From Candidatus Thiodiazotropha endoloripes (GTDB lineage Bacteria; Pseudomonadota; Gammaproteobacteria; Chromatiales; Chromatiaceae): 64,000 bases of DNA. Shown here one piece after another: positions 1 through 64,000 of the stretch. The notes below the pieces were generated by a model. It was not told where the DNA came from and searched no databases. It saw only the letters and a list, made by a program, of their open reading frames with translations. Every line of letters starts with the position of its first letter. Position 1 is the first letter of the stretch. The DNA is taken from the NCBI RefSeq assembly GCF_001708965.1, contig NZ_LVJW01000003.1, positions 1,240,001 to 1,304,000 on the forward strand, written 5' to 3'. A program made the translations under genes and the position numbers.

Positions 1-246
1 GACGGCTCCATCGATGTGATCGCCACACCGGAGAGTTTCTCCGAGGTGAAGGATGCCCTGATTCAGGCGGGATTAGAACCGGAAAATGATGAGGTTACCT
101 ATGTGGCTTCGACCCAGGCGGAGCTGGATGAGGGGGATGCGGACAAACTGCTGCGCATGATCGATATGCTTGAAGATCTCGACGATGTGCAGAATGTCTA
201 CACCAATGCAGAGATTTCAGACGAAATTCTCGATGCAGTTGGCTGA
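1..246 (+). CDS. yebC: YebC/TACO1-family protein, C-terminal part (5' end outside window)
   Basis: The reading frame is open from the first base, so this is the last 81 residues of a gene that starts upstream. The sequence has the acidic C-terminal pattern of YebC/PmpR proteins: a stretch about assigning the protein [10 protein letters not shown], then [20 protein letters not shown] and a closing acidic tail. Family members are about 240-250 aa and are described as DNA-binding regulators or as translation factors that relieve ribosome stalling. ruvC starts directly after the stop codon, the usual gammaproteobacterial order yebC-ruvCAB, so the genes are probably co-transcribed. Identification is firm; the N-terminal domain cannot be checked here. 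Confidence 0.9.
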
Positions 247-759
247 ATGCTAAGGATAATCGGCATTGATCCGGGTTCCCGGATTACCGGGTTTGGATTG
301 ATCGAATCCGATGGTGTACACACCACCCATCTGTTTCATGGTGTGTTACGCCTGGAGGGCGAAGCCCTGGCGCCCAGACTGGGACAGATATTTACCGGCA
401 TCAGTGAAGTGATCAACGAGTACCAACCTGAAGTGATGGCGATTGAGCAGGTCTTCGTTTCGAAGAATCCTTCATCGGCACTCAAACTGGGCCAGGCCAG
501 AGGCGCGGCGATCTGTGCTGCGGTCAATCAGGGACTATCGGTGGCGGAATACTCACCCAGAGGTATCAAGCAGGCTGTCGTGGGCACCGGTCGGGCTGAA
601 AAAACCCAGGTCCAACACATGGTGCAGATGTTGCTGAAGCTGCAGAAAAAGCCACAGGCCGACGCAGCAGATGCCTTGGCAGTGGCATTGAGCCATGCCC
701 ACAGTAGCAGGATTGGATATGCAAAGCGTAACAATGGTATGAGAGGTTTTCAGCCGTGA
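247..759 (+). CDS. ruvC: Holliday junction endodeoxyribonuclease RuvC
   Basis: Resolves Holliday junctions by paired nicking of strands of like polarity, acting with the RuvAB branch-migration motor. The 170-aa length is normal. The four acidic residues of the metal site are present: D8 in GIDPG, E67 in AIEQVF, and D139 and D142 in the [12 protein letters not shown] segment. The ATG follows the yebC stop immediately, and the 3' end overlaps ruvA by 4 bases, so ruvC-ruvA-ruvB form a translationally coupled operon. I see no SOS (LexA) box inside the part of the operon that is visible. Confidence 0.97.
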
Positions 760-1364
760 TCGGTCGTCTAAGAGGCGAACTCGCCGCTAAGCAGGCACCC
801 CATCTGTTGCTGGATGTGGGTGGTGTCGGATATGAAATCGAAGCGCCACTTTCGACCATATTCTCACTCCCGGAAATCGGTCAGAAGGTCACCTTGCTGA
901 CCCATTTGATCGTTCGGGAAGATGCCCATGTACTGTATGGCTTCAGTAATGAAACAGAGCGAACTTTGTTTCGTAACCTTCTGAAAGTAAATGGTGTGGG
1001 AGCCAAGATGGCATTGACGATTCTCTCCGGCATGAGTGCCGATGAGTTTGCCCGCTGTGTCGAGTTCGAGGATGTCGCTGCACTGGTCAAACTGCCGGGT
1101 ATCGGTAAAAAGACTGCCGAGCGGCTGATCATCGAAATGCGTGACCGATTAGCGAAATTGTCCGCTTTCAGTGTCTCCGGTTCAGGGACTCAATCCGTGA
1201 CAGCGGATCAGCCCGCCTCAGCCAATGCGGATGCCGTGTCGGCACTGGTGGCACTTGGATACAAACCACAGGATGCCAGCCGTATGGTTAAAAGTGTGGA
1301 ACAGCAGGATATGGACAGTGAAGCACTTATCAGGGCGGCCCTTCAGGGTGCGGCTAAAAAATGA
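756..1364 (+). CDS. ruvA: Holliday junction branch migration protein RuvA
   Basis: Tetrameric junction-binding subunit that loads RuvB hexamers onto Holliday junctions. The 202-aa protein begins [10 protein letters not shown] with an OB-fold domain, carries helix-hairpin-helix signatures ([13 protein letters not shown] and [15 protein letters not shown], about residues 72-120), a variable linker and the C-terminal RuvB-binding domain ([16 protein letters not shown]). The start is GTG overlapping the ruvC stop as GTGA; the end overlaps ruvB as ATGA. Intact and of ordinary length. Confidence 0.97.
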
Positions 1365-2413
1365 CAGGATCACCGGTGAACGAAGAACCCAGACTGATCG
1401 ATGGTGCGGCGACAGGAGATGATGATCTACTGGAGCGGGCCATCCGGCCCAAACAGTTGTCCGACTATGTGGGGCAGGCGGCTGTCTGTGAGCAGATGGA
1501 GATCTTCATAACTGCGGCAAGGGGGCGCGAAGAGGCCCTCGATCACGTACTGATTTTTGGTCCCCCCGGATTGGGCAAGACCACTTTAGCGCATATCATC
1601 GCCAACGAAATGGGGGTCAATCTTCGACAGACATCCGGGCCGGTACTTGAGAAACCCGGGGACCTGGCTGCCCTGTTGACCAATCTGGAACCCCATGATG
1701 TGCTGTTTGTCGATGAGATTCATCGCCTCAGTCCGGTGGTGGAAGAGGTGCTCTATCCGGCGATGGAGGATTTTCAGCTCGATATCATGATCGGTGAAGG
1801 CCCTGCCGCCCGTTCCATCAAGCTCGATCTGCCTCCCTTCACCCTGGTCGGTGCAACCACCAGGGCGGGACTGCTGACCTCACCGCTGCGGGACCGTTTC
1901 GGGATCGTACAACGCCTGGAGTTCTATGATGCTGAGGATCTGGCACGAATCGTCAGTCGATCTGCGGGAATCCTGAATATCGGTATCGACGCTCCAGGTT
2001 CCGGGGAAGTTGCTCGACGCTCGCGGGGAACCCCCAGAATCGCCAACCGTCTGTTGAGAAGAGTTCGCGACTATGCCCAGGTCAAAGGGGATGGTCATAT
2101 TTCGGCAGAGCTTGCAGACAAGGCGTTGAAGATGCTCAAGGTGGACAGTAATGGATTCGACAGCATGGATCGTCGACTGCTGCTGGCAGTCATTGAGAAG
2201 TTTGATGGCGGACCGGTAGGGGTTGATAATCTGGCTGCGGCAATCGGTGAGGAGAAGGGCACGATTGAGGATGTACTCGAGCCCTATCTGATACAGCAGG
2301 GGTTTATGATGCGAACGCCAAGGGGTAGAGTCGCCACACAGGCGGCCTATCTGCATTTTGGCTTGACCCCCAGGTCCGGGGATAAGATGCCATCTGAGGA
2401 TGACCTGTTTTAG
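1361..2413 (+). CDS. ruvB: Holliday junction branch migration ATPase RuvB
   Basis: AAA+ motor that drives branch migration with RuvA. The 350-aa protein has Walker A GPPGLGKT at residues 67-74, Walker B and the sensor region [10 protein letters not shown] around residues 114-123, the GATTRAG segment (sensor I/beta-hairpin region), and a C-terminal winged-helix domain ending with [13 protein letters not shown]. The ATG overlaps the ruvA stop. The stop codon TAG at 2411-2413 runs into AGGGGCTGTTCACA, a near copy of a short motif found again after 11588 and at 24259. Confidence 0.97.
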
Positions 2414-2525
2414 GGGCTGTTCACATGAATAGCGAATACGGATTGATCAGGGAACTCGGATAACATCACACAATCATAGTAGGTTAGTTTCGGCAGCGTA
2501 ATCGGTCGAATAACGGTCTTGGGGT

Positions 2526-2948
2526 ATGAACAGCAGTCAAAATCGATTTCTCTGGCCGGTCAGGGTCTACTACGAAGATACCGATGCCGGTGGTGTGGTC
2601 TATTACGCCAACTACCTGAAATTCATGGAGCGGGCCCGAACCGAATGGTTGCGGAGTAAAGGCTTCGAGCAAGACGAGTTACTGCAGAAAGACGGGATCA
2701 TCTTCGCAGTTCGTCATGTCGATGTGGGATACCATCATCCCGCCCGCTTTAACGATGCGCTGGAGGTCTCTGCCACTGTTTCACGGAAGGGGCGAGCCAG
2801 CCTGACTTTCTACCAGGAGGTGGTGCGCGCTCAGGATACACACCTACTTTGCCAGGGAGAGATCAAGATTGCTTGTGTGAATATGAAGACGATGCGCCCA
2901 ACACCTATTCCAAAACATATTTTGCTGGAGATTGCGGATGTCGACTGA
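2526..2948 (+). CDS. ybgC: Tol-Pal system-associated acyl-CoA thioesterase YbgC
   Basis: Hotdog-fold thioesterase of the 4-hydroxybenzoyl-CoA thioesterase class, usually the first gene of tol-pal operons. The 140-aa protein has the catalytic signature YYEDTDAGGVVYYANYLKF near residues 15-33, including the Asp of DTDAGG and the conserved Tyr/Asn pair. Known members act on short acyl-CoAs and interact with phospholipid synthesis at the inner membrane. The 3' end overlaps the preferred tolQ start by 11 bases, indicating coupling. A 112-base spacer separates it from ruvB, so the tol operon probably has its own promoter there. Confidence 0.95.
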   Translation: MNSSQNRFLWPVRVYYEDTDAGGVVYYANYLKFMERARTEWLRSKGFEQDELLQKDGIIFAVRHVDVGYHHPARFNDALEVSATVSRKGRASLTFYQEVVRAQDTHLLCQGEIKIACVNMKTMRPTPIPKHILLEIADVD

Positions 2949-3612
2949 CCTCTCCATTACCCATCTGATTCTGAACGCCAGCCCGGTCGTACAGTTCGTC
3001 ATCGCCTTGCTGGTGTTTGCCTCACTCAGCTCCTGGAGCATGATCTTCGATCGCATGCGGGTGCTGAAGAGTGCCATGAAAGATGCGGATGAATTCGAAA
3101 GCCGTTTCTGGTCGGGTGGTGACCTGGCGGAACTCTACCGCCAGCTGGAGCGTGAAACCGATGATGAATCGGGCATGGCCTCGGTGTTTCGGGCCGGGTT
3201 TCGTGAATTTGCCCGCCTGCGCACCAAGGGGCACAAGGACCCGATGGCTATGGTGCAGGGGGCGCAACGCTCGATGCGGGTCTCTTTGAACCGGGAGGTC
3301 GATCGCCTGGAGAGTCATCTTTCAACCCTGGCAACCATCGGTTCCACCAGCCCCTATGTGGGACTCTTCGGTACCGTCTGGGGAATCATGAACTCATTTA
3401 CCGCGCTGGGTAACGTCAAGCAGGCCACCCTGGCGCTGGTCGCCCCGGGTATCGCAGAGGCCCTGATCGCCACAGCGATCGGTCTGTTTGCCGCGATTCC
3501 TGCCGTCATCGCCTATAACCGCTACTCCAACGATGTGGAACGCCTGAACAACCGTTACGACGACTTCGTGGAAGAGTTTGCAACCATCCTGCAACGGCAG
3601 GCTGTATCCTGA
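2938..3612 (+). CDS. tolQ: Tol-Pal inner-membrane proton-channel subunit TolQ
   Basis: TolQ with TolR forms the proton-driven stator that energises TolA for outer-membrane constriction at division. The protein (224 aa from ATG 2938; a TTG at 2932 is also in frame) has one N-terminal membrane helix (PVVQFVIALLVFASLSSWSMI), a large cytoplasmic loop, and two C-terminal helices, with the MotA/TolQ/ExbB segment GLFGTVWGIMNSF and LVAPGIAEALIATAIGLFAAIPAV. Overlap with ybgC and the 16-base gap to tolR show an operon. Confidence 0.96.
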   Translation: MSTDLSITHLILNASPVVQFVIALLVFASLSSWSMIFDRMRVLKSAMKDADEFESRFWSGGDLAELYRQLERETDDESGMASVFRAGFREFARLRTKGHKDPMAMVQGAQRSMRVSLNREVDRLESHLSTLATIGSTSPYVGLFGTVWGIMNSFTALGNVKQATLALVAPGIAEALIATAIGLFAAIPAVIAYNRYSNDVERLNNRYDDFVEEFATILQRQAVS

Positions 3613-3628
3613 TCGGGTTTATGAACAG

Positions 3629-4054
3629 ATGAGTCGCAGCAAAAATCGTCGTCGTCCGATGTCTGAGATCAATGTGGTCCCCTACATTGATGTTATGCTG
3701 GTGCTGCTGGTTATTTTTATGATCACGGCACCACTACTGACCCAGGGGGTACAGGTGGAGCTGCCCCAGGCCGATGCGGAACCCCTCTCCAGTGAAGTGG
3801 ACGAGCCCCTGGTGGTGACGGTAAATCAGGCAGGGGACCTTTTTATCGACATTGGTGAGGATAAGGATCAACCGGTGGAAGAGGATGCCCTGGTCGAGCG
3901 GGTGCGGGCTGTACTCAAGTACAAACCCAAGACCCCGATCATGGTACGTGGTGACAGAGGCGTACCCTATGGTCGGGTTGTGGAAGCGATGGTGCTGCTT
4001 CAGGCAGGGGGTGCACCAAGTGTAGGTCTGGTTACTGAATCACCGGAGAAGTAG
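3629..4054 (+). CDS. tolR: Tol-Pal inner-membrane protein TolR
   Basis: Partner of TolQ; its single helix carries the proton-conducting aspartate and its periplasmic domain binds peptidoglycan. The start at ATG 3629 gives MSRSKNRRRPMSEINVVPYI (141 aa), matching the usual ExbD/TolR N-terminus; the frame is open back to 3578 but that extension overlaps tolQ and has no family counterpart. The helix VPYIDVMLVLLVIFMITAPL contains the conserved Asp. tolA begins two bases after the stop. Confidence 0.95.
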   Translation: MSRSKNRRRPMSEINVVPYIDVMLVLLVIFMITAPLLTQGVQVELPQADAEPLSSEVDEPLVVTVNQAGDLFIDIGEDKDQPVEEDALVERVRAVLKYKPKTPIMVRGDRGVPYGRVVEAMVLLQAGGAPSVGLVTESPEK

Positions 4055-4056
4055 TC

Positions 4057-4929
4057 GTGTTAGGGGTGCTCAAACGCAATCCATTTTCGGTGATGCTGGC
4101 ACTGTTGCTGCATTTTGTGATCGTATTCTTTCTGGTGTTTGGCGTCGATTGGGAGAAAAAACCGAAACCGATTGCCTCCCAGGCCAATGTGGTACAGGCG
4201 CACACCATCGATCTGGACAAGATCAATGAGAAAAAGGCCGAGGAGAAAAAGGCTCAGCAGCTGAAGAAACAGCAGCAGGAGAAAAAGCGGCGTCAGGCTG
4301 AAGAGAAGAAACGTCAGCAGGCGCTTGAAAAGAAACGGGTCGCTGAACAGAAAGCTAAACAGAAACGTGAGGCGGAAGCCAAACGGAAAGCAGAGGCAAA
4401 GCGAAAAGCGGAAGCCAAGCGTAAGGCGGAGGCCAAACGAAAAGCGGAAGCCAAACGAAAGGCAGAAGCCAAGCGTAAGGCGGAAGCAGAAGCGAAACGG
4501 AAAGCTGAGGCGAAACGCAAAGCAGAAGCCGAGGCAAAACGCAAAGCCGAGGCCAAGCGCAAGGCGGAAGCAGAAGCGATGCGTCGTGCTCAGGCTGAAC
4601 GGGAAAGGGCGCTTCAGGCGCAGATCGCCGCTGAGCAGAACAGTCGTGAAATCGATCGTTATGGTGCGGTTATCAAGCAGCAGATTGAGCGTAACTGGCT
4701 GAAACCGGCCCAAAACACGGAAGGACTCTCGTGTGTGGTGCAGGTCAGGCTGATACCCGGTGGGGATGTGGTACCCGGCGGAGTCAGCATTGTCCGCAGC
4801 AGTGGTAATGCGGCTTTCGATCGTTCGGTTGAGGCTGCGGTCTACAAGGCGGCGCCGCTTCCGGTACCCAGTGGTGCTCTGTTTGAATCGTTCCGCTCAT
4901 TAAGATTAAACTTTAAGCCGAATAAATAA
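4057..4929 (+). CDS. tolA: Cell-envelope spanning protein TolA
   Basis: TolA links the TolQR motor to Pal/TolB at the outer membrane. The 290-aa protein starts with GTG at 4057, has one N-terminal membrane helix (VMLALLLHFVIVFFLVFGVDW, about residues 12-32), a long Lys/Ala/Glu/Arg helix (about residues 55-200), and a C-terminal globular domain (YGAVIKQQIERNW to RSLRLNFKPNK) of the TonB/TolA C fold with the SCVVQVRLIPGG strand. The helical part contains a tandem KRKAEA-type array that is listed separately. Domain III is complete. Confidence 0.95.
   Translation: MLGVLKRNPFSVMLALLLHFVIVFFLVFGVDWEKKPKPIASQANVVQAHTIDLDKINEKKAEEKKAQQLKKQQQEKKRRQAEEKKRQQALEKKRVAEQKAKQKREAEAKRKAEAKRKAEAKRKAEAKRKAEAKRKAEAKRKAEAEAKRKAEAKRKAEAEAKRKAEAKRKAEAEAMRRAQAERERALQAQIAAEQNSREIDRYGAVIKQQIERNWLKPAQNTEGLSCVVQVRLIPGGDVVPGGVSIVRSSGNAAFDRSVEAAVYKAAPLPVPSGALFESFRSLRLNFKPNK
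4369..4575 (+). repeat. tandem repeat coding for (AEA)KRKAEA units in TolA
   Basis: Degenerate 15-base units of the type GCGGAAGCCAAACGA, with occasional 21-base AEAEAKRK variants, run through the TolA helix and encode AKRKAEAKRKAEA. Synonymous changes (AAA/AAG, CGG/CGA/CGT/CGC, GAG/GAA) break up perfect identity. Arrays like this commonly change copy number by slippage, altering helix length in multiples of five residues. Ala/Lys-rich repeats are normal in TolA domain II. Confidence 0.85.
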
Positions 4930-4941
4930 CTAATTGTTAAT

Positions 4942-6234
4942 ATGAAAAAAATAGTTTTGATGTTGCTGGTGTTTTTGGCTTGTCATTCCGTGGTGAAAGC
5001 CGAATTGACCATCGAGATAACCGAAGGTGTGGAAGGTGCGCTGCCGATTGCTGTGGTACCTTTCGGTATGCCGGGCAGGGGACAGCCGGCGGTGGATCTG
5101 GCTGAGGTGATCAATGCGGATCTGCAGCGGAGCGGACGTTTCAAGACCATCCCGCGGGCTGATATGCTCTCCCGTCCCACCTCCGATCGTGAAGTGGAAT
5201 TCAAAGACTGGCGGGCACTGGGTGTGGAGAATCTGGTGGTCGGTCAGGTGGAGTCCACCGGAGCGGGAACCTATCAGGTTCAGTTTCAACTACTCGATGT
5301 CTATCGGGGTCAACAACTCACCGGTTACAGCATCCCCACCACGGCATCCAACCTGCGCAGTACAGCTCACCGGATTGCCGATATCATCTATGAGAATCTG
5401 TTGGGAATTCCCGGTGCATTTTCCACCCGGGTCGCCTACATCACCTCAACCCGGCTGGCTGATGGCAAGAGCCGGATCGGTCTGAATGTTGCGGACGCGG
5501 ATGGTCATAATCCGGAGACCATCGTCAACTCCAGCGAGCCTCTGATGTCACCGGCCTGGTCCCCGGACGGGATGAAAATCGCCTATGTCTCTTTCGAAGG
5601 AGGACAGTCGGCGGTCTATGTTCAGGGTGTCTACACCGGCAAGCGTCAGAAAGTCACCTCCTTCAAAGGCATCAACGGGGCGCCAGCCTGGTCCCCGGAT
5701 GGCCGCAAACTGGCCCTTACCCTGTCGAAGGGAGGCAATCCGGATATCTATATCTTCGATATGCGCAGCCGCAAGCTGCAGCAGATCACCCGTCACTACT
5801 CGATCGACACCGAGCCTGCCTGGTCTCCGGACGGTAAGAGTCTGGTGTTTACCTCGGATCGCGGAGGCAAACCCCAGATCTACCGGGTATCCGCTTTTGG
5901 CGGCAAGGCGCAACGTGTTACCTTTGAAAACAGTTACAATGCCCGGGCTTCGTTCTCACCCGATGGAAAACTGCTGACCTTTGTCACCCAGGACGAGGGT
6001 AACTATCGGATTGCGGTGCAGGATCTCAAAACCGGCGTAATGCAGGTCTTGAGTCAGGGGAGACTGGATGAGTCACCCAGCTTTGCACCCAATGGCAGTA
6101 TGATTATCTACGGCGCCAAAGCTGGACGCCGTGGCGTACTCGCTGCAGTCTCGACCGATGGGCGGGTCAGACAGCGTCTTGCCTTGCAGGAAGGGGATGT
6201 ACGCGAACCGGATTGGTCACCTTTTAAAAAATAA
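4942..6234 (+). CDS. tolB: Tol-Pal periplasmic beta-propeller TolB
   Basis: Periplasmic protein that binds Pal and is released by TolA. The 430-aa protein begins with a Sec signal (MKKIVLMLLVFLACHSVVKA), followed by the alpha/beta D1 domain (to about residue 160) and a six-bladed propeller with repeated WSPDG/FSPDG motifs (PAWSPDGMKIAYV, PAWSPDGRKLALT, PAWSPDGKSLVFTSDRGG, ASFSPDGKLLTFV). Separated from tolA by 12 bases and from pal by 26 bases. Confidence 0.96.
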   Translation: MKKIVLMLLVFLACHSVVKAELTIEITEGVEGALPIAVVPFGMPGRGQPAVDLAEVINADLQRSGRFKTIPRADMLSRPTSDREVEFKDWRALGVENLVVGQVESTGAGTYQVQFQLLDVYRGQQLTGYSIPTTASNLRSTAHRIADIIYENLLGIPGAFSTRVAYITSTRLADGKSRIGLNVADADGHNPETIVNSSEPLMSPAWSPDGMKIAYVSFEGGQSAVYVQGVYTGKRQKVTSFKGINGAPAWSPDGRKLALTLSKGGNPDIYIFDMRSRKLQQITRHYSIDTEPAWSPDGKSLVFTSDRGGKPQIYRVSAFGGKAQRVTFENSYNARASFSPDGKLLTFVTQDEGNYRIAVQDLKTGVMQVLSQGRLDESPSFAPNGSMIIYGAKAGRRGVLAAVSTDGRVRQRLALQEGDVREPDWSPFKK

Positions 6235-6260
6235 TGCACGAGTGAATTAGGAGAACTTCC

Positions 6261-6806
6261 ATGAAAAAAGTGCTGTCACTATCTGCCACCATCACACTCT
6301 CTCTGCTGTTGATGATCGGCTGTTCCTCCACCCCAACCACTGAAGGCGGGGCCGAGGTCTCTGAGCAATCCACCGGCGCTGCAAGCGAAATGGGAGCAGA
6401 AGGCAGTGAAGCGTCCACCTCTGCTGCCTCACAGGGCGAAGAGTGGTACGGCGATCCACTTGAGAATCCCAACAGCCTGCTGGCTACCCGAGTGATCTAT
6501 TTTGACTACGACCAGAGTGTTGTGCGATCTGACTACCTGGAAGTGATCCAGGCTCATGCAGACTATCTCGCCGCCAATCCACAGGCCGTTGTCCGCCTGG
6601 AAGGTCATGCGGATGAGCGGGGAACCCGTGAATACAATCTTGGTCTGGGTGAAAACCGGGCCAACTCGGTACGCAGCCTGATGATGGCTCAAGGCGTGGC
6701 GGATAACCAGATGGTGGTCGTCAGTTATGGTGAAGAGAGACCATCTGCCTTCGAAAACACCGATGAGGCAATGGCTCTCAATCGACGTGTTGAATTGGTC
6801 TACTGA
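6261..6806 (+). CDS. pal: Peptidoglycan-associated lipoprotein Pal
   Basis: Outer-membrane lipoprotein that binds peptidoglycan and TolB/TolA. A lipoprotein signal ends in LLLMIGC with the lipidated C21, followed by a Ser/Ala/Glu/Gly-rich linker of about 45 residues and an OmpA-like domain with YFDYDQSVV, the peptidoglycan-binding loop GHADERGTREYNLGLGENRA and the end NRRVELVY. The ATG has an AGGAG ribosome-binding site. Length (181 aa) is normal, the linker slightly acidic and longer than in E. coli. Confidence 0.96.
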   Translation: MKKVLSLSATITLSLLLMIGCSSTPTTEGGAEVSEQSTGAASEMGAEGSEASTSAASQGEEWYGDPLENPNSLLATRVIYFDYDQSVVRSDYLEVIQAHADYLAANPQAVVRLEGHADERGTREYNLGLGENRANSVRSLMMAQGVADNQMVVVSYGEERPSAFENTDEAMALNRRVELVY

Positions 6807-6820
6807 TTGGGGAGAGGTTC

Positions 6821-7636
6821 ATGAACTCACGCTTCAGACTGGCGATAATCAGCCTGGCGATCGGGCTGGGGGTTAGCACTCCGATTCTGGCAGCAGAGAA
6901 TGGTCCAAACATGGAACAGCGTCTGCAGCGGATTGAGCGGATGCTGCAAAATCAGAGTCTGGCGGATCTGGTGCTGCAACTGCAGCAGTTACAGAGAGAG
7001 GTACAGCAGTTGCGTGGCGATGTGGAGTTGCAGAAACACACCATGGACGCCATGAGCCGCCGGCAACGGGATCTCTACCTGGACATCGATCAGCGGTTGT
7101 CACGCTTTCAATCTGGCGGCGCGGTTACACCCCCACCGGTTTCCGCACCACCTCCGGTATCAGCACTACCCACTGCAAACCAGCAGAGTGGTGAGCCGCC
7201 GATCGCATCGATTGAGTCAACCAGCTCCGTGGTAACACCCCCGGATCCTCAACAGGAGGAGATGGTCTACCAGGAGGCATTCAATCTGTTGAAGCAGGGG
7301 CGCTACCCGGAGTCGATTACCGCCTTTAGCGCATTTCTCAAAGATTACTCCGGTGGCAGTTATGAGGATAATGCCCAGTACTGGCTGGCGGAAGCGAGTT
7401 ATGTGAACCGGGATTTCGATACCGCCCTGGCAGAGTTCACCAAGGTGAGGGAAAGGTATGCCCAGAGTCCGAAGGTTCCCGGTGCGATGCTGAAGATGGG
7501 GTATATCCATTACGAGAAAAAGCAGTGGGATGAAGCGAAAAAGGTACTGCGTGAACTTCAGTTGAACTATCCTGCCACCACCGAGGCCCGACTTGCTGAA
7601 AAGCGGATTCAACGAATCACAAAAGAGGGGCGCTGA
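6821..7636 (+). CDS. cpoB: Cell division coordinator CpoB (YbgF)
   Basis: Periplasmic TPR protein that couples Tol-Pal constriction to peptidoglycan synthesis by PBP1B in E. coli. The 271-aa protein has a signal peptide (cleavage after about TPILAAE), an N-terminal trimerising coiled coil (MEQRLQRIERMLQNQSLADL to ELQKH), a Pro/Ser linker and a C-terminal set of TPR units (about residues 145-268) beginning YQEAFNLLKQGRYPESITAFSA. Last gene of the tol-pal operon; a strong terminator lies 71 bases downstream. Confidence 0.94.
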   Translation: MNSRFRLAIISLAIGLGVSTPILAAENGPNMEQRLQRIERMLQNQSLADLVLQLQQLQREVQQLRGDVELQKHTMDAMSRRQRDLYLDIDQRLSRFQSGGAVTPPPVSAPPPVSALPTANQQSGEPPIASIESTSSVVTPPDPQQEEMVYQEAFNLLKQGRYPESITAFSAFLKDYSGGSYEDNAQYWLAEASYVNRDFDTALAEFTKVRERYAQSPKVPGAMLKMGYIHYEKKQWDEAKKVLRELQLNYPATTEARLAEKRIQRITKEGR

Positions 7637-7707
7637 GACAGGTCAGCTCTCTGATTGATTCAACCTTTACTCGCTAATCGCTGAATTGATGCGTGGTTCG
7701 ATCCATA

Positions 7708-7732
7708 GGGTGCGGTTCTCCGCACCCTTTTT
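7708..7732 (+). terminator. Rho-independent terminator after tol-pal-cpoB
   Basis: Perfect 8-bp stem GGGTGCGG / CCGCACCC (7708-7715 and 7720-7727) with a TTCT tetraloop, followed by five T (7728-7732). It separates the tol operon from queE-queC, which therefore likely have their own promoter in 7733-7815. Confidence 0.85.
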
Positions 7733-7815
7733 GCATTTATCACCACCAACTGTTAAAAAAATCTATCCATCCTACCGGTCGATCATCTCTCAAACCCATT
7801 TGGCTCAACCTGGAA

Positions 7816-8457
7816 ATGTCACAATTACGTATCACTGAGATCTTTGTTTCCCTGCAGGGGGAGTCAAACACGGTCGGCTTGCCGACCGTTTTCATCCGTT
7901 TGACCGGCTGCCCTCTGCGCTGCGTCTACTGTGATACTGAATATGCCTTCAGTGGTGGCGAAAAAATGCCGATCGAATCGATACTGCAGCAACTCTCGAA
8001 TCTACGGATCAATCGGGTCTGCGTCACCGGTGGCGAGCCACTGGCCCAGGCGGCATGCACGGAACTGATGAGCCGACTCTGTGATGCTGGATATGAGGTC
8101 TCACTGGAGACCAGTGGTGCATTGGATATCAGCACGGTTGATCCAAGAGTGGTGCGGGTCATCGATCTTAAGACGCCGGGTTCCGGTGAAGTGAGCAAAA
8201 ACCGCCTCACCAATCTGGACTGTTTGAGAGAGGGTGATCAGCTCAAATTTGTCATCAGTGACAGGGATGACTATGAGTGGAGCAGGGCGATGCTGAAGGA
8301 TCATGAGCTGGAAAGCAGGTGTGAAATCCTCTTCTCACCCGTACATGGTAAACAGAATCCAACTCAACTGGCGGAGTGGATTCTGCAGGATAGATTGAAT
8401 GTCAGGTTTCAAATGCAACTCCACAAACTGTTATGGGATGATCAACCAGGGCGATGA
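7816..8457 (+). CDS. queE: 7-carboxy-7-deazaguanine synthase QueE
   Basis: Radical-SAM enzyme that converts 6-carboxytetrahydropterin to 7-carboxy-7-deazaguanine on the way to queuosine. Start ATG 7816 gives [17 protein letters not shown] (213 aa), matching the family start; the frame is open back to 7693 but that part overlaps the terminator. The SAM [4Fe-4S] motif [10 protein letters not shown] (C-x3-C-x2-C) and the GGEPL motif are present. The final four bases overlap queC. Confidence 0.94.
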
Positions 8458-9131
8458 ATAAGAAAGCCGTAGTTTTACTCTCAGGTGGTCTCGACTCCGC
8501 CACTGTGCTGGCGATCGCCCGAAGTCAGGGTTATGAGTGCTATGCACTGAGCATGGCCTATGGTCAGCGCCATGCCGCTGAACTGAGTGCCGCAGCCAAT
8601 ATTGCCAGCTCGCTCGGAGCTGCCGATCACAAGGTGATGTCCATCGGGCTCGATTCAATCGGTGGTTCGGCATTGACCGATACCTCCATCGAGGTTCCAG
8701 AGCAACTCGCTGATGGCATCCCGGTGACCTATGTGCCGGCAAGAAATACCGTCTTCCTCTCACTGGCCCTGGGTTGGGCGGAAGTGCTTGATGCCCAGGA
8801 GATCTTCATTGGCGTCAATGCGGTGGACTATTCCGGTTATCCCGACTGCCGACCTGAATTTATCCGCGCCTTCGAACAGTTGGCCAATCTGGCAACCAAG
8901 GCTGGCGTGGAAGGCAAGGCTTTTATAATCCACACACCTTTGATCGATCTGACCAAAGGCGAGATCATTCAGCAGGGGATCAAGCTGGGACTCGACTACA
9001 GTCTGACCGTATCCTGCTACCAGGCGAATGAGCAGGGAGAGGCTTGTGGCAGTTGCGACTCCTGCCGCTTGAGAGCGCGGGGATTTGAGGAAGCCGGGAT
9101 TGCCGATCCCACACGATACTGCAAAAGCTGA
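8454..9131 (+). CDS. queC: 7-cyano-7-deazaguanine synthase QueC
   Basis: Zinc-dependent ATP-PPase that turns 7-carboxy-7-deazaguanine into preQ0. The 225-aa protein has the PP-loop [10 protein letters not shown] near the N-terminus, the substrate segment [18 protein letters not shown], and the four-Cys zinc site in the C-terminal part (C of SCYQANE, then ACGSCDSCR). ATGA overlap with queE couples the two steps of the same pathway. queD is not in this window. Confidence 0.96.
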
Positions 9132-9491
9132 ATTGCGGTTTCAATCACTTCGCAAAAGAACCTGTATCAACACAAATTGCGAGACCCTTGATCAGGCCCG
9201 CTGTGGTCGATCTATTCATCCGCTTCCAACAGGATGCAGGCATCCGTTCGATGAACTTGAATCAGCCATGCCGGCGCTCCAAATCAATTCAACCATGTTT
9301 TAGTTTTTATCCCTTGATGAAGTGGTCGCAAGGGATGAGAATTGTTGATCGAGGTCGCAGGCGCTAGGGTAATCACTAGTGTTAAATGGTGATGTGCAGT
9401 TGCTATATTGAGCACACAGAGCAGTTGACATTTTAAACAACTGACTCGGATAGCAATGCCTTGGGACTGACAGTAAAGGGAGTTAATGGTT
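9132..9491. other. intergenic region with possible promoter, no gene
   Basis: About 360 bases without a supportable gene. An 8-bp inverted repeat ATCCCTTG/CAAGGGAT (9309-9316 and 9329-9336) has no T-run. A TTGACA hexamer at 9425-9430 is followed 17 bases later by a poor -10 (GGATAG, 9448-9453), and TATATT lies at 9404-9409; either could serve the gene starting at 9492. The short frames here look random. Confidence 0.5.
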
Positions 9492-10601
9492 ATGACCGAT
9501 TCAGCAGGTGGTGTAGGTGGTGGTGATTCAGCCGGTTCTATGGGTGGTGGATCGGATATCGGCGGATCGGATTCCAACTCATCAATGGGCGGAGACCTGT
9601 CGGGCGGTGCCTCCCTATCCGACTCCATGACGACCGGTGAACAGCTTGCTGGCAGCCCGACCACAGAAGATGGCCTGAAGGGTTCGCAAACCGCACTGGG
9701 CTCGGCTCTCGGGTCTCCGACAACCGCAGAAGCACTAGCAGAACACCAGGCAACACCAACTCAAGCCAAGCCGGCAGAGGTTGACCACAGTAAGATTGAT
9801 ACGGCAGCAAGTATTGCCGGTACACTGACAACGGTCAGCACCTCCACAGTCACTGCAGTGGCCGTCGGCCTAAAACAAAATGTGATCCAGCAACCTGTGG
9901 AGCAAGCGATCGGCCGCCTCGAGGCGAGCAAAGATCCGGTGCAAATGACACAAGCCGAGACACTGCGCGAAGCGAACAGGCCTGGCGGTCTGAAGGGGGC
10001 GCTGCACCCGGATGCAGTTGAGTATGATGTGGATAAAACCCTGGCTGCCAGAAATCAGGTGCTGAGTGACAAATCAGTCATCGGGAACAAACTGACCAAC
10101 GATCTCAACAAAGCCTCAAAGAGCATCGATATGGCAGAGTCGGTCGCTAAAAAGGCCGGTATTGTTGGTACAGTTGCTGGGCCTGTCATAGGTTCTATAT
10201 CGGAAGTGGCCAAACTGGATGAAAATGCAACGACTGCAGAGCAGATAACTGCAGGCATAGTTGGCGCCGTGAAAACCGTAGACAATGCAGTCGTTGGTGG
10301 TGTGGTTGGTACAGTCGCAGGTGGGTTAACTTCATATACTGGTCCTGGAGCTGTTGCCACTGGATTAGCTGCTGGTTTTGTGGCAGATGAAATGTATCAA
10401 AAGGTGGGCGCTGATAAGCAGTTTGATGATTTTGTCGATAACTCTGTCGCTCCTGTTGTGCAATCCGGGATCGAGGTAGGTCTGGATATCGTCGATTCAA
10501 CTGTCGAATTCAGCTCACAACTGGTAAACGATATCCAACAAACAGCAAGCGGATATCATAATGATCTGTTTGGTGAAAATGATCGAAGTGTACGGCCTTA
10601 A
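9492..10601 (+). CDS. Gly/Ser-rich protein with glycine-zipper hydrophobic segments, function unknown
   Basis: I do not recognise this protein. Two in-frame ATGs exist (9486 and 9492); AGGGAG at 9478-9483 is eight bases from the second, so 9492 (369 aa) is preferred. From the first ATG, residues 7-57 are almost only Gly, Ser, Asp, Met; residues 54-85 contain a near duplication (AGSPTTEDGL / LGSPTTAEAL); residues 105-130 form a weakly hydrophobic Ala/Thr/Val stretch; residues 224-240 and 255-300 are Gly/Ala/Val-rich zipper-like segments (GTVAGPVIG, GGVVGTVAGGL, ATGLAAGFVA). There is no Sec signal. A Gly-rich start plus hydrophobic C-terminal half recalls bacteriocins and secreted effectors, but I see no TolB box, catalytic motif or known toxin domain. 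The two duplicated membrane-protein genes directly downstream make an effector/immunity arrangement conceivable. Confidence 0.8.
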   Translation: MTDSAGGVGGGDSAGSMGGGSDIGGSDSNSSMGGDLSGGASLSDSMTTGEQLAGSPTTEDGLKGSQTALGSALGSPTTAEALAEHQATPTQAKPAEVDHSKIDTAASIAGTLTTVSTSTVTAVAVGLKQNVIQQPVEQAIGRLEASKDPVQMTQAETLREANRPGGLKGALHPDAVEYDVDKTLAARNQVLSDKSVIGNKLTNDLNKASKSIDMAESVAKKAGIVGTVAGPVIGSISEVAKLDENATTAEQITAGIVGAVKTVDNAVVGGVVGTVAGGLTSYTGPGAVATGLAAGFVADEMYQKVGADKQFDDFVDNSVAPVVQSGIEVGLDIVDSTVEFSSQLVNDIQQTASGYHNDLFGENDRSVRP

Positions 10602-10654
10602 AATGCAGCAATTGATTAGGATTAGCCTGTCTGCAAATGTGATTGGAATGATGT

Positions 10655-11065
10655 ATGAGTCACATCGTTAGAGAGTATTTTGAACGCTTCCGTAAATACC
10701 ACTATTTAGGGTATCTCAGGCACTACTATAATGCGGCAAGGCATCCCCATCCATTTCGTTTCCTTGCTTTTCTTTTGTTTGGATCCTTGGTCGTTTTCAG
10801 CCTGGCAATTTATAGTACCCTGGCCATCGTGAATAATACGTTTGAGGGTAATCCGATCTATTTTTATGGCCTGACTGCATTCATGTATCTGATAGGGTTT
10901 GCAGTTGTTCCGACCATCGTGCTCTGGATACAGGGTTATCGACACCGGGAGAAAATACTATCCTCAGAGATTCCGGACAATCTTCCTCAGAATTCGGGTA
11001 GTGAGATTTGGTACATACTACTTTTTCTATCTATCTATCAGATTGTAAGAATACTAATTGATTGA
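10655..11065 (+). CDS. small three-helix membrane protein, tandem paralogue 1
   Basis: Unrecognised 136-aa membrane protein. Basic, aromatic N-terminus (YFERFRKYHYLGYLRHYY), predicted helices at about residues 36-58, 68-92 and 117-133, and a polar loop GYRHREKILSSEIPDNLPQN between helices 2 and 3. By hand alignment it is about 69% identical to the product of the next gene, and residues 81-115 are the same in both, so that loop is the conserved functional part. It starts 53 bases after the Gly-rich gene. Size and topology fit an immunity-type or small accessory membrane protein; no function can be assigned. Confidence 0.85.
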   Translation: MSHIVREYFERFRKYHYLGYLRHYYNAARHPHPFRFLAFLLFGSLVVFSLAIYSTLAIVNNTFEGNPIYFYGLTAFMYLIGFAVVPTIVLWIQGYRHREKILSSEIPDNLPQNSGSEIWYILLFLSIYQIVRILID

Positions 11066-11142
11066 TAGTTATCAGCGATTGAGAGTCAAAGCAAGCGTCT
11101 GGTATCACGGCAGTTCAATTATTAGTCTTATTGGAGTGTAGT

Positions 11143-11589
11143 ATGTGTCAGGTCATTAAAAACTATCTAGAACGTATCCGTCGGTACCACTATTTAGGAG
11201 ATATCCGACACTACTATCATGCAGCAAGGCATCCCCATCCGTTTCGTTTTCTTGTCTTTATCTTGTTCGGTTCGCTTGTTGTTTTCAGCTTGGCGGTCAG
11301 TTGTACCTTTGCCATCATAAATACTACATTTCAGGGTAGTCTGGTCGTATGTTATGGCCTGACCACATTAATGTATTTTATGGGATTTGCTGTTGTTCCA
11401 ACCATCGTGCTCTGGATACAGGGCTATCGACACAGAGAAAAGATTCTATCCTCAGAGATACCGGACAATCTGCCTCAAAATTCAGGTAAAGAAGTCTGGT
11501 ATGTTTTGCTGCTTCTTTCTCTCTATCAGAGTATCAATAAAATATTTGAGTGGCAGTCAACAGAAGATGAGTGCCACATTTTCAACTAG
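11143..11589 (+). CDS. small three-helix membrane protein, tandem paralogue 2
   Basis: 148-aa paralogue of the preceding protein. ATG 11143 has GGAG at 11133-11136; the in-frame TTG at 11131 lies in that ribosome-binding site and is rejected. Same topology as paralogue 1, with a C-terminal extension EWQSTEDECHIFN that the first copy lacks. Differences are concentrated in the N-terminal helix, the loop between helices 1 and 2, and helix 3, while the segment through helix 2 and the following loop is unchanged. DNA similarity is also high, so the duplication is fairly recent or maintained. Confidence 0.85.
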   Translation: MCQVIKNYLERIRRYHYLGDIRHYYHAARHPHPFRFLVFILFGSLVVFSLAVSCTFAIINTTFQGSLVVCYGLTTLMYFMGFAVVPTIVLWIQGYRHREKILSSEIPDNLPQNSGKEVWYVLLLLSLYQSINKIFEWQSTEDECHIFN

Positions 11590-11632
11590 GGCCTGTTAAC
11601 AATAGCAGTCTGAGGAAGAGACTTGGAATAAC

Positions 11633-12289
11633 ATGGTAAATCCAATTGAGATTTCCACTCAACGTCTGTTTCTCAGGCAGTGGCGTAGCACGGATCTGGA
11701 ACCCTTTGCCCAGCTCAATGCCGATCCCGAAGTCATGAGCCATTTTCCAGATACCTTGAGTCGTAAGCAGAGCGATGATTTAGCCCAACGCTGCCAGCAA
11801 CTGATTCAACAGCGAGGCTGGGGATTCTGGGCGGTCGAGCTCAAGAGTAGCTGTGCATTCATCGGTTTTCTCGGACTTCACATACCCAGAGCTGATCTGC
11901 CTTTTTCACCCTGTGTCGAGATCGGTTGGAGACTGGCCCAATCCCACTGGGGAAATGGCTATGCCACAGAGGGGGGCAGGGCCGCTCTGCAGGTGGCTTT
12001 CGATCAATTGAGTTTAGAGGAAGTGGTCTCTTTTACCAGCGTGGAAAATCGTCGATCACGACGGGTCATGGAGCGATTGGGGATGGGGGATAGCACCGAG
12101 ACGTTTGAACATCCGGCGATACCCCCCGGCATCATTTACGACAACATTGTCTCTACCGCATTTCTAAAGCGGCCTGGCAGGTCTCTCAGTGATAGAGCAG
12201 TTCCGCCCAGCGGTCCTTCTCGATCAATGACTGCTTCTGCTGATTCCAGGCATCCGCCGATCCAAAGGTCTCCTCCATCACCTTGTTGA
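11633..12289 (+). CDS. GNAT acetyltransferase, RimJ/RimL-like, with antisense C-terminal read-through
   Basis: N-acetyltransferase of the RimJ/RimL group (Acetyltransf_3): TQRLFLRQWRSTDLEPFAQL at the start, CVEIGWRLAQSHWGNGYATEG as the acetyl-CoA-binding motif, and NRRSRRVMERLGM. The substrate cannot be told from sequence; relatives modify ribosomal proteins or small molecules. The family usually ends near residue 180, where this frame has IIYDNIVSTAFLKR; it then continues about 35 more residues (Ser/Pro/Arg-rich) that are antisense to the end of the flavoprotein gene on the other strand. The 104-base tail-to-tail overlap suggests loss of the original stop codon. Confidence 0.88.
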   Translation: MVNPIEISTQRLFLRQWRSTDLEPFAQLNADPEVMSHFPDTLSRKQSDDLAQRCQQLIQQRGWGFWAVELKSSCAFIGFLGLHIPRADLPFSPCVEIGWRLAQSHWGNGYATEGGRAALQVAFDQLSLEEVVSFTSVENRRSRRVMERLGMGDSTETFEHPAIPPGIIYDNIVSTAFLKRPGRSLSDRAVPPSGPSRSMTASADSRHPPIQRSPPSPC

Positions 12290-13052
12290 AGACCTCGGCG
12301 GCTTTCTCCTGGCCACCCAGAAAGACATAGGTATTGGGATCGGTGATCAGTTTTTTACACTCTTCCGCATTGTCGGTCAGGCTGTCCTGCAGGCCCGATT
12401 CCACACCGGTCAGGGGTCTGTCGGTCAGCGCGCTGAATGCCTTGAAGGTCTCGTCGTCATAGTATTGACCGAGATCTTTTTTCTCATCGTTCATATAGAG
12501 CAGATTCATGCCGCCGTTATCACCGTAGAAGAGGCGTACCTGACCATCCCAGCTGCCGTGCTGATCGTAGATCTGACGGACAAAAGCACGGAACGGGGCA
12601 ATACCGGTACCGGTACCGATCATCAGGAGATTGCTGCTTTTGTTTGCCGGGATCTTGAAGGGGCTGCGGAATGGACCGGTAATCTTCAGTTTGTCACCGA
12701 TTTTCGCGTCACAAAGATAGTTGGAGGCAATACCCGGATACTGCTCACCGGAGATCTCATCCAGGTAGAAACAGCGTCTCACCAGGATTTCCAGTTCGAG
12801 GGCTTCGCTGTTGCCGGTCTGGATCGGATTGGCAATCGAGTAGCGGCGGTGGTGATATTCATTGCCGAAGGCATGAGGACCTGGGACCAGTACTCCAATG
12901 GATTGACCGGCTGCATAGCGAAAGGTCGGGTCGTCGATCTGCAATACCAGTTGGCGGACCTCGTCCGCTGATTCGGGGCTGATTCTGGTGCTCGATTTGA
13001 TGACAGCATCACAACTGCTTTCCAGATGCATATCGTCTGTGCTTTCAGGCAT
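12186..13052 (-). CDS. Ferredoxin--NADP+ reductase, plant-type FNR superfamily
   Basis: FAD-dependent oxidoreductase moving electrons between NADP(H) and a ferredoxin or flavodoxin. The FAD-binding motif RRYSIA, the NADP-binding motif GTGTGIAPFR and the C-terminal WAELLYH typify chloroplast/cyanobacterial-type FNR rather than the short bacterial Fpr type. Start chosen at ATG 13052 (288 aa) because GAGAG lies just upstream; GTG 13058 is also in frame. A promoter with TATAAT at 13119-13124 on the minus strand fits a 60-base leader. Physiological partner unknown; no ferredoxin gene is adjacent. Confidence 0.85.
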   Translation of the reverse strand: MPESTDDMHLESSCDAVIKSSTRISPESADEVRQLVLQIDDPTFRYAAGQSIGVLVPGPHAFGNEYHHRRYSIANPIQTGNSEALELEILVRRCFYLDEISGEQYPGIASNYLCDAKIGDKLKITGPFRSPFKIPANKSSNLLMIGTGTGIAPFRAFVRQIYDQHGSWDGQVRLFYGDNGGMNLLYMNDEKKDLGQYYDDETFKAFSALTDRPLTGVESGLQDSLTDNAEECKKLITDPNTYVFLGGQEKAAEVFNKVMEETFGSADAWNQQKQSLIEKDRWAELLYH

Positions 13053-13118
13053 TTTCACTCTCTCAGAATTCTAGGTTTATCAATGGATTAGGTTGTATTG
13101 GTATTGTCTCAGACTAGC

Positions 13119-13147
13119 ATTATAGTTGTAATAATCGCCGCTCTCCA
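13119..13147 (-). promoter_or_regulatory. predicted sigma-70 promoter of the FNR gene
   Basis: On the minus strand TGGAGA (13147-13142, four of six matches to TTGACA) is followed after 17 bases by a perfect TATAAT (13124-13119). Transcription would start near 13112, about 60 bases before the FNR start codon. Confidence 0.5.
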
Positions 13148-13255
13148 GTGCTTCAGCATTGGTTTTTTAAACTTCATCTATTTATAAGCCCAGTAAGCAA
13201 ATCGGCAAGCAAAAGCCTGCTAACTGAGTGAAATCCTTGCACCAGAAATTCCAAT

Positions 13256-14266
13256 GTGACTCAGCTTACCAAGATCAGCGATAATAGTCTGATGTCTGAA
13301 TCTTCTGCTTCAAAAATAGTCGCTGTCACGGTTACCTTCAATATCGATCATAGTTTCGAAGCGTCGCTGCAGAGCTACCTGTTGCAGCTCGCCTTGGTGG
13401 TGATTGTCGATAACAGTACCGAGACGGATGCGCAAAACCGGGTCAATGCGATTGCACAAGCTCACCCAGAGCAGATTATTCTGATTCAGAATGGGCACAA
13501 TCTGGGGTTGGCGAAAGCGCAGAACCTGGGGATAAGACGTGCACTTGACGAGGATGCTGACTGGGTGCTGCTGATGGACGATGACAGCAGTGCCGATCCA
13601 CAAATGGTTGAGCAACTCGTTCGTGCAAGCCAGGATTATCAAACCGGTCCTGGTACCGGGATTGTTGTTCCCAAATACCTGGAACAGAGTGTTAACAGAG
13701 AGGCTCTGTTTGTCACGGCCCCTGGTGGAAAATACCATTGGCCCAGGTTTGCCAAGGTCGGATTTACCGGCCAGCCTGTGTTGCAGAACATCTTCATTGC
13801 CATCAGTTCCGGCAGCCTGATCAAGGCGAAACTGTTTGATGAGATCGGTATGATCCGGGAGTCCTTCGACATCGACTATCTGGATGTGGATTTCTGTCTG
13901 AGAGCCATTGAGGCTGGATACAGAATCGTTGCCGTCCGGGATGCTGTATTGCGGCACAATCTTGGAGAACAGACCAAACACCACTTCCTCGGCCGACATT
14001 TCTTTGCCTGGAACCACTCTGCCAGACGCCGCTTTACCATCTATCGCAACCGCACCCGTATCTGGCGGGAGCACCTGTTTCGCTTTCCGGGCTTTGTTTT
14101 GTTCGATTTCATGGCCGCACTGATGGATCTGTTCAGAATCGTTATGTTTGAACAACAGAAATCAGCAAAACTCAAGTCAGTGCTGAAGGGCGTGGGGCTG
14201 GGTCTGTTTGGCTCGGGATTGAGAAAACAGGCTATCAATTCCTCTGCCAACACAGCATCGGATTGA
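13256..14266 (+). CDS. family 2 glycosyltransferase, rhamnosyltransferase-like
   Basis: GT-A fold transferase. Visible motifs: VVIVDNST and IQNGHNLGLAKAQNLGIRRA (nucleotide-sugar binding, GT2 rhamnosyltransferase group), the DXD-type site LLMDDDS, and the acceptor/base region FDIDYLDVDFCLRA. A C-terminal hydrophobic segment (FPGFVLFDFMAALMDLFRIV) probably peripherally associates it with the membrane. Start is GTG 13256 (336 aa); ATG 13292 removes 12 residues and is equally possible, since neither has a clear ribosome-binding site. No polysaccharide cluster surrounds it, so its glycan is unknown. Confidence 0.87.
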   Translation: MTQLTKISDNSLMSESSASKIVAVTVTFNIDHSFEASLQSYLLQLALVVIVDNSTETDAQNRVNAIAQAHPEQIILIQNGHNLGLAKAQNLGIRRALDEDADWVLLMDDDSSADPQMVEQLVRASQDYQTGPGTGIVVPKYLEQSVNREALFVTAPGGKYHWPRFAKVGFTGQPVLQNIFIAISSGSLIKAKLFDEIGMIRESFDIDYLDVDFCLRAIEAGYRIVAVRDAVLRHNLGEQTKHHFLGRHFFAWNHSARRRFTIYRNRTRIWREHLFRFPGFVLFDFMAALMDLFRIVMFEQQKSAKLKSVLKGVGLGLFGSGLRKQAINSSANTASD

Positions 14267-14280
14267 GCGACTGTTTCGTC

Positions 14281-14308
14281 ACCGGATCAATGAGGCTAAG
14301 GATCCGGT
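14281..14308. terminator. inverted repeat between convergent genes, possible terminator
   Basis: ACCGGATC (14281-14288) and GATCCGGT (14301-14308) pair across a 12-base loop in the 62-base gap between two convergent genes. No T-run follows on either strand, so termination is only a guess. Confidence 0.3.
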
Positions 14309-14328
14309 TGATCGATCATAGATTTGAG

Positions 14329-15600
14329 TTACAGAGACTCAATCCGGTAGTAGCCCGGCTCTCCACCTGACAGATTAAACTGCTGCTGATGGGGCTTGAC
14401 CCGGAAACGCTGAATTTGCCGAAACGGCCCGATCGGTGTGGTTGAGTGGCTCAGCCGATAGAGACCGGCTGTGAGGTTTCTGGTGATGAGCCGGGTACCG
14501 GTTGCGCTTTTGTTGAAAACAACCTTATCGTATGGTGCAGCCAGGGGCTCGCCGATGAACAAGCCTTCCCCGGGTTGTTGAACGCTTCGCCAATAGGCCT
14601 CCAGCAGGGTCTGACCATGACTGTAGTGCTCCATCACCAGTCGGGGATTGGGGAATTTGCCCAGATGATTGCAGGGCTCTACCACCGTACCAAAACTGCC
14701 AGTGGCACCCGCCTCCAGCCAACGCAGAGCGCTCATCTGCTTACTGCCGCTGAGTACGCCGCCCGTGGAGGTGAGATGGTCGGCAATGGCGCCCGGCAGA
14801 AACGTCAGGGTCTCCAGCCCATCGATATGGGTACGACCGGTAAAATAGAACAGCACATCCTTGCGGTCACGCAGAGTGTTGCCTCTTAACACCACGGTAT
14901 CGATCCAGTTGTGCATCAGACGGCGGGTCATCAGATAATCCTTGGCCCTGACATTGCGTTGTTTGTCCTGGGTGCTCATCAGATAGGCCGTCCCCTCAGG
15001 GAGGGTTCCATCGGCAGCGATGCCCCGTTCGATCAGGGCTTTGGCTTCGGCAAAGCTGTTAGCGGCAATACTGATACTGGGGCGAATCGAAAGGTCGTTA
15101 TAGGGAGTCACCCCCCGGTAGTCGTAGTAGGGGCTGTGTCGGGTCGAGGCGCAGGTGTGATCTGAGCACCAAGCCTTGTCATAGCCGAAGGTGAGTGCGG
15201 ATGTAACCGACATGCAGCCGACCCGGAAGGGAGCAATCCAGGTGATGGCGTAGGCCTGGATGTTCTGTGGTGTGATTTTCAGCAGCTTTTGCCGGATCTG
15301 TTGGAATTGCTGTGGCGGGAGATTTTTCTTTCCGGGCTTGAAGCTGACATGCAGCAGGTTGGCGGCAGGGATGCCCCGGGCCTCTACATAGTAGTTGCCG
15401 ATGCGCTGGCTGAGGGGATCCTGATCGTTGACAACCACAGCCAGCTGTTCTGCTGTTAGGCGCTGTCTGGGCAGATCAATCTCGAGTATTTCCGCCGACA
15501 GGCCGAGCGACAGGGAGAGCAGCAGGAAAAACCCGACCAGATTCCATGTTGAATAATTTGCGTCGAAACCTATATCCATAACAAACTGACTTTTTTCCAT
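14329..15600 (-). CDS. TIGR03790-like protein of unknown function
   Basis: Secreted or membrane-anchored 423-aa protein with an N-terminal hydrophobic segment (WNLVGFFLLLSLSLGLSAEIL, about residues 19-39). The region VVVNDQDPLSQRIGNYYVEAR with GIPAANLLHV matches my recollection of the TIGR03790 family, found sporadically in bacteria and without assigned function. Cys residues in VGCMSV and WCSDHTCAS may form disulfides. The segment LTSTGGVLSGSKQMSALRWLEAGATGSFGTV with VEPCNH resembles a caspase/gingipain-like fold core (a Gly-rich turn then a Cys near a His), but this is only an impression. The gene stands alone, convergent with the glycosyltransferase gene. Confidence 0.75.
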   Translation of the reverse strand: MEKSQFVMDIGFDANYSTWNLVGFFLLLSLSLGLSAEILEIDLPRQRLTAEQLAVVVNDQDPLSQRIGNYYVEARGIPAANLLHVSFKPGKKNLPPQQFQQIRQKLLKITPQNIQAYAITWIAPFRVGCMSVTSALTFGYDKAWCSDHTCASTRHSPYYDYRGVTPYNDLSIRPSISIAANSFAEAKALIERGIAADGTLPEGTAYLMSTQDKQRNVRAKDYLMTRRLMHNWIDTVVLRGNTLRDRKDVLFYFTGRTHIDGLETLTFLPGAIADHLTSTGGVLSGSKQMSALRWLEAGATGSFGTVVEPCNHLGKFPNPRLVMEHYSHGQTLLEAYWRSVQQPGEGLFIGEPLAAPYDKVVFNKSATGTRLITRNLTAGLYRLSHSTTPIGPFRQIQRFRVKPHQQQFNLSGGEPGYYRIESL

Positions 15601-15870
15601 AGATGAGTGTGACTTACATAAGCGAATCAGGGCTGGGCCAAATCCTCTGAAGCTGCCTTTAGCGGGGTAGGGGTATGAAACGTATTGTTCATTTATTGGT
15701 CATATCCCCATATTTTCCCAACTACTTTGCTATGATTGGGCGATTCGTCTGAACCGGGCACGAGTTGTACTGGAGCAGCAGTAGGATAGAATCCTCTGAG
15801 GCGCAACATTGTTCAACTGAAAAAGTGGTTTGACAACAATTTAAACAGCCTTCTGCTGCCGGAGATCATC

Positions 15871-16986
15871 GTGCTGCGTAACTATCTGTTTTTCATTCTT
15901 CTCACTGGCCTGGTGACAGGATCCCTGGCCGGGGAGAAACACCAGGATTCTGTTGTCGATATGTCCGCTCTGATCGATGTCTCCGGACTGATTGAAAAAG
16001 TCTCGGATAAACGTGTGGTATATGTGGGTGAAACCCACGACCAGTATCAGCACCATCTCAACCAGCTGGCGATCATCAAGGGCCTGCATGCCAAGCATTC
16101 AGACCTGGCTATCGGCCTGGAGTTCTTTTTTCAACCCTACCAGAACGTGTTGGACCAATATATCGCCGGAGAGATTGACGAAGCCGGTCTGATCCGCGGC
16201 ACAGACTATTTCAATCGCTGGCGCTTCGACTATCGGCTCTATCGTCCGATATTCAGCTTTGCAAGAGAGCACGGGATTCCCATGATTGCACTCAATCTGG
16301 AGCGTGAAATCACAGACCAGGTGAGCCGGGAGGGGATCGAGAGTCTGAGCCCTGAGCAGCAGGCCAGACTGCCGGCTGAGATCGCCCGGGATAACGAGAG
16401 CTATCGTGAACGTCTGCAAACCATCTATGAGGCACACCCACATCGGGAAGGGCGGGACTTTGAACGTTTTCTCGACGTCCAGCTGTTGTGGGATGAATCG
16501 ATGGCGGAACGAGCGGCTGAGTGGATCGAGGAAAATCCTCAGGGCCATCTGGTGATTCTGGCCGGGGCTGGGCATCTGATCTATGGGGATGGCATCCCAA
16601 GCCGTCTGTCACGTCGGGTCGATGCGAGTCAGGCGATTGTACTGAATGTGAATTCAGTCCCCGAGCTGAATCCTGAGCTGGCGGATTATCTGATTCTGGC
16701 CGATCAACATAAGCTGCCGCCCAGTGGTAAACTGGGGGTATTCCTGGATGTGGAGAGTTCACCGCCCAGTGTCAATGGATTCGTTGAGAACAGCGGTGCC
16801 GCGGAAGCCGGTATCAAAGAGAAAGACCTTCTGGTATCCGTTGATGATCAACCGATTGAGAGCTATGCGGATCTGCGCATTGCCCTGATGGACCGGGAGG
16901 TCGGTGAGGTCGTCAAATTGTCAGTCAAAAGGGAGCGGCTGATTCTGGGCACCATTGTAGAGACCTATCAAGTCACACTGCGCTGA
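15871..16986 (+). CDS. ChaN-family haem-binding-type protein fused to a PDZ domain
   Basis: A signal peptide (LFFILLTGLVTGSLAGE) is followed by a ChaN/Tiki-like domain (about residues 45-265): VVYVGETHDQYQHHLNQLAII, LAIGLEFFFQPYQ, LLWDESMAERAAEW and HLVILAGAGHLIYGDGIP. Campylobacter ChaN binds haem and similar proteins are implicated in iron use; the EThD/E and GH motifs recall the metalloprotease site of the related TraB/Tiki group. A C-terminal PDZ domain (about residues 280-371; VNGFVENSGAAEAGIKEKDLLVSVDDQPIESYADL) is appended, suggesting peptide or partner binding in the periplasm. Start is GTG 15871. Typical ChaN lipoproteins lack the PDZ and have a lipobox; none is seen here. Confidence 0.85.
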   Translation: MLRNYLFFILLTGLVTGSLAGEKHQDSVVDMSALIDVSGLIEKVSDKRVVYVGETHDQYQHHLNQLAIIKGLHAKHSDLAIGLEFFFQPYQNVLDQYIAGEIDEAGLIRGTDYFNRWRFDYRLYRPIFSFAREHGIPMIALNLEREITDQVSREGIESLSPEQQARLPAEIARDNESYRERLQTIYEAHPHREGRDFERFLDVQLLWDESMAERAAEWIEENPQGHLVILAGAGHLIYGDGIPSRLSRRVDASQAIVLNVNSVPELNPELADYLILADQHKLPPSGKLGVFLDVESSPPSVNGFVENSGAAEAGIKEKDLLVSVDDQPIESYADLRIALMDREVGEVVKLSVKRERLILGTIVETYQVTLR

Positions 16987-17123
16987 GGAGTCACTGAACC
17001 GGTCATGAGCCGACCTGTTGATGCCACAATGCACCGCTCAAACCCCATCAGTCGTCAGATTCTGATTGTCACTCTGTTCGCCCTGGACCTGTTCACAAAT
17101 TCTTTAAGCTGATCAAACCAATT

Positions 17124-18431
17124 ATGGCTAAACAACCAGAACTGCTGGCACCAGCCGGCACCCTTAAAAACGCCCGTTATGCTTTTGCCTATGGCGCTGA
17201 TGCGGTCTATGCAGGTTTGCCTCGATACAGCCTGCGGGTCAGAAACAACGATTTTCTGGAGCAAAACCTGGCCACCGGGATTGCCGAGGCGCATGCATTG
17301 CAGCGCCTATTCTATCTGGCCTGCAATGTGATGCCCCACAATGCCAAGCTGAAGACCTTCATCAAGGATCTAGAACCGATCATCGCCATGGGTCCGGATG
17401 CCTTGATCATGTCAGATCCCGGCTTGATTCTGATGGTCCGGGAGCGTTGGCCGGAGATGCCGATTCACCTTTCGGTGCAGGCGAATACAGTGAATGGGGA
17501 GGCGGTACGATTCTGGCAGCAGCAGGGGGTGAGCCGGGTGATCCTCTCCCGGGAGCTGTCACTGGATGAAGTGGCCGAGGTTCGTCAACACTGTCCGGAT
17601 ATGGAGCTGGAGGTGTTTATCCACGGCGCGCTCTGTATCGCCTACTCAGGGCGCTGTCTGCTGTCGGGCTACTTCAATCATCGTGATGCCAATCAGGGAA
17701 CCTGCACCAACAGCTGCCGCTGGGATTACAAGCTCTCCCAGCCGGTCGCCGGACCTGAACTCAGCACCGGACCGGCCGACGTGACCAGACACAACGACGC
17801 TGATCAGGTCTACTATCTGGAGGAGGGAGGACGTCCCGGGGAACAGATGCCGGTGTTCGAGGATGAGCATGGCACCTATATCATGAATTCAAAGGATCTG
17901 CGTGCCGTTGAGCATGTGGCCAGGCTGGTGGAGATCGGTGTCGATTGTCTTAAGATCGAGGGTCGCACCAAATCCCATTACTACACGGCCCGTACCACCC
18001 AGGTCTATCGCAAGGCAATCGATGATGCGGTGGCGGGACGCCCGTTTCAACCTGCATTGATGGCGGATCTGGAGAGCCTGGCCAATCGGGGATACACCGA
18101 TGGATTCTACCAGAGGCACGAGTCTGATGAGCTGCAGAACTACCGATTCGGCAGTTCCCAGACTGAGCGACAGCAGTTTGTCGGGGAGATAACAGGCATC
18201 GATCTGGAGAGTGGTCTGGTGGAAATGGATGTTAAAAACAAAATCCGTGTCGGAGACCGGCTTGAGCTGATGACACCCGATGGTAACCGGGATTTCGTGC
18301 TGGAGAGAATGGAAGACAGACATGGCAACCAGATGCATGAAGCGCCTGGTGGGGGTTATCAGGTACGGGTTAAGTTACCTGCCGAAGCGGTGACCAACGG
18401 GCTGCTCTGCCGATATTTAGAATCCGTATGA
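17124..18431 (+). CDS. trhP: tRNA 5-hydroxyuridine synthesis protein TrhP (U32 family, YegQ)
   Basis: U32 peptidase-like protein; E. coli TrhP (YegQ) makes 5-hydroxyuridine at tRNA position 34 using prephenate, with no proteolytic role. The start PELLAPAGTLKNARYAFAYGADAVYAGL is diagnostic, and the four Cys of the iron-sulfur site lie in LCIAYSGRCLLSGY and GTCTNSCRWDY. SKDLRAVEHVARL and DCLKIEGRTKS.YY follow. The C-terminal domain (about residues 340-435) is complete. 435 aa, normal for the group. It overlaps the ArnD-like gene by four bases, an uncommon partner. Confidence 0.92.
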   Translation: MAKQPELLAPAGTLKNARYAFAYGADAVYAGLPRYSLRVRNNDFLEQNLATGIAEAHALQRLFYLACNVMPHNAKLKTFIKDLEPIIAMGPDALIMSDPGLILMVRERWPEMPIHLSVQANTVNGEAVRFWQQQGVSRVILSRELSLDEVAEVRQHCPDMELEVFIHGALCIAYSGRCLLSGYFNHRDANQGTCTNSCRWDYKLSQPVAGPELSTGPADVTRHNDADQVYYLEEGGRPGEQMPVFEDEHGTYIMNSKDLRAVEHVARLVEIGVDCLKIEGRTKSHYYTARTTQVYRKAIDDAVAGRPFQPALMADLESLANRGYTDGFYQRHESDELQNYRFGSSQTERQQFVGEITGIDLESGLVEMDVKNKIRVGDRLELMTPDGNRDFVLERMEDRHGNQMHEAPGGGYQVRVKLPAEAVTNGLLCRYLESV

Positions 18432-19306
18432 AGCTTGGGCTGAGGATTGCGGTCAACACACTGGTTGGCGCGGTTCAGGGTGTACCCGCTCTGCTCGAGC
18501 TGTTCGATCAGTACCAGGTCAAGGCCAGTTTCTTCTTTGCCACAGGTCCGGATAAAAGCGGCCGGCTGATCAATCGGAGCCAGCAGCCCTGGTATCCACA
18601 TCTACCTCTGAGCTCACGCCTCTACGGTTTGCTGCTAAAGCCACCTCAGATTGTCGATGAGGCCGGGGAGCGGATGCGCGCAGTGGCTGCTGCAGGTCAT
18701 GAGACAGGCATCCTTTGTCATGATCGTGGCCGTTGGTTGGCGGGGTTGGCCCATGCCGATGAAGCCTGGACCCGCAGTGAATTGCTGATGGCTGTCGACA
18801 GTTACGCTGAGCTGTTTGGTGATCGGCCAAAATGCATGGCGTCCGCCGGCTGGCAAACCAACCCCTATCTGCTGCGCCTGCAACAGGAGCTCGGCTTCGA
18901 TTATGCCAGCGATGTCAGGGGCAAGAGTGCTTTTTTACCGCAGCTACAGGATATTGAATCCAGCTGCCCGCAACTGCCAACCACACTGCCTACGATCAGT
19001 GAGCTACTCAAACAGGGGGGAGATATCAAGCTGCAGAATGTGCATGAGTATCTCTATGCGGAGAGCCAGCATATTCTGCCTCATGGACATATCTATGCCT
19101 GTGATGCGGAGGTGGAGGGGATCATCCACCTTGATGTTCTTGAGAAGCTGTTGGTGATGTGGCGCAATCTGGATGAGGGGATTCAGCCTTTGCATAACTT
19201 TCTGGATGAACACAACAGAGCACAGCTCAACAGGCACCTGATCGGTTGGTCAGATGAGATGACAGGGGAGGTCTACCAGGCGACCCAGAGTCTTAAGCAA
19301 ATATGA
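18428..19306 (+). CDS. ArnD-like polysaccharide deacetylase homologue lacking the metal site
   Basis: Homologue of ArnD (4-deoxy-4-formamido-L-arabinose-phosphoundecaprenol deformylase): GLRIAVNTLVGAVQGVPALL, VKASFFFATGPDKSGR, AGWQTNPYLLRLQQELGFDYASDVRG and DAEVEG align with the E. coli protein along the whole length. The catalytic positions differ: RIDVDT is RIAVNT (A8, N10), the zinc histidines in HEVGLHAWDHHAW are HETGILCHDRGRW, and the H of HAEVEG is D226. It should therefore not be a deformylase of the usual kind. ATGA overlap with trhP suggests joint expression. It could be a sugar-lipid-binding protein, have another reaction, or be decaying, though the frame is intact. Confidence 0.8.
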   Translation: MKLGLRIAVNTLVGAVQGVPALLELFDQYQVKASFFFATGPDKSGRLINRSQQPWYPHLPLSSRLYGLLLKPPQIVDEAGERMRAVAAAGHETGILCHDRGRWLAGLAHADEAWTRSELLMAVDSYAELFGDRPKCMASAGWQTNPYLLRLQQELGFDYASDVRGKSAFLPQLQDIESSCPQLPTTLPTISELLKQGGDIKLQNVHEYLYAESQHILPHGHIYACDAEVEGIIHLDVLEKLLVMWRNLDEGIQPLHNFLDEHNRAQLNRHLIGWSDEMTGEVYQATQSLKQI

Positions 19307-19315
19307 ACGAGTCTA

Positions 19316-19357
19316 CCCCCATCTCCCCTTGTGGGAGAGGGGCCGGGGGAGAGGGGG
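19316..19357. repeat. REP-like GC-rich palindromic repeat, copy 1
   Basis: Sequence of the CCCTCTCCC/GGGAGAGGG type, here reading CTCCCC-TTGT-GGGAGAGGGG then a second G-rich block. It is the reverse-orientation counterpart of the copy at 19453-19490. Such elements are dispersed, often in pairs, in many proteobacterial genomes and are typically mobilised by RAYT transposases. Confidence 0.75.
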
Positions 19358-19452
19358 ATAACAATCAACGATATATTTCTCAGTAGTCAGTTGTTTAAAG
19401 CTGGATGAGTTAGATAACGTTAAAATTCAACATGGTGAAACGCTACGCGTAC

Positions 19453-19490
19453 ACCCTCTCCCCAAACCCTCTCCCGTAAAGGGAGAGGGG
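19453..19490. repeat. REP-like GC-rich palindromic repeat, copy 2 (inverted relative to copy 1)
   Basis: Perfect 9-bp stem CCCTCTCCC (19467-19475) / GGGAGAGGG (19481-19489) with a GTAAA loop, preceded by a C-rich block CCCTCTCCCC (19454-19463). Together with copy 1 it fills most of the 327-base gap between the ArnD-like gene and the AraC-type regulator and can form a large cruciform-like unit. Confidence 0.8.
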
Positions 19491-19633
19491 CTAAGCAGGA
19501 ATTCTGTATCCACGTTAAGAGTGTTTGTTTGTAACACTTTTTCTCAGAAACACGATCACCTCTCTCATCAACCCTGAAAACCGCAAACATTATCAGACCG
19601 GATTGATTACGCTGAATCACAGGAGGTAACAAC

Positions 19634-20518
19634 ATGAAGAAGACAACAGCAGAGAACTACCGGCAACGGGTTATCCGGGTGATCGAATATATCCACGACC
19701 ACCTGGATGATGATCTCAATATCAACCTGCTGGCGGATGTCGCCTTCATGTCACCCTACCATTTTCACCGCATCTATCGGGAAATGGCCAGGGAGACCCT
19801 GAATGCAACCATCCGGCGTCTGCGCCTCCAACGTGCGGCTGTTGAATTAATCAGTTCAACCAAGCCGATTCTCCGCATAGCCACTTCCGCCACCTACGGC
19901 AGCCCTGAAGCTTTCACCCGTGCGTTCACAAATCAGTTCGGTGAAACACCCACCGAGTACAGAAGTGCAAGACGTCACAGTAAGGCGAACGAACCCTTTG
20001 TGGCTATGCTGCCAACTGCGAGAGAGGAGTATCGTGACATGTACAATGTTGAAATTGTTGATTTCAAACCGGTCAATCTGATTGGTTATTCCCATCAGGG
20101 TGACTACATGGAGATAGGCAGAACTTTTGAAAAGTTGTTTGTCTATGCCTCCAGCCACAATCTGTTAAGTGACAGCACACGTTCAATCGGTCTCTATTTT
20201 GATGATCCGAAGAGTGTGGAGTCAAAACAGCTTAGGGCGTTTGCCGCCATTTCAGTTGCTGATCAGATGGATCTGCCGGAAACTGGTGAAGTGCCCGAAT
20301 CGAATCGGATTCCGGGTGGGACTTGTGTGAGCCTGCTGTTCAAAGGATCCTATGCAGAGCTGGAGAAACCCTATGACTGGCTGTTTGGTCACTGGCTGCC
20401 ACAAAGTGGCTACGAGGCGGCAGACTTTCCACCCTTTGAAGAGTATCTTAATGATCCAAAGGATACGCCACCCAATGAGTTGTTGACGCGTATCAACTGC
20501 ATCGTTACCCGCGCTTGA
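19634..20518 (+). CDS. AraC-family regulator with GyrI-like effector domain
   Basis: Two-domain transcription factor like Rob. The N-terminal AraC DNA-binding domain (about residues 10-112) has both helix-turn-helix units: LNINLLADVAFMSPYHFHRIY and ILRIATSATYGSPEAFTRAF, ending TPTEYR. The C-terminal GyrI-like/BacStim domain (about residues 135-294; VEIVDFKPVNLIGYSHQGDY, GGTCVSLLFKGSYAELEKPYDWL) usually binds small hydrophobic or cationic ligands. GGAGG ribosome-binding site at 19621-19625. Target genes are unknown; no efflux gene is adjacent. Confidence 0.92.
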   Translation: MKKTTAENYRQRVIRVIEYIHDHLDDDLNINLLADVAFMSPYHFHRIYREMARETLNATIRRLRLQRAAVELISSTKPILRIATSATYGSPEAFTRAFTNQFGETPTEYRSARRHSKANEPFVAMLPTAREEYRDMYNVEIVDFKPVNLIGYSHQGDYMEIGRTFEKLFVYASSHNLLSDSTRSIGLYFDDPKSVESKQLRAFAAISVADQMDLPETGEVPESNRIPGGTCVSLLFKGSYAELEKPYDWLFGHWLPQSGYEAADFPPFEEYLNDPKDTPPNELLTRINCIVTRA

Positions 20519-20680
20519 GGTTGCGTCTGATCCGAAGATCTCAAAACAGTGCAGAGTGAAGGTCAAAGATGGTGCGGTCTAACCGCATCATGTCGCTAAG
20601 GTAATTCAAGTCCTAAACCAAAGATCTATTGCTTATGGCCGCTAATTCGCCAAGATAGTGGTTAATTCCAATAGGTCATC

Positions 20681-21127
20681 ATGTATATGAAGTCAGCCAA
20701 GATAAACTGGATTTTACTTCCCGTTCTGCTGTTGTCAGTTGCAGCCGTTGAAGCGGAGATATTCAAGTGGACCGATGAGCATGGAAAGGTACATTTCTCC
20801 GATAAACAACCAGCCGATGCTGAAGCCAGTGAAGTTAAGCTGAAGATCAATACCATCAAAAGTGTCAGCTTTGACAGCTCAATTTTCAATTTTGGAAAGA
20901 AGGTGGTGATCTACAGTACGGAATGGTGTAGCTATTGTGAGAGAGCCAAACGATATTTCAAGCGGAAAAAGATCAAATATACCGAATACGATATTGAAAA
21001 GAGTAGCAAGGCAAGAAGGCAGTATAAAAAGATGGGTGCAACCGGTGTGCCGGTTATTCTGGTCGGTAAACGACGGATGAATGGATTCAGTGAAGCTGGC
21101 TTTGAGAAGGTCTATAACAACCCATAG
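20681..21127 (+). CDS. exported glutaredoxin with N-terminal DUF4124
   Basis: A signal peptide (WILLPVLLLSVAAVEA) leads into a DUF4124 segment (IFKWTDEHGKVHFSDKQPADA, about residues 28-47) and a glutaredoxin domain (about residues 73-148) with active site CSYC in TEWCSYCERAKRYF, the cis-Pro loop TGVPVILV and GFSEAGFEKV. Glutaredoxins are normally cytoplasmic and glutathione-dependent, so an exported one probably serves envelope thiol-disulfide exchange. ATG 20681 or 20687 may be the start. A good terminator follows the stop. Confidence 0.88.
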   Translation: MYMKSAKINWILLPVLLLSVAAVEAEIFKWTDEHGKVHFSDKQPADAEASEVKLKINTIKSVSFDSSIFNFGKKVVIYSTEWCSYCERAKRYFKRKKIKYTEYDIEKSSKARRQYKKMGATGVPVILVGKRRMNGFSEAGFEKVYNNP

Positions 21128-21147
21128 CCAATGTTGCTGTGTAACTG

Positions 21148-21188
21148 AGGATGGGCAGGCTCAAACAAGCCAATACCCATCCTTTATT
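21148..21188 (+). terminator. Rho-independent terminator after the glutaredoxin gene
   Basis: Outer stem AGGATGGG (21148-21155) / CCCATCCT (21176-21183), inner stem GGCT (21158-21161) / AGCC (21168-21171), followed by TTATT. It sits in the gap between convergent genes and fits the + strand gene best. Confidence 0.65.
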
Positions 21189-21204
21189 AAACGCCTGACA
21201 GCTA

Positions 21205-22200
21205 TTACAGATCCAACTCTGCGATTGGATCGATCAAATAGGGCTTGGCATGCAGGTAGTGGGTGGTCTTGCGTTTATTATCGATGTCCTGCTTGACGAA
21301 TTTCGCCTGATCTTCGCTGATCCCCAACATTTCGGCCAGCTCCTCCGCTGTGGCCCCATGGTTATGTGCCCACAATGCCTTATCCATCTCCTGGTAGGGT
21401 AGGGCGAAGTAGAATTCATCCTGGCCCTGGGGCAGGCTGTAGGTGTCGGTGGTTGGAATTGCATCGCAGATCGAGTCCGGCAGTCCCAGGTGTTTCGCCA
21501 GGGCATAGACCTGGGTTTTGTAGAGATGGGCGATCGGTTTCACATCGGCCGAGCCATCACCGTTCTTGACGAAAAAGCCCTGGTCATATTCGAGCCGGTT
21601 GGGGGTACCGACCACTGCATAGTTCAATCGGTCTGCGTGATAGTATTCGATGGTTTTACGAATACGCTGTTTGTAGTTGGTGGCGGCGACGATCTGCAGA
21701 TACTCGCGAAGATCCAGACGCTTCTCCTGCAGATTGCCTGACGGATCCTGTACCACCAGCATGAAATGGTTGACCTGGCCATCGATGCCGCCTTTGATCA
21801 CAATCTTGTTTTTCCAGCCATCCGTATATTCCGGAAAGGTCTTTTTGATTGCTTCGTCACGTGCATCGTAACAGCCGATCGCCTCCAGGGTGGCTGCGAT
21901 GTTGTGTTGGGTGCTCTCAACACCAAGGTGCTCGATCAGCTGGCTGCTTCTGGATTGGGTGTCTTCGGCGGAATCCATCTCGGGAAGTTGCATGAAGAAA
22001 CACTTCTTTGGGCCAATCGCCCGTACGGCCAGCGCTGCGGAGACTGAGCTGTCGATGCCGCCGGAAACGGCCACCACCAGACCACGCTTTCTGAGTTTAC
22101 TGCGCAGTAGTTCACGTATGGTTTGGCAGATATGCTCCGCGGCTTGTTCACGGTCGAAATTGAGAACCTCGGCTTCGTACCGCTCTGAAAAGGATTGCAT
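21205..22200 (-). CDS. nadE: NAD(+) synthase homologue, ammonia-dependent type
   Basis: ATP-PPase that amidates deamido-NAD. The PP-loop VAVSGGIDSS is at residues 43-52; VGTPNRLEYDQGFFVKNGDGSADVKPIAHLYKTQVYALAKHL and IPTTDTYSLPQGQDEFYF are the deamido-NAD-binding segments. No glutaminase (nitrilase) domain is attached, so it uses free ammonia. A GGGGAG ribosome-binding site precedes ATG 22200. It is the last gene of a block with an AMP-dependent ligase, an ACP and an AsnB-like amidotransferase; it may be the housekeeping enzyme or may have been recruited to that pathway. Confidence 0.85.
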   Translation of the reverse strand: MQSFSERYEAEVLNFDREQAAEHICQTIRELLRSKLRKRGLVVAVSGGIDSSVSAALAVRAIGPKKCFFMQLPEMDSAEDTQSRSSQLIEHLGVESTQHNIAATLEAIGCYDARDEAIKKTFPEYTDGWKNKIVIKGGIDGQVNHFMLVVQDPSGNLQEKRLDLREYLQIVAATNYKQRIRKTIEYYHADRLNYAVVGTPNRLEYDQGFFVKNGDGSADVKPIAHLYKTQVYALAKHLGLPDSICDAIPTTDTYSLPQGQDEFYFALPYQEMDKALWAHNHGATAEELAEMLGISEDQAKFVKQDIDNKRKTTHYLHAKPYLIDPIAELDL

Positions 22201-22355
22201 GCTGTTTCTCCCCTTGATTCTGTTTTTGCCTATCCGCTATGCGACTGACAGCGCTACAGGTTAGGTTATGCTAATTTCCAATTGCGTAAAAATTCAAGTT
22301 GCCGGTTGTCGGTGTCTCTACCGGCTGCCCAAACTCCTGGGCGTCTGCTGCCTGT

Positions 22356-23918
22356 TTACGATTTCTCTTTAGATTGCAGCTGAAATTTCTGGATCTTTCC
22401 CGAGGCTGTTTTCGGGAGCTCTGAAATAAACTCAATGCTCTTTGGGATCTTATAGATAGCGAGGTTCTGCTTGCAGTGTCGCTGAATCGCTTTTTTGTCT
22501 GTCTGCTGGTCGCCCTTGGGAACGATGAATGCCTTGATGATCTCACCCAGCATCTCATCCGGTACCCCAACAACGGCGACTTCCATGACACAGTCGAGCT
22601 CCTGTATCACCTCTTCAATCTCTTTTGGACTGATGCGGTTGGCGCCACTCTTGATCATGTCGGAAGAGCGGCCGTCGATGTAGAGATAGCCATCCTCATC
22701 GGTATGCGCCAGATCGCCGGTATAGAGCCAGCCGTCCTTCAATACCTGGGCACTCTTTTCCGTATCGCGCCAATAGCCCTGCATGATGTTTTCACCGGAA
22801 GCACAGATCTCGCCTGTCACCCCTGGTGGGTTTACCTTGCCCTGTTTGTCGCGCACCTCGATCCTGGTATCGGGTATGGCGATGCCGATCGACCCCCGTT
22901 TTTCACAGATCTGTGCAGGCGGCAGATAGGTAAGGCGCGCACTCGCCTCGGTCTGACCATACATGATGAAGATCTCGGTTTTGGGCAATGCGGCCAGCAG
23001 CTTATCGGTGAGTGCCGGGGCCATGGCGCCACCGGCCTGGGTCAGGTATCTCAGATTACTGAGATCATAGTCACTCAGGTTGACCCGACCGAGCAGCAGG
23101 GCAAAGGTGGACGGTACCCCGGAAAAGCCGCTTACAGCTTCGTTTGCAATACGCTCCACGACCCGGTGTGGATAGACCAGGTTGTTCTCCAGAATCAGCG
23201 ATCCACCCACCGCAAGATGGGTATGCAGCACTGAGTTGCCGTAGGAGTAGTAGAAGGGCAATACGTTGAGAATACTGTCCTCGCTGCTCAACTGCAGATA
23301 TTTCTGGATGGATTCGATATTGGCGCTGAGATTGGCGTGACTGAGCGTCACCCCTTTGGGGCTGCCAGTGGTTCCGGAGGTGTAGATGATCGAGGCCAGA
23401 TCAGATGGTGAGAGTGCCATCTCCGGCATGGCTCTGCGGGTTTGGGTAATTGTCGTCCAGGGCGTATGGCTCTGTGTCGATTGTGCCGGTTTCGACGCTC
23501 CAACACCGACAAGTTCAACGCCCTGGTCGAGCTTGTTGATGATCTCGCTTAGTTCACCATGCCCCTGATCGATAAACAGCCATTTGGCATTGGAGTGACC
23601 GGTCCAATTGAGGATATCCCGGGCTTTGGCCTGGGTATTGAGCGCCACTGTGACGCCGCCAGCCGCCCAGATACCGTAGAATATGGCTGCATAATTTGCC
23701 GAATTGGTGACCACCATGGCCACCCTGTCACCCTTGTTCAGGCCGGATTCGGCCAGATAACCGGCAACCTGGGAAATACGCTCCAGAAGCTGACGGTAGC
23801 TGTATTGCCCGGAGGCATCCGCAATCGCAAGCTTTTCCGGGTAGCTTTCTGCGATCGTCTTGAAACGATCGATCAGTGGCAATGCAGCAGTTGTCACTCT
23901 ATTGGCTCTTACGTCCAA
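22356..23918 (-). CDS. AMP-dependent acyl ligase (ANL superfamily)
   Basis: Class I adenylate-forming enzyme that activates a carboxylic acid as acyl-AMP and transfers it to CoA or to a carrier protein. Motifs in order: SLIIYTSGTTGSPKGVTLSH-type A3 core (about residue 175-190), MYGQTEASARL (A5), LYTGDLAHTDEDGYLYIDGR (A7) and SDMIKSGANRISPKEIEEV (A8), and the catalytic Lys in PKTASGKIQKF (A10). It starts with TTG 23918 overlapping the ACP gene by 20 bases, or with GTG 23897 just past it. Its neighbour ACP is the natural acceptor for the activated acyl group. Confidence 0.9.
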   Translation of the reverse strand: MDVRANRVTTAALPLIDRFKTIAESYPEKLAIADASGQYSYRQLLERISQVAGYLAESGLNKGDRVAMVVTNSANYAAIFYGIWAAGGVTVALNTQAKARDILNWTGHSNAKWLFIDQGHGELSEIINKLDQGVELVGVGASKPAQSTQSHTPWTTITQTRRAMPEMALSPSDLASIIYTSGTTGSPKGVTLSHANLSANIESIQKYLQLSSEDSILNVLPFYYSYGNSVLHTHLAVGGSLILENNLVYPHRVVERIANEAVSGFSGVPSTFALLLGRVNLSDYDLSNLRYLTQAGGAMAPALTDKLLAALPKTEIFIMYGQTEASARLTYLPPAQICEKRGSIGIAIPDTRIEVRDKQGKVNPPGVTGEICASGENIMQGYWRDTEKSAQVLKDGWLYTGDLAHTDEDGYLYIDGRSSDMIKSGANRISPKEIEEVIQELDCVMEVAVVGVPDEMLGEIIKAFIVPKGDQQTDKKAIQRHCKQNLAIYKIPKSIEFISELPKTASGKIQKFQLQSKEKS

Positions 23919-24144
23919 TGAAAGCGACGATATTATTCACAGAATCAAGGTTTTCCGGGACCATCTCAGTATCTTCGACCTTGATACTGAATTCATCTTC
24001 CAGAAAATAGATCACTTCCAGAATACCGGTTGAGTCGAGGATGCCCTTATCCAGGAAGGAGTCCCCACTATCCAGAGCTGATTGGTCATCGGTGAACAAA
24101 TAGTTTTCCAGGATATAGTTTCTGATCTGCGCTTCTGCTGACAT
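23899..24144 (-). CDS. acyl carrier protein
   Basis: 81-aa acidic four-helix carrier with the phosphopantetheine site Ser in KGILDSTGILEVIYFLED (DSxG motif, near residue 38). The sequence diverges from the fatty-acid-synthesis ACP (DSLD type), so it is a dedicated carrier, probably charged by the ligase encoded immediately downstream. It lies 178 bases after the amidotransferase gene. Confidence 0.92.
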   Translation of the reverse strand: MSAEAQIRNYILENYLFTDDQSALDSGDSFLDKGILDSTGILEVIYFLEDEFSIKVEDTEMVPENLDSVNNIVAFIGRKSQ

Positions 24145-24321
24145 GGGAATTCCTAAAGGTCTGATAATAGATTGATGTCGGAATGATACTTTATTAAAAA
24201 GCTCAAAAAAACGTTAAATAATCACACGTGCATGTCCTGTACGTGTACCCTGGTAACCAGGGCCTGTTAACACTAATCCTTATCGGACAGTCTCGTGCTA
24301 ACTGAAGTCTCCCCGGGATCC

Positions 24322-26250
24322 CTACTCGGGATTGCCTCGAATAAACTGCTCATCGACCAGCATGGTTGAGAGGATGCCGACAAATGCCATATTGTCGCCA
24401 AATCCCAATGCCTTGCCTCTGGCACACTTCTTCAGCAGCATATTGGTCGCTTTGGGATTGAAATAGCCCGCCTGTTTGATGCGCGATTCACTGAACAGCT
24501 CTTCCACATAGTCCAGGGGTTTGCCATCCTTGAAAAAGGATTGGCTGTCCGGCGCCCGATAGGGCTGCTTGCTGCGACTCCTGATGCTCTCCGGTATCAG
24601 GCCTTTCATGGTTTTTTTGAGCATGTACTTCTCGTTCAATCCCATGATTTTGTAGCGGCTGGGCAGTTTCGCAGCAAACTCAATCACCCGATGGTCGAGA
24701 AACGGGAAACGGCCTTCGATGGAGTTGGCCATTGCGACCCGGTCACCCTGAGAGCAGAGCAGGTAGCCGGCCAGCAGGGTATGAGCTTCAATATACTGAT
24801 CCTGGTTAAGCGGTTTCCACTGCTCAATGCCCTCCGGCAGAATCCTTTCGATGTTGGAGTAACCCACGGCAGGTACGGCTGCCCGGGCTTCATCAGAGAA
24901 GAACTGCATGATGCGTTGGGTCGTCGCCCAACGGGGGATGTGGGCAAAGAAAGGTTTTTTCAGATGCTCCAGTCCCTGCTGAAAAAAGCGCTGGGTGAAA
25001 GCCCCGCTGGCAGTCGGTGAGTGCTTGAGATAGGGGTAGAGGCGTTGCAGGATAAGCGGACGCCACTCGGATTCAGGAGCGTGGCTCCAGAAGCGCCTGA
25101 CTTTGGCCTCCTTGAATATATCGTAGCCGCCGAATACCTCATCTGCTCCTTCGCCGGTCAAAACCACCTTGTAATCCGCTTCCCGCACAGCACCTGAGAG
25201 CAGCATCAGTGGAGTGGGCGCGGTGCGGACAATCGCTGTTTCAGCGTGTCTTATGACTCTGGGAAAAGCCTCACCGATATCGGAGCGTTTGCATAACACA
25301 TGGGTATGGTGTGTGCCCAGGTAATCCACCAGATCCTTCTGGAAACCACTCTCATCGAACTCCTCATCCTCAAAACCGATGGAGAAGGTTCGCAGTGGCG
25401 TGTCGGTGTAGTTTTTGATCAGTGAAGTCAGTACGGAGGAGTCGAGTCCGCCACTCAGATAGGCGCCGACCGGGACATCGGAGCGCAGTTGCAGTCGCAC
25501 CGAGTCGATCATCAGTGTGCGCAGCTCTTCAGCCCATTCATCGGCAGATTTGTCGTGATCGATCTGATCGTTGGGAAAATCCCAGTCCCAGTAGCGATCG
25601 ATGCGGATCTCACCCTGTTCGATGACCATCATGCAGCCGGGTGGCAACACCTGTATGTTGTCGAACAGGGAGTTTGGCGGCAGGGCGCTCCAGAATGTGA
25701 AAACCTCCTGCAGTGCGGTGAGATTGACCCGCTTACTGATCGCCGGATGTGCGAAAAGGGATTTTACCTCTGAGGCGAAATAGAGTCTGCCTGCGGTTTC
25801 AGTGTAGAACAGCGGTCTGATGCCGGCCCGGTCCCGGGCAATCACCAATCGTTGTCTGTTGTTGTCCCAAAGTGCGATGGCGAATTGTCCGTTGAGAGAG
25901 TCGACGAACTTGTCGCCATATTGTTCATAGAGGTGGACGATAACCTCGGTATCCGAATGGGTATAGAACTTGTGGCCCAGTTTCTCCAGCTCGTCTCGTA
26001 GCTCCAGGTAGTTGAAGATCTCACCGTTGAAGACAACCTGGATGGTTTGATCCTCGTTATGGATCGGCTGATCACCCCCGGCCAGGTCGATGATGCTAAG
26101 TCGCGCATGGGCCAAACCAACCCGGTTATGGCAAAAGAAGCCATATCCGTCAGGCCCGCGGTGATGGACTGCATGGATCATGCGCTCCAGTTCATCTCTG
26201 GAGGGTGATGCAGCGTCGGTGAGATTCAGAATACCTGCTATACCGCACAT
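24322..26250 (-). CDS. asnB: glutamine-hydrolysing asparagine synthase-like amidotransferase
   Basis: N-terminal class II glutaminase (C2 nucleophile in MCGIAGIL; RLSIIDLAGGDQPIHNED; FNGEIFNYLELR) and a C-terminal ATP-PPase synthase domain (SGGLDSS at residues 266-272; VVLTGEGADEVFGGY). 642 aa, longer than E. coli AsnB (554) and like the AsnB paralogues that sit in exopolysaccharide, lasso-peptide and exosortase-associated clusters. With ligase and ACP downstream, the likely role is amidation or amide-bond formation on a carrier-bound acyl product. Ordinary asparagine synthesis cannot be excluded. Confidence 0.88.
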   Translation of the reverse strand: MCGIAGILNLTDAASPSRDELERMIHAVHHRGPDGYGFFCHNRVGLAHARLSIIDLAGGDQPIHNEDQTIQVVFNGEIFNYLELRDELEKLGHKFYTHSDTEVIVHLYEQYGDKFVDSLNGQFAIALWDNNRQRLVIARDRAGIRPLFYTETAGRLYFASEVKSLFAHPAISKRVNLTALQEVFTFWSALPPNSLFDNIQVLPPGCMMVIEQGEIRIDRYWDWDFPNDQIDHDKSADEWAEELRTLMIDSVRLQLRSDVPVGAYLSGGLDSSVLTSLIKNYTDTPLRTFSIGFEDEEFDESGFQKDLVDYLGTHHTHVLCKRSDIGEAFPRVIRHAETAIVRTAPTPLMLLSGAVREADYKVVLTGEGADEVFGGYDIFKEAKVRRFWSHAPESEWRPLILQRLYPYLKHSPTASGAFTQRFFQQGLEHLKKPFFAHIPRWATTQRIMQFFSDEARAAVPAVGYSNIERILPEGIEQWKPLNQDQYIEAHTLLAGYLLCSQGDRVAMANSIEGRFPFLDHRVIEFAAKLPSRYKIMGLNEKYMLKKTMKGLIPESIRSRSKQPYRAPDSQSFFKDGKPLDYVEELFSESRIKQAGYFNPKATNMLLKKCARGKALGFGDNMAFVGILSTMLVDEQFIRGNPE

Positions 26251-26478
26251 TGTTTCTTTTTCGGTCCTTTATCAATCGGGTGTTACAGGGTGGTTTGTTG
26301 AGGATGCCTGACAGCCCTGCGTCATGGACTTTAACATGCTCCGCAGGGTGTTGCCGATAGGGTGAGTTGTTAAATCCGGTATATGAGAGGCAATCTTTAC
26401 AAAATCAGTAGGATAGGGGCAGTTATTCGGCCGTGGAAAGCACTGCTGGTATGTAATCAGTAAACGCTGATTCCGGCT

Positions 26479-28578
26479 TTAGGAGGCACCATTCAGTTTC
26501 ATCGGCATGCGGGTCACCGGTTTTCCATGAGCGGACAACAAGGCATTGGCCAGTGCCGGAGCCAGTGGAGGTACCCCAGGTTCACCGACACCGCCTGGAT
26601 CCAGCCGGCTGTTGCTGATGATTACCTCGATGGGTGGTGTCTCCTTAAAGCTCAGGATTGGCGTGTCATGAAAATTGTGCTGCTCGACGCGACCGTTTTT
26701 CAACATGATCGGCGGTTTAAGTGCAGCACCCAAAGCATAGATCACCGAACCCTCCAGCTGAGCTTTGATGGTATCCGGATTGATCGCAATACCGCAGTCG
26801 ACCACACAGGTGATCTTACCCAGCTTGAGCGTATGCTCGTCCTGTCTGATCAATTCAACGATCTCGGCTACATGGCTACCGAAACTTGAGTGTACAGCGC
26901 ATCCCAATCGTCGCTGTTGATCCTGCCGATGCCAGGAGGCGGCCTCGGCTGCCCTTTGCAGAACCGCTCTCAATCTGGGTTCCATCAGCAGTTTCAGGCG
27001 CAGTTCCAGCGGGCTCTGCCCGCCAGCCCGGGCAAGTTCATCAAAAAAGTGTTCAATGGCGTAGGCGTTGTAGTGATTGGAGACAGAGCGCCAGGGGCCG
27101 ATCGGTACAGGCGAGTTGAGTCTCAGCAACTCTACCCGTACATGGGGAATATCATAGGCCAGCGAGTCTGCACCATATTTACCGGACTGCAGACCGGTGA
27201 TCAGGTGGTACCAGGCCTGAGGATTGCCGGCTTCATCCAGGCGGCCACTCAGGCGATGCTGGGTCAGCGGATGATAGTGATCGTGCTGGACATCTTCCTC
27301 ACGCGGCCAGATCAGTTGCACCGACCGCTTGATACGATGGGCGATCTTAACCGCCTGAGTCACATAATCCTGTTTGATTCGTCGCCCAAATCCACCGCCC
27401 AGCAGGGGGGTTACAATTTCAATCCTCGCCTCGAGCTCTGCCTCACTGACCTGCGGCATCAGCGGTTTCAGTGCCTTGACTGCAGTGGCCATAGCGCTGG
27501 TGGGAGATTGGGTCGGGGCCCAGATTCTGTATTGCCCATCTTCAATCCCCACCGTGCAGTTCATCGGCTCCGGAGTCATATGGGCCTGGAAGGGGAGTTG
27601 ATACTCCGAGGTAATAGCATTCAGTGCGGAACCAAGCTGAGCGATGGGCTCTCCACGTTGCAGGATCAGACTGGGTTTCTCTGAGGATTCGCCACTCAGT
27701 CGTTGAATGATGTTGTCGCTGTTCAGCTGTGCGGTTTTGCCTTCCTGCCATTCGATTTTCAGAGCTTTTCTCGCCTCGAATGCCTGCCAGGTACCCTGGG
27801 CAACCACCACCACGCCCTCTTCAAGTTCGAAGCAGTCGATGATGCCGGATCGCTGTTTGATCTCTGCGCCATTGAAGCTTTTGACGCTCCCGCCGAACAC
27901 CGGGGATTGGGCGATAGTCGCATAGACCATATCGGGCAACTTGATGTCGATGCCGTAACGAACTTTGCCATTCAGTTTGTCCGTCAGGTCCAATCGGGTG
28001 ACCGGGGTGCCGATCAGTCTGTAATCCTCGGGTTGTTTCAGTTTTACGTTTTTCGGTATCGGCATCTCGGCCGCCCGCCCCACCACTGCTGCGTAGCTTA
28101 CCGACTTTGAAGATGGGCGATGGGTGATGCGTGAGTGTTGTGCCTGACAGCTGTCGACCGGAGCCTTCAGATACTCGGCTCCGGCAGCCAGTAACATCTG
28201 CCTGGCAACGGCGCCTGCCTCTCTCAGGGTCTTCCAGTTTCTTCTGACACTGCGGCTTCCACCGGTTCCCTGAAAACCATAGGCCGGGTCGAGGGGGGCA
28301 TGTTCCACCTGAACCTTCTGCCAATCCACTTCCAGTTCTTCGGCAATCAGCATCGAGAGTGAGGTGAAGGGGCCCTGTCCCATCTCCGACTCGGCGATGT
28401 AGAGCGTAACCACCCCGTCCGTATCGATTTTCAACCAGGCGTTCGGCTTGAACCTTGGCGAGTCATCGTTTGCGGCTGCAATCTTGCCACTCCAGGCTAT
28501 GCCCAGCACCAGTGCAGAGCCGGCAGTGAGGGCGCTCTTCTTCAGAAAATCTCTTCTCTCGGGATCGAACGGCTTCAT
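26479..28578 (-). CDS. molybdenum hydroxylase large subunit, isoquinoline 1-oxidoreductase beta type
   Basis: Xanthine-oxidase-family molybdopterin subunit. ATG 28578 starts a Tat signal (ERRDFLKKSALTAGSALVLG, twin Arg at residues 8-9); the frame extends to 28659 but that part lies over the small-subunit gene. Molybdopterin-binding motifs: SEMGQGPFTSLSMLIAEEL, GGFGRRIKQDYV and GGVGEPGVPPLAPALANAL with the catalytic Glu in GEPG. Like IorB and related periplasmic aldehyde/heterocycle oxidases it is exported with the iron-sulfur subunit. TGATG coupling with the small subunit. Substrate unknown; the deaminase next door hints at purines or other N-heterocycles. Confidence 0.9.
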   Translation of the reverse strand: MKPFDPERRDFLKKSALTAGSALVLGIAWSGKIAAANDDSPRFKPNAWLKIDTDGVVTLYIAESEMGQGPFTSLSMLIAEELEVDWQKVQVEHAPLDPAYGFQGTGGSRSVRRNWKTLREAGAVARQMLLAAGAEYLKAPVDSCQAQHSRITHRPSSKSVSYAAVVGRAAEMPIPKNVKLKQPEDYRLIGTPVTRLDLTDKLNGKVRYGIDIKLPDMVYATIAQSPVFGGSVKSFNGAEIKQRSGIIDCFELEEGVVVVAQGTWQAFEARKALKIEWQEGKTAQLNSDNIIQRLSGESSEKPSLILQRGEPIAQLGSALNAITSEYQLPFQAHMTPEPMNCTVGIEDGQYRIWAPTQSPTSAMATAVKALKPLMPQVSEAELEARIEIVTPLLGGGFGRRIKQDYVTQAVKIAHRIKRSVQLIWPREEDVQHDHYHPLTQHRLSGRLDEAGNPQAWYHLITGLQSGKYGADSLAYDIPHVRVELLRLNSPVPIGPWRSVSNHYNAYAIEHFFDELARAGGQSPLELRLKLLMEPRLRAVLQRAAEAASWHRQDQQRRLGCAVHSSFGSHVAEIVELIRQDEHTLKLGKITCVVDCGIAINPDTIKAQLEGSVIYALGAALKPPIMLKNGRVEQHNFHDTPILSFKETPPIEVIISNSRLDPGGVGEPGVPPLAPALANALLSAHGKPVTRMPMKLNGAS

Positions 28579-29081
28579 CAGGATGGGTCCTTTGCTCTCA
28601 TCAATTCGGACGCCTGCTGAATGGCCTGGCGTATGCGTGGATAGGTGCCGCAACGGCATAACACTTGAGACATGGCCTGATCAATCTCATCCGCGCTCGG
28701 ATCACGCTTATTACTGAGCAGGGCATAGGCGGTGATGATCTGTCCGGACTGGCAGTAACCACACTGAGGAACCTGTAACTCGAGCCAGGATTTCAACAGC
28801 GGATGATCAGCCTGATCTGCCAGCCCCTCGATGGTGGTGATTTTTTTGCCAGCACACTCTGTCGCTTTGACCCGGCAGGCTTTTGCTGGCATATCATCGA
28901 GCAACACCATACAGGAGCCGCAAACGCCGATACCACAGCTGTATTTGGTGCCGGTCAGGCCAAGCTGGTCTCTCAATACCCAGAGCAATGGAATATCGTT
29001 GTCTGCCTCAACCCGGGTTGCTGAACCATTGATGTGAAGTGTGACTGCCATCAGATCCGATTCTCCCTGATTGGTTGTCAT
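28578..29081 (-). CDS. 2Fe-2S small subunit of molybdenum hydroxylase (IorA-like)
   Basis: 167-aa electron-transfer subunit with two [2Fe-2S] clusters. Plant-ferredoxin-type Cys at 49, 54, 57 and 69 (SCGIGVCGSC), and the C-terminal cluster Cys at 107, 110, 142 and 144 (QCGYCQSG, LCRCGTY). It has no signal of its own and would be carried by the Tat signal of the large subunit. Starts at ATG 29081 or at ATG 29051 (MAVTLHING), which matches the family start better. Confidence 0.92.
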   Translation of the reverse strand: MTTNQGESDLMAVTLHINGSATRVEADNDIPLLWVLRDQLGLTGTKYSCGIGVCGSCMVLLDDMPAKACRVKATECAGKKITTIEGLADQADHPLLKSWLELQVPQCGYCQSGQIITAYALLSNKRDPSADEIDQAMSQVLCRCGTYPRIRQAIQQASELMRAKDPS

Positions 29082-29093
29082 TTTTATTTAGAT

Positions 29094-29567
29094 TCAGTAA
29101 TCGATGCGTTGATCACTGGATTGCCAGGCTTTGAACAGCTGCAGGCTTGCATCACGCATGATCTGTCGGCTGGGCATCAGGCGTTCACCTGATGGTTTGC
29201 ACATTTCCGCTGCAATCAGACTGTCGTCGAAACCACTGACTGCGGCGTCTTCACCAGTCGCGGCATACACAAGTCGCTCAATTCTAGCCCAGTAGGCGGC
29301 ACTGAGGCACATCGGGCAGGGTTCACAGGTTGTGTAGAGCACCGCACCGGCCAGATTGAAATTTTGCTGATGCTGGCAGGCCTTTCGGATTGCCTGCATC
29401 TCAGCATGGGCGGTGGGATCATTGAGATGTACAACCTGATTCCAGCCAGCTCCGATGATCTGATTCTCGACCACGATTACGGCACCAAAAGGACCACCAT
29501 GTCCCAGCGCCAGGCCCTGCTGTGCCTGTTCAAGTGCCTGTTCCATGAATCGTTGATCCTGATCCAC
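29094..29567 (-). CDS. nucleoside/nucleobase deaminase, guanine deaminase-like
   Basis: Cytidine-deaminase-fold enzyme with the zinc motifs TAHAEMQAI and TTCEPCPMCLSAAYWA. The C-terminal part (GEDAAVSGFDDSLIAAEM) resembles Bacillus GuaD guanine deaminases rather than TadA. It sits 12 bases upstream of nothing on its own strand but directly downstream of the molybdenum hydroxylase genes, and guanine deaminase feeds xanthine to that enzyme class in purine breakdown. The link is suggestive because this hydroxylase is of the exported Ior type, not XdhAB. Confidence 0.85.
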   Translation of the reverse strand: MDQDQRFMEQALEQAQQGLALGHGGPFGAVIVVENQIIGAGWNQVVHLNDPTAHAEMQAIRKACQHQQNFNLAGAVLYTTCEPCPMCLSAAYWARIERLVYAATGEDAAVSGFDDSLIAAEMCKPSGERLMPSRQIMRDASLQLFKAWQSSDQRIDY

Positions 29568-29574
29568 TGCCTGA

Positions 29575-30573
29575 CTACTCCCAGCGAAAGCTTTTCGAAC
29601 CTATTGTGACAAAGCATAGAGTAAAAAGGCAGAGGGACAACAGGGGAGCGGCAACCTCTTTGATGCCCGCACCCTCAATCATGACCGCTCGGGCGGCATC
29701 CACCATATGAGTCAATGGCAGTGCCAGAGCCAGATTCTGTACCAATGGATGGGAGCCTTCCAGCGAGAACCAGACGCCGGATAGCAGCATCATCGGCCAG
29801 CTGATCAGATTCAATAAACCATTAGCCGCCTCTTCGCTGGTTATCCTGGCTGCGACCAGCAAGCCAACACTGATCATGCTCAGGGCACCGACAATCAAGA
29901 TCAGTAACAGCAGCCAGTAGGAACCGACCATGCGGAAATCCACCAGCAGATCCGTACCCAGATAGACCAGTGTGGTGACAGTGACGATCATCAGCAGGCG
30001 GGAGGCGATTTGTGCAGAGATAAACTCAAACGCGCTCAATGGGGTCGCTCTGAGCCGTTTCAGTACCCCGTTCTTACGGTATCGGACGATCACATAGCCA
30101 ACACCGAAGAGTGCACTGAACATGATGTTCATGCCGAGTACGCCGGGCACTACCCAATCCACATAGCGAATCTCCGAACCGGACAGGGCTACCCGTTCAA
30201 ACTGGTAGGGGGCAACGACTTTTTCCAGTAGATAACCCTTTGGTGAGGTGCTGTTCACCCAATAGCGTTGGTTTTTCAGGTCGAGCAGCAGGTCGATCTG
30301 ATGTCGGTCCACCTTGTCGATGGTTTTGTCCAGTTCCTCGGTCTCGATGAACTCCACATAACGGGTCTGCAGAAAGCTATGGATCGGCTGCTCGGTGTCG
30401 GTTTCACCAAACAGTCCCACCTTGTAGAGCTCCTCCTGGCCGGTAGTGAAGGCAAAGGCAAATCCCATCACGATCAGCACCGGCATGATCAGATTCCAGC
30501 CCAGCGCGGTGCGATCCCGCAGGAACTCCAGATTGCGTGCTTGCAGGGCGGCGAGAAAACGGCGTATTGACAT
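29575..30573 (-). CDS. ABC-2 type export permease
   Basis: Permease with an N-terminal helix (LGWNLIMPVLIVMGFAFAFTTG), a periplasmic domain (about residues 50-160) and five C-terminal helices with LLNLISWPMMLLSGVWFSLEG, typical of ABC2_membrane_3/YhhJ-like exporters. ATG 30573 (MSIRRFLAALQARN, 332 aa) is the natural start; the frame is open to 30783 but the extra 70 residues are not membrane-like. Works with the ATPase encoded upstream. Substrate unknown. Confidence 0.88.
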   Translation of the reverse strand: MSIRRFLAALQARNLEFLRDRTALGWNLIMPVLIVMGFAFAFTTGQEELYKVGLFGETDTEQPIHSFLQTRYVEFIETEELDKTIDKVDRHQIDLLLDLKNQRYWVNSTSPKGYLLEKVVAPYQFERVALSGSEIRYVDWVVPGVLGMNIMFSALFGVGYVIVRYRKNGVLKRLRATPLSAFEFISAQIASRLLMIVTVTTLVYLGTDLLVDFRMVGSYWLLLLILIVGALSMISVGLLVAARITSEEAANGLLNLISWPMMLLSGVWFSLEGSHPLVQNLALALPLTHMVDAARAVMIEGAGIKEVAAPLLSLCLFTLCFVTIGSKSFRWE

Positions 30574-30893
30574 AGTATTCAGGATTAGGTCGCAAACTGA
30601 TTGGTTGATTATTTGGCAGGGCAGGATTGATTGGATTGGCTTCCCGTGACCCCAAGCCCATGATATGGCATCACTATACCTTCTGTGTGCTGTCTCATAC
30701 CAATGCGCGATATCAGAGGTTGGCCATTGCCTGCGACACGCATCTGGCGGCAAATGGCCTGGCATCAGGCAGATTTCATGCATTGGTAACGGCCAGTAGA
30801 CGAGTGACGGCTTTCGCTTTCACTCCTTTGTCGACAAATCCAAAAACTATGAGTTCACTTCGGTCTTGACGCCTTGAATTCGACGCACCGAGT
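30574..30893. other. 320-base spacer between ABC ATPase and permease genes
   Basis: Unusually long gap for an ABC pair that otherwise sits in a tight run. An in-frame upstream extension of the permease (30574-30783) has no homology feature that I can see. No hairpin with T-run and no clear promoter found; the stretch may be the remnant of a deleted gene. Confidence 0.4.
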
Positions 30894-31772
30894 CTAACTG
30901 CGCAGATGATGTCCTGTTAGCTCCAGGAACAGATCCTCCAGGGTAGGGGTGCGTACCTGGAGCTGTCTCAGTGGAATCTGATTGGCCGTCAGCAGACGGA
31001 TTGTGCTATCCACATCCTTCGACATGATCTCAACCACATCACCCTGTGGATGTATCGAAGCGCCGTCATTGAGCGTGAATGTTTCCGGAAATACGTCGCG
31101 GGGAAGGGTGATGACAGAGTTGTCGAAATGGTCCGCCAGCAGTGCTTTGGGATTGCCCTGGGCGATAATCACTCCATGGTCCATGATGATGATCTCATCA
31201 CACAGCTCGAAGGCCTCTTCCATGTAGTGTGTGGTCAGTACCAAGGTCTTGTTTTCAGCCTTGATACGACGTACCTGGCTCCACAGATTGCGTCGGGACT
31301 GGGGGTCGAGTCCGGTTGTCGGCTCATCCAGAAAAACCACCTCGGGATTATTGATCAGTGCGATCGCCAGCAGCAATCGCTGCTTCTGGCCACCGGAGAG
31401 TTTGCGTGTGTCCCGGGTCAGAAATTCTTCCAGGGCGCAGGCTTCAACCAGATCATCCAGCGGCCTCGGGTTTGGGTAGAAGCGCTGAAACATCCGCAGA
31501 GCTTCATCCACCTGAATAAACTCTTGCAATGCGGTGTGCTGAAACATGATCCCAGCCTCATTGCGGAATTTCTGCCCCAGGGGTTCGCCTTTGTAGAGAA
31601 TGTTTCCGGATGTGGGGGTGATGATGCCTTCAAGCATCTCCACCGTTGTGGTTTTACCCGCCCCGTTCGGACCAAGCAGTCCGAAACAGACGCCTCGGGG
31701 TATACGAAAACTCACCCCGTTGACCGCTTTCACGCCAGGATAGTGTTTACAGAGGTTTTGTGCCTCAATCAT
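30894..31772 (-). CDS. ABC transporter ATP-binding protein
   Basis: NatA/CcmA-like ATPase. Walker A GLLGPNGAGKTTTVEML, Q-loop IMFQHTALQEFI, signature LSGGQKQRLLLAIAL, Walker B VVFLDEPTTGLDP and the switch His in LTTHYMEEA. A C-terminal extension of about 70 residues (TLEDLFLELTGHHLR) is usual for the drug-export DrrA group. Pairs with the ABC-2 permease downstream. Confidence 0.93.
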   Translation of the reverse strand: MIEAQNLCKHYPGVKAVNGVSFRIPRGVCFGLLGPNGAGKTTTVEMLEGIITPTSGNILYKGEPLGQKFRNEAGIMFQHTALQEFIQVDEALRMFQRFYPNPRPLDDLVEACALEEFLTRDTRKLSGGQKQRLLLAIALINNPEVVFLDEPTTGLDPQSRRNLWSQVRRIKAENKTLVLTTHYMEEAFELCDEIIIMDHGVIIAQGNPKALLADHFDNSVITLPRDVFPETFTLNDGASIHPQGDVVEIMSKDVDSTIRLLTANQIPLRQLQVRTPTLEDLFLELTGHHLRS

Positions 31773-31796
31773 CTCGATTTAGCCGCTCACCACGGA

Positions 31797-32627
31797 TCAG
31801 TTGTGGAACATGACTTCAATGTTCTGAATATCTTCGGCAACACCTTCGATTTCGATGATATTGACTTCAGGTTCCATCCCCAGTTTCTTGATGGCGGGCA
31901 CATTCGGCATCTCGAAATCCGTATTCTGGTTCAGATTGGCCTGCAGGCGGGCGACCAGCACGATATCCGAGTAATCCCCACCCCCTTCGCTTTCGTACTC
32001 AAGGTTAAGAAAATTTGCCGGTACCTTGATCAGGCTTTCAGGAAAATCCCACATCTCAAGAATCCGTTGTCCGATCTGGGGGCTCAGTATATCGATCACC
32101 CGATCCAGTTCTGTTGCATCCTGAACCAGTTCGTCCCGGGTCTCTGCCATCGCCAGTACTGGCAAGGCTCCGATGTTATGGATCAAACCGGCCAGCATCG
32201 CCTGCTCCTTATCCAGATGATCCAGATTGTAGGAGAGTACCCGGCTGATGGCGGCGATCTGCACACTCTCTTCCCAGATCTGGTGGAATTTGGCGTCAAG
32301 CAGGTCATCGGTGGCCTGAAAGATCTGTTGCATGATCAGACTGATCACCAGGCTGCGCACCAGTCGAACACCCAGGCGGGCAACCGCCATCTGCAGGTTA
32401 TCGATCGGTACTCTTCCCCGGTAGAGCGGGCTGTTGGCTACCTGTAAAAGGCGGGCTGAGAGTGCGGCATCCGAAGCGATGATGTCTGCAATTTCGTTGG
32501 CGCTACTGGTCTCCTGTTCTACCGCATCCCGCACTTTCAGCGCTACTTCAGGGAGTGTTGGCAGGGTCAGCTTGTTACTGTCGATCGCTTCGTTGAGGTC
32601 GTTTAAAAATTGTTTTTCGTCGATCAT
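31797..32627 (-). CDS. HDOD domain protein
   Basis: HDOD (HD-related output domain) protein, 276 aa: LPTLPEVALKVRDAV, ADIIASDAALSARLLQVANSPLYRGRVPIDNLQMAVARLGVRLVRSLV, then AGLIHNIGALPVLAMAE. HDOD proteins lack hydrolase activity and act in signalling, often with c-di-GMP or two-component partners. A single domain with an extra acidic C-terminus (about residues 215-276) of unknown role. Encoded 89 bases after ygfZ and 24 before the ABC ATPase gene. Confidence 0.9.
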   Translation of the reverse strand: MIDEKQFLNDLNEAIDSNKLTLPTLPEVALKVRDAVEQETSSANEIADIIASDAALSARLLQVANSPLYRGRVPIDNLQMAVARLGVRLVRSLVISLIMQQIFQATDDLLDAKFHQIWEESVQIAAISRVLSYNLDHLDKEQAMLAGLIHNIGALPVLAMAETRDELVQDATELDRVIDILSPQIGQRILEMWDFPESLIKVPANFLNLEYESEGGGDYSDIVLVARLQANLNQNTDFEMPNVPAIKKLGMEPEVNIIEIEGVAEDIQNIEVMFHN

Positions 32628-32715
32628 TTCGCTGTCTTGTCCTGGACTGCAGAGGTTTTCACCGTTAGCGGTAGAATCGGCAAAATCTTAATGCAGAATG
32701 GGAGTGTTCCGTAGA

Positions 32716-33714
32716 TCACGATTCAGCAAAAGGGTAGGGCAGATTGACGATTTTCAGGGGTGAACCCTGCTCTCCAAGCAGTACCTGATCCTCTTCGGCG
32801 CTGGCGATTTCGATCACCGCCAGGAGGTCGTAGCCATCACCATTGGCCTGGGCTTCGACGACTTTACCCGTACCCTGTCCCGAGGTACTGAGTCTGGCAA
32901 ACAGCTCATCACCAGGTTGAGGTACGGTACTGGTCTCCACATGGGCCAGATACATCCTGCGCTTCAGTTTGCCCAGGTACTGCATGCGTGCGACAACCTC
33001 CTGACCTGTGTAACAACCTTTGGTGAAGCTGACCCCGTCGATCAACTGCATGTTGGTCATTTGCGGGACGAAGGCCTCTTTGGTCGCCTGATAGATCGTG
33101 GGGATACCCGCCTGGATTTCCTGAAGTGCCCAGAAATCGGTGCTTGCGGGTTGGGCCTGCCCCTCAGCGGTCAGCCAGAGCTCCTGCAGTTGTTGGATCG
33201 GTCCAACAATCTCATATCTGGGCTTTTGGCCTGGAAGCCGGATCAGAGTCAGCTGATCCTGCTGCTGAACATCATTGGGCTGTTCAGGCATTTCATCGAA
33301 AAAGGGTTGTAGCAGGGCCTCTGAGCAGTCTCCGGTCAAGCCGACTCTGATCAGTTCGTCGCTCACATCGCTGAGCGTGACTTTGGCTCGCAGGATGTAC
33401 ATGCCGAGCCGCTGCACCACGCCGGGAATATTCTCCACCGGGGTCTGCAGGTAGTAGTCGTCTTCACGGCGAAAGCAGCGAAAATTAGCCAGCATACGCC
33501 CTTTGGCATTGCACCAGCCCGCCAGATTGCTGTGAGATCCAGTGACTTCACGAATATCATTGGTCAACTGGCCCTGCAGATAGGCCTCCGCATCCTCACC
33601 GGATACGCGGATCAGCCCCAGATGGGAGAGGTCGTTTAGAGCACAGTTCAATTCTGTGCCTTGCTGGTCATTATCAGTTCTTGATGCCAGAAATTTGGTC
33701 CATTCTTCGTTCAT
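32716..33714 (-). CDS. ygfZ: folate-dependent Fe-S cluster maintenance protein YgfZ
   Basis: GcvT-like tetrahydrofolate-binding protein needed for the activity of certain Fe-S enzymes such as MiaB in E. coli. The signature KGCYTGQEVVARMQYLGK is intact with its functional Cys, as are YLQGQLTNDI and the segment WCNAKGRMLANFR. 332 aa is normal. Divergent from the RNase gene across a 196-base gap (33715-33910). Confidence 0.93.
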   Translation of the reverse strand: MNEEWTKFLASRTDNDQQGTELNCALNDLSHLGLIRVSGEDAEAYLQGQLTNDIREVTGSHSNLAGWCNAKGRMLANFRCFRREDDYYLQTPVENIPGVVQRLGMYILRAKVTLSDVSDELIRVGLTGDCSEALLQPFFDEMPEQPNDVQQQDQLTLIRLPGQKPRYEIVGPIQQLQELWLTAEGQAQPASTDFWALQEIQAGIPTIYQATKEAFVPQMTNMQLIDGVSFTKGCYTGQEVVARMQYLGKLKRRMYLAHVETSTVPQPGDELFARLSTSGQGTGKVVEAQANGDGYDLLAVIEIASAEEDQVLLGEQGSPLKIVNLPYPFAES

Positions 33715-33910
33715 ATCAGGAACAGCTCCTGGGTTTGGGGATCAACTCTGCGTATCATACCCGATCCCACGGGGTACGAAATCCCCCTGGTGATGTGTTT
33801 TTTAGGTTTGTATGACAATCCCATTGGGCTGCAGACCGGGCTGCTCAATACAACGACTTTATTAAACACTTGGCATGTCAATCAGCGAGTTGAACGATTC
33901 GGAAACAGTG

Positions 33911-35722
33911 ATGAGTAATTTGAAGGCAGGAGCTCTGGTGCTCTATAAGATCCGTCCGGCCAAGGTGACGGAAGTAGCGGATAAGATCACCATTGAGCTG
34001 GAAGGGGGTAAAAGCAAACGGGTACGGGACAAGGATGTGGTTCTGCTGCATCCAGGCCCCCTCGACGACCTGAAAAGCCTACAGCCCATGTCAGGAGAGG
34101 TTGAGGAGAATTGGGAGCTGTTGGAGGGGGCTGAGACTGACATTAAAGAGCTCAGCGAACTGGTCTACGGGGACTATACCCCGGCCATGGCCTGGGCGAC
34201 CTGGGTTCTGGTATCCGATGGGATCTACTTTGAGGGAGAGCCGGAGGCGATCCAACCAAGATCTGCCGAGGCGGTAGCGAGTGAGATCGAGACACGCAAT
34301 AAAAAGGCAGCTGAAGAGGTGGCCTGGGACAGCTTCATGGCCCGTGTTCGACAGGGTGAGATCCTTGATGAGGATCGAAAAATTCTTGGTGAGGTGGAAG
34401 CGCTGGCACTGCTGAAAAGGGATAACAGCCGAATATTGCAGGCTCTGAAGCTGCAGGAAAACCCGGTTAGTGCTCACCGGCTGCTGGTGAAAACGGGTTA
34501 TTGGACGCTGAATGAAAACCCCTATCCCCGGCGAATGGGTGTTGACGAGTCAATTCCCGACTATCCGGTTTCGGATCTGATGGAAGAGGATCGCCTGGAT
34601 CTGACACATCTGCGAGCCTTTGCAATCGACGACGAGGATAATCAGGACCCGGACGACGCGATCAGTATCGATGGGGATCGACTCTGGGTGCATGTGGCTG
34701 ATGTGGCGGCTCTGGTGAAACCGGATAGCGAGATGGATATCGATGCCAGAAGCCGCGGCGCCAATCTCTATCTGCCCGACCGGATTGTCCCGATGCTGCC
34801 ACCCAGAATAACCGACCTGTTGGGTTTGGGCCTACAGCAGCGCTCCCCCTCGCTCTCGATTGCTTTTCAGCTATCGGAGCAAGGGGAAGTCGGTGATGTG
34901 GAGATCCACCCCAGTTGGCTGAAGGTAGAACGAATCAGCTATGGCGAGGCGGAACATCGCCTGGATGAGGCGCCCTTCAATAGTCTGTTGGAAAAGTGCC
35001 AACGCTACAGATCCCGTCGCAAGGCGGCAGGTTCGGCCACCATTCAGCTGCCTGAAGTGAAGATCAAAGCGCAAAACGATCAGGTGGAGATCACTCCGCT
35101 GGAGAAGTTGCAGAGCCGTGAAATGGTGACCGATTTGATGCTGATGGCCGGGGAGGGTATCGCAAATTACTGTCTGCAACGTGATATCCCGATACCTTTT
35201 GCCACCCAGGCTCCACCGGATGATGCCCAGCAACCGGCGGATCTTGCCGCCATGTATGCCTACCGACGTCAGTTCAAACCGACTCAGGTCAAAACCGAAG
35301 CCGAACCCCATTCAGGATTGGGGCTGCCGGCTTACAGCCGGGTAACCAGTCCGTTGCGCCGCTACTCAGACCTGCTGACCCATCAGCAGCTGAGAGCCCA
35401 TTTGAAAGGTGAGGATTTACTCGATCTGGCGACGATTTCCCAACGTATCGCAGAGTCTGAAATGGGCAGTATGGCGAACAGAAAGACCGAAAGGGTGTCG
35501 AACAACCACTGGCGATTGATCTTTTTGAGAGATCGTCCGGAGTGGCAGGGTGAGGGCGTCATTGTTGCACAGGAGGGGGAACGGGCAACTGTGTTGATCC
35601 CATCCATCGCCTATGAAGCCAAGCTGCGTATCCGGGGTGAATTCTCACTGAATGACAGTGTGAAACTGAAACCGAGAGAGATCGATATCCCGGATCTCAG
35701 CTGCTATTTCAGACTTGTCTGA
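33911..35722 (+). CDS. RNase II/R-family exoribonuclease (RNB domain)
   Basis: 3'-5' exoribonuclease-type protein. The RNB catalytic segment is AIDDEDNQDPDDAISI with the metal-binding aspartates; LYLPDRIVPMLPPRI, the substrate-anchoring region MLMAGEGIANYC and YSRVTSPLRRYSDLLTHQQL follow, with a C-terminal S1-like beta domain. The N-terminal 170 residues replace the usual cold-shock domains by a distinct region beginning LKAGALVLYKIRPAKVTEV. ATG 33911 has GGAA six bases upstream and is preferred (603 aa); ATG 33875 has no ribosome-binding site. Closer to the cyanobacterial/proteobacterial RNase II-like group than to Rnr. Confidence 0.85.
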   Translation: MSNLKAGALVLYKIRPAKVTEVADKITIELEGGKSKRVRDKDVVLLHPGPLDDLKSLQPMSGEVEENWELLEGAETDIKELSELVYGDYTPAMAWATWVLVSDGIYFEGEPEAIQPRSAEAVASEIETRNKKAAEEVAWDSFMARVRQGEILDEDRKILGEVEALALLKRDNSRILQALKLQENPVSAHRLLVKTGYWTLNENPYPRRMGVDESIPDYPVSDLMEEDRLDLTHLRAFAIDDEDNQDPDDAISIDGDRLWVHVADVAALVKPDSEMDIDARSRGANLYLPDRIVPMLPPRITDLLGLGLQQRSPSLSIAFQLSEQGEVGDVEIHPSWLKVERISYGEAEHRLDEAPFNSLLEKCQRYRSRRKAAGSATIQLPEVKIKAQNDQVEITPLEKLQSREMVTDLMLMAGEGIANYCLQRDIPIPFATQAPPDDAQQPADLAAMYAYRRQFKPTQVKTEAEPHSGLGLPAYSRVTSPLRRYSDLLTHQQLRAHLKGEDLLDLATISQRIAESEMGSMANRKTERVSNNHWRLIFLRDRPEWQGEGVIVAQEGERATVLIPSIAYEAKLRIRGEFSLNDSVKLKPREIDIPDLSCYFRLV

Positions 35723-35804
35723 AAACAGGCTGGGATCTGTTCGCGGCTGGTTGCCGCTGTCAGATTCTGAGTTGTTTCGATTCAATAACTTGAGGTGTTT
35801 AACT

Positions 35805-36338
35805 ATGAGATGGATCGTGATCGCACTCTGCCTCTCTGGCTGTGGCGCCAACTTTCAAACCAGTTTCAATCCTGCAAGCCCCTACCAGCAGATACCGGTC
35901 GGTTCCATGGTCGTTCTGAAGCAGGCACTGGAGGTCTCTGCGCATCGTACCCGTTTGTTTTTACAGCTGGGTGAGACAATGCAGCTCGAAGATTTCGATC
36001 GATACAAGGCGAATTGCAACTTCGAGCTCAACTCGCTGACGGATGGAGTACAGACCATACAACCTCAAACTTTCACCATCAAACGGGTGGAGGGCTTGAT
36101 GGTGGAAGTGGTCGATAGATTACCTCAATACAGGTTTGTTTCGGTTGGCCTGGATGATCAGGGTACACCGATGGTCACTCAGGGTTACCATTTTTGGCTC
36201 GATTCCACCCAGCAGCCGGAAGTTCTTCGTCTCTCCTGCCGGGGAGCGTTTGACGATATGTGGGCGAGCCAACCACCCTCGATTGACGAGATTCAACAGA
36301 CCATGGGTGATTTGGCAGAGATACAATTGGCGCTCTAG
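35805..36338 (+). CDS. hypothetical outer-membrane-type lipoprotein
   Basis: 177-aa protein starting MRWIVIALCLSGCGANFQTS, a short lipoprotein signal with lipobox LSGC (lipid at C13). The mature part has regular beta-strand-like alternation and Cys at CNFEL and LSCRGA that could pair. The frame is open to 35715 but the earlier codons are hydrophilic and overlap the RNase gene. I recognise no domain. Its position right after the RNase gene may mean read-through expression. Confidence 0.8.
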   Translation: MRWIVIALCLSGCGANFQTSFNPASPYQQIPVGSMVVLKQALEVSAHRTRLFLQLGETMQLEDFDRYKANCNFELNSLTDGVQTIQPQTFTIKRVEGLMVEVVDRLPQYRFVSVGLDDQGTPMVTQGYHFWLDSTQQPEVLRLSCRGAFDDMWASQPPSIDEIQQTMGDLAEIQLAL

Positions 36339-36781
36339 CCTCTACTGACCATGGTTCGGTAAAGCAAACAAGCTGAAACAACTGCAAAACACCATTTTAT
36401 CTGTAGTTTCATTGGAGGCTTTTAATTCCCTTTGATTACCCTGCTTAAATTGTGGTTGAGCTCAATCGACGGTCTGATAGCTTATCCTGCAGAAACTGCC
36501 ATAAATCATTGGTTTTTTATTTATACAATGACTTTTCCAGGATCATAGGGAATTTACACAAAGCACCCTGTTAGAGTGTGCTATAAGAACTAGATAACAG
36601 GTAAGCAATTACCACGGCTTGAGACAATCATATTGAGCCATGGGGTTTTGATACTGGGGTTTGAACACGGCTTTTCCCGTTCGTGCATTAGGTTTCGTTC
36701 GAACAACAAAAGATTGTTCCTGAAAGTTATAGATCGATAAATTTCTCAGTGCTCCAAGGCGGCATAACAGCTGTTGCATAA
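36339..36781. other. AT-rich intergenic region, no gene seen
   Basis: 443 bases, AT-richer than the neighbours. It must hold the promoter of the c-di-GMP gene at 36782. TTTACA (36553-36558) and TATAAG (36582-36587) occur but are 23 bases apart, too far for a sigma-70 pair. No stable hairpin with T-run seen. Confidence 0.4.
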
Positions 36782-39241
36782 ATGAGCGTCATGACCAGAT
36801 GGACCATGTCAAAAACTAAAACAAGCAAACAATCAGAGCGTGTCAAAACACTCATTGCAGAAGAGCAGACCAGGATTCTGTTTCAACAGGCGCCGATCTC
36901 AAATGCTACGGTCTATGCGGTTGCCACTCTTTTTTACTTCATATTGATTCCTCATATCGATTCGGGGATTGTGGAGATCTGGGTGATTTCCCTGTTTGCA
37001 ACAGCGACTTTTCGGCTGGTTCTCTGGGCGTTGAGAAGACGCGATCCCCGGAAAATGACTACAAAGCAGTGGCAACGAGCCTATCTGTTTGGATGTCTCA
37101 TGGTCGGGGTGGCATGGAGTTTGATCGTACCTCATATCTATTTGACAGATAATCTCACCGTTGCGATCGGCTTGTGCATGCTGTTGTTCGGAATCGTCGC
37201 ATCCGCGGTTGTGATTCTTTCGGTCTATCTGCCGGCATTCGTGGTCTATGTCTATCCCCAACTGCTTACCCTGATCGGCACTTTACTGTTTTATGGCGAT
37301 TTCGCTCACAACACCCTGGCCATCGCTACCTTTGTATACTTGGTAATGACCACCTTGTTTACCCGCAATGTGCATCGTAATTTAGTCGAAAATATCGGCC
37401 TTGAGGTGCAGAACAGACGACTCATTGATGAACTGAGTGAAGAGGTGAGAAGCCGTGAAACAACCATAGATTTACGTACCTCCGAACTGCAGGATAAAAA
37501 CAGTGCACTGAGCAAGGAGATCAATGAGCGGGAACAGGCAGAATCGGCACTGCGCAAAAGTGAGGAAAGATTTGAGCTGGCCATGCGTGGCGCCAATGAC
37601 GGGGTTTACGATTGGAATCTTAAGACCAACGAGATCTACTACTCACCCCGCTGGAAAAAAATGCTCGGTTATGAAGACGACGAGTTGCCAAACGATTTTT
37701 CAACCTGGGAGGATCTGATTGAAGACAAGGATCGGGAGCGATCCTGGGTCATGCTTTCTGACTATATTGAGGGAAAAAGAGATAATTTCCATATCGAATT
37801 CAAGATGCGGCACAAGGATGGTCATTGGGTGGATATTCTCTCCCGTGCCTTTCTGGTCCGTGATGCTGAAGGTAACGCCATTCGTACCGTCGGAACCCAT
37901 GTGGATATCTCAGAAAAGAAAAGGCAGGAAGCACATATTCTCAAACAGGCCCATTACGATGGGCTGACTGGTCTGCCCAACCGGTTCCTGGCGATGGATC
38001 GATTGACCCAGCTGCTAAAGGAGACAGATCGGGATCATCAGATGATCGCCGTGCTGTTTCTCGACCTTGATGGGTTCAAACGGGTTAACGATACCCTGGG
38101 ACACGAAACCGGTGACCGGTTGCTTGTTCAGGCAGCGGAGCGTCTCAAATCGGCGGTCCGTGATGCGGACAGTGTGTGTCGTCTCGGCGGCGATGAATTT
38201 GTCGTCTTGCTACGCAATTTATCGGAACTGACCGATGCCAAAGCTGTGGCAGGCAACCTGATTGCACAGTTTCGAGATCCATTCACCCTGGATGATCGGG
38301 AGCTGGTGGTAACCACCAGTATCGGCATTTCTATCTACCCCAGTGACGGTGTTACCCCTACAGAACTGTTACGTAACGCAGACACAGCCATGTATCACTC
38401 CAAGGAACAGGGGCGAAACACTTTCAATTTTTACACCAGCGAGATGAATTTGAACATCTCCCGAAGTCTGGAAGTCGAAGAGCAGCTCCAGGGCGCCCAT
38501 AAGCGGCAGGAGTTCTCAGTGCTATATCAGCCTGTGATCGATATGCGGAGCAATCGGGTGGTTGGCGCAGAAGCGCTGCTTCGCTGGAACAATCCCGCCC
38601 TTGGCATGGTTTCACCGGACGAGTTTATTCCGATCGCTGAGCAGACCGGGGTCATACTCGAAATCGGTCGGTATGTCTTGCAGCAGGCGGTGATCAATGC
38701 ACTGCAGTGGCAGGAGATGATCGATAACGAATTCAGAATATCCATCAATCTATCTCCCAGACAGTTCAGGGATGTAAAACTTGTGGAGTTTATATCGGAC
38801 CTACTGGAGCACAGTGGCCTTAAGGCTGAAGCGCTGATTCTGGAGATTACCGAAGGTGTCCTGATGAGTGGCCAGCGGGAGATCGTTGCGGCCCTGGACC
38901 GGCTGCATAGTAAGGGTATCGGGCTGGCAATGGATGATTTTGGTACAGGCTACTCATCGTTGAGCCATTTGCGCAATTATCCTTTTGATGTGTTGAAAAT
39001 TGATCGCAGCTTTATCAATGACCTGATGATCGATGCGGCCGACTGGGAGCTGGTCAATGCGTCTGTGTTGATGGCCCATGGCATGGGATTGGAGGTGGTC
39101 GCCGAAGGTGTGGAGACGGAGGATCAACTGAAACAATTGCAAAATATGCAATGCGATCTTGCCCAGGGTTTTCTTTTCAACAAACCGATTACTGCAGAAG
39201 CTTTCACGAGTATGTTGCAAGATTCGGTCAGTCTATCCTGA
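36782..39241 (+). CDS. membrane PAS-GGDEF-EAL protein, c-di-GMP turnover
   Basis: N-terminal membrane domain with about six helices (residues 40-193), a coiled coil (residues 205-258), a PAS domain with PAC (about 258-380), GGDEF at 469-473 (RLGGDEFVVLL) with an inhibitory-site RxxD (RDAD, 460-463) exactly five residues before it, and an EAL domain (EALLRW from 597, NLSPRQF, DDFGTGYSSLSHL). Both catalytic motifs are intact, so it may synthesise and degrade c-di-GMP. Start ATG 36782; ATG 36806 is an alternative. Together with RpfG at 57157 it shows several c-di-GMP inputs in this region. Confidence 0.93.
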   Translation: MSVMTRWTMSKTKTSKQSERVKTLIAEEQTRILFQQAPISNATVYAVATLFYFILIPHIDSGIVEIWVISLFATATFRLVLWALRRRDPRKMTTKQWQRAYLFGCLMVGVAWSLIVPHIYLTDNLTVAIGLCMLLFGIVASAVVILSVYLPAFVVYVYPQLLTLIGTLLFYGDFAHNTLAIATFVYLVMTTLFTRNVHRNLVENIGLEVQNRRLIDELSEEVRSRETTIDLRTSELQDKNSALSKEINEREQAESALRKSEERFELAMRGANDGVYDWNLKTNEIYYSPRWKKMLGYEDDELPNDFSTWEDLIEDKDRERSWVMLSDYIEGKRDNFHIEFKMRHKDGHWVDILSRAFLVRDAEGNAIRTVGTHVDISEKKRQEAHILKQAHYDGLTGLPNRFLAMDRLTQLLKETDRDHQMIAVLFLDLDGFKRVNDTLGHETGDRLLVQAAERLKSAVRDADSVCRLGGDEFVVLLRNLSELTDAKAVAGNLIAQFRDPFTLDDRELVVTTSIGISIYPSDGVTPTELLRNADTAMYHSKEQGRNTFNFYTSEMNLNISRSLEVEEQLQGAHKRQEFSVLYQPVIDMRSNRVVGAEALLRWNNPALGMVSPDEFIPIAEQTGVILEIGRYVLQQAVINALQWQEMIDNEFRISINLSPRQFRDVKLVEFISDLLEHSGLKAEALILEITEGVLMSGQREIVAALDRLHSKGIGLAMDDFGTGYSSLSHLRNYPFDVLKIDRSFINDLMIDAADWELVNASVLMAHGMGLEVVAEGVETEDQLKQLQNMQCDLAQGFLFNKPITAEAFTSMLQDSVSLS

Positions 39242-39313
39242 AAATACTTTTTGGTGAGTAAAGCGGGTTGGCTGCTTGCCTATCTATTCGGACTATGGGT
39301 GCAGTATAGCGGG

Positions 39314-40471
39314 TCAGTCCAAAAACAGATTGGCAGTTGTCGGACCTGTAAACCCGGGAAAAACCTGCGATAGATCAGTACCACCCAGTCGTTTATTCAA
39401 CAACTCTGCAAGCAGGGTGCGTAAATCGGTTGTAATTGCCAGGTCTTCACCCAGGTGAAGGTCCGCTGTAGAAAGACCGGGCCAATCGGTAATCACCTGC
39501 CCGCCGTTTACACCGCCACCCATGGCATAAGCCACTCCGCCAGTGCCATGGTCAGTTCCCACCGAGGCATTTTCAGCAACGCGTCGACCAAATTCGGTCA
39601 TTACGAAGAGGGTGACTCGCTGCATTAAATCAGCCATATCCGTTTGGAAAGCACTCAATGAATCAGCCAGATCAGTCAGGGATTGCTGCAGGTTGCCGGG
39701 TAAATTCTCATGGTGATCCCAGCCTCCGGCATCGATACAGATGACCTCGACGGGTAAATTCGATTTGGCCAACTGAGCTGTCTGCTGCATTTTTTTACCC
39801 AGGTCGGTGGCTGGGTAGAGTGCGCCATGTTCTGGCAATATGCTCTGCAACTCAGCGGCCTGCAGTTCGGTTACAGCGGATAGTGCTGCCTGAGCCGGTG
39901 CTGCAAGGGGTATCTGATCATGAAACAGATTGCCTAAGACATCCGTATAACCCGAGTCGATAATCTCCTGGCTAAAGCCGAATTCGGTCAGGTTGCTGAT
40001 CGCAAGCGGCTCGCTGGCACCATGCAGCGAGACCGGAACATTGCCACTGATGGATACGATACGAAACGCAGAACCGTTGTTGGTGCTATTCAGGCTGAGA
40101 TGACGACCAAGCCAACCGTTGCTCGGAAGTGGCTTGGCTGACACGCCTCTTTCCACGATATCCTGGGCGACGAAGTGTGAGCGGGAGTTGTGGGGAATGC
40201 CTGTGGCGTGCACGAGCGCCAATTGGCCTGAATCATAGATTGTTTTGAGTGGTGCCAGGGCTGGATGCAGTGCGAAGCGGCCATCCAGATCGATAGCACC
40301 ACCCTGCGTACCCGGTGCAGCTACCGCGATGTTGGCACGTTGAGCGTAGTAATCGGGGTCGGTGTAGGGGACCAGACTGTTCAGGCCATCGGCTGCGCCT
40401 CGCTGGAACAGGCAGACCAACAGGTCTTTGTCAGTAGGGAGTCTATTGGCGTAGTCAATGTATCCGCTCAT
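39314..40471 (-). CDS. DUF1501 protein, pair 1
   Basis: Sulfatase/alkaline-phosphatase-like DUF1501 protein, 385 aa: LLVCLFQRGAADGLNSLVPY, GRFALHPALAPLKTIYDSGQLALVHATGIPHNSRSHF, EVICIDAGGWDHHENL, VTLFVMTEFGRRVAENASVGTDHGTGGVAYAMGGGV. Family members are normally Tat-exported, but this one begins MSGYIDYANRLPTDKDLLVC without signal. It follows the DUF1800 gene by 11 bases; the pair is conserved in many bacteria, with unknown function. Confidence 0.9.
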   Translation of the reverse strand: MSGYIDYANRLPTDKDLLVCLFQRGAADGLNSLVPYTDPDYYAQRANIAVAAPGTQGGAIDLDGRFALHPALAPLKTIYDSGQLALVHATGIPHNSRSHFVAQDIVERGVSAKPLPSNGWLGRHLSLNSTNNGSAFRIVSISGNVPVSLHGASEPLAISNLTEFGFSQEIIDSGYTDVLGNLFHDQIPLAAPAQAALSAVTELQAAELQSILPEHGALYPATDLGKKMQQTAQLAKSNLPVEVICIDAGGWDHHENLPGNLQQSLTDLADSLSAFQTDMADLMQRVTLFVMTEFGRRVAENASVGTDHGTGGVAYAMGGGVNGGQVITDWPGLSTADLHLGEDLAITTDLRTLLAELLNKRLGGTDLSQVFPGFTGPTTANLFLD

Positions 40472-40482
40472 GGAGTCATCCC

Positions 40483-42120
40483 TTAACGAAGCTGAAAATA
40501 GACTGAACTGACCAATACTGCGGCCACCAACGGTGCAATCTGCTCAGGTACGTCATCTGGCAGATTGGCATCTTCATCATAGCGGTATTCGGTCGTCAGC
40601 CAGTCGATAATATGGCGACGATCTGCCGAGGAGATTGGTCGCATCAGTATGGCATCGGTCAAGGCGTCCGTGATCTCGGCAAGGGTCTCTGCACCATTCA
40701 GCATCGGTAGATAGTCGATGCGGATGATGTCATTGGAAAGGGAAATCGGGGCAAAACTGAAAAAAGAGAGGCGCCAGCGATTCAATATCCCCCCGGTACT
40801 GGACCAGTAGGATTGAGCATCCGGATAGCCATCCGGTGTGGACCAGAAGTAGGGAAGCTGTCCAAGAATTGCCTGGGCAAAGAAGTACAACTCCCCACTG
40901 TCTGCGGGATAACCGGTATCCGGAGCCAGTGTGCGTACCAAACCGGCCAGAAACTCGCTGGGTCTGGTCAACTTTTGATCCGCATTCGCTTGCATGGCAT
41001 TGCTGGCAAACAGGGTTCGAAGGGTCTGCTTGATGTCGCCTTGACTGGTGCTGAAAGCTTCGGCAACCCTGTCTATCGTCGCCTGGTCCGGATCGTCACT
41101 GACAAATCTGCGGCACAACTTGGTGGCGATAAAGTCTGCGGTTGAAGGGTGTTCCGCCAATAGGTCCAGAATCTGCTCACCATCCTGCTGGCCACCACCA
41201 GCAGCAATCGTCTGATTCAATACGACTTTACTTTGCTGATCGTGAATTGCATCGTTGTATCTGAAGACACCATATTCAGCTGTGCCGTTGTTTGGAAACT
41301 CAATTGTCCATCCGGTGAAACACCTGGCCACCTCTTTGATATCGGTTTCCGTGTAGCCGCCATCAACACCAAGGGTATGTAACTCCATCAGTTCACGGGC
41401 ATAGTTTTCATTTGGCGCACTGGCGAGGTTGTTATAGTTGTCCAGGTAGAACAGCATGGCAGGGCTTTTGGCAGAGGCATGCAACAGATCACGAAAACTA
41501 CCCAAGGCATGGGTGCGTATCACCTGCAGGTCATCTGACGGTTTCAGGGTGGGCTCAAGACCATTGATCAGGTGGATATTGAAATGGTCGGTCCAGAACT
41601 CCACCATCACTTCATAGAGTTGGCGACGACTGAAAATCTGTCGATACTGGGTCGCTGCAATCATCTGCCGGACGACGGCTTCAATATTGCCTGGAAATCC
41701 GGCATAGAGTCTTTCCGGTGTTTCAAATATCAGTGGAAACCGGTTTTGAATTTCACTTTCCAAACTGGCGTCGTCGATATTCAGATAGTCCAGTTGTTGC
41801 TCGATGTATTGATCGATACCCAGATTGTTGATGCTCTCCAGTTGATCCCGATGCACACCGAAACTTGTTCGCTTCAATACGGTATAGGCTGCAGAGGCTT
41901 GCGGAATCTCTGTTTCAACTGTTACGGGATCTGTCTCACTCTGTTCGTCATCCTCCTCTTCACTGCTGCCACAACCCGGCAGGGTGACCGCCAGTGCCGA
42001 ATAGCCAAGTCCATTGACCATCAGACTGAGAAAATCTCGACGGTTGTGTAGTTTTTCCAGGGGCGCTGCGGCTACCATGTTATCGAGGTTGGGATTTGAT
42101 AAAGACTTGCGTCTGGACAT
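40483..42120 (-). CDS. DUF1800 protein with Tat/lipoprotein signal, pair 1
   Basis: DUF1800 protein, 545 aa: VLKRTSFGVHRDQL, LYEVMVEFWTDHFNIHL, NYARELMELHTLGVDGGYTETDIKEVARCFTGW and HPSTADFIATKLCRRFV. The N-terminus has twin Arg at 27-28 (HNRRDFL), a hydrophobic core and lipobox TLPGC (C50), then an acidic linker, so it is probably Tat-exported and lipid-anchored. It likely carries or retains its DUF1501 partner, whose gene lies directly downstream and lacks a signal. Confidence 0.9.
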   Translation of the reverse strand: MSRRKSLSNPNLDNMVAAAPLEKLHNRRDFLSLMVNGLGYSALAVTLPGCGSSEEEDDEQSETDPVTVETEIPQASAAYTVLKRTSFGVHRDQLESINNLGIDQYIEQQLDYLNIDDASLESEIQNRFPLIFETPERLYAGFPGNIEAVVRQMIAATQYRQIFSRRQLYEVMVEFWTDHFNIHLINGLEPTLKPSDDLQVIRTHALGSFRDLLHASAKSPAMLFYLDNYNNLASAPNENYARELMELHTLGVDGGYTETDIKEVARCFTGWTIEFPNNGTAEYGVFRYNDAIHDQQSKVVLNQTIAAGGGQQDGEQILDLLAEHPSTADFIATKLCRRFVSDDPDQATIDRVAEAFSTSQGDIKQTLRTLFASNAMQANADQKLTRPSEFLAGLVRTLAPDTGYPADSGELYFFAQAILGQLPYFWSTPDGYPDAQSYWSSTGGILNRWRLSFFSFAPISLSNDIIRIDYLPMLNGAETLAEITDALTDAILMRPISSADRRHIIDWLTTEYRYDEDANLPDDVPEQIAPLVAAVLVSSVYFQLR

Positions 42121-42314
42121 GGGGCTATCTTTTTGCAGGTATTAACGACTGTTCTGATTCTTACAACTGTAAAAATATGGTGTTGATGATTCAATCACAC
42201 TTCTTTAATGGTGAAGAATTGAAATAATCATTAGTTTCCTTAACGATAAAGCCAGTATATTGTCATTAGTTGAACATTTCCGTGGTTTACAGATGGACAA
42301 ACTCAGAGTCTGTT

Positions 42315-42722
42315 ATGAAGCTGAAGATAGAGATTAATGGGGATATTGGAAAAGAGGAAGTGGTAGCGGTGTATCGTGCCAATGGCTGGTCATCGGCGGA
42401 AAAACCGGACAAACTGCTGGCGGCCCTGAGACACTCTGATAACCTGGTAACGGCCCGTATTGATGGCAGGTTGGTGGGTATCGGTAATGCCATATCAGAT
42501 GGCCATCTGGTGGTCTACTATCCTCACATGCTGGTTGACCCGGCGTATCATGGACAGGGGATCGGACGTAAGATGATGAACTCCATGATGAGCATCTATC
42601 AGGGATTTCATCAACAGATGCTGACCTCGGACAAAAATGCAGTTGGCTTCTATCAGGCGCTCGGATTCAGTCGGGCAGGTAACACGGAGTCGATGTGGAT
42701 CTACGAGGGGCAGGACCACTGA
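42315..42722 (+). CDS. GNAT acetyltransferase, small
   Basis: 135-aa GNAT protein: MLVDPAYHGQGIGRKMMNSMM is the acetyl-CoA pyrophosphate-binding motif A, followed by SDKNAVGFYQALGFSRAG. ATG 42315 (MKLKIEINGDI) is preferred over the in-frame codon at 42270. Substrate unknown. Divergent from the DUF1800 gene and convergent with the outer-membrane protein gene. Confidence 0.87.
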   Translation: MKLKIEINGDIGKEEVVAVYRANGWSSAEKPDKLLAALRHSDNLVTARIDGRLVGIGNAISDGHLVVYYPHMLVDPAYHGQGIGRKMMNSMMSIYQGFHQQMLTSDKNAVGFYQALGFSRAGNTESMWIYEGQDH

Positions 42723-42743
42723 TTGGATTCGTTCTGACAGCGG

Positions 42744-43922
42744 CTAAAAAAAGCGTGTTAGGGTGAGCTCCGCATAATCATCCCGGCGTAGGGAGTAGAG
42801 GGGGTCCTGTTCCGCTATATCCGACCATAAGCGGATTTGCGCACTGGTTTTCCAATCACTGCCGATGCGGCGGCTGGCTTCAAGATTGAACATCCAACTG
42901 TCTTCATCCATATCCTTGATAACACCAGCCAGTAATTCGCTGCCATCCACGTCATTTGCAGTGAGTCGAAAGCCGATAAAAATGTCATTCTGAAACGGTG
43001 TGGTCGCATCATCCCCACGGTCGTCATAGAGGTATTCACCCAGTAGACCAAGATCCATATCGGTGTCGGCAATGCCGACCAGGGTATACTCGAATCCACC
43101 GGTTGCCGCATTGTAACTGCCACTGTCGATGGATCGATGAATCGCCTCCAGTTTCCACAACCAATCCCCTTTGGTGGCCTGCAGATCGAGACTGGTTTGA
43201 CGCATCTGTTCATAAAACGGTATCAGGCTGATCTCACCCCGGTTACTGATTCTGGGTATCAACAAGGGATCCCGACTGGTACCGTTAAAATGTGCCAGCC
43301 CGATGTCCCAGTCACCGATATAGTGTGACCAGCGCAGAGCGAAGTCCAGGTGTCTCTCTTCCCGGTCGGATTCATACTCTGCATGATCCTGATCGACCGG
43401 TGGGTGGGATCTTAAACGTCCCTCTTCTGCGGGGAAGCTTCGTTCTCGGAAACCGATCAGGGTGTAGAAATCGACGATACCCCAATCCCGCTCCAGTGAG
43501 AGCTTGATCAGAGGCTGACCAAGTTTTTGTTCACCATCGGGATTCTCCACCAGGTCAGTCTGGTTGATGGTGTCTACCAGATGCAGGGCTTCGGTCACCC
43601 CCCAAAAGACTTTTCCGACACCGGCCTGTGCTTCCCAGCGGTTTCCGGCATAGGTCCAGATCAGCTCGCGGATGTCGCCATGGGTTCGCTCCTCGTCTTC
43701 ACTGTCCCAGCGAAAGAAGGGCACCACCAGCAGACTCTGATTACCATTGTCCCAACGTTGATAGTATTCAGGCTGAAATGCCAGTGAGATAAGGTGGTCC
43801 GATTGATTCTCGTAAGCGGCATCCTGAGGGAAGTAGCGCCCTTGTAATTCAGCATAGCCACTCCATTCACCGGCCGATAACAGGCTCGGTATCAGACATA
43901 CCATCCATCGCCATAATCTCAC
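42744..43922 (-). CDS. outer-membrane beta-barrel protein of an RND/LolA-type operon
   Basis: 392-aa protein with a short signal (RWMVCLIPSLLSAGEW), alternating beta-strand pattern throughout and a C-terminal aromatic strand YAELTLTRFF, as required for barrel assembly. The region IRELIWTYAGNRWEAQAGVGKVFWGVTEALHLVDTINQTDLVEN is like the DUF1302-type barrels found with MMPL transporters. GTG start. Last gene of the operon tetR-opposed MMPL, LolA-like, barrel; it probably provides the outer-membrane end of a lipid or hydrophobe export path. Confidence 0.82.
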   Translation of the reverse strand: MRLWRWMVCLIPSLLSAGEWSGYAELQGRYFPQDAAYENQSDHLISLAFQPEYYQRWDNGNQSLLVVPFFRWDSEDEERTHGDIRELIWTYAGNRWEAQAGVGKVFWGVTEALHLVDTINQTDLVENPDGEQKLGQPLIKLSLERDWGIVDFYTLIGFRERSFPAEEGRLRSHPPVDQDHAEYESDREERHLDFALRWSHYIGDWDIGLAHFNGTSRDPLLIPRISNRGEISLIPFYEQMRQTSLDLQATKGDWLWKLEAIHRSIDSGSYNAATGGFEYTLVGIADTDMDLGLLGEYLYDDRGDDATTPFQNDIFIGFRLTANDVDGSELLAGVIKDMDEDSWMFNLEASRRIGSDWKTSAQIRLWSDIAEQDPLYSLRRDDYAELTLTRFF

Positions 43923-43935
43923 GGTAACACGCTCC

Positions 43936-44715
43936 CTATCTGGCCCGCTTCAGGCTGTTCTTATTGAAATCGGCATCCGTAAGTCCACTACGGAAATCGT
44001 ACTGCTTCCAGGTCAGCAGGGTGCTTTTGCCTGTCTGGTGGTTCTCCATATACATCTCATCGGCGCGCCAGTATTGATCCAGATATTGCTGATAGCCACG
44101 AAATACCAGGGTCTTCAACAGGACATTTTTTCGATCGTAATAGTCGATCTTGATCGGTATGTAACGCTCCTTGTCCACCCACATCTGCTGGCGTGTATAG
44201 CCCGAATTGGGGTCAACCGGATAGCGTTCCAGCAGTAACGAGGCGGTGCCTTCGTGCTCACTCTCCTCAATAAACTTATAGGTGTACTTTTCAACCTCCT
44301 GGGAAGAGATATCTTCATAGGCGAACTCGCTGCCCATGAAGGGGCCGGACTTGTTTCTGGAAGCGATTCTTTTAACCCGTTTGAGTGCAGGTAGATAGAG
44401 CCACTGATCATCATCACCGACTTTGTGCGAGAAGCTCAACAGTGCAGTGCCCTTAACGTCTCTGGGTTCATCAAAGACTACCAGAGTCTTGTCTCCGTCG
44501 TTCTCCACCTCGAGGGTCTGATTGCGCATATCGCGCAGGCTCTCTTCACCATGCCGGTTTTTCAGCAGCATGGTCATGCTGGCCTTGAAATCATGGAAAC
44601 CGGTATCTCTGGTATCCACCTCTTTGGCAATCTCAAGGCCCCGCTCTTCGGCTGTCATTGCCAGGGTGACTGCCGGTGTGAGCAAAAGCGTTGCAAGTAT
44701 CAAGCTGAGCTTCAT
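43936..44715 (-). CDS. LolA-like outer-membrane lipoprotein-sorting family protein
   Basis: 259-aa periplasmic protein: signal LILATLLLTPAVTLAM, then DFKASMTMLLKNRHGEE, DVKGTALLSFSHKVGDDDQWLYLPALKRVKRIASRNKSGPFMGSEFAYEDIS, which defines the COG2834 group that shares the LolA half-barrel and binds hydrophobic ligands. Four bases overlap the MMPL gene, so the protein probably shuttles the exported lipid between the inner-membrane transporter and the barrel protein. Confidence 0.88.
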   Translation of the reverse strand: MKLSLILATLLLTPAVTLAMTAEERGLEIAKEVDTRDTGFHDFKASMTMLLKNRHGEESLRDMRNQTLEVENDGDKTLVVFDEPRDVKGTALLSFSHKVGDDDQWLYLPALKRVKRIASRNKSGPFMGSEFAYEDISSQEVEKYTYKFIEESEHEGTASLLLERYPVDPNSGYTRQQMWVDKERYIPIKIDYYDRKNVLLKTLVFRGYQQYLDQYWRADEMYMENHQTGKSTLLTWKQYDFRSGLTDADFNKNSLKRAR

Positions 44716-46994
44716 GGTTTTTTTCCTCCGAAATAGATCAGTAGCGGGGGTAGAAAAAGAAAATCGGCAACCAGAGCCAGGCCCAAAGTGATTGCAGTCA
44801 ACAATCCCATGCCGGCATTGAGTTGGAAGTGGGAGAAGGCAAGGATGCCGAATCCGACCATCAGTACCAGGGAGGTTACCCAGAGTGCCGTTCCCACGGT
44901 AGAGAAGGCATAACGCACCGCATCTTCCCCGGACATATTTTTTTCGCGCCTGGCCCTTAGGTATTTGCTGAGAAAATGGACGGTATCATCGACAACGATA
45001 CCAAGTGTCATGCCGCTGACGACAGAGAGCGCCAATCCCACTTCACCCACGGTCAATCCCCAAAGACCAAAGGCCATGCCCATGGGCACCAGGTTCGGGA
45101 TCAGACTGATGCCGCCGATTCTCAATGAGCGCAAGGCAACCACCAGAATCAGGGAGATGATGATCAGAGCGGTGGTGGTACCTTTGAGCATCGCAATGAT
45201 GTTACGGCTACCGATATGGGCGAACATCACTGAGGGACTGGCGCCATCACTGCGCATCTCAGGTGCATTTTCCAACAGCCATTGCTGCGCGTCCTCTTCA
45301 ATCTGCAGCAGTTGCTGGGTCGAAATGCTCTCCAGAGTGACGGTGAACCGGGTAGCAGATTTCTTAACATTGATCTGATTGTTGAGATCAAGGCCGAACG
45401 GCAGGGAAAATTCATAGAGCAGCAGATACTGAGCCGAGAGATCCCGCTGTTCAGGCAGGCGATACCAGCTGTCATCGTCAGCGTGCATGTTACGATTGAG
45501 GCGTTTCATGATATCGGTGATCGTGTTGACATGAAGGACATGAGGCTGCTGCCGGTACCACTGGGCAAATCCATCAACTTTACGCAGAAAATCTGGATCG
45601 CTGATGCCACCGGTTTCACCACTCTCCAATGAATACTCAATCAGATAGATGCCGGTAAGATTGTCGGTGGCAAAATCGGTGTCCTGGCGAAAATCGATGG
45701 TCTCATCAAAATACTCGACAAATCTGTCATCCAGTCGATTGCTGGGTATCTGGACGATCAGGAACAGAATCAGTATGCCCATCCCCCAGAGCAGTTGCTT
45801 TTTATTTCGGATCACGAATTCAGCGAACCTGACCATGGCAAGACTGCCCATGGTATCTCCACTCAGCGCTTTCACCGGTAGCAGCATCATCATGGCAGGG
45901 AGAAAGGTGATTGATAACAGGAAAGCCAATACAACACCCATGGCTGCCATATTACCCAGATCCCGAAATGGTGGCGCATCACTGAAGTTGAGACTGAGGA
46001 AACCGATGGCAGTGGTCAGGGTAGTGAGAAATATCGGCTGCAGGTTGATACGCAGACTCTCCATCATGGCCTGATATTTAGCTTCACCCTCTCGCATGAA
46101 ATGGAGAAAGTTGACCAGTATATGAACACAGTCTGCGATTGCCAGGGTCATGATGACGATCGGTACCGTGGTGGTCGGGGGTGACATCTTGATGCCTAAC
46201 CAACCGGTCAGTCCCATGGTGGCGATTATCATCAGTAGAATGATGATGAGGGTGGAAATGGTACCCGGAATCGACCTCAACATCAGCACCAATACCAGGA
46301 TTACCGCTCCGAACATGATCGGATAGAGACTCTTCATGTCATCCTGGGAAGCGGTTGGAAACGCATTGTTCATGATTACCATGCCGGTCAGGTGCACCTT
46401 GATATCCGGGTAGCTGGCCTCCAGGTTCTTAGCCATCTGTTTGACCTTTGCTGCCACCTCCGGGACTTCGGTCAATTTCTTACCCGGCAGCTGTACGGTG
46501 ACATTCACCCCGGTTGTGTGGGCTGTGGGAGAGATCAGTCGATTCCTCAGAAGAGGATCATTGGTGGCGATTTGTTGCTTTGTGGCCAGCTCTTCATCGT
46601 TCAGTGAGGCTGGATCGAGCACCAGATCCTCGACGATCAGGTCGTCCCCTTCGGCATAGGTGTGTTGAAAATTGGTGATCGAGTCTACACGGATGGAGTA
46701 GGGGATCTGCCAGGCTTCCTTGGTTAATTCCGTTACCGCAGTCAGGTTTTCACGAGTGAATACCTTGCCATCCTGTGGTTCGATGACAAACAACACGTTG
46801 TCATTCTTAGTGTAGGTATTCTGCAACATTTCAAATGCTTTCAGCTGTGGGTTCTCTTCACTGAAAAACATTCGGTAGTCATTATTGAAGCGTAGATGCT
46901 GTACACCACTGCCCATCATCAGACTGACTGCAACAGTCAATAGAATCACTAGGATCTTGTGCTTTAGGACAAACCTGAAAAAGGACTCACTCAT
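44712..46994 (-). CDS. RND/MMPL-family transporter
   Basis: 760-aa transporter of the COG1033 group: N-terminal helix, periplasmic loop, a helix cluster with the sterol-sensing-like segment (TVPIVIMTLAIADCVHILVNFLHFMREGEAK), second periplasmic loop, and a second cluster with the charged relay IVVDDTVHFLSKYLRARREK. Relatives include the hopanoid exporter HpnN and MmpL lipid exporters. Operon with LolA-like and barrel genes; likely repressed by the TetR protein encoded 97 bases upstream on the same strand. Confidence 0.9.
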   Translation of the reverse strand: MSESFFRFVLKHKILVILLTVAVSLMMGSGVQHLRFNNDYRMFFSEENPQLKAFEMLQNTYTKNDNVLFVIEPQDGKVFTRENLTAVTELTKEAWQIPYSIRVDSITNFQHTYAEGDDLIVEDLVLDPASLNDEELATKQQIATNDPLLRNRLISPTAHTTGVNVTVQLPGKKLTEVPEVAAKVKQMAKNLEASYPDIKVHLTGMVIMNNAFPTASQDDMKSLYPIMFGAVILVLVLMLRSIPGTISTLIIILLMIIATMGLTGWLGIKMSPPTTTVPIVIMTLAIADCVHILVNFLHFMREGEAKYQAMMESLRINLQPIFLTTLTTAIGFLSLNFSDAPPFRDLGNMAAMGVVLAFLLSITFLPAMMMLLPVKALSGDTMGSLAMVRFAEFVIRNKKQLLWGMGILILFLIVQIPSNRLDDRFVEYFDETIDFRQDTDFATDNLTGIYLIEYSLESGETGGISDPDFLRKVDGFAQWYRQQPHVLHVNTITDIMKRLNRNMHADDDSWYRLPEQRDLSAQYLLLYEFSLPFGLDLNNQINVKKSATRFTVTLESISTQQLLQIEEDAQQWLLENAPEMRSDGASPSVMFAHIGSRNIIAMLKGTTTALIIISLILVVALRSLRIGGISLIPNLVPMGMAFGLWGLTVGEVGLALSVVSGMTLGIVVDDTVHFLSKYLRARREKNMSGEDAVRYAFSTVGTALWVTSLVLMVGFGILAFSHFQLNAGMGLLTAITLGLALVADFLFLPPLLIYFGGKKP

Positions 46995-47091
46995 GATCTA
47001 CACCCTGTCGATGAAATATTGTTGATATTATGACGTTCAATCCTTGGTTACTTTTACGAAAGCTTGACTGCTGAGTCATGCTGGACGGATC

Positions 47092-47685
47092 TCAGCAACG
47101 CAGGCTGTCGAGATAGCCAAACAAACCCTGTGCGCAGCGTTTCAACTCATCGATGCTTTGCGCATTCTTTGCGATACCCATACAACCCTCAAGCGATGCC
47201 AGAATGAAGAGTGCGGCATCGGCAGGATCGATCGACGCTTTTACCGTAGCGTCCTGTTGGCCATCACGAAGTAGTTTTTCAATACTCTGTTGCCATTTTC
47301 GATAGAGGTGATCGATCCGCTGGCGAAACCCCGGGTCGATCGGTGACATCTCCTGTGCCAGATTGTTGAGAGGGCACCCCTGGTCAATCTGCTGGCTGGT
47401 GATCTGTTGCCCGGCCAGTTGGATAACATCGATCATGACGTCGATCGGGTGTCCGGGTTGCTGTATGGGAGTGAGCCACTCCCGGTCCAGTTTCTGGCTG
47501 ATTATCTCATCGATTACCGCATATCCCAGCTTCTGTTTACTGCTGAAGTGGTGGTAGAGAGCACCTTTGGTCACGCCGGTTCTCTCCAGTATGGTGTTCA
47601 GGCTGGCTGCCTGAAATCCATTCCGGTAGATCTCTTCGTAGGCCGCTTCGAGTAGGGCTTGGCGGGTTTTATCGGCATCTGCCAT
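47092..47685 (-). CDS. TetR/AcrR-family repressor
   Basis: 197 aa from ATG 47685 (GTG 47694 also in frame). N-terminal helix-turn-helix FQAASLNTILERTGVTKGALYHHFSSKQKLGYAVI is typical of the NemR/AcrR-like group; the C-terminal domain (LNNLAQEMSPIDPGFRQRI, ADAALFILASLEGCMGIAKN) resembles TetR_C_16/NemR types. A palindromic operator lies just upstream of the start, so it should control itself and the MMPL operon that follows on the same strand. Confidence 0.93.
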   Translation of the reverse strand: MADADKTRQALLEAAYEEIYRNGFQAASLNTILERTGVTKGALYHHFSSKQKLGYAVIDEIISQKLDREWLTPIQQPGHPIDVMIDVIQLAGQQITSQQIDQGCPLNNLAQEMSPIDPGFRQRIDHLYRKWQQSIEKLLRDGQQDATVKASIDPADAALFILASLEGCMGIAKNAQSIDELKRCAQGLFGYLDSLRC

Positions 47686-47710
47686 GGTTTTCACAGCTCG
47701 CTGATAATTA

Positions 47711-47728
47711 ACATACCGACCAGTATGT
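47711..47728. promoter_or_regulatory. TetR-family operator
   Basis: ACATAC-CGACCA-GTATGT, a 6-bp inverted repeat with 6-bp centre. It is the AcrR/NemR-style operator pattern (ATACCGACC.GTAT) and is 26 bases upstream of the repressor ATG, ideal for autorepression. Confidence 0.75.
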
Positions 47729-47872
47729 ATGTCCTCGTTATATTTGTCAAACCTACGAAATGTACTGTTGTTTGCCGGTCCGAATCACAATCTAAAGGGG
47801 ATTGTGCAGGCCTGATCCCGAAAAATCTTTTCTGAGGAGTAACCCAGTGTAACAAGTTGTAACGCCTGAATG

Positions 47873-47901
47873 ATGACCTCTTGCCCAGAACTCCCTATAC
47901 T
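47873..47901 (+). promoter_or_regulatory. predicted sigma-70 promoter upstream of the 65-aa/SbcC-like/hrpB genes
   Basis: ATGACC (47873-47878, four of six to TTGACA), a 17-base spacer, and TATACT (47896-47901, five of six to TATAAT). It would start transcription about 57 bases before the ATG at 47965, which has an AGGGGG ribosome-binding site. Confidence 0.4.
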
Positions 47902-47964
47902 TGGCATGGCCACTGCTATCAGGATGCGGGGGGCTGACGGTATACAACAATAAAGGGGGATCGT

Positions 47965-48162
47965 ATGTCTACGTCTGAACAGGCAACCCAGGATGAAATG
48001 ATGCAAATTGGCCCATCTGCGAGAGAGTTTTTGGACTATTGCAATGCTGAACGGGAGCGTCGCTTGAATTCAGGGGAGTCATTTGACGAACAGACCTTTG
48101 ATCAGGCCATTGAGATGGTGTTGAAAAAACTTCGGGTTCTGGCTGATGAGGGTTGGTCATGA
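47965..48162 (+). CDS. 65-aa acidic protein, unknown, coupled to SbcC-like ATPase
   Basis: Small helical acidic protein (EFLDYCNAERERRLNSGESFDEQTFDQAIEMVLKKLRVLADEGWS). A strong AGGGGG ribosome-binding site lies upstream and its stop codon overlaps the next start as ATGA, so it is translated with the ATPase and may be its partner or regulator. I recognise no domain. Length and coupling argue for a real gene. Confidence 0.8.
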   Translation: MSTSEQATQDEMMQIGPSAREFLDYCNAERERRLNSGESFDEQTFDQAIEMVLKKLRVLADEGWS

Positions 48163-50054
48163 TCATACATTCAATCAATGCCAGTAATGTTCTGAAATAC
48201 AGCAGTCTGAAATTACCGGAGATCCCTGAGCAAGGATTGATTGCCATCTCCGGGGCCAATGAATCAGGCAAAAGCTCGATCGGTGAGACCGTCTGTTTTG
48301 CGCTCTTCGGCAGGACCTTTTCATTGGGGCCTGAAGAGTTGACAAAAGTCATACGCTGGGGGGAGACCCATTGCGAAGCACAGCTTGAATTTACCTGCGG
48401 AGATGGTGTCCGCTACAGGTTGGAACGTTTTCTCGATGATGCCGGAAATCATAGTGCCCGCCTGGCCCCGGCCGGTGTAAACCATGATGATCAGGTGGTA
48501 CGCGGGATTGAGCAGGTGGCTGACCGGATCTATCAGCTTATCGGCTTTGAATATGAAGAGTTTGTTGAATCCTTCTACCTGGCTCAGCGGGAGATCACGA
48601 CCCCTCATCCACACAGTTATGCCGTCAAAACCATGGCTGGCCTGGTGACCCTGGAGTATTGTGATGCGGCCTGTCAGGAGGATCGGGATGATGCTGAAGA
48701 GGCGTTGAGCCAACGACAGCAGGAGCTTGGTGGATTGCAGCAACAGATGGTTGAGCTGGACATCGACCCGTCACTGATGCCGGGACTCGAGAGTGAGCGT
48801 CAGACTATTTCCCGGCAACTCGATGATACCCAACAGCTGATGGAAGAGTTGGATACGGCGTCCACCGCCTACCAGGATGCCATGCCGATCCGTGCCAAAT
48901 CAGCTTCCAAGGCTGGCAGTGCAGGATTTTTCAGCCTGATCTTTTTCTTGCTTGCTGCCGTTGCCGGTGGTGCCTGGTATATGCTGACCAACATGCCTGA
49001 ACATGAATTGTCAGTCCGCTTGAATGAGTGGCTTGTGCAGATGGTTCCTGACTGGGGTGAGGCAACACTTCCCTGGTTATTATATGCAGCAGCTGGCGCT
49101 GGTCTGCTGTTTTTGGTCTTTTTGATCCGCCGGGGGGCATTGAAGAGTCGAGTGGCAGCCTATTCAGAGACTGCTTCAACCCTGGCTGACGTTCTCAACC
49201 GGCTGGATGAAGGGCCATCAAAAGTTGCTGCTGATGAGACGCAGGATGCCCAATTGTCAGAGGTTGAAACCGATCAGGAAGAAACCGTTACCGATACCTC
49301 AGGCGTTGATGAAACTCCCGCGATTGTTGATCGTGCCGCGCGTAGCCGGTTGGTCACCAGGATCAGTGATTGGTCAGCAACGGTTGCGGAAGTTCGGGAT
49401 AGTGTTGCCGGTGAGTTGGATCAGCTGAATAGCAATTTGGATCAGATGCGGTTACGTGCCGATGAGCTCAATCAGGCGATTGGCATAGAGCAGGAGCGAT
49501 TGGATAGGGCGGCAAGACTCAAAGAGATGATGGCCAGCCTGAATGAGAAGATCGATGAGCGACAGCACTACATTCAGACCTGCAATCTGGCTGATGAGCT
49601 GATTCGGGGAACCACACGGGAAGTTTCACACCAGTTTAATCGCAAACTGCGGGGATTGGTCAGTAAGACGCTTCCTCTGTTTACTGAGAATCGATATGAA
49701 CATCTGCAGATCGATGATGACCTGACGGTGCGAGCCTTCTCCAGCGAGAAGCGGGATTTCATGGATCTGGATGAGATCTCCAGCGGAACCCAACGACAAA
49801 TCATGCTGGCAGTCAGATTGGCACTCTCCCAGGAGTTGGTCGCTCGTGCCGTCAAAGGGGGGCAGTTTCTGTTTCTCGATGAGCCGTTCGCCTTCTTTGA
49901 TGAAAAACGCACCCGCAGTTCACTTACCGTACTGCCTACTCTGAGTGAAGAGCTTAAACAGATCTGGATCGTGGCGCAGGATTTTGCCGATGATCTGAAA
50001 TTTGATCTGCATATTCAATGCGACCGGGATATGGATCAACTGCCGGTGGCATAG
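48159..50054 (+). CDS. SbcC/Rad50-like ATPase with central transmembrane hairpin
   Basis: 631-aa ABC-type DNA-repair-like ATPase. Walker A GANESGKSS at 32-40, Q-loop region with FYLAQREITTPH (138-150), coiled coil 175-245, two membrane helices at about 256-276 and 304-323 separated by a 27-residue periplasmic-type loop, second coiled coil 395-480, ABC signature SSGTQRQIMLAVRLALS (541-557) and Walker B FLFLDEPFAFFDE (570-582). The membrane hairpin sits at the tip of the arm where Rad50/SbcC has its CxxC zinc hook, which is absent. It resembles the Bacillus YhaN group. No SbcD-type nuclease gene is adjacent; hrpB follows by 6 bases. Confidence 0.85.
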   Translation: MIIHSINASNVLKYSSLKLPEIPEQGLIAISGANESGKSSIGETVCFALFGRTFSLGPEELTKVIRWGETHCEAQLEFTCGDGVRYRLERFLDDAGNHSARLAPAGVNHDDQVVRGIEQVADRIYQLIGFEYEEFVESFYLAQREITTPHPHSYAVKTMAGLVTLEYCDAACQEDRDDAEEALSQRQQELGGLQQQMVELDIDPSLMPGLESERQTISRQLDDTQQLMEELDTASTAYQDAMPIRAKSASKAGSAGFFSLIFFLLAAVAGGAWYMLTNMPEHELSVRLNEWLVQMVPDWGEATLPWLLYAAAGAGLLFLVFLIRRGALKSRVAAYSETASTLADVLNRLDEGPSKVAADETQDAQLSEVETDQEETVTDTSGVDETPAIVDRAARSRLVTRISDWSATVAEVRDSVAGELDQLNSNLDQMRLRADELNQAIGIEQERLDRAARLKEMMASLNEKIDERQHYIQTCNLADELIRGTTREVSHQFNRKLRGLVSKTLPLFTENRYEHLQIDDDLTVRAFSSEKRDFMDLDEISSGTQRQIMLAVRLALSQELVARAVKGGQFLFLDEPFAFFDEKRTRSSLTVLPTLSEELKQIWIVAQDFADDLKFDLHIQCDRDMDQLPVA

Positions 50055-50060
50055 AGTTGA

Positions 50061-52571
50061 GTGACAGAGCTACCAGTACAACAGGTCATCTACGAACTTT
50101 CTGAAACCCTGGCGACTCAGGGCCGGGCTGTGTTAAGTGCGCCGCCCGGCTCTGGTAAAACAACCCTGGTACCTCTTGAACTGCTGAACAGCCCCTGGCT
50201 TGACGGAAACGGAATTCTGTTACTCGAACCAAGGCGTCTCGCCGCTCGGGCGGCTGCCGCCAGAATGGCCAGTCTGCTGGGTGAGCAGATAGGTGAACGA
50301 GTCGGCTATTCAATACGGCTAGAACGAAAAGTTTCCCGCAACACGCGCATCGAGGTGGTGACCGAGGGGATTTTGACCCGCCGGTTACAACAGGATCCAG
50401 AACTGCCCGGGGTAGGGCTGGTGATCTTCGATGAGTTTCACGAACGTAATCTGCACAGCGACCTCTCACTTGCCCTGACTTTGGATACCCAGCAGGGTTT
50501 GCGTGAAGACCTGCGTCTGTTGGTCATGTCGGCCACCCTCGATCAGCACGCTGTCAGTAGGCTACTGCGTGATGCTGCGGTGATTCAGGCGCAGGGAAGG
50601 CAGCATCCGATAACACACCATTACCTTGATCAGGCTTTAGACAAAACCAAAATTGCCGAGCAGGCCGTCAAAGCAATCATCAGGGCCTGGCAGAATGAGC
50701 AGGGCGATTTACTGGTATTTCTTCCTGGTGTCGGTGAAATCCGTAGTGCTCAAAAACTGCTCGAAGCGCAGATGAAAAACCAAAACCAGCCTGTTCTCAT
50801 CTCGCCCCTGTATGGCGATCTTTCAAAGGACGATCAGGACCGAGCCATACTCCCCGATCCACACAAAAGACGCCGTATTGTACTGACTACCTCGATTGCG
50901 GAAACCAGCCTGACGATCGAGGGCATCACCGTGGTGGTCGATGGTGGCTGGTCTCGCATGCCTCGGTTTCTGCCGGCGATCGGGTTGACCCGGCTGGAGA
51001 CTGTTCCGGTCTCAAAAGCCGCTGCAGATCAACGTGCCGGTAGGGCGGGGCGCTTAGGGCCCGGGGTCTGTTATCGGATCTGTAGCGAATCAGCCCATAA
51101 CCAATCGTTATCTCATCACCCGGCGGAGATTCTGCAGACCGACTTGGCGCCAGTAGCGCTGCAACTGGCCAGCTGGGGTATTGCAGATCCAGCTCAGTTG
51201 CAGTGGCTTGATCCGCCTCCAAAGGGAGCCTTCGCACAGGCGGTGACGCTGTTACAGAGACTCGGTGCGGTCGATCAGCAGGGAATGATCACGCGGCTGG
51301 GAAGACGCATGGCTGAATTGCCAACCCATCCGCGGTTGGCGCATATGCTGATTCATGCTCCGGGAGATCAGTTGCAACTGGTCAGTGATCTCGTGGCGTT
51401 GATTACTGAGCGGGATCCTTTATCGATCCGGGAGGATGGCAGTGATTTAGCCTTACGGCTCACTCTGTTGCAGCAGTGGCGGGAAAAGAGCCTTAGCGAA
51501 TCCCGGTATCGAAGTGCCTGCCGTCATATTGACCGGATCAGTAGGGATTGGTTGAGACGATTGCGGATCAGCGGGAGAACCGATTCCAATGGTCTGTTAT
51601 CGGCAGGGGAGCTGCTGGCTCTGGCATTCCCTGATCGTATAGCACAACGTTCCGCACATGGTCGTTACAGATTGGTCACCGGTCGTGCGGTGCGGCTTGC
51701 AGAGGATGATCCACTTGCCGGGGAGGAGTATCTGGTCGCTGTTCAATTAGATGCCGGGCTAAATGAAGGGCGTATCCGATTGGCTGCATCCATTGGTTTG
51801 AAAGCGTTGCATGGACTGCCCGAAATCACACTCGAAGAGCGATCGGTTGTTTGCTGGGAGCGTAAGGAAGAACGGGTAAGAACCTCATCTGAGACCTGCC
51901 TGGGAGCATTGGTATTGAGCCGGGAAAAGCTCATCAATCCCGATCCTGAAGCCGTCAGGGCCGCGATGATAGAAGGGGTACGGACTATGGGGATCGGAGC
52001 ATTGCCCTGGTCCAAGGCCGTACGTCAATGGCAACTCAGAGTCAATTGGTTGGTGGCCCGACTGGATGATCCGGCATGGCCGGATCTATCGGATCGATGG
52101 CTTTTTGAAAATCTTGAGAGCTGGTTGACACCATGGCTGGAAAAGATTCAGAGCAAACAGCAGCTACAGCGTCTGGATCTGCAAGCCATTCTATTGGCCC
52201 GGCTTTCCTGGGATCAGCAGCAAACCCTGAAATCAATGGCGCCAACGCATCTTACCGTTCCCAGTGGTTCAAAAATCCCGTTACGATATAGCGCCGATGA
52301 AGCGCCGGTGTTGGCAGTAAGACTGCAAGAGCTGTTTGGGCTGAATGACACCCCAAAGATATGTCAGGGTAGGGTGCCTGTGATGTTACACCTACTCTCT
52401 CCGGCACATCGGCCGATACAGATTACTGATGATCTTGCCGGGTTTTGGCAAAGAACCTATGCTGAGGTAAAAAAAGAGCTAAAAGGTCGATATCCAAAAC
52501 ATTATTGGCCAGATAATCCACTGCTTGCTGAAGCGACTCACAAGGCGAAGCCCCGTAAGTCGGGGGGGTAG
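50061..52571 (+). CDS. hrpB: ATP-dependent helicase HrpB
   Basis: DEAH-type helicase, 836 aa, GTG start. Walker A APPGSGKT (27-34), DEFHERNLHSDLSLAL (motif II, near residue 125), MSATLD (III), TSIAETSLTIEGITVVVDGGWSRMPRF (V) and the QRAGRAGR motif VI, followed by the HrpB-specific C-terminal domain. HrpB is widespread but its RNA or DNA substrate is not established. It is 6 bases after the SbcC-like gene and ends one base into the alternative start of the kinase gene, so it lies in one operon with the SbcC-like gene. Confidence 0.93.
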   Translation: MTELPVQQVIYELSETLATQGRAVLSAPPGSGKTTLVPLELLNSPWLDGNGILLLEPRRLAARAAAARMASLLGEQIGERVGYSIRLERKVSRNTRIEVVTEGILTRRLQQDPELPGVGLVIFDEFHERNLHSDLSLALTLDTQQGLREDLRLLVMSATLDQHAVSRLLRDAAVIQAQGRQHPITHHYLDQALDKTKIAEQAVKAIIRAWQNEQGDLLVFLPGVGEIRSAQKLLEAQMKNQNQPVLISPLYGDLSKDDQDRAILPDPHKRRRIVLTTSIAETSLTIEGITVVVDGGWSRMPRFLPAIGLTRLETVPVSKAAADQRAGRAGRLGPGVCYRICSESAHNQSLSHHPAEILQTDLAPVALQLASWGIADPAQLQWLDPPPKGAFAQAVTLLQRLGAVDQQGMITRLGRRMAELPTHPRLAHMLIHAPGDQLQLVSDLVALITERDPLSIREDGSDLALRLTLLQQWREKSLSESRYRSACRHIDRISRDWLRRLRISGRTDSNGLLSAGELLALAFPDRIAQRSAHGRYRLVTGRAVRLAEDDPLAGEEYLVAVQLDAGLNEGRIRLAASIGLKALHGLPEITLEERSVVCWERKEERVRTSSETCLGALVLSREKLINPDPEAVRAAMIEGVRTMGIGALPWSKAVRQWQLRVNWLVARLDDPAWPDLSDRWLFENLESWLTPWLEKIQSKQQLQRLDLQAILLARLSWDQQQTLKSMAPTHLTVPSGSKIPLRYSADEAPVLAVRLQELFGLNDTPKICQGRVPVMLHLLSPAHRPIQITDDLAGFWQRTYAEVKKELKGRYPKHYWPDNPLLAEATHKAKPRKSGG

Positions 52572-52627
52572 TGGTTGAATGTCAAGTTACGCTTGGTTTA
52601 TGGATTACGCTGTCGGAAAAGCACAAG

Positions 52628-55153
52628 ATGTGGTCAGAATTTTGGAATAGATATAGAGGCCAGTTCAATCAGGCACCCGACCGGGAGTCTGAGCAGTCGA
52701 TTGTCAGATTGATAATCGCTTTGGTAATGTGCCTATATATTTTCTACGTCTATCTATTCATTCCTTCGGAGAGTGCTTCCAGACTACTGCCTCTGGCGCT
52801 GCTCTATACCCTCTGCAGCTTGATAATCATGATGGTGATTGCATGGAAGCCCCATGTTTTCACAATCCGTCGTACAATCACCATGTCATTCGATGTCAGT
52901 ATGATTACCCTTGCGATGTGGATTGGTGGTGAAACCACCTCGATGCTCTACGTATTCTATCTTTGGATCAGTCTCGGAAACGGATTTCGTTTTGGTACCC
53001 CATCTCTCTATTTCACAAGTACTCTATCCACACTTGGATTTGCTTCGGTGATCTTGATCAGCGACTTTTGGAAAGAGCAGCAGGTTCTGGGTATTGGACT
53101 GTTACTCGGATTGTTGATTACAACACTCTATGTTGCTCTGTTACTGCTGCGTATAGAGCGTGAAAAAAAGCGTGCTGAAGCATCGAGTCAGGCGAAGAGT
53201 CGTTTTCTGGCCAACATGAGTCACGAAATACGCACCCCCCTGAATGGTGTGGTCGGGATGACCGATCTGCTGGCAAGAACGCCAATGGGATTGGAGCAAC
53301 GGGAGATCATGTCGACCATTCAGGCATCGGCTGAGACTCTACTCAATCTTATCGAGGAGATTCTCGATTTTTCCAAGATTGAGGCGGGTAAGGTTGAGGT
53401 AAGACTTGTTGACCAGGATCTATCCGAGCTTGCAGACAGTGTGATATCGATGATGAAACCGACAGCCGATTCCAAAGGTATTGAGCTGAATTGCTGGATA
53501 GACCTGGATATCTCTCCGGTGATCAAAACTGATCCCAAGCTACTTCGGCAAATTCTGATCAATCTGTTGAACAACGCGATTAAATTTACCGACCAGGGCG
53601 GTATCGTGCTGAAGGTAACGCCATACACATCAGCGGAAAGTGAGGATGGTGTACCCAGATTGATGTTTGAAGTCATAGATACGGGTATCGGCATTTCTGA
53701 AGCCCAACAGAAACGGATTTTCGAATGGTTTGAACAAGGTGATGATTCTGCCACCCGTCGATATACCGGAAGTGGCCTCGGTACAACAATTACCAAACAA
53801 CTGGTTGAGTTATTGGATGGGACCATAGGCCTGGAGAGTCGTTTGGGGGAAGGCAGTCGATTCTGGTTTCAGATACCAGCTGTTTCCAGTGATACTCCTA
53901 TTGACATAGAGCGTTTTCAGGATGCCAGGGTGTTATTGTTCACCGACCTCCTATCTGAAAAGCAGGATTTACTGGACGGATTGCAGGAGTGGCAGTTGGA
54001 CGTGAAAGTCTACTCTAACCTTTCAGAGGGATTTCTGGAGTTGATCAATGCCGTTAAGGTTAAGGAACCCTATGACATTGCAATCCTGGATGAGACTCAT
54101 AGCGATCTGCATGATGAGGAGTTGGTTCATACCATACGTGCTGAAAAAAGTCTGGACGATCTTGGATTGGTTTGTGTTACCAATTACTCCCCAAATCTGC
54201 AAAATGAGAACAGATTGTGTCATGAAGGCTTCAGTGCGGTGGTAACCACGCCGATTACTCCAGACAAGGTACGCCATGTTCTGCAGTATGCCTTAAAGCG
54301 CAAAATCAGCACCAATTTACCACCCAGGATTTTCACCTCTGCTGAACATAGCATTGCCAAACATGCCCAAATCCTCCTTGCTGAGGATAATCCGATCAAT
54401 CAGAAGGTAGTGAAAAAGATCCTTGAGTTACAAGGGCATCAGATTGAGGTGGTCAGTCATGGTCAGGAGGCCATTGAATTATTGAAAAGTGAAACATTTG
54501 ACCTGGCAATACTTGACCTGCAAATGCCGGACATTGGAGGGATTGATATCATTAAGGCCTATCGTCTGATGCAAAAGCAGGGGGCTGCCATACCCTTCGT
54601 CATTCTTACCGCAAATGCCACTCGGGAAGCAGCAGAAGAGTGTGAGGCTATTGGTGTCGAAGCTTATCTCACCAAACCAGTCAGGTCAGCACATCTATTG
54701 GATGTGGTGAAAGGGATCCTGGGCGGTGACTCCACTGAAGTGATAACCGATACCATAGTCGATCTGCCGATTCGTGCTGCCAATCAGGAAAAGAGTGGAA
54801 GAATACTCGATGTAAACACACTGCAAGGTCTCGAGAGATTGAGTAAGGATCCGGAATTCATGTCGCACTTGGCGGATAGTTTTCTACATGATTCTGAAGC
54901 ATTGATGACCGCAATGCATCAAGCAATCGAGCTGCATGATGTAAGAGGTTATAAGGATTGTGCCCATGCATTAGCAGATAACGCTTCTGGTATCGGGGCC
55001 TACTCTCTGATGACGATTTGCGCTTCAGCTTCCCGTATTGAACAGCCGGAGTTGAATGATCAAGGTGTTAAGCAGATGAGTCAGATCTCTACAACCTATA
55101 GCTTAACCTGTCAGGCGTTGCGTCATTATCTGAATATCAAGAATCCTGAATAG
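52628..55153 (+). CDS. rpfC: RpfC-like hybrid sensor histidine kinase
   Basis: 841 aa from ATG 52628 (MWSEFWNRYRG; GTG 52571 is in frame but adds 19 residues not typical of RpfC). N-terminal membrane domain with about five helices (25-175), HisKA with H199 (MSHEIRTPLNGV), HATPase_c with NNAIKF, DTGIGI and GSGLGT, a degenerate first receiver (about 433-560), a canonical receiver (580-700; phospho-acceptor D630 in LAILDLQMP, TKP Lys) and an HPt domain with H780. Xanthomonas RpfC senses the diffusible signal factor and phosphorylates RpfG. Convergent with rpfG and an RpfC-like gene; no rpfF found in the window. Confidence 0.88.
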   Translation: MWSEFWNRYRGQFNQAPDRESEQSIVRLIIALVMCLYIFYVYLFIPSESASRLLPLALLYTLCSLIIMMVIAWKPHVFTIRRTITMSFDVSMITLAMWIGGETTSMLYVFYLWISLGNGFRFGTPSLYFTSTLSTLGFASVILISDFWKEQQVLGIGLLLGLLITTLYVALLLLRIEREKKRAEASSQAKSRFLANMSHEIRTPLNGVVGMTDLLARTPMGLEQREIMSTIQASAETLLNLIEEILDFSKIEAGKVEVRLVDQDLSELADSVISMMKPTADSKGIELNCWIDLDISPVIKTDPKLLRQILINLLNNAIKFTDQGGIVLKVTPYTSAESEDGVPRLMFEVIDTGIGISEAQQKRIFEWFEQGDDSATRRYTGSGLGTTITKQLVELLDGTIGLESRLGEGSRFWFQIPAVSSDTPIDIERFQDARVLLFTDLLSEKQDLLDGLQEWQLDVKVYSNLSEGFLELINAVKVKEPYDIAILDETHSDLHDEELVHTIRAEKSLDDLGLVCVTNYSPNLQNENRLCHEGFSAVVTTPITPDKVRHVLQYALKRKISTNLPPRIFTSAEHSIAKHAQILLAEDNPINQKVVKKILELQGHQIEVVSHGQEAIELLKSETFDLAILDLQMPDIGGIDIIKAYRLMQKQGAAIPFVILTANATREAAEECEAIGVEAYLTKPVRSAHLLDVVKGILGGDSTEVITDTIVDLPIRAANQEKSGRILDVNTLQGLERLSKDPEFMSHLADSFLHDSEALMTAMHQAIELHDVRGYKDCAHALADNASGIGAYSLMTICASASRIEQPELNDQGVKQMSQISTTYSLTCQALRHYLNIKNPE

Positions 55154-55240
55154 AGTCATATTTTCCAGAACCGGTCAAGCAAACTCCGTGTATAGAGTGG
55201 ATGGTTCTATTGAGCTTGCTGAAGTCCGATGATGTATCTG

Positions 55241-57160
55241 CTATTTGGAGGGTGTGCTGTTTGGTTCCAATTGAATGGCTGATGCTCTTTGAGATAGATA
55301 GTGAGCATAAGCATGCAAGGTCAGATTGAATGTCTGCTGCAATTCACTTAGCAGATCTGAGCCTTTATATTCAAATTCTCGGGCAGAGAGTTTTGAGGCC
55401 TGTTGACTGAGTTCGTAGAGTAGTACAGCTCCCAGTTGACCAGCACTATCCAGGAGTATTTGGGCCTGATCAAGAAATTTACCAAGCTCACGCGCGGCCA
55501 CAGCTCGCTCCATCTCACGTAAAATAGAACGGCCTTCAGATTCAAATATCTTGAACAGATCATTGATGAATGAGATGCCGCTGTCCAGTTTCTCAAGTCT
55601 CAATAGAGTCATATGATCAAGCAGCATGGCATCCTGAATTTTATTGTTCTTAAATTGTATCGGATCCGTTTTACGTGAGACATAGGTCAAATTCTGCAAA
55701 TCGCCCTTATCGAGTGCTGCAAGAATTGAGAGAAGTACCTCTTGCGGTGTGATCGGCTTAAACAGACAGATATCCACCCCGATGCTTTGACAGAGATTGA
55801 GCGTTTCGGGATTCTCTTCATCTTCCACAAAGATAAAGGGTACCCACTGTTTGTACGGAGTGGTAAATCGATGAAGCTTGACTACCTGAGTGCCGCTCAT
55901 GATAGGTAGTTGCAGATTGATGATGGCTAAATCAAAAAAGTGTTCTTCAAGTGCATCCAGTGCCTGGTCACCATTATCAACCAAATGAATATTATATCCT
56001 GCCTGTGTCAAGGCGTGGCTTAGTGAATCACGCTCATGTGAAGGAGTATCTGCCAGTAATATCTCTTTTTGGCGAGTGTAGGCCTGTTTGGTAGTACGGT
56101 GTTTAACCAAGCTTACAACATTATCACAGGAGGAGTATGTTTTGCTGTCGTAACTGATGATGCTGAACAGCTGCTCTTTACTCCATGGGGATTCGAGTAG
56201 CGTGTGATAGCCTGCGCGTAGCAATCTGTGCGCATACTTCTCATTGTAAAAAGATGTTTGAATACAGATCAGTCGAACATCATCAAGTAGTGGTTCATTC
56301 TTGATCAGGCGTGCCAATGACAGTGGCTCAATATCCAGATTTTCTCCATCAACAATGAGAAAAGAGTAGGGGGTAAAGACCTCACCCTGACTACGAGAGA
56401 GCATGTGTTTGAATGCCTGCAGGCTGTTACTGCAGGTTGTTGTTTCATGTCCCCAATCGAACAGTTGACGGGTGAGAAGTGTCGTGCTGCTTTTGTTTCG
56501 GGATAATATCAAAATGCGCTGAATATTGCGTTTCACTCGCTGACCGGTAAATTGCTGTCTATCCGCAGTTGATTCAGTATGTTCCGGGGGCTCCTCTTCA
56601 AGTTCAGGTAATGTGGGTAACTCTTCTTTGTCCTGGTTGTCCTCTTTCGAAGCACCATATCTCCGTATGGAGACAAGGGCAGGGGGTATCAGAGCAAGAA
56701 CGCTCAGTAGTAATGTCTGTAGCAACTCCATTTGAAGTGCCAGATGAAGTGTGGTGGTCAGCATTGTAAACGCTGTACCAATTCCTACCCAAAGATATGA
56801 TCTGCCAAAAAAGCGTGAAGCAAAAATCAATACACTGCTGAGAGGTAACAGCAGTAGGGCCGAACCACCAGCAAAGGTGATCAGTCCGAGATAGAGCTGA
56901 TCGAGAACAATTGATGAACTGCGTTTGATTTGGCTGGAGGAATAGAGGCATTTATAGTGCTCAATAAAACGGAGCAACAGGAATTGACAGGCCAATACCA
57001 GTGTAGTGAGGTTAACCAGGGTCGATGTGGACCAGAGATAGGTCAACACCAAACCAACCAATGCGACAAAGCTGACAAATAAGCTCAGGCTGTAATAGAA
57101 CTGGTCACTCTTATGTGAGGTGGTGTCAGGTCTCTGTGTGGTTACTGTTTGCTCGTTCAA
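55241..57160 (-). CDS. RpfC-like membrane protein without kinase domains
   Basis: 639 aa, TTG start overlapping the rpfG stop as TTGA. An N-terminal multi-helix domain (about residues 22-165) is followed by two receiver-like domains and an HPt-like domain, the same order as the C-terminal half of RpfC, but HisKA and HATPase are missing. Receiver 1 (about 215-338) lacks the acidic pair (SRNKS) and the Lys (ESPW); receiver 2 (365-485) has N415 where the phospho-acceptor Asp belongs (LAIINLQLP). The HPt segment AQILLDSAGQLGA has Q567 at the phospho-His position (H780 in the kinase). It therefore looks unable to take part in phosphotransfer. It may be a ligand-binding regulator of RpfG or RpfC. 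Confidence 0.85.
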   Translation of the reverse strand: MNEQTVTTQRPDTTSHKSDQFYYSLSLFVSFVALVGLVLTYLWSTSTLVNLTTLVLACQFLLLRFIEHYKCLYSSSQIKRSSSIVLDQLYLGLITFAGGSALLLLPLSSVLIFASRFFGRSYLWVGIGTAFTMLTTTLHLALQMELLQTLLLSVLALIPPALVSIRRYGASKEDNQDKEELPTLPELEEEPPEHTESTADRQQFTGQRVKRNIQRILILSRNKSSTTLLTRQLFDWGHETTTCSNSLQAFKHMLSRSQGEVFTPYSFLIVDGENLDIEPLSLARLIKNEPLLDDVRLICIQTSFYNEKYAHRLLRAGYHTLLESPWSKEQLFSIISYDSKTYSSCDNVVSLVKHRTTKQAYTRQKEILLADTPSHERDSLSHALTQAGYNIHLVDNGDQALDALEEHFFDLAIINLQLPIMSGTQVVKLHRFTTPYKQWVPFIFVEDEENPETLNLCQSIGVDICLFKPITPQEVLLSILAALDKGDLQNLTYVSRKTDPIQFKNNKIQDAMLLDHMTLLRLEKLDSGISFINDLFKIFESEGRSILREMERAVAARELGKFLDQAQILLDSAGQLGAVLLYELSQQASKLSAREFEYKGSDLLSELQQTFNLTLHAYAHYLSQRASAIQLEPNSTPSK

Positions 57161-58215
57161 GAATGCGTTCCTTCGAGGTTTCCACGCAGAGCATAGTGTA
57201 TCGCCTCCACTTCCTGCATTTCGCTGAGAAATGCATCTGCGCAGTCTGGATCAAAATGGGATCCTCTCTCTTGGCTAATATAGTCAATGGCCTTTTCAAT
57301 TGACCAGCTTTTTTTATAGGGTCTATCTGAGACCAAGGCATCAAAAACGTCAGCAACTGCCACTATTCTGGCTTCAAGAGGTATTTTATCGCCGTTCAAA
57401 TTGTTCGGATAGCCCGTTCCGTTGTATTTTTCATGATGATTGAGGGCGATGATCGCGCCAGTTTGAATATACTTCGATAAGCTGTCTTTGAGTATTTCGT
57501 ATCCGAGTAGCGTGTGTCGTTGCATGATTTTGTACTCTTCCGCGGTCAATTTACCGGGTTTGAGCAGGATTGCGTCAGGTATACCGATTTTGCCTATATC
57601 ATGCATAGGAGCTGACTGGGCAATCAAATCGCATCGTTCTTGAGATAATCTCAGTTTTTTGGCGATCAGTAGAGAATACCTGGAGATTCTTAAAATATGA
57701 TTACCGGTATCTTCATCCCGGTATTCACCAGCTTTTGCAAGACGCATCAGGGTTTCCTGTTCCCGGTCGTGAAGCTCCTGGGTGGTTTTGCGTATCTCCT
57801 GTTCCAGTAAAAGTGCTCGATCTTTGATCATTTTCCGCTGATGACTCATGGTCAACATATTGTTGCAGCGGGCTTTACACTCAGTGTGATCGATTGGTTT
57901 GGTGATGAAGTCGTTGGCGCCGGATTCGAGAGCAGAGTAGCGAACAGACTGATCCTCCACGCAGGTTACAATCATAACGGGCACATCGCTGCAACCTGGA
58001 ATACGCCTTAACCACTTTATAAACTTTATACCATCCATCTGAGGCATTTTGTAATCGGTGATCACGAGGTCTATTTCATGGGTTTTGGCCCAATCCAACG
58101 CTTCAGTTGGATCAGCAAAACAGGTAGACGAGACATCTGCATCAATTGAACCGACCAATTCTTGAAGAATCATACGGGTTATTGATTGGTCATCAATGAT
58201 AAGTACATGGGGCAT
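57157..58215 (-). CDS. rpfG: RpfG-like response regulator with HD-GYP phosphodiesterase
   Basis: 352 aa: receiver domain (1-125; acidic residues in LIIDDQ, D54 in VITDYKMP, Lys in TKPID) and HD-GYP domain (about 150-340) with H205-D206 (MHDIGKIGIPD), HHEKYNGTGYP at 260-270 and DALVSDRPYKKSW. HD-GYP enzymes hydrolyse c-di-GMP; in Xanthomonas RpfG is the output of RpfC. Metal and GYP motifs look intact. Co-transcribed with the kinase-less RpfC-like gene (4-base overlap). Confidence 0.93.
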   Translation of the reverse strand: MPHVLIIDDQSITRMILQELVGSIDADVSSTCFADPTEALDWAKTHEIDLVITDYKMPQMDGIKFIKWLRRIPGCSDVPVMIVTCVEDQSVRYSALESGANDFITKPIDHTECKARCNNMLTMSHQRKMIKDRALLLEQEIRKTTQELHDREQETLMRLAKAGEYRDEDTGNHILRISRYSLLIAKKLRLSQERCDLIAQSAPMHDIGKIGIPDAILLKPGKLTAEEYKIMQRHTLLGYEILKDSLSKYIQTGAIIALNHHEKYNGTGYPNNLNGDKIPLEARIVAVADVFDALVSDRPYKKSWSIEKAIDYISQERGSHFDPDCADAFLSEMQEVEAIHYALRGNLEGTHS

Positions 58216-58895
58216 AGTGATAGGTGTCTGCAGTCAATAGGTGGATTCTGTGTTCGCTTGTCCCTGTCTGTTCCAATAACGGCTATCAGGCTCGATGCTT
58301 GATTGTTTGCTGAATTTCATTCAGAAACTCAACAGTCATTGAAATTGGCGCTCCTTTCACCGTATTTGCTGACTGGTATGGACTTTGTGTCTGATAAACA
58401 GAGTAAAAGTGCCATACAATGAGAGTGAATTAACTTCCCGAAATGTTAACTTATTTTACAATTTAACACGACTTTGATCAGTGATACAGATCCGGCTTAC
58501 GCATCAACTCTGTTTAACTGTTTCAATGAAAATAGCTTGTTGGCAACAGGGCAGCTCACTACTCATCGCTTCAAGTTTGTGTGCTCTCATAGAACAAGCT
58601 CTGACTCAGTGAGAAGTATCCCGCTCCGGTAAAGAGATCTGCTGATGTCACTCCGCTACCAGAAGCACTCTGATTCACTGAAGAGAAGAGAATGGCCACT
58701 ACCTGGCTGCCATCTTGAAGTTGCCTTGGCATAAGCTGATATATCGTAAAAACAGTTGGTTGGCAGAGATGTCTCATGTAAATCTTACAGCTGATACAGG
58801 CTTAATTCAGAAACCGCCATGAGGAGATCAATGGGTGATGGACTACTTGGAATAGCTCAACTCAGAGAGAGCCGGCCAGGCATCTTGAAGGGTGG

Positions 58896-59018
58896 TCATA
58901 AAGATGTCGGCCAGAAATCAATCAAGTCACTGACAGCTTGTTTTAATTCACCGCCTGAATGGGGTGTGAAGCGAATCATTCCGCTTAGCCCTGGTTCAAG
59001 TTTGCCAAGCAGAAGAGC
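58896..59018 (-). pseudogene. C-terminal gene remnant (unidentified)
   Basis: On the minus strand an open stretch of 40 codons, not headed by a plausible start but by an in-frame TAG at 59021-59019, reads ALLLGKLEPGLSGMIRFTPH and then SGGELKQAVSDLIDFWPTSL before a stop. The composition is protein-like. A second short frame beginning MTTLQDAWPALSEL starts at the stop codon (TTATGACC), as in a coupled operon, and ends after 18 codons. I cannot name the family. Confidence 0.4.
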
Positions 59019-59129
59019 CTATTGTAATGGGGGCGATACTTAAAATGGGATATTAGCCACTCAAGATTAATCGCATGATCCTGAAAATATCTTTTAACAT
59101 CATGAAAATAAACTAAAAAATAGATACCT

Positions 59130-59151
59130 CATCTGTTTTCAAAAACAGATG
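59130..59151. repeat. perfect palindrome
   Basis: CATCTGTTTT (59130-59139), CA, AAAACAGATG (59142-59151): ten-base arms with a two-base centre. Followed by mixed sequence, so a regulator-binding site is as likely as a terminator. Confidence 0.5.
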
Positions 59152-59236
59152 ATTCTGTATGACTCTCTTCATCCAACTTCTCATAGGACCCTGTTCAGAT
59201 GAGACACAGCAGGACCGAAAAATATGAGAATAAATT

Positions 59237-59255
59237 GATAATGATTCTCATTATA
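59237..59255. promoter_or_regulatory. Fur box
   Basis: GATAATGATTCTCATTATA matches the 19-base Fur consensus GATAATGATAATCATTATC at 16 positions. It lies 79 bases upstream of the start of the P-loop/MetA operon on the + strand and also faces the decayed minus-strand region. TTGATA at 59235-59240 overlaps it and could be a -35 hexamer. Confidence 0.7.
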
Positions 59256-59333
59256 TTGAATTTATCTCTATTACTTTCATCCAACCTGGCTTCTCCGTAG
59301 AATGTGCGCCTCTTGCGATAGGAGAAATTGGCA

Positions 59334-60179
59334 GTGAGATTGAGTCCGGAACAATTCCGTAATTGGGATAGAAAAAGCGTCACCCTGATGGGCATGTCTG
59401 GCGTCGGGAAGACACGGCTATCTAATCTGTTGCGGCGAAGTGATTGGTTTCACTACTCCGGAGACTATCGAATCGGTACCCGCTATCTTGATGAGGCTAT
59501 TCTGGATACCATCAAAGAGCAGGCAATGAGTGTGCCTATGCTTAGAGATCTGCTCCATTCAGATTCGATCTTTATCCGCAGTAATGTCACATTTCATAAT
59601 CTGAATCCGGTCTCTACCTTTCTCGGTATGTTGGGTGATCCTGAACTTGGTGGGCTCTCGTTGACCGAATTCAAAAGGCGTCAGAACCTGCACAGACAGG
59701 CAGAGATTGCAGCCATGTACGATGTGCCTGCATTTATGCGTAAGGCAAAACTAATTTATGGCTATAACCACTTCATAAATGATGTGGGTGGCAGTTTGTG
59801 CGAGCTGGATGAACCGGGACTGTTGGAGTTTATTGATGAGCATTCACTCATACTCTATATAAGAGCCAGTGAGAAGGATGAACAGTCATTGATTGCCCGC
59901 TCGGTATCACACCCGAAACCACTCTACTACAGGGAAGCTTTTCTCGATCAGCAGTTGGCAGAGTACATGGAAATCAATGATGTGGACTATGTCTCGCTTA
60001 TCAAACCGAATGACTTTACCCGGTGGGTATTTCCAAAACTGTTCAGAGCCAGAATACCTCGCTATGAATCGATTGCAGCTAAGTATGGTTACACAGTAAA
60101 CACCCATGAGCTTGCACAAGTTAACAGCGAAGCCGATTTTCTCACGCTTCTGGAACAAGTAATCGAGCGGGAGTCCTGA
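59334..60179 (+). CDS. P-loop ATPase/kinase-like protein coupled to MetA
   Basis: 281 aa from GTG 59334, chosen because AGGAG lies nine bases upstream; TTG 59328 is too close to it. Walker A GMSGVGKTRL lies near residue 20, and YRIGTRYLDEAI follows. The rest (LGGLSLTEFKRRQNLHRQAEIAAMYDVPAFMRKAKLIYGYNHFINDVGGSLCELDEP) resembles a nucleotide-kinase fold, with EDEQ-like conserved blocks later. I recall such ATPases next to homoserine acyltransferase genes in related gammaproteobacteria, but the function is not known to me. The stop is followed after one base by the MetA start. Confidence 0.82.
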   Translation: MRLSPEQFRNWDRKSVTLMGMSGVGKTRLSNLLRRSDWFHYSGDYRIGTRYLDEAILDTIKEQAMSVPMLRDLLHSDSIFIRSNVTFHNLNPVSTFLGMLGDPELGGLSLTEFKRRQNLHRQAEIAAMYDVPAFMRKAKLIYGYNHFINDVGGSLCELDEPGLLEFIDEHSLILYIRASEKDEQSLIARSVSHPKPLYYREAFLDQQLAEYMEINDVDYVSLIKPNDFTRWVFPKLFRARIPRYESIAAKYGYTVNTHELAQVNSEADFLTLLEQVIERES

Positions 60180-60180
60180 A

Positions 60181-61248
60181 ATGCCTTTGGTTGCACATAC
60201 TAAATTACCGACTTTTGATCGTCTTCGAGAGGAGGGTCAGAATGTTCTCTCACCTGACAGGGCGACTCACCAGCATATCAGGGAGTTGCATATCGGTCTG
60301 TTGAACATGATGCCCGATGCTGCGATTGAAGCCACAGAGAGGCAGTTTTTTCGTCTGGTAGGAGAGGCGAATCCGATTGCCCAGTTCTTTATTCATCCAT
60401 TTACCTTGGACGTACTACCCCGTGGTGAAAAAGCAAAAGCGCATATCGATGCTTTCTATGAATCCTTTGAACAGATCAAACAGGATGGGTTGGATGCCTT
60501 GATCATTACCGGCGCCAATGTTACCCATCCAGACCTGGCTCAAGAGGACTTCTGGAAACCGCTGACTGAGGTTGTCGACTGGGCCCACGAGAACGTAACT
60601 TCAGTGCTTTGTTCCTGTCTTGCGACTCATGCTGTGGTGCAGTCGCATCACGGTAAGCAACGGACTCATATGGGTGATAAACTTTGGGGTGTTTTCAGCC
60701 ATCGTGTCAAGGATACATCCCACCCACTGGTGAATGATGTCAATACCCGTTTCGATGTGCCACATTCGCGCTTTAACCAAATATCAAGAGAACAATTTGA
60801 CCAGGCGGGATTGAAGGTGTTGGCCGAGAGCGAAGACGCTGGGGTACACCTGGCGGTCAGTAGTGACGGACTACGAGTGGTCTATTTTCAGGGGCATCCT
60901 GAATATGACACAATCAGTTTACTCAAAGAGTATAAGCGTGAGGTCAATCTCTATATTTCAGGGACACGTAGCGACTATCCTCCATTCCCTGAAAACTACT
61001 TCAGTCTGAGAAGCCAGGCCATCTTCGACGAGTATCATGAGAGGATCGATTTGGCAAAAAAACTGGGGAAAGAGATCCCCGAGTTTCCTGAGTCACTGGT
61101 CATCGACAGCTTGGATAATACCTGGCATGACACTGCGGAAGCGGTTATCGGCAACTGGATAGGCCTGGTTTACCAGGTCACTCACCGGTTAAGAAATCAG
61201 CCATTTATGGAAGGCGTCAATCCAGAGAATCCCCTCGGACTGAAATAG
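60181..61248 (+). CDS. metA: homoserine O-acyltransferase, MetA family
   Basis: First committed step of methionine synthesis, acylating homoserine. 355 aa against 309 in E. coli; the alignment covers ELHIGLLNMMPDAAIEATERQF, LIITGANVTHPDL, the catalytic Cys C146 (SVLCSCLATHA), VPHSRFNQI, and GHPEYD (H239, E241). The residue equivalent to E. coli G111, which separates succinyl from acetyl users, is T115. Acyl donor is therefore uncertain. Ends 65 bases from the convergent DUF1501 gene. Confidence 0.9.
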   Translation: MPLVAHTKLPTFDRLREEGQNVLSPDRATHQHIRELHIGLLNMMPDAAIEATERQFFRLVGEANPIAQFFIHPFTLDVLPRGEKAKAHIDAFYESFEQIKQDGLDALIITGANVTHPDLAQEDFWKPLTEVVDWAHENVTSVLCSCLATHAVVQSHHGKQRTHMGDKLWGVFSHRVKDTSHPLVNDVNTRFDVPHSRFNQISREQFDQAGLKVLAESEDAGVHLAVSSDGLRVVYFQGHPEYDTISLLKEYKREVNLYISGTRSDYPPFPENYFSLRSQAIFDEYHERIDLAKKLGKEIPEFPESLVIDSLDNTWHDTAEAVIGNWIGLVYQVTHRLRNQPFMEGVNPENPLGLK

Positions 61249-61279
61249 TCCACAGGTAACGGAATCAGATTGGTGCAAA

Positions 61280-61302
61280 CTCATTCTGTCTGGGAGAATG
61301 AG
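61280..61302. terminator. hairpin between convergent metA and DUF1501 genes
   Basis: CTCATTCT (61280-61287) and AGAATGAG (61295-61302) around a 7-base loop. No T-run follows on the + strand, so termination is tentative. A 13-base direct repeat AGATTGGTGCAAA (61267-61279 and 61321-61333) flanks it; the second copy is the last codons of the DUF1501 gene. Confidence 0.4.
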
Positions 61303-61312
61303 CCTGCATGCT

Positions 61313-62944
61313 CTACACAAAGATTGGTGCAAAGGCAGTTTCGATTCCACCTCCGGTTTGGAAATTCCTGATGTTCGGAAACAGAGTTGGGATCTGGCTC
61401 TGGTCGACACCAAACCATTGTGTGAGTGGTGCGTTGACCTGATCCTGGGAGAGGGTAGGGATCATCCGTCCTTTGTTACTGTAGTCATCATTGCCTGACA
61501 ATAACATCTCTGGTAAATCGCCAATCATCGCTCCACCACGGAGTGTTCCGGACTCACCGCTGCCATATCCACCCATGACCAGCTGATGTGATCCCCAGGC
61601 ATGGTCGGTTCCATCACCGTTGAAACTCAACGTGCGGCCAAAATCAGACATGGTGAAACTGGTGACACTATCCGCATAACCGAGTTCCTCCATCGCTTTC
61701 TGGAATTTCCACAGACCAAGACTCAACTCCCTGAGAAGCAGAGGGTGTTGAGATGCCTGGGTGGCGTGTGTATCAAATCCACCGAGTTCAACAAAAAAGA
61801 TCTGTCGATTGAACTCCGCACCCAGATTCCCTGATGCGCCAAGATGAATCATTTTGGCTACAGCTTCCAGTTGGCGGATCAGGTTGCCACGAATTGACTG
61901 GCTAAAGCCAATTTGCTGCGCGGTAGGAATATCGAACAGTGCTTCTCCATAGGAGCCGGTTGTTGCATAGTTGATATCCAAACTGTCCCAACTCTGCTTC
62001 AGTTGATCAAAGGTTGCGACAGCATTGATCTCCTTGTTGTTATAAAGCGTTCTGAATGGGTCTGATACGCTATCTGTTCTGTCGGCTCCGAAATCGAGTC
62101 TTGTTGTGGAACCTTCGATACCTGCCAGGGCGTTAAAAAGTGCCCGGCGATCGGTATTGGTGTTGCTGTCGCCGCTCAAGTGATGGATTTTTGGAACATT
62201 ACCTGGATTAAGAACCAGGGGGGAAGAGCTGTTTCCAATCAACATGCGGTCATTACCGGCATAAGAGATGTTCAGGCCCAGTGGGCTGTTCTGATTGATG
62301 TTGTGCCACTGATCCGCGATCTTTCCCGCCCAGCCGATATCGTTCAGATTATTCGCCTGTCCGGTTTGCAGAATGCGCTGCTGATGGTTGTGGGCGAAGA
62401 GATAGACAGGGAGCTCCGCACTATTATCAATAATTTCATCACGAGTGACAGGTCTGACAAGGGTACCGCTGTTTGCCAAAATTGAGGTTCTGTTATCGAT
62501 GATCAACTGAGCCAGTTCCGGCATGACACCGTTGACACCCAGATCAATACCTTTCCCGCTCAACGGGTAGATACCCCGAGTATACGCCGTGCTCTGATTG
62601 AGATTCTGATTGTAGGGATTCTGTTGTCCCGCCCCGAGCACCCCTTGATTCAGATTGCCACTATTGGTGGTTACCTGGGCAATACCGAGATCAGTGTTGT
62701 TGACTGCCAGGTTTCCCCTGGCGTCAGCATAAGGCTCATATCCTTTGTTGGCATCTGTCGAGGTGGGAATCAGCATATTGAAAGCATCATTGCCACCATA
62801 CAGAAAGATGCAAACCAGGGCTTTATAGTCATTGAAATCCGGTGCTGCCGCGGTGGCCTGCCTGGGAATGGCCAGACTACCTACACTGCCGATACAACCA
62901 AGGCTGGCCAGTGATTTCAAAAATTCACGACGATGCATTGCCAT
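61313..62944 (-). CDS. DUF1501 protein with Tat signal, pair 2
   Basis: 543 aa. Tat signal HRREFLKSLASLGCIGSVGSLA (RR at 5-6) ending near ATAAAPD, then the DUF1501 domain: ALVCIFLYGGNDAFNMLIPT, FAHNHQQRILQTG, FFVELGGFDTHATQASQHP, SVTSFTMSDFGRTLSFNGDGTDHAWGSHQLVMGG. The long middle insertion (Asn/Gln/Gly-rich, residues 85-130) sets it apart from the pair 1 protein. Follows the DUF1800 gene by 25 bases. Confidence 0.92.
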   Translation of the reverse strand: MAMHRREFLKSLASLGCIGSVGSLAIPRQATAAAPDFNDYKALVCIFLYGGNDAFNMLIPTSTDANKGYEPYADARGNLAVNNTDLGIAQVTTNSGNLNQGVLGAGQQNPYNQNLNQSTAYTRGIYPLSGKGIDLGVNGVMPELAQLIIDNRTSILANSGTLVRPVTRDEIIDNSAELPVYLFAHNHQQRILQTGQANNLNDIGWAGKIADQWHNINQNSPLGLNISYAGNDRMLIGNSSSPLVLNPGNVPKIHHLSGDSNTNTDRRALFNALAGIEGSTTRLDFGADRTDSVSDPFRTLYNNKEINAVATFDQLKQSWDSLDINYATTGSYGEALFDIPTAQQIGFSQSIRGNLIRQLEAVAKMIHLGASGNLGAEFNRQIFFVELGGFDTHATQASQHPLLLRELSLGLWKFQKAMEELGYADSVTSFTMSDFGRTLSFNGDGTDHAWGSHQLVMGGYGSGESGTLRGGAMIGDLPEMLLSGNDDYSNKGRMIPTLSQDQVNAPLTQWFGVDQSQIPTLFPNIRNFQTGGGIETAFAPIFV

Positions 62945-62969
62945 ATTAATCTGCTTCCTTACTGGGTGC

Positions 62970-64000
62970 CTATTTTTGAATCATGTAGGCGCTGGAGGTA
63001 GTGATGAAAGTGTAAGCTTCCTGAACGATTCGCCTGGCACTTTCGACGTTATTGCCTGAATTGGTATAACTGCTGGTCATCAGGTAGTGTTTTAGAGCAT
63101 CACGATATTCGTCGCTCATCTTCCTGCCAAGCAGTTGTAGATCCAAATGGTCTATCAGCGCATCGATTCCTCTGGATTTTGGCGTATCGCCATTAATATC
63201 TGTGGTGTCATCATTGAGGCTTGAATAATCACCATTCGAGTCGTTCTCAAGGGCTTGTTCCAACAACCTGAGTTCAATATCGAAACTCGTCAATAGTGAC
63301 AGGCTGTAGTGTTTACGTGAGCTGGCAAATTCATTGAGGGATTTTCCACTATTGTTGATGATCCTGTTTTTCTCCAGATTTGAGATCAGGTAAACCACAA
63401 GGTTGTTATAGTCCACAAGCATTTGTGAGGTCTGGATCTGAAATTCCGGCCCAACCAGTTGATGGCTGGTGAAGTAGGGATCACTCGGCACATGGCCGGG
63501 GCTGTAAAAGTTGAATACGGAAGGTGCACGCAGCGCTGCCTGGTTGATCTGTTTTTCAGGCTCCCGATACCAATAGACATGACTCATGGCAACATTTTGC
63601 TTGCTCGACCAGCCATTCAGTGGTGCAACATGAGCTGCACGGAGCAACTGGGTGATTGCCAGTAAGGGTTCCTTGGCTTTACCATAGGCCGGGTTTGACT
63701 GATAGCTCTCATCACGTGCCTCTGGGTCGAGCAGGATTCCACGGACGACCGCCTTCAGATCTCCTTTTACACCCTGTCCATTATCGTTGAAGATATGGGC
63801 AATGCGAGCTACATAGTTTGCCGAGGGATTGGAGGTTACCAATCTCTGGATCAGGTGTTTGCTGACATAGGGGGCAACGTTGGGATGGGCAAACAGTCTG
63901 TCGAGGGCACTGTCCAGGCCGCTCTGATCCGAACCGGCATTGAGTGACAGGGTTTGTCCCATCAGGGTGATCCTGCCATCGCCACCTTCTGCTGCCTCAT
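62970..64000 (-). CDS. DUF1800 protein, pair 2, N-terminal part outside window
   Basis: The minus-strand frame is open to the last base, so the N-terminus lies beyond 64000. Visible: LFAHPNVAPYVSKHLIQRLVTSNPSANYVARIAHIFNDNGQGVKGDLKAVVRGILLDPEAR and the C-terminal DUF1800 helices with APSVFNFYSPGHVPSD. A residue-poor Asp/Asn linker (SNGDYSSLNDDTTDINGDTP) interrupts the helical part. Upstream of and coupled to the DUF1501 gene, the same order as pair 1. Confidence 0.88.
   Translation of the reverse strand, partial: EAAEGGDGRITLMGQTLSLNAGSDQSGLDSALDRLFAHPNVAPYVSKHLIQRLVTSNPSANYVARIAHIFNDNGQGVKGDLKAVVRGILLDPEARDESYQSNPAYGKAKEPLLAITQLLRAAHVAPLNGWSSKQNVAMSHVYWYREPEKQINQAALRAPSVFNFYSPGHVPSDPYFTSHQLVGPEFQIQTSQMLVDYNNLVVYLISNLEKNRIINNSGKSLNEFASSRKHYSLSLLTSFDIELRLLEQALENDSNGDYSSLNDDTTDINGDTPKSRGIDALIDHLDLQLLGRKMSDEYRDALKHYLMTSSYTNSGNNVESARRIVQEAYTFITTSSAYMIQK

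Follow-up and report, generated by a model that had tools for sequence, protein, structure and literature searches.

The window analyzed here, a stretch of 64,000 nucleotides from Candidatus Thiodiazotropha endoloripes (genome of 4.46 Mb), carries the gene of a small acidic protein, p65, followed by the gene of a Rad50-type ATPase. These two genes are a real conserved unit; the adjacency of the HrpB helicase gene, located downstream of them in the window, is not general. Both the sequence and a structural model show that the ATPase has the head fold and the ATPase motifs of the Rad50 type, and that it has a conserved hydrophobic hairpin and no zinc hook. The reading that is tentatively favored is that p65 and the ATPase would form a Rad50-type clamp complex with membrane-hairpin arms, holding or sensing nucleic acid at the membrane without a nuclease. 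The features of the locus are the following.

47965..48162, + strand: p65, acidic protein of 65 aa, pI 4.3; helical hairpin in the AF2 model (residues 17-34 and 42-61)
48159..50054, + strand: Rad50-type ATPase, 631 aa; its start ATG overlaps the p65 stop
48252..48278, + strand: Walker A region GANESGKSS, ATPase residues 32-40; conserved columns
48924..48986, + strand: predicted TM helix 1, ATPase residues 256-276; from hydropathy, helix in the AF2 model
48987..49067, + strand: ATPase loop, residues 277-303; net acidic (1 K/R, 5 D/E), predicted periplasmic
49068..49127, + strand: predicted TM helix 2, ATPase residues 304-323; from hydropathy and the AF2 model
49161..49364, + strand: acidic linker, ATPase residues 335-402; variable, partly of low confidence in the AF2 model
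49779..49799, + strand: ATPase signature motif SSGTQRQ, residues 541-547; invariant columns
49866..49901, + strand: ATPase Walker B/D-loop FLFLDEPFAFFD, residues 570-581; columns mostly invariant
50061..52571, + strand: HrpB DEAH-box helicase (TIGR01970, 984.8 bits); lineage-specific neighbor outside the conserved unit

The ATPase ATG at 48159 sits inside an ATGA that has four bases in common with the p65 stop region, and the same frame has an earlier TTG at 48153. HrpB starts with a GTG at 50061, six bases past the end of the ATPase stop (50054). A scan of the locus found three promoters and three terminators, against 4.0 and 4.2 in shuffled sequence; as these counts are no higher than in the shuffles, the scan does not support a transcript. 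In the window, the pair is flanked by a TetR regulator (47092-47694), by HrpB and then by a hybrid histidine kinase (Pfam). Farther out, an MMPL/RND-like transporter gene and an adjoining lipoprotein-sorting-type gene, both recognized by eye, lie beside the TetR regulator (43936-46994). On the other side (52571-58215), the histidine kinase is followed by two opposite-strand genes that by eye resemble receiver/Hpt and HD-GYP response regulators.

Conservation of the p65-ATPase pair

The original prediction grouped three genes and proposed a survey of the genomic context of p65 and the ATPase. This survey gave strong co-occurrence for p65 and the ATPase and did not extend it to HrpB. Among the best 80 of 260 relatives, many of which are close kin, p65 lies directly upstream of the ATPase at all 78 intact named loci, two loci at contig ends (L052 and L115) having been left out of the count. 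The predicted coupling of the ATPase to a small acidic protein is borne out; the genes overlap by four bases at 74 of these loci, with a spacing of -2 at three and of -76 at one. At 20 distant loci, p65 is found upstream in 18 cases, two of them weak (E 0.023 and 0.068), and other frames take its place at L182 and L183. In a set of 90 loci, the frame of the ATPase escaped the ORF caller at nine.

The same association is seen in whole genomes. Among 369 genomes of the same class, 36 have the ATPase (E<=1e-30), 35 have a p65 match (E<=0.01) and 33 have both; in all 33, the coordinates place p65 upstream of the ATPase, in the same orientation and no more than about 320 bases away. The two p65 matches in genomes without the ATPase are weak (0.0014 and 0.0094), and a p65 match is lacking in three genomes with the ATPase, G150, G266 and G350, the last of which has a weak p65 at L184. 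Among 70 relatives, p65 and a strong ATPase match occur in exactly the same 34 genomes; a search of 75 genomes for the ATPase gave 38 matches, 36 of them strong. In the genus of the window, the pair is present in 21 of 22 genomes, G012 having neither gene. In a phylum-wide sample, 34 of 349 genomes are positive, 33 of these outside the window's class. Pairwise distances, calculated for 22 of 29 loci, correlate at 0.93 for p65 and the ATPase, at 0.79 for the ATPase and HrpB and at 0.67 for p65 and HrpB. The gene overlap and the near-perfect co-occurrence speak for a putative complex of p65 and the ATPase.

The dN/dS values against the two closest relatives are 0.09-0.10 for the ATPase and 0.10-0.19 for p65. 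The closest named ATPase record among the best 80 of 260 relatives, with 93% identity, is from Candidatus Thiodiazotropha endoloripes. The pair is also present in a named Sedimenticola strain (L107), a genus that can be cultured. Since it consists of two short genes and is found in this strain, the pair is experimentally tractable.

Head, hairpin and small partner

In Pfam (E<=0.001), the window ATPase matches AAA_23 above its cut-off (39.8 bits) and AAA_21 barely above; SMC_N and SbcC_Walker_B match below their own cut-offs. The motifs comprise Walker A (NESGKSS, 34-40), Q143, SSGTQRQ (541-547) and Walker B (FLFLDEPFAFFD, 570-581). In an alignment of 59 ATPases, from which 20 of 78 sequences with at least 85% identity to a kept sequence were left out, the invariant columns span Walker A (G32, N34, E35, G37, K38 and S39), Q143, SSGTQRQ and LDEPFAFFD. 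The signature SSGTQRQ is not of the LSGGE type. The position of the His switch is occupied by a Gln, Q607, which is invariant in the 59 sequences and aligns with a His of M. jannaschii Rad50. The family profile retrieves both M. jannaschii Rad50 (1.8e-36) and E. coli SbcC (4.6e-05).

In the AF2 model built on the 59 sequences (mean pLDDT 85, pTM 0.58), each end of the protein forms a mixed head lobe. The helices cover residues 162-200, 206-278, 301-348 and 409-508, and residues 362-386 are disordered. Rad50 heads rank first against this model, both in Foldseek (5dny, E 2.2e-15) and in VIA-align (3av0_B, Z 31.4; rmsd of 4.5 over 350 aligned residues), in agreement with the Rad50-type head originally predicted. 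As SMC heads score nearly as high (5xns_A, Z 30.0), the match identifies the Rad50/SMC superfamily rather than one family. Column entropy is lowest in the heads (1.15 and 0.86 bits) and highest in the linker (2.69); the TM helices have 1.68 and 1.84 bits, compared to 2.35-2.45 for loop and coils. The net charge of the heads is acidic in all 59 sequences (median -13, range -27 to -4), which does not favor a strong DNA clamp.

The position of the zinc hook is taken by a hydrophobic segment of two helices (256-276 and 304-323), as had been expected from the window sequence. CxxC is absent from all 30 ATPase-family proteins inspected, one of them cut at its start, and the hairpin is hydrophobic in at least 58 of the 59 aligned ATPases: the best 19-residue hydropathy reaches 1.3 or more at TM1 in 59/59 and at TM2 in 58/59, and 1.6 or more at both in 51/59. 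The flanks of the hairpin carry more positive charge than its loop in all 59. Among the ATPases of the 20 distant loci (616-781 aa), 16 have two hydropathy peaks above 1.6, three have one and one has none (L169). In L167 and L182 the two peaks are only 12 and 15 residues apart, and the hairpin is therefore less clear. Based on hydropathy, charge pattern and AF2 helices, the hairpin is predicted to be inserted in the inner membrane; as hydropathy does not equal topology, this insertion is inferred.

The partner p65 was modeled by AF2 from 58 sequences as a helical hairpin (pLDDT 82, pTM 0.64); L076, without a start giving 55-73 aa, was left out of this alignment. Its conserved pattern is F-x3-C-x2-E-x-ERR-x-N ... 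F-D. The window p65 has no family match in Pfam (E<=0.001), NCBIfam or PADLOC (E<=0.1). A Pfam search with the 58 members at E<=1 gave scattered matches, the best being RbcX (0.014, in two members). The p65 profile found no relative in the PDB (best Cullin-3, E 0.069), and Foldseek gave no informative fold match for the model (best E 5.1). Coevolution analysis of 65 non-redundant p65-ATPase pairs (Neff ~38) yielded scattered top pairs.

By eye, the p65 pattern is similar to that of the Rad50-binding region of SbcD. Profile comparison did not support p65 as an SbcD/Mre11-type Rad50-binding domain, for want of a signal above column shuffles: hhalign with the C-terminal helices of SbcD gave a probability of 0.1 over a very short stretch, 171 of 200 column shuffles scoring as high. 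A broader p65 profile brought little improvement, the score of the real alignment being matched in 11, 4, 48 and 39 of 60 shuffles under four settings. The p65 hairpin is so short that kinship could go unnoticed. At L043 and L044, p65 matches lie within long open frames (312 and 356 aa), in which internal Met codons permit p65-sized genes. A fusion of p65 and the ATPase was considered and rejected, as none was seen and these two long frames are explicable by internal Met starts.

Neighboring genes and possible functions

The neighbors of the pair change by lineage, and some of them hint at RNA or envelope roles. In general, they look like housekeeping genes. A TetR-like cluster lies near the pair at 16 of 90 loci. 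Eleven loci have HslVU-like genes (identified by eye) together with a GBBH-like_N gene, and six have an aminotransferase cluster. In L072-L121, the gene upstream of p65 is frequently of the RNase II family; it is often accompanied by a GCV_T-domain gene and, as read by eye, by a lysyl-tRNA synthetase gene farther up.

An RNA-surveillance module, in which the ATPase, HrpB and an RNase II-family exoribonuclease would jointly handle RNA at the membrane, is an unlikely explanation of the locus. It draws on two neighbors, both encoded on the same strand as the pair. HrpB follows the ATPase at 32 of the 84 loci that offer 2.5 kb or more of downstream sequence (31/83 without one repeated locus), and an RNase II-family gene (PF00773; RNB 187.9 bits) lies just upstream at 32 of the 95 that offer 1.5 kb on that side (31/94 without one repeated locus; L046 repeats L073 among the 108 loci). 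However, both neighbors are unseen at the 20 distant loci, in five of which the downstream sequence is shorter than 2.5 kb. The spacing to HrpB, six bases in the window, varies from about 10 to 1853 bases across loci, and elsewhere the pair has HslVU-like or PBP_like_2 genes as neighbors. The original prediction was correct on the position of HrpB in the window; its inclusion of HrpB in the system did not hold. The PBP_like_2 (phosphate-binding-type) gene, located 3' of the ATPase at all nine examined loci outside the window's class (L166-L174), would fit an envelope energizer, in which ATP-driven head motion is relayed via the membrane hairpin to an envelope partner. The conserved hydrophobic hairpin argues for the same explanation, but this neighbor is absent at the window and the inter-helix loop of ~27 residues is poorly conserved (entropy of 2.4 bits vs 0.9-1.2 for the heads), leaving the energizer with a low probability. 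It is quite improbable that the protein is an SbcCD-type repair ATPase using a nuclease encoded elsewhere. Besides the Rad50-type heads, it draws on the 11 of the 36 ATPase genomes in which SbcD is above cut-off and on seven more of the 36 with a weaker match; in all, SbcD is above cut-off in 43 of the 369 same-class genomes. Against it, 25 of the 36 bearers have no SbcD above cut-off, the window's genome has no SbcD match (TIGR00619; same model positive in 13 of 14 controls), the hook is absent, and the SbcD profile has no match at 110 loci. Two positive controls, an SbcD (5.5e-202) and a YhaO-type protein (L188, 2.3e-9), were recovered with this profile. The frequencies of SbcD in the two groups of genomes also led to the rejection of the pair as an SbcCD replacement: with SbcD in 11/36 vs 32/333, the pair does not replace SbcD.

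Rad50/SMC-like ATPases work in Lamassu and other defense systems, and PADLOC matches the window ATPase with mad3 (59.2 bits) and LmuB (48.3 bits), probably because of the common head fold. Still, the anti-phage role suggested earlier found little support, and the chance given to an anti-phage or anti-plasmid system is very small. The ATPase has no match in 50,697 phage records, and a pattern-seeded scan gave one weak viral-contig match (37% identity, residues 542-614). Four plasmid records match partially (23-27% of the protein, about 28% identity), beside SbcD genes. With its presence in 21 of the 22 genus genomes and its divergence along with HrpB (r 0.79), the pair looks like a stable chromosomal component rather than an anti-virus system, and a defense role is unlikely.

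The favored reading, a Rad50-type clamp complex at the membrane, implies an ATPase dimer. Its coiled-coil arms would carry a membrane hairpin of two helices at the tip, where other family members have the zinc hook, and p65 would be its small, helical and obligate subunit. On binding ATP the two heads would come together as a clamp, to open again on hydrolysis, the arms being held fixed in the inner membrane. The complex, with no nuclease of its own, would hold or sense nucleic acid at the membrane, DNA being the most plausible ligand. Membrane insertion, dimerization, p65-ATPase binding, DNA as ligand and the tethering role are conditional parts of this proposal. It is held at somewhat less than an even chance, because the heads are acidic, the neighbors change and the ligand is an inferred one. 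A more specific version is rather doubtful: a nuclease-free, membrane-anchored Mre11-Rad50-type machine, in which the p65 hairpin would replace the Rad50-binding part of Mre11, and which would tether DNA to the membrane in two or more classes of a single phylum. As a rule, SMC/Rad50 ATPases have a nuclease or a kleisin as partner, and a hook or a hinge closes their arms. In the parts of the literature searched, no account of a Rad50-like ATPase with a membrane hairpin and a small partner turned up. If true, a widespread family member with a membrane hairpin for a hook and a tiny helical partner would open a direct way to study how nucleic-acid clamps are linked to the membrane in bacteria.

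Comparison with known systems

The window ATPase shares with Rad50/SbcC a Rad50-type head split into an N and a C lobe, a coiled-coil arm, and the Walker A, Q-loop and Walker B motifs. It differs in having two hydrophobic helices at the arm tip instead of the CxxC hook, an SSGTQ signature, a Gln at the His switch, and an adjoining 65-aa partner instead of an SbcD/Mre11-type gene. Without a hook, and in a genome without SbcD, the window ATPase is not SbcC.

YhaN/SbcE was named in the original prediction as the nearest group. It shares with the window family an SMC-like ATPase and a related C-lobe, but when the profile was compared with a single YhaN-type protein from Gammaproteobacteria, the alignment covered only 64 columns, all in the C-lobe, at probability 53, leaving the N-lobe unaligned. 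Of the 59 family members, just three match AAA_27 (PF13514), the N-terminal domain of YhaN, at E<=0.001 (best 0.00016), and the window protein does not match it. On these grounds YhaN kinship was rejected. The expected absence of the YhaO-type nuclease partner did hold: no such metallophosphoesterase adjoins the ATPase at the 110 loci, in a search that recovered its positive control.

Lamassu LmuB, finally, has a Rad50/SMC-like head similar to that of the window ATPase, as seen from the PADLOC match and from 9uxh_F (E 3.4e-11). PADLOC gives no Lmu match for the window p65 or HrpB. The window locus differs from Lamassu in its neighbors, which are TetR, HrpB and histidine kinase genes rather than Lmu genes, and in the predicted membrane hairpin of its ATPase.
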